Shown here piece after piece: positions 1 through 8,529 of a stretch of DNA of 8,529 nt. The stretch's first letter is position 1. Every line of letters begins with the position of its first letter. Position numbers and translations under genes: made by a program. The notes below the pieces were generated by a model. That model was not told the origin of the DNA, made no database searches, and saw nothing but the letters and a program-made list of their open reading frames with translations. The stretch spans positions 1-8,529 of the forward strand of contig JABJCS010000821.1 in the NCBI GenBank assembly GCA_018665505.1, given 5' to 3'. This stretch comes from Alphaproteobacteria bacterium (GTDB lineage Bacteria; Pseudomonadota; Alphaproteobacteria; UBA8366).

Positions 1-1152
1 ACCCGTTATGTGATCCGTCGTCTCCGCATAGGAAAAGGGGAAGCGGTCCGCCATATTCTCATGATCTTCATATTGCTGACCGGCGGCAGTCACACCGCAG
101 GCAAAGCGATGGTTCAACCACATCAGACCACCGCCAGAGACATGCGGCAGGACACCATCAAAGACCCGCCGACCTTCAACATCCGCGTTGAAACCTTGGT
201 GGATCATGTCGCGAATGCAGCGCCCGGTCTGCGAGCGGCCCCACGCGTAGGCTTTCTCTACGGTATCGCCGAGTGGGTTCACCTGTCCGGTAGAATCGGC
301 GCTATCGTTCTTCAAGAAACTGACAAAATCCCGCACAGCCACATGGCCTAATCCCATGACCAGCGGATCCTTGCCGGTATAGACGATCTCGTAAATCCAA
401 CCGGTCTCAAAACCTTCCGGCAGCAGGACATGAACGTCCGATGGCACTATCGCCGTCTCAGCGCGCTGATTGTCGAGCCCTACACCGCCTTCAATACGGG
501 CAAACGCCCAGCGATCGCCAGGAATATCCTCTCGTTCATCTTCCGGATAGCGCCGCCGCGTGAGGCGCGCCGTACTGGTATCGAGGGAGACTGTTGGATG
601 GCTACGTGTCGACGCCCGGCCGCTCAGCGGCATACAAGCCTGTCCTGGCGCTGTCACGATGAACTCACTGCGCACTAAGCCGGTAATCGAAGCTCCATTC
701 TCGGTCGCGACGGGCAAATCCATTGTCATTCGACCGTCACCCGGCCACAGGTCGCCCTGCCAGGCGCAATTCGCCACAACATAGCCCCGCCTCATCAAAT
801 AGCCGTTCCCCGCATGAGCGGTCGAAATCGGGTCGTTCGATGCCGGAGCATCGTTGAAAAATTGGATCGCCCGCATATTGCCGCGATTGCCATAATCGAA
901 AAATAGCCGACCGTTGGCATTTGCCATCTCGACCGGCTTGATGATCGATATATCGGCGGAGAATGTCACCAGACCGTCGCCATTGAGGGCAGCCTTATCC
1001 AGATCGACGACGTCCAACTGTCCGGAAGCCTTCGGGTCGATGGTGAAATGGGCTTGCCCGTCGAGCCGTTCATAGGCACCCACATCGCCGAAAGTCTCGC
1101 CCTCCGCGAAAGTGCGGCAACGTTGGAGATCGAGCTGGATATTATTCGTCAT
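1..1152 (-). CDS. Alpha/beta hydrolase domain protein (PF20091-like), 3' end missing
   Basis: This gene is open to the left edge; 384 codons are visible and the C-terminus is missing. The N-terminal part carries the family pattern FGDVGAYERL (residues 21-30), then IDP and a DL..A stretch, then a central DYGNRG and GYVVANCAWQGD. A serine nucleophile elbow GRSQTGR lies at residues 305-311 with Ser307 as the likely nucleophile, followed by FDGVLPHVSG. These features match the large alpha/beta hydrolase domain family (PF20091 as I remember it), whose members are usually well over 500 residues. The catalytic His and acid should lie in the missing part. Substrates of the family are poorly known; ester hydrolysis is inferred. 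The ATG start at 1152 has AAGGA eight bases upstream. No signal peptide is visible, so a cytoplasmic location is likely. It is transcribed divergently from the PcfJ-like gene. Confidence 0.85.
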   Translation of the reverse strand, partial: MTNNIQLDLQRCRTFAEGETFGDVGAYERLDGQAHFTIDPKASGQLDVVDLDKAALNGDGLVTFSADISIIKPVEMANANGRLFFDYGNRGNMRAIQFFNDAPASNDPISTAHAGNGYLMRRGYVVANCAWQGDLWPGDGRMTMDLPVATENGASITGLVRSEFIVTAPGQACMPLSGRASTRSHPTVSLDTSTARLTRRRYPEDEREDIPGDRWAFARIEGGVGLDNQRAETAIVPSDVHVLLPEGFETGWIYEIVYTGKDPLVMGLGHVAVRDFVSFLKNDSADSTGQVNPLGDTVEKAYAWGRSQTGRCIRDMIHQGFNADVEGRRVFDGVLPHVSGGGLMWLNHRFACGVTAAGQQYEDHENMADRFPFSYAETTDHITG

Positions 1153-1215
1153 CGGATGTTTCCTTGATACTGGATCGATCACGCGTCTCCCAGAGATAAG
1201 ACGGACATGCGCAAT

Positions 1216-1235
1216 TCATCGATTGATATCGATGA
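1216..1235. promoter_or_regulatory. Inverted repeat in divergent promoter region
   Basis: TCATCGAT, a 4-base spacer (TGAT) and ATCGATGA form a perfect 8-bp inverted repeat. It lies between two divergent genes, about 64 bases upstream of the hydrolase start and 51 bases upstream of the PcfJ-like start. The position and symmetry suit an operator bound by a dimeric regulator, but no regulator gene is adjacent and no family motif is recognised. Chance occurrence is possible. Confidence 0.35.
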
Positions 1236-1273
1236 TGAACCATTCTAGACCTCTTAGGGAACCGCTCAAGCGT

Positions 1274-1280
1274 AAGGAGG
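1274..1280 (+). promoter_or_regulatory. Strong ribosome binding site setting a GTG start
   Basis: AAGGAGG sits six bases before the GTG at 1287. It is a near-perfect Shine-Dalgarno sequence and decides the GTG start of the PcfJ-like gene. Confidence 0.85.
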
Positions 1281-1286
1281 CGAGAA

Positions 1287-2231
1287 GTGAAGACTCCCAA
1301 CGACTCGCCGAATTTCACCTTCTCCTTTGCCGATGGATGCCGGATCGTCCTGCTGACGAATGTCGCGGAGTATTTGCGCGAATCCGCTCTGATGCGAAAT
1401 TGCCTCAACGATCTTGATCGTTTCGCCGCCTCGGAGATTTATTCGTTCCGTGACGCAACGGACCAGCCCCATGCAAATATCGAAATTCGGGACGGTTTAT
1501 TGATCCAGATCGGCGGTCCTGAAAACGGCGGCGTGGCCGCGCGATACCATCCGCACTTGCATTCATTCTTGGCCGAAAGCGGTATACCGAAATCGGATAT
1601 AACCGCGCGCCTCGGCTTTATTGAATTCGATGGTAGAGCGTTCCCAAACCTCGAAGAATGCGTTGAGGCATTTGCCGGCTGGGCAGAGATCGAGACCACT
1701 CCACAAGACCTTCCCTTTATGCGCCACTCCACAATCCGGGAATTTTTAAACATCTTTGCAAGGCACGGACGGTCGGCAAAAGAGCCCACACGTGACATCG
1801 TGCAATCGTTGTTCACACCGCCACTCAATGCTTGGCGTGTAAGGGCCGAGACGGCAGTTTACCTGCCCGGTGACATTCAGATACAGCGACCACAATTAGC
1901 GTCGGCCCTTTATCATCTTACTCGATATGGCGCGGTTCCGAGAGCCGCGCACGATAACGTTTTCCGCAACGCCATTTTGGAGATTACAGCGCGCGCCATT
2001 CGGGAGCCCCGGGTGGTTTACGACCTCTCGGCCGAGAATAAAATTCTAACGCCGGAGATTTTCGCCGATCTGTTGGCGGCAACAGCGACCACGGAAGCCT
2101 ACGATCAGGCGCGCGATATCACTCGGACTATAAAGTTGCAGGCCGTACTATCAGCGCAAGAGAATTTACCGAACGACGAAGCTTATTCCGTCCTCGCGGA
2201 TCGACTGACGCACGACCCGTTGACACTTTAG
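1287..2231 (+). CDS. PcfJ-like domain protein of unknown function
   Basis: A 314-residue soluble protein with no membrane segment or signal peptide. Residues 35-95 resemble the core of PcfJ-like proteins (named after an enterococcal conjugative-plasmid gene): LMRNCL with Cys39, then YSFRD (52-56), a Pro61...IEIR strand (65-68), and a Q-x-G-x(3)-N element (Gln74, Gly76, Asn80). In that family the pattern is roughly a Met/Cys turn, a strand ending in arginine, a P...T/N-x-E-I strand and QxxGxxN. Spacing here fits, though the fit was judged by eye. The remaining 220 residues are mixed alpha/beta with no motif I recognise. The function of PcfJ-like domains is not established. The GTG start is supported by AAGGAGG six bases upstream. 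The gene converges on the response regulator with three bases between stop codons, so there is no room for separate terminators. Confidence 0.6.
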   Translation: MKTPNDSPNFTFSFADGCRIVLLTNVAEYLRESALMRNCLNDLDRFAASEIYSFRDATDQPHANIEIRDGLLIQIGGPENGGVAARYHPHLHSFLAESGIPKSDITARLGFIEFDGRAFPNLEECVEAFAGWAEIETTPQDLPFMRHSTIREFLNIFARHGRSAKEPTRDIVQSLFTPPLNAWRVRAETAVYLPGDIQIQRPQLASALYHLTRYGAVPRAAHDNVFRNAILEITARAIREPRVVYDLSAENKILTPEIFADLLAATATTEAYDQARDITRTIKLQAVLSAQENLPNDEAYSVLADRLTHDPLTL

Positions 2232-2234
2232 GGG

Positions 2235-2660
2235 TCAGGCGTCCGCCTTGCTGTCGATGATTTGCTTGGCCAATGCCGAGACTTTCTTCGAGAAATCGCC
2301 GTATGTGAACGGTTTGGCGACATAAAGCGTCACGCCGCTTTCCACCGCGGCCGCGACAGCCTCACCGGTAACTTTGACCGTGAGCATCATGAACAAGGTT
2401 TCCGAACCGAATTGCCGCATCTTCTGCAACAACTCGAGCCCATCCATCCTTGGCATCAGCCAATCGCTGATCACCAGATCATAGTCGAGTTCGCTCCGGC
2501 TCAACCGCTGCCAAGCCATCTCGCCGTTCTCTGCCAGGTGCACACGCACAATCCCGAGATCGCGCAATATCTCTTGGATGAGGTCACGAATCTCCTCTTC
2601 GTCGTCAACGACGAGCACACGGAGCTTTTCGAATTCTTCGAGGAGTTGTGGATCGGACAT
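2235..2660 (-). CDS. Stand-alone CheY-like response regulator receiver protein
   Basis: A 141-residue protein made of a single REC domain with no output domain. Acidic pocket residues Asp19 and Asp20 (VVDDEEE), phospho-acceptor Asp66 in SDWLMPRMDG, Thr94 (LT) and Lys116-Pro117 (AKPF) are all present, with aromatic Tyr113 in the CheY switch position. The DW-x-MP context resembles CheY-type chemotaxis receivers, but no chemotaxis gene is nearby, so the output could be motility, a phosphorelay or protein-protein control. No histidine kinase is in the window. The N-terminus has a short acidic helix (about 12 residues) before the first strand. No Shine-Dalgarno sequence precedes the ATG; see the promoter entry for a possible leaderless transcript. 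It lies 49 bases downstream of the transporter gene on the same strand. Confidence 0.92.
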   Translation of the reverse strand: MSDPQLLEEFEKLRVLVVDDEEEIRDLIQEILRDLGIVRVHLAENGEMAWQRLSRSELDYDLVISDWLMPRMDGLELLQKMRQFGSETLFMMLTVKVTGEAVAAAVESGVTLYVAKPFTYGDFSKKVSALAKQIIDSKADA

Positions 2661-2665
2661 GTTTC

Positions 2666-2695
2666 AAAATACTTATTGGACAGGACGAGAGTCAA
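2666..2695 (-). promoter_or_regulatory. Possible promoter giving a leaderless response-regulator mRNA
   Basis: Read on the minus strand, TTGACT (2695-2690) and TATTTT (2671-2666) are separated by 18 bases. They match the sigma-70 boxes TTGACA at 5/6 and TATAAT at 4/6. Only GAAAC separates the -10 box from the ATG at 2660, so transcription would begin at or within a base or two of the start codon. The lack of a Shine-Dalgarno sequence agrees with this. It is a by-eye match. Confidence 0.4.
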
Positions 2696-2709
2696 CGTCC
2701 CGACGGCGA

Positions 2710-3591
2710 TTAACTCTTCGTCCGGCGCATCTCTTGGCGAATGTTGTAATAGTTGCCGCCGAAGATCAGCAACGCACCCACAAATACGGTCCATTCGAGC
2801 GCTTCTTGGTAAAGATAGAAACCGACAACCGCGATCAACGGAAGCCGCATGAATTGTATGGGGATGACGACCGTCGCATCCGCATGACGAAACGCGTGCG
2901 CCTCACAATAATGCGCCGACAATCCCGTTAATCCGACAATCAGCAGGTAAAACCACTCGATTCCCTGAGGCGTAACCCAGACAAACAACGCTGGAATCAA
3001 CCCCATGGGCAATTGCACGAGGCACATGAAGAACAGCACTGCGAGCGGCGCATCGGTAGTCACGAGCTTTTTCGTACAGGTAATCGCCGAACCGAAGAAG
3101 AACGCCGCCGCGAGAACCACAAGCGCACCGCTATGCAGGATGTCCGGCCCCGGCGGCGCAATAAGCAGAATTCCGGCAAAACCGAAGCTGATCGCGATCA
3201 GCCGGCCCAAAGTCATTCGTTCGCCCAAGAATAGAACCGCCAGGATCGCAACCCAGATCGGAATGGTGAACTCGATGGCGAAGACTTTCGCGAGTGGTAA
3301 CAGCGACAGACCATACATCCATGTCGACTGTCCGCCAAAATGAACGATGTTGCGGCCAATTTGAAGCTTCAGCTGTTGGGTTCGAATGAGATGCCATCCG
3401 AACTTCCAGGCCACGAGCAGGACAATCGTCAGGCCGATAATGCTCCGCATCGCGAGCATCTCGAATGTATTTATGCCCGCCGTATGCAATTCACGAATTG
3501 CAATCGCCATGAAGACGAAGGACATAAGTGTCCCCATCATCCAGAGCGCTGCTTTCCATATCGAGGGATTGGTAACCGGAGCGATGGCCAT
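2710..3591 (-). CDS. EamA/DMT-family inner-membrane transporter
   Basis: About 293 residues from the ATG at 3591, rich in hydrophobic stretches that can be read as ten transmembrane helices in two EamA repeats. Repeat one ends with the family-typical GER-x-T-x(3)-IA..FG..GILLI. Repeat two begins near residue 155 (SGALVVLAAAFFFG) and ends with QEALEWTVFVGALLIFGG, followed by a short basic cytoplasmic tail (RQEMRRTKS). Length and topology fit the drug/metabolite transporter superfamily, which includes exporters of amino acids and other small metabolites; the substrate cannot be told from sequence. A GTG at 3609 in frame would add six residues but has no ribosome binding site, whereas GGTGAGG lies about 12 bases before the ATG, with a small AGGCT-AAA-AGCCT hairpin between; the start is therefore uncertain. 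It is divergent from ghrA and may be co-transcribed with the downstream response regulator. Confidence 0.88.
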   Translation of the reverse strand: MAIAPVTNPSIWKAALWMMGTLMSFVFMAIAIRELHTAGINTFEMLAMRSIIGLTIVLLVAWKFGWHLIRTQQLKLQIGRNIVHFGGQSTWMYGLSLLPLAKVFAIEFTIPIWVAILAVLFLGERMTLGRLIAISFGFAGILLIAPPGPDILHSGALVVLAAAFFFGSAITCTKKLVTTDAPLAVLFFMCLVQLPMGLIPALFVWVTPQGIEWFYLLIVGLTGLSAHYCEAHAFRHADATVVIPIQFMRLPLIAVVGFYLYQEALEWTVFVGALLIFGGNYYNIRQEMRRTKS

Positions 3592-3717
3592 ACAGGCTTT
3601 TAGCCTCACCGGTGCGGGCTGTCACGTCGCGCCTGTACTCAATGCGGGCGAATTCATCTTGGCCGCTTGGAACCTTGGGCAAATAGACTAGCCTCGCTGT
3701 TACGTAAATCAGACGAT

Positions 3718-3722
3718 GGAGG
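3718..3722 (+). promoter_or_regulatory. Ribosome binding site deciding a TTG start
   Basis: GGAGG lies nine bases before the TTG at 3732. An ATG at 3716 overlaps it but is in another frame, so TTG is the best start for the dehydrogenase. Confidence 0.7.
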
Positions 3723-3731
3723 TCTTCGGTT

Positions 3732-4667
3732 TTGTCAGCCCTGCTCTATTATTCCGAACAAGATCCCGCCGAATTGTGGTCGGAGGAATTGCGGAAGGCC
3801 CTGCCCAAAAATATCGACGTCCGTCTTTACCCCGAATTGGGCAATGCCGAGGATATTGAATTCGCGCTCTGTTGGCAGCCGAAGCGCGGTATGTTGGCTG
3901 GATTACCGAACTTGAAACTTATTTTCTCCATGGCCGCGGGATTCGACCATGTCCTTCAGGACCCGCAACGACCACCCAATGTTCCTATCGTCAGGATTAT
4001 TGACAACACGCTATCGACCATGATGTCGGAATTCGCCGCATACGCGGTCCTCGGATTTCATCGATACATGCCTGAGTTTCACACCGGCCAACGGAATAAG
4101 GTGTGGGGGCGAAGGTGGCCACGGTACACACCAGAGACCCATATCGGCGTGCTTGGTATCGGCGCCATCGGTGCTGATGTCGCCCGGAAACTCTTAGCGC
4201 TCGGCTTTCAGGTGCACGGCTGGAGCCGAACCGAGAAATCCTTGGATGGCGTCACCTGCCATACGGGCGAGAGCGGCCTGTTCGAGATGTTGCCGCAATG
4301 CCACCAGATCGTCAGCGTGATACCCCTGACGGCGGAGACCAAAGGTATTATCAACAAGCGGACATTGGCGGCACTACCGCAAGGAGCCTACATCACAAAT
4401 ATTGGACGAGGTGGCCATGTCGTGGATGAAGACTTGCTTGCGGCCCTTAAATCCGGACACATCGCGGGCGCGTTTCTCGATGTTTTCAATGAAGAACCCT
4501 TGCCCACAGACCACCCTTATTGGGACCACCCCAACGTCATCATGACGCCCCATATCGCCGGCGAAATAGTGCCCCGGTCCTGCGCTCATTCAATTGCCGC
4601 CAATATCGAGCGATATCGCAGGGGCGAGCAAGTGCACGGCATCGCCGATCTTGACCGAGGATACTGA
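3732..4667 (+). CDS. ghrA: GhrA-type glyoxylate/hydroxypyruvate reductase
   Basis: A 311-residue D-isomer-specific 2-hydroxyacid dehydrogenase, nearly the length of E. coli GhrA (312). The N-terminal substrate domain has the GhrA-like FSMAAGFDHVL (65-75). The Rossmann motif is GIGAIG (142-147), followed by WSRT (164-167), whose Arg166 favours NADPH. The catalytic triad of the family is present: Arg226 in NIGRGG, Glu255 in FNEEPLP and His274 in TPHIAG. The C-terminus DLDRGY closely resembles the GhrA ending. The family reduces glyoxylate to glycolate and hydroxypyruvate to glycerate in the cytoplasm; related enzymes accept other 2-oxo acids, so the physiological substrate may differ. Translation starts at TTG with GGAGG upstream. 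The DUF4392 gene starts three bases after the stop, which indicates an operon and probable translational coupling. Confidence 0.9.
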   Translation: MSALLYYSEQDPAELWSEELRKALPKNIDVRLYPELGNAEDIEFALCWQPKRGMLAGLPNLKLIFSMAAGFDHVLQDPQRPPNVPIVRIIDNTLSTMMSEFAAYAVLGFHRYMPEFHTGQRNKVWGRRWPRYTPETHIGVLGIGAIGADVARKLLALGFQVHGWSRTEKSLDGVTCHTGESGLFEMLPQCHQIVSVIPLTAETKGIINKRTLAALPQGAYITNIGRGGHVVDEDLLAALKSGHIAGAFLDVFNEEPLPTDHPYWDHPNVIMTPHIAGEIVPRSCAHSIAANIERYRRGEQVHGIADLDRGY

Positions 4668-4670
4668 CCT

Positions 4671-5657
4671 ATGACCAACCACAGTGCGCTATTTGATTTG
4701 ATCGACCGCATCGTTTGCCTAGATGTTGGCGGCAGAGGTGTCTCTGGCCTGTTCGAACCAGCCCGCGCCTTGGTAGACGGTCCACTTGCATATACGGCGG
4801 CGAAGCATCTTAACGGTTTGGAGGCGGGCGATAGCGTTTTCATCGTCACGGGATCACTGACACGCGCAGGTGTATCGCCCGATATCGCGGAGAATGACGG
4901 TCCCATCGGCTCCGCCGTCCTCGCACGCGCGCTCAGCAAAGGTTTTAACGCCATTCCGGTTATTATCGTCGACGCTTCCATTCGTGAACGTGTCGCTCGG
5001 ATGGTGGAGTTCGCGGGCCTGAATGTCGTCTCGCACGAACAAGCCCACACCGCCACCTCGTTGCCCCGCTTTACCGGCGTCGCGGTCATGGAGAACGGTG
5101 CCATTGAAGACGATGCTGCTCGCGCCGCCGCGAAAGCGCTTTTGAGCACATATTCACCGAAAGCAGTCATCGCTTGCGAGCGTGCCGGGCTTTCCGCCGA
5201 CGGCACCTATCGCAACGCACTCGGCCAGGACTATAGCGCCGGGCGCGAAAAACTTGATTACATCGTCGAATACGCACAAGACCAAGACATTCCGACAATT
5301 GGGATCGGTGACGGCGGTAATGAAATCGGCATGGGTGCGGTCAAAGCCGCCGTCGCGGAACATATCCCCCATGGGGAAGTGCTCTGCGCGGAAATGGCGA
5401 CGGATGTGCTCTTGCCGGCCGGTGTCTCCAATTGGGGTTGCTATGCCATCGCCGCAGCGCTTGCGATCCTACGGAACAACCCGGCACTTGCACACACGCC
5501 CGAAGCCGAGCGCAGGCTACTCGATTTCTCCCCCTCTACCGGGCTTGTGGACGGCATGTCTGGTATGCTGGATGCGACTGCCGACGGCATGCATCCCGAC
5601 GTTCACGCGAGTATTGTCGAGCTTCTTGCCCAAACAGTGCGGAAGGCGCTCACATAA
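4671..5657 (+). CDS. DUF4392 / D-glutamate cyclase C-terminal domain protein
   Basis: A 328-residue protein that is essentially one DUF4392 (PF14336) domain. Recognisable elements are TGSLTRAGVSP (60-70) with DGPIGS (76-81), the CERAG...DGTYRNALGQD block (169-187) and GIGDGGNEIGMG (211-222), all hallmarks of the family. The mammalian homologue DGLUCY is a mitochondrial D-glutamate cyclase that turns D-glutamate into 5-oxo-D-proline; the bacterial stand-alone domain is often assumed to do the same, but this is not shown for this protein. No signal peptide is visible. The ATG has GAGGA (4657-4661) nine bases upstream, inside the end of ghrA, and lies three bases after the ghrA stop. Coupling to a 2-hydroxyacid dehydrogenase suggests a shared small-acid pathway, perhaps D-glutamate or a derived 2-oxo acid; that is inference. 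Confidence 0.85.
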   Translation: MTNHSALFDLIDRIVCLDVGGRGVSGLFEPARALVDGPLAYTAAKHLNGLEAGDSVFIVTGSLTRAGVSPDIAENDGPIGSAVLARALSKGFNAIPVIIVDASIRERVARMVEFAGLNVVSHEQAHTATSLPRFTGVAVMENGAIEDDAARAAAKALLSTYSPKAVIACERAGLSADGTYRNALGQDYSAGREKLDYIVEYAQDQDIPTIGIGDGGNEIGMGAVKAAVAEHIPHGEVLCAEMATDVLLPAGVSNWGCYAIAAALAILRNNPALAHTPEAERRLLDFSPSTGLVDGMSGMLDATADGMHPDVHASIVELLAQTVRKALT

Positions 5658-5705
5658 AGTTTCGTTGCAGGGCGCCGGACTTCGCATTACTTCACAATTC
5701 ACAAC

Positions 5706-5723
5706 CGTGCCCGCGTGGGCACG
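5706..5723 (+). other. Perfect hairpin in the leader of the selenoprotein gene
   Basis: CGTGCCC and GGGCACG form a 7-bp perfect stem around a GCGT loop. The hairpin ends 11 bases before the ribosome binding site (ACGAGG, 5735-5740). It is followed by an A-rich stretch and not by a T-run, so it is not a typical intrinsic terminator on the plus strand, and on the minus strand the T-run precedes the stem. It could be a leader structure, an operator or an RNA-stability element. Confidence 0.4.
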
Positions 5724-5745
5724 ACAAAAAACAAACGAGGCACCA

Positions 5746-6219
5746 ATGGGTAAAAAACTTTACGCGGGCGATATCTTTCCAGATCTGACGGTGAACGTCG
5801 CCGGTGGTGGATCCTTCGACCTGAAAAGCAATCTTGAGGCTAATTACAACATCGTCCTTTTCTATCGAGGGCACTGGTGACCCTACTGTCGCCGGCAGTT
5901 AGCCGGCTATGAAGCAAAGAAAGAAGCCCTCGCGGCCACGGGCGCGAAAGTCGTCCTAGCGGGCAGTGTCGACGGAGCCGACAAGATTCCGGAACTCCAA
6001 GCCGACCTCAGTTATCCTGTGGCTATCGACATGACGCGGGAACAAGGCGAATCGTTCGGCGCATGGTGGGATGAAGGACGAGAAATCATCCAACCGTCCG
6101 AATTCATTCTCCGAAAAGACGGTAGCGTCATCTCGGCGACCTACAGTTCGGGCCCGATCGGGCGCGTAGAGCCGGAAGATGCGGTGAAACTAATCACGCT
6201 CTACACATCGCGCGATTAA
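5746..6219 (+). CDS. Selenoprotein: peroxiredoxin-like / thioredoxin-fold oxidoreductase with UxxC site
   Basis: Read through one in-frame TGA (5878-5880), this gene encodes 157 residues. Before the TGA is an AhpC/TSA-like start (GDIFPDL, then VLFYRGHW); after it comes PYCRRQLAGYEA, the usual continuation of the peroxiredoxin-like family whose active site reads YRG-x-W-C-P-[YF]-C. The TGA replaces the first cysteine, giving Sec45-Pro-Tyr-Cys48. The downstream part keeps the thioredoxin fold: LAGSVD, YPVAIDMT, PSEFILRKDGSVISATYS. The protein probably reduces peroxides or disulfides in the cytoplasm, with selenium as the catalytic nucleophile and Cys48 resolving it; the substrate is unknown. 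The ATG at 5746 has ACGAGG five bases upstream. A SECIS-like hairpin follows the TGA. The gene sits 88 bases after the DUF4392 gene and is closed by a terminator. Ordinary gene callers would split it at the TGA and miss it. A nonsense mutation is much less likely given exact placement at the catalytic residue and an intact frame afterwards. Confidence 0.88.
5878..5880 (+). other. Selenocysteine codon (recoded TGA)
   Basis: In-frame TGA at residue 45 of the peroxiredoxin-like protein, between Trp44 and Pro46-Tyr47-Cys48. It occupies the position of the conserved first cysteine of the CxxC site. Recoding requires SelA, SelB, SelD and tRNA-Sec, none of which is in the window. Confidence 0.87.
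5891..5907 (+). promoter_or_regulatory. Bacterial SECIS-like hairpin
   Basis: GCCGGC, loop AGTTA, GCCGGC: a 17-nt hairpin with a perfect 6-bp stem starting 10 nt after the TGA. The apical loop starts 17 nt after the TGA and has G at its second position followed by U. Known bacterial SECIS elements have a small hairpin about 11 nt after UGA with a G (and often GU) early in the loop; the E. coli fdhF element is also a 17-nt hairpin. The bulged U of the E. coli stem is absent. The hairpin is inside the coding frame (Arg-Arg-Gln-Leu-Ala-Gly). Confidence 0.75.
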
Positions 6220-6263
6220 GCACCGCAGGCGTCTTGGCAGGGCGCAGATAAATCACTACATAC

Positions 6264-6300
6264 CGGGGGCCCCTCATTGAGCGGGCCCCCGATTGATTTT
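6264..6300 (+). terminator. Rho-independent terminator after the selenoprotein gene
   Basis: CGGGGGCCC (6264-6272) pairs perfectly with GGGCCCCCG (6283-6291), and CTC/GAG (6273-6275/6279-6281) extends the stem with one bulged C and an ATT loop. The stem is followed by ATTGATTTT, a modest T-rich tail. It begins 44 bases after the selenoprotein stop and probably ends the transcription unit that starts at ghrA. It lies wholly before the next gene's likely start. Confidence 0.75.
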
Positions 6301-6317
6301 GATCTACCGCGCGCGCC

Positions 6318-6322
6318 AGGAG
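6318..6322 (+). promoter_or_regulatory. Ribosome binding site deciding the hydrolase start
   Basis: AGGAG lies five bases before the ATG at 6328. The same frame is open back to a TTG at 6277, but that codon is inside the terminator hairpin and has no ribosome binding site, so the ATG is preferred. Confidence 0.8.
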
Positions 6323-6327
6323 TCCGC

Positions 6328-7209
6328 ATGACCATCGACATCCCAGGACCGACATCCCATTCTTATTTCTCCCAACGGCTGCGGCTGCATTATGTGGATT
6401 GGGGCAATCAAGATGCGCCGCCGTTATTGTTGGTCCATGGTGGGCGGGACCATTGCCGCAATTGGGACTGGGTTGCGGAGACACTCCGCGAGGACTGGCA
6501 TATCATCGCGCCGGACCTGCGTGGTCACGGCGATTCGCAATGGATGATCGGCGGTAGTTACGGCCTCTCCGATTATGTCTACGACATCGCGCAACTTCTC
6601 CATCAAACCAAGCATCAACCGATCACCATCATCGGACATTCGCTTGGAGGCTCGATTAGCCTGCAATACACCGCGATTTATCCAGAGACAGTCCGCAAGC
6701 TCATCGCCATCGAAGGTCTCGGCTGGCCGCCGGATGACGTAAAAGAGCGCGAGAGTAAAGCACCGGCGGACCGGGTAACCGAATGGATCGACTTCACACG
6801 TGGCATTTCCGGCCGAGTTCCCCGTCGCTACCCGACCATCGAAGAGGCTTTCCAACGCATGCAAGCGGCCAACCCTCATTTAACTCCCGATCAGGCCCGG
6901 CATTTGACCATCCACGGCGTCAACCAAAACGAGGATGGGACCTATAGCTGGAAATACGACAATTATACCCGCATCCGCTCGCCGTTCGGTTTCCCGGAAT
7001 CGGAGCGGCAAAAACTTTGGGAGCGGATAACCTGCCCGACGTTGTTGGTCCGCGGCACGGAAAGTTGGGCCAGCGATCCGACCGAAGATGGGCGCGCCAA
7101 GCATTTCCAGAATGCCGAAATCGCCAATATAGAGGGCGCTGGGCACTGGGTGCATCACGACAGGCTGGACGAGTTCGTGGGGCTTGTGAAGGGCTTCCTT
7201 GCCGATTAG
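6328..7209 (+). CDS. Alpha/beta hydrolase
   Basis: A 293-residue single-domain alpha/beta hydrolase. Visible elements: LLLVHGG oxyanion-hole region (33-39), APDLRGHGDS (61-70), the nucleophile elbow GHSLGG with Ser105 (103-108), and GAGHWVHHD with catalytic His273 (270-278). The acid is probably in RGTESWASD (242-250), either Glu245 or Asp250. Residues 133-230 form a helical cap, including WIDF and a YSWKYDNYTRIRSP segment that resembles serine-hydrolase-like (SERHL) proteins. The substrate is unknown; ester or epoxide hydrolysis are family possibilities and dehalogenation is less likely. No signal peptide is seen. It has its own ribosome binding site and follows a terminator, so it probably has its own promoter, although none is obvious. 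It converges on egtD and the stop codons overlap (TTAG, 7206-7209). Confidence 0.88.
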   Translation: MTIDIPGPTSHSYFSQRLRLHYVDWGNQDAPPLLLVHGGRDHCRNWDWVAETLREDWHIIAPDLRGHGDSQWMIGGSYGLSDYVYDIAQLLHQTKHQPITIIGHSLGGSISLQYTAIYPETVRKLIAIEGLGWPPDDVKERESKAPADRVTEWIDFTRGISGRVPRRYPTIEEAFQRMQAANPHLTPDQARHLTIHGVNQNEDGTYSWKYDNYTRIRSPFGFPESERQKLWERITCPTLLVRGTESWASDPTEDGRAKHFQNAEIANIEGAGHWVHHDRLDEFVGLVKGFLAD

Positions 7210-8177
7210 GTGCTTGGGACTTCCACGTAATGGACGCTGAACAAATCATCGGCGTCCGACCACACGGCTTTAGAGATGAATCCCGCTTCGCCCGCGAGTG
7301 CCTGGAATTCTTCGATTTCGTATTTGTGGGAATTTTCGGTGTGTATCGTCTCACCTTCGGCGAACGAGAATTGACGACCACCAACTTGCACAATCTGATC
7401 TCGTAAGCTCACCAAATGCATCTCAATCCGTCCATCAACGGCATTATAGAGAGCGTCGTGGCGAAACGCGTCGGTATCGAAATTGCCGCCGAGTTCCGCG
7501 TTAATTCGGGTCAGAAGGTTTAAGTTGAATGCCGCCGTCACACCAGCGCCGTCGTTATAAGCGGCATGAAGGATGGCTTCATCCTTCTTTCGATCCGCAC
7601 CAATCAAAAGCCCCCCACCTGGGCCCACATGCGCAGCAATCCGCAACAGAAACTCCCGAGCAGCCGACGGCTCGAAATTCCCAATAGTCGAGCCAGGGAA
7701 GAAGGCTACCCGGCGTTGGTCCGGTTGGCTTGGCGGGACGTCAAATGGCTGCGAGAAATCCGTGCAAATAGCGTGAACCTGGATAGACGGATAGTCTCGC
7801 GCCAGCGTTTCCGCTGCCATGCGCAGATGTTCCCGTGAAATATCCACCGCGATGTAAGATGCCGGGTCGTCCAAGGCATCGAGCAAGACACGAACCTTTT
7901 CGATGGAGCCACAGCCGTATTCAAGAACCTGTGCCCTGGGTCCGATCGCGGCCGACATCTCGGCCGCTTTCGCCCGCATCAGCGCGGTTTCAGTCCTGGT
8001 CGGGTAGTATTCCGGCAGTACACAAATTTGGTCGAATATCCGCGAGCCCACCTCATCGTAGAAAAATTTGCATGGCAGAGTCTTATGCGATGCGGACAAT
8101 CCCGCGACCACATCACCGAGGAAATCATCTTCCGCAGGCGAAAGATCGCTAAAGGACGCTAGAGCTGATTCAGTCAT
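7206..8177 (-). CDS. egtD: L-histidine N-alpha-methyltransferase EgtD
   Basis: A 323-residue SAM-dependent methyltransferase that converts histidine to hercynine (N-alpha-trimethylhistidine), the first step of ergothioneine synthesis. The family opening KFFYDEVGSRIFD..C.LPEYYPTRTE spans residues 37-63. The SAM motif is EYGCGS (86-91), with the acidic Asp112 after the second strand. FFPGSTIGNF (159-168) contains Asn167, matching the histidine-binding Asn166 of mycobacterial EgtD; Tyr207 matches Tyr206, and Glu281-Asn-Ser283 matches the Glu282/Ser284 pair that selects histidine. All recognised substrate residues are kept, so activity is likely. Length matches the family (about 320). The ATG at 8177 has no clear Shine-Dalgarno sequence, and no better upstream start was found. 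It lies 55 bases downstream of the egtB-like gene on the same strand, forming the usual egtB-egtD pair. Confidence 0.94.
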   Translation of the reverse strand: MTESALASFSDLSPAEDDFLGDVVAGLSASHKTLPCKFFYDEVGSRIFDQICVLPEYYPTRTETALMRAKAAEMSAAIGPRAQVLEYGCGSIEKVRVLLDALDDPASYIAVDISREHLRMAAETLARDYPSIQVHAICTDFSQPFDVPPSQPDQRRVAFFPGSTIGNFEPSAAREFLLRIAAHVGPGGGLLIGADRKKDEAILHAAYNDGAGVTAAFNLNLLTRINAELGGNFDTDAFRHDALYNAVDGRIEMHLVSLRDQIVQVGGRQFSFAEGETIHTENSHKYEIEEFQALAGEAGFISKAVWSDADDLFSVHYVEVPST

Positions 8178-8232
8178 TTTGGGGACACGGTTGCGACAGG
8201 AATGGCACCATAACGGGCTGCCCCTTTTGCCG

Positions 8233-8529
8233 TCAAATCGCGCAGGTCCGGAAGCCGCAAATGGTATCTTGGCGGTCTGGTGTGAAGAAATTCCGATAGG
8301 TGTTGGAGATCATCCGCCCCCGCGTCGCCCAAGCCCCGCCACGCAGTACCTTTCGCGTGCCGAACCATGGTTTTGAATAATCATCGTACGGATCGACAGA
8401 AAACCCGGGAAACGGCACGAAGTCGCTCGCCGTCCATTCCCAAACATTGCCGATCATCTGGCGACATCCAAAGGCACTGTCCCCTTCCGGATAGGCGGCG
8501 ACATCGACCAATCCCGTATGCCTACCATC
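8233..8529 (-). CDS. egtB: EgtB-like sulfoxide synthase, C-terminal part (5' end missing)
   Basis: The last 98 residues of a gene that is open to the right edge; roughly 300 or more N-terminal residues are missing, including the DinB-like domain with the iron-binding histidines. The visible part is the formylglycine-generating-enzyme-like (SUMF1) fold: GCRQMIGNVWEWTAS, then PYDDYSKPWFG, then KVLRGGAWATRGRMI, ending YRNFFTPDRQD-x(2)-CGFRTCAI. EgtB joins hercynine to a thiol donor (gamma-glutamylcysteine or cysteine) using iron and oxygen. The ending GFRTCA differs from the G-x-RLA ending I know from classical EgtB, so this may be a variant subfamily, possibly SenA (selenoneine synthase). Pairing with egtD supports a hercynine-based pathway in either case. 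Confidence 0.85.
   Translation of the reverse strand, partial: DGRHTGLVDVAAYPEGDSAFGCRQMIGNVWEWTASDFVPFPGFSVDPYDDYSKPWFGTRKVLRGGAWATRGRMISNTYRNFFTPDRQDTICGFRTCAI

Follow-up and report, generated by a model that had tools for sequence, protein, structure and literature searches.

A peroxiredoxin-like UxxC protein with a probable selenocysteine, encoded next to selenoneine biosynthesis genes in alphaproteobacterial DNA

The window analysed here (the whole stretch of 8,529 nucleotides) carries a gene on its forward strand, at positions 5746-6219, whose product is in all probability a single complete selenoprotein of 157 residues, in which the UGA at 5878-5880 is read as selenocysteine by SelB under the guidance of a hairpin. 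The frame consists of an ATG, 44 codons up to Trp44, the TGA, a further 112 codons and a TAA at 6217-6219, just as the initial annotation had described it, and the ribosome binding site that was proposed ahead of the ATG is likely the GAGG at 5737-5740. The predicted selenocysteine is residue 45 and its partner is Cys48 (TGT, 5887-5889), the sole cysteine of the protein, so that the site reads W-U-P-Y-C. The gene, the recoded codon, covariation of the SECIS hairpin, a link to the selenocysteine machinery in relatives and the predicted fold were all obtained computationally.

Gene callers had been expected to split the gene into a truncated product ending at Trp44 and a fragment starting near 6049 or later. 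In the ORF list, the upstream part appears as the tail of a longer frame (5182-5880), and the first start past the TGA is a GTG at 6019, a small correction. In a first-order Markov sequence of the same composition, approximately 3.7% of random starts remain open for 112 codons, and the open frame past the TGA, taken alone, is weak evidence for coding. Measured against the nearest relative, the 112 codons downstream of the TGA have dN 0.10 and dS 1.75, and the 43 aligned codons upstream have dN 0.20 and dS 2.12; dS is close to saturation in both comparisons and the dN/dS ratios are therefore rough, though the values indicate that purifying selection acts on both sides of the TGA.

The TGA at codon 45 is common to the window and 32 other genomes (33/33 of the Sec group), and every one of the 80 homologues whose DNA lacks it has TGC or TGT in its place. 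This agrees with the earlier proposal that the TGA falls on the first cysteine of a W-C-P-Y-C site, but the count is partly built in since 79 of these homologues were retrieved with a six-pattern peptide scan in which the pattern FYRGHWCP requires that cysteine. The scan thus favours Cys forms; among the best 80 of 111 contig stretches encoding a relative, contig L001 (MAG UBA6544, Alphaproteobacteria) shares 77% identity and likewise has a TGA at codon 45, and the remaining 79 have a Cys codon there. A search of the class without the Cys-demanding pattern returned 21 sequences with TGA and one with TGC at codon 45. The motif RGHWUP(Y/F)CR(R/H)QL is found in 31 of the 33 Sec-group sequences, the exceptions being one that reads RGIW and that of genome G399, in which a stop replaces the Q. 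The latter (L148) has an extra in-frame TAG next to the SECIS loop where the others have CAG, either an error or a sign of decay. A search of plasmids gave 53 records, each of less than 60% identity. We consider that the TGA at 5878-5880 almost certainly specifies selenocysteine, judging from these comparisons and those that follow.

A bacterial SECIS-like hairpin follows the codon at 5891-5907 of the forward strand, with a stem of 6 bp (5891-5896 paired with 5902-5907), the loop AGUUA at 5897-5901 and a distance of 16 nt from UGA to loop. The 45 nt past the UGA fold at -13.0 kcal/mol (z -1.87; 10 of 200 shuffles equally good). The limits for bacterial SECIS elements in the available text of PMC13188914 are a loop of 3-9 nt with a G in its first two positions, a stem of 4-16 bp, a UGA-to-loop distance of 16-37 nt and a minimum free energy of at most -7.5, and the hairpin lies within every one of them. 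Conservation was evaluated on an alignment of 33 sequences (the window and 32 genomes) from which no TGA sequence was dropped and in which one duplicate row was counted once. Paired cells amounted to 97.4% against 85.9 in shuffles, cells changed on both sides to 21 against 5.1, and the covariation score to 0.401 against 0.172, none of the three being reached by any of 500 shuffles; the score did not exceed 0.145 with slid partners. Changes on both sides occur in three of the six stem pairs, for example C-G to U-A or G-C, G-C to A-U and G-C to U-A. The other two of the five pair measures, namely how many pairs show changes on both sides (reached by 121/500 shuffles) and the count of pair types (90/500), were not beyond the shuffles.

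The loop reads AGUUR in all 33 Sec-group sequences, and six stem pairs form in 28 of these hairpins and five pairs in the other five. By comparison, six pairs form in none of the 80 Cys-coded homologues and five pairs in two, a contrast that is supportive, not decisive, given the greater distance of the Cys group and the different residues that it encodes at the hairpin. When the folded stretch was extended to take in the UGA and bases 5' of it, a different hairpin was preferred and the fold was no more stable than its shuffles (z 0.01); for this reason, the SECIS assignment rests on the comparison of sequences. Rfam models run over the window gave a single match, far below the gathering score and away from the hairpin. 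Overall, the covariation supports the hairpin 3' of the TGA as a SECIS-like element, a feature that the initial annotation had not noted. Recognition of such elements can differ between lineages.

L001, the nearest relative, is colinear with the window across its ten genes, which are 58-88% identical (the end of L001 cuts the first gene), and the source of the window is therefore very probably related to that organism. The genome of L001, G001, encodes the machinery for selenocysteine: selA (592.7 bits) adjoins selB (336.5 bits; the gene is cut by a contig end and matches positions 1-261 of the 581), the tRNA-Sec scores 76.4 bits, and selD (313.5 bits) is a 764-residue frame that, as a whole, scores 311.0 bits on the selD model (cut-off 125). 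This SelD carries a pyridine nucleotide-disulfide oxidoreductase domain fused at its N-terminus, the frame at 238-2529 (+) of L118 corresponding to 9573-11294 (-) of L001. The model for the N-terminal domain scored 478.1 bits (cut-off 310) and the model fusion_not_SelD 461.3 bits, under its cut-off of 700; the arrangement is similar to the Ndh-SelD fusions named in PMC2398784. The searches for selB and selD covered G001 alone among the genomes of the TGA carriers, and those for selA covered all of them.

Among 385 genomes of the class to which G001 belongs, 22 matched the gene at E 1e-15, and 21 of these have one in-frame TGA (the sequence from G008 is partial). The sole match without it, G341, has TGC at codon 45 and no selA. 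Above its cut-off, selA occurs in 56 of the 385 genomes, namely 21/21 TGA carriers versus 35/364 others (Fisher p 6e-20), while in the order sample 12 of 43 genomes match, all with the TGA (G399 with the TAG as well), and selA occurs in 21, being 12/12 carriers versus 9/31 others (p 2e-5); these p values are rough as the genomes are related and G001 is counted in both samples. Taken together, selA is present in 32/32 TGA-carrying genomes, 21 from the class and 11 more from the order. The tRNA-Sec model is less discriminating. All 22 matching class genomes pass the Rfam score and 20 of them reach 66-76 bits, but ordinary tRNAs in these genomes also reach approximately 47-49 bits, the level of the best scores in G341 (49.0 bits) and G367 (47.5 bits). 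No tRNA-Sec above the ordinary-tRNA level was thus detected among the 120 of 774 candidates scored in G367, which is a TGA carrier with selA; this single result counts against the reading, but is possibly owing to the limited scoring of candidates or to an assembly gap. In a sample of 398 genomes of the phylum there were two matches, G001 and one genome without an internal stop. Conversely, nine genomes of the order and 35 of the class have selA without a match to the gene at E 1e-15, hence the gene is not required wherever selenocysteine is used.

These distributions bear on the possibility that the sequence is a pseudogene or contains a sequencing error, the TGA being a true stop or a misread TGC. 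The window provides a single copy of its sequence, and the relative in G399 bears an additional TAG. Nevertheless, an accident of this kind is very improbable when 32 further genomes have the TGA at this very codon, selection persists past it and its occurrence tracks selA.

Relatives in the protein collection are informative on the way this codon is handled in databases. There were 399 at E 0.001, and residue 45 was read among the 120 listed, of which 87 begin past that position and 25 have a residue other than Cys there: Trp in 21 and Gly, Gln, Arg and Leu in one each. The other eight have Cys, but U is written as C in the compared proteins and some of the eight may in fact be Sec. We infer that the shortened records and the Trp45 records reflect the handling of TGA by gene callers; the Gly, Arg and Leu may be error copies, each one base from TGA. 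The four records with Gly, Gln, Arg or Leu at the Sec position are P0002, P0007, P0026 and P0035, and three of them lie on contigs of approximately 1 kb or less; perhaps they are error copies retained since the stop was lost.

The 21 records with Trp45 and the one with Gly could be taken to mean that TGA codes for a standard amino acid, for instance Trp, in this organism, although they probably show how callers read the TGA, and such a reassignment has hardly any likelihood. TGA functions as a stop in this DNA, three of the ten window genes ending in it, and homologues without the TGA have Cys, not Trp, at the aligned residue. Matches to EgtD (3-300 of 301), the GhrA model (3-312 of 312) and a GLUCM-like model (1-290 of 291) are unbroken by TGA, although the other window frames were called with TGA as a stop, which makes the absence of internal TGA true by construction.

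With Cys in place of Sec, the protein matched AhpC-TSA over residues 8-129, on both sides of the TGA (64.2 bits, cut-off 26), and Redoxin (PF08534) at 45.2 bits (cut-off 26.6), and the peroxiredoxin-like assignment with a UxxC site (U45-P-Y-C48) made in the initial annotation was thereby upheld. No NCBIfam model reached its cut-off on the 157-residue protein. The SelL-related redox protein (NF040769) was considered and rejected, its profile match being weak (21.3 bits, cut-off 120). The structure predicted with Cys replacing Sec is one compact domain (mean pLDDT 93.8) and its best matches are peroxiredoxins, with TM scores (query) of 0.75-0.83 among the 50 matches listed; profile matches to ResA thiol-disulfide oxidoreductases were obtained as well. 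Four profile alignments to solved peroxiredoxins place Cys48 on the Cys of the P-V-C site, which we take to be the peroxidatic cysteine, and align position 45 with the residue three places ahead of it in T/S-P-V-C, which is Thr in three of them and Ser in one. The predicted model is thus that of a thioredoxin-like pair on a peroxiredoxin scaffold. It is as implausible as a reassignment of TGA that the region yields two products without recoding, namely a 44-residue peptide and a C-terminal fragment, in spite of the internal start at GTG 6019 and the C-terminal pieces in the protein collection (the 87 of 120 noted above), for the AhpC-TSA match runs across the TGA, the predicted structure is undivided and compact, the 3' hairpin covaries and every TGA carrier has selA.

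A single selenoprotein is therefore the reading that we retain, as first proposed for this gene, and it is supported by the 32 genomes with the same TGA, all with selA, and by the covariation. Selenocysteine at such a site of the thioredoxin fold was said at the outset to be known, which the available text of two studies corroborates. A 'Prx-like protein' in which a thioredoxin-like UXXC replaces TXXU was described from the Sargasso Sea by 2005 (PMC1088965), and 'Prx-like 1' (pfam00578, UxxC) comprised 225 sequences in the GOS data (PMC2398784). Both share with the present gene the AhpC-TSA domain, UxxC in place of TxxU, and a UGA with a bacterial SECIS; the likeness is at the level of domain and motif (reference WP_010940744.1). 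What distinguishes the present group is its motif, in 31 of 33 sequences, and an alphaproteobacterial named member (L001). The 'Redoxin family protein' (PF08534; PMC9312934, PMC13188914) likewise has the domain and UxxC in common, again by description (reference HEU0032618.1). Sec-peroxiredoxins of the TxxU type have the peroxiredoxin fold in common, but in the present protein the Sec lies three residues earlier, at the Thr position, with Cys48 at the peroxidatic position. Membership of that type was rejected, as the peroxidatic position is Cys48 and not Sec. The kind of protein is hence known, and the gene adds a member in Alphaproteobacteria, for which a 2006 survey gave one selenoprotein family, FdhA (PMC1794560), and a 2025 paper three known selenoprotein genes in one alphaproteobacterium (PMC12013277), according to the accessible portions of both.

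In the proposed mechanism, the hairpin at 5891-5907 would guide SelB and Sec-tRNA, so that the ribosome inserts selenocysteine at the UGA (5878-5880), and the product would combine the fold of peroxiredoxins with a U-P-Y-C site of thioredoxin-like type in which Sec45 would occupy the Thr/Ser position of TxxC and Cys48 that of the peroxidatic Cys. Most likely, the Sec45 selenolate would attack a peroxide or disulfide, Cys48 would then close an Se-S bond, and this form would be recycled by a reductant such as thioredoxin. Actual insertion of Sec in this organism, the catalytic cycle and the action of the Sec45-Cys48 couple on peroxide or disulfide substrates are what we infer from the gene and its relatives.

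In the window, the Sec gene is followed by an alpha/beta hydrolase and then, on the opposite strand, by EgtD and the C-terminal end of SenA. EgtD (7206-8177) is the L-histidine N(alpha)-methyltransferase that makes hercynine (TIGR03438, 411.7 bits, cut-off 290.9). SenA, the selenoneine synthase (8233-8529), is cut by the window end and consequently scores 130 bits over 73 of 382 positions of NF041186, below the cut-off of 420; over the shared part it is 83% identical to the full-length SenA of L001. The stretch at 7206-8529 (-) thereby enters a selenoneine biosynthesis cluster that continues in L001 (6283-11294) and L151 (10921-15919). Both contigs have the same order, followed by full SenA (506.3 and 517.6 bits, respectively, cut-off 420), SenB (394.6 and 390.2 bits, cut-off 300) and SelD. 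In L164 (genome G114), approximately 10 kb (3055-13382) hold SelD, SenB (399.5 bits), SenA (468.6 bits), the Sec gene, tRNA-Sec, SelB and SelA; EgtD was not detected at that locus.

Genes for sel or sen functions are found at 9 of the 32 TGA loci with flanks: sen and selD in L001 and L151, sel and sen in L164, and sel without sen in L154, L156, L158, L159, L160 and L170. None were detected at the other 23, some of which are cut by contig ends. SenB is above its cut-off in 14 of the 385 class genomes, comprising 8/21 TGA carriers versus 6/364 others (p 5e-8); among the selA genomes of the class the figures are 8/21 versus 4/35 (p 0.04), and the link of the gene to sen is weaker than its link to sel. 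SenC, SenB and SenA convert hercynine to selenoneine with a reduction as the last step (PMC10702425, in the accessible text). It is conceivable, though we regard it as rather unlikely, that the Sec-peroxiredoxin is a partner in the selenoneine pathway, serving the final reduction or the recycling of oxidised selenoneine, and that the locus is a joint selenium antioxidant island of SelD, SenB, SenA, EgtD and the Sec-peroxiredoxin, in one genome also tRNA-Sec, SelB and SelA. No report tying a Sec-peroxiredoxin to a sen cluster was found in the titles and abstract openings of the papers listed, a body of text that mostly excludes subscription journals.

The findings add a well-supported selenoprotein group to the Alphaproteobacteria, carried by 21 of the 385 genomes sampled in the class. 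The listed database relatives are mostly shortened and the protein stays below the cut-off of every NCBIfam model; a rule for detecting such genes could be built from the SECIS alignment of 33 sequences. With the selenoneine cluster beside the gene, two uses of selenium meet in one locus, and the protein may be considered a candidate reductant for the pathway.
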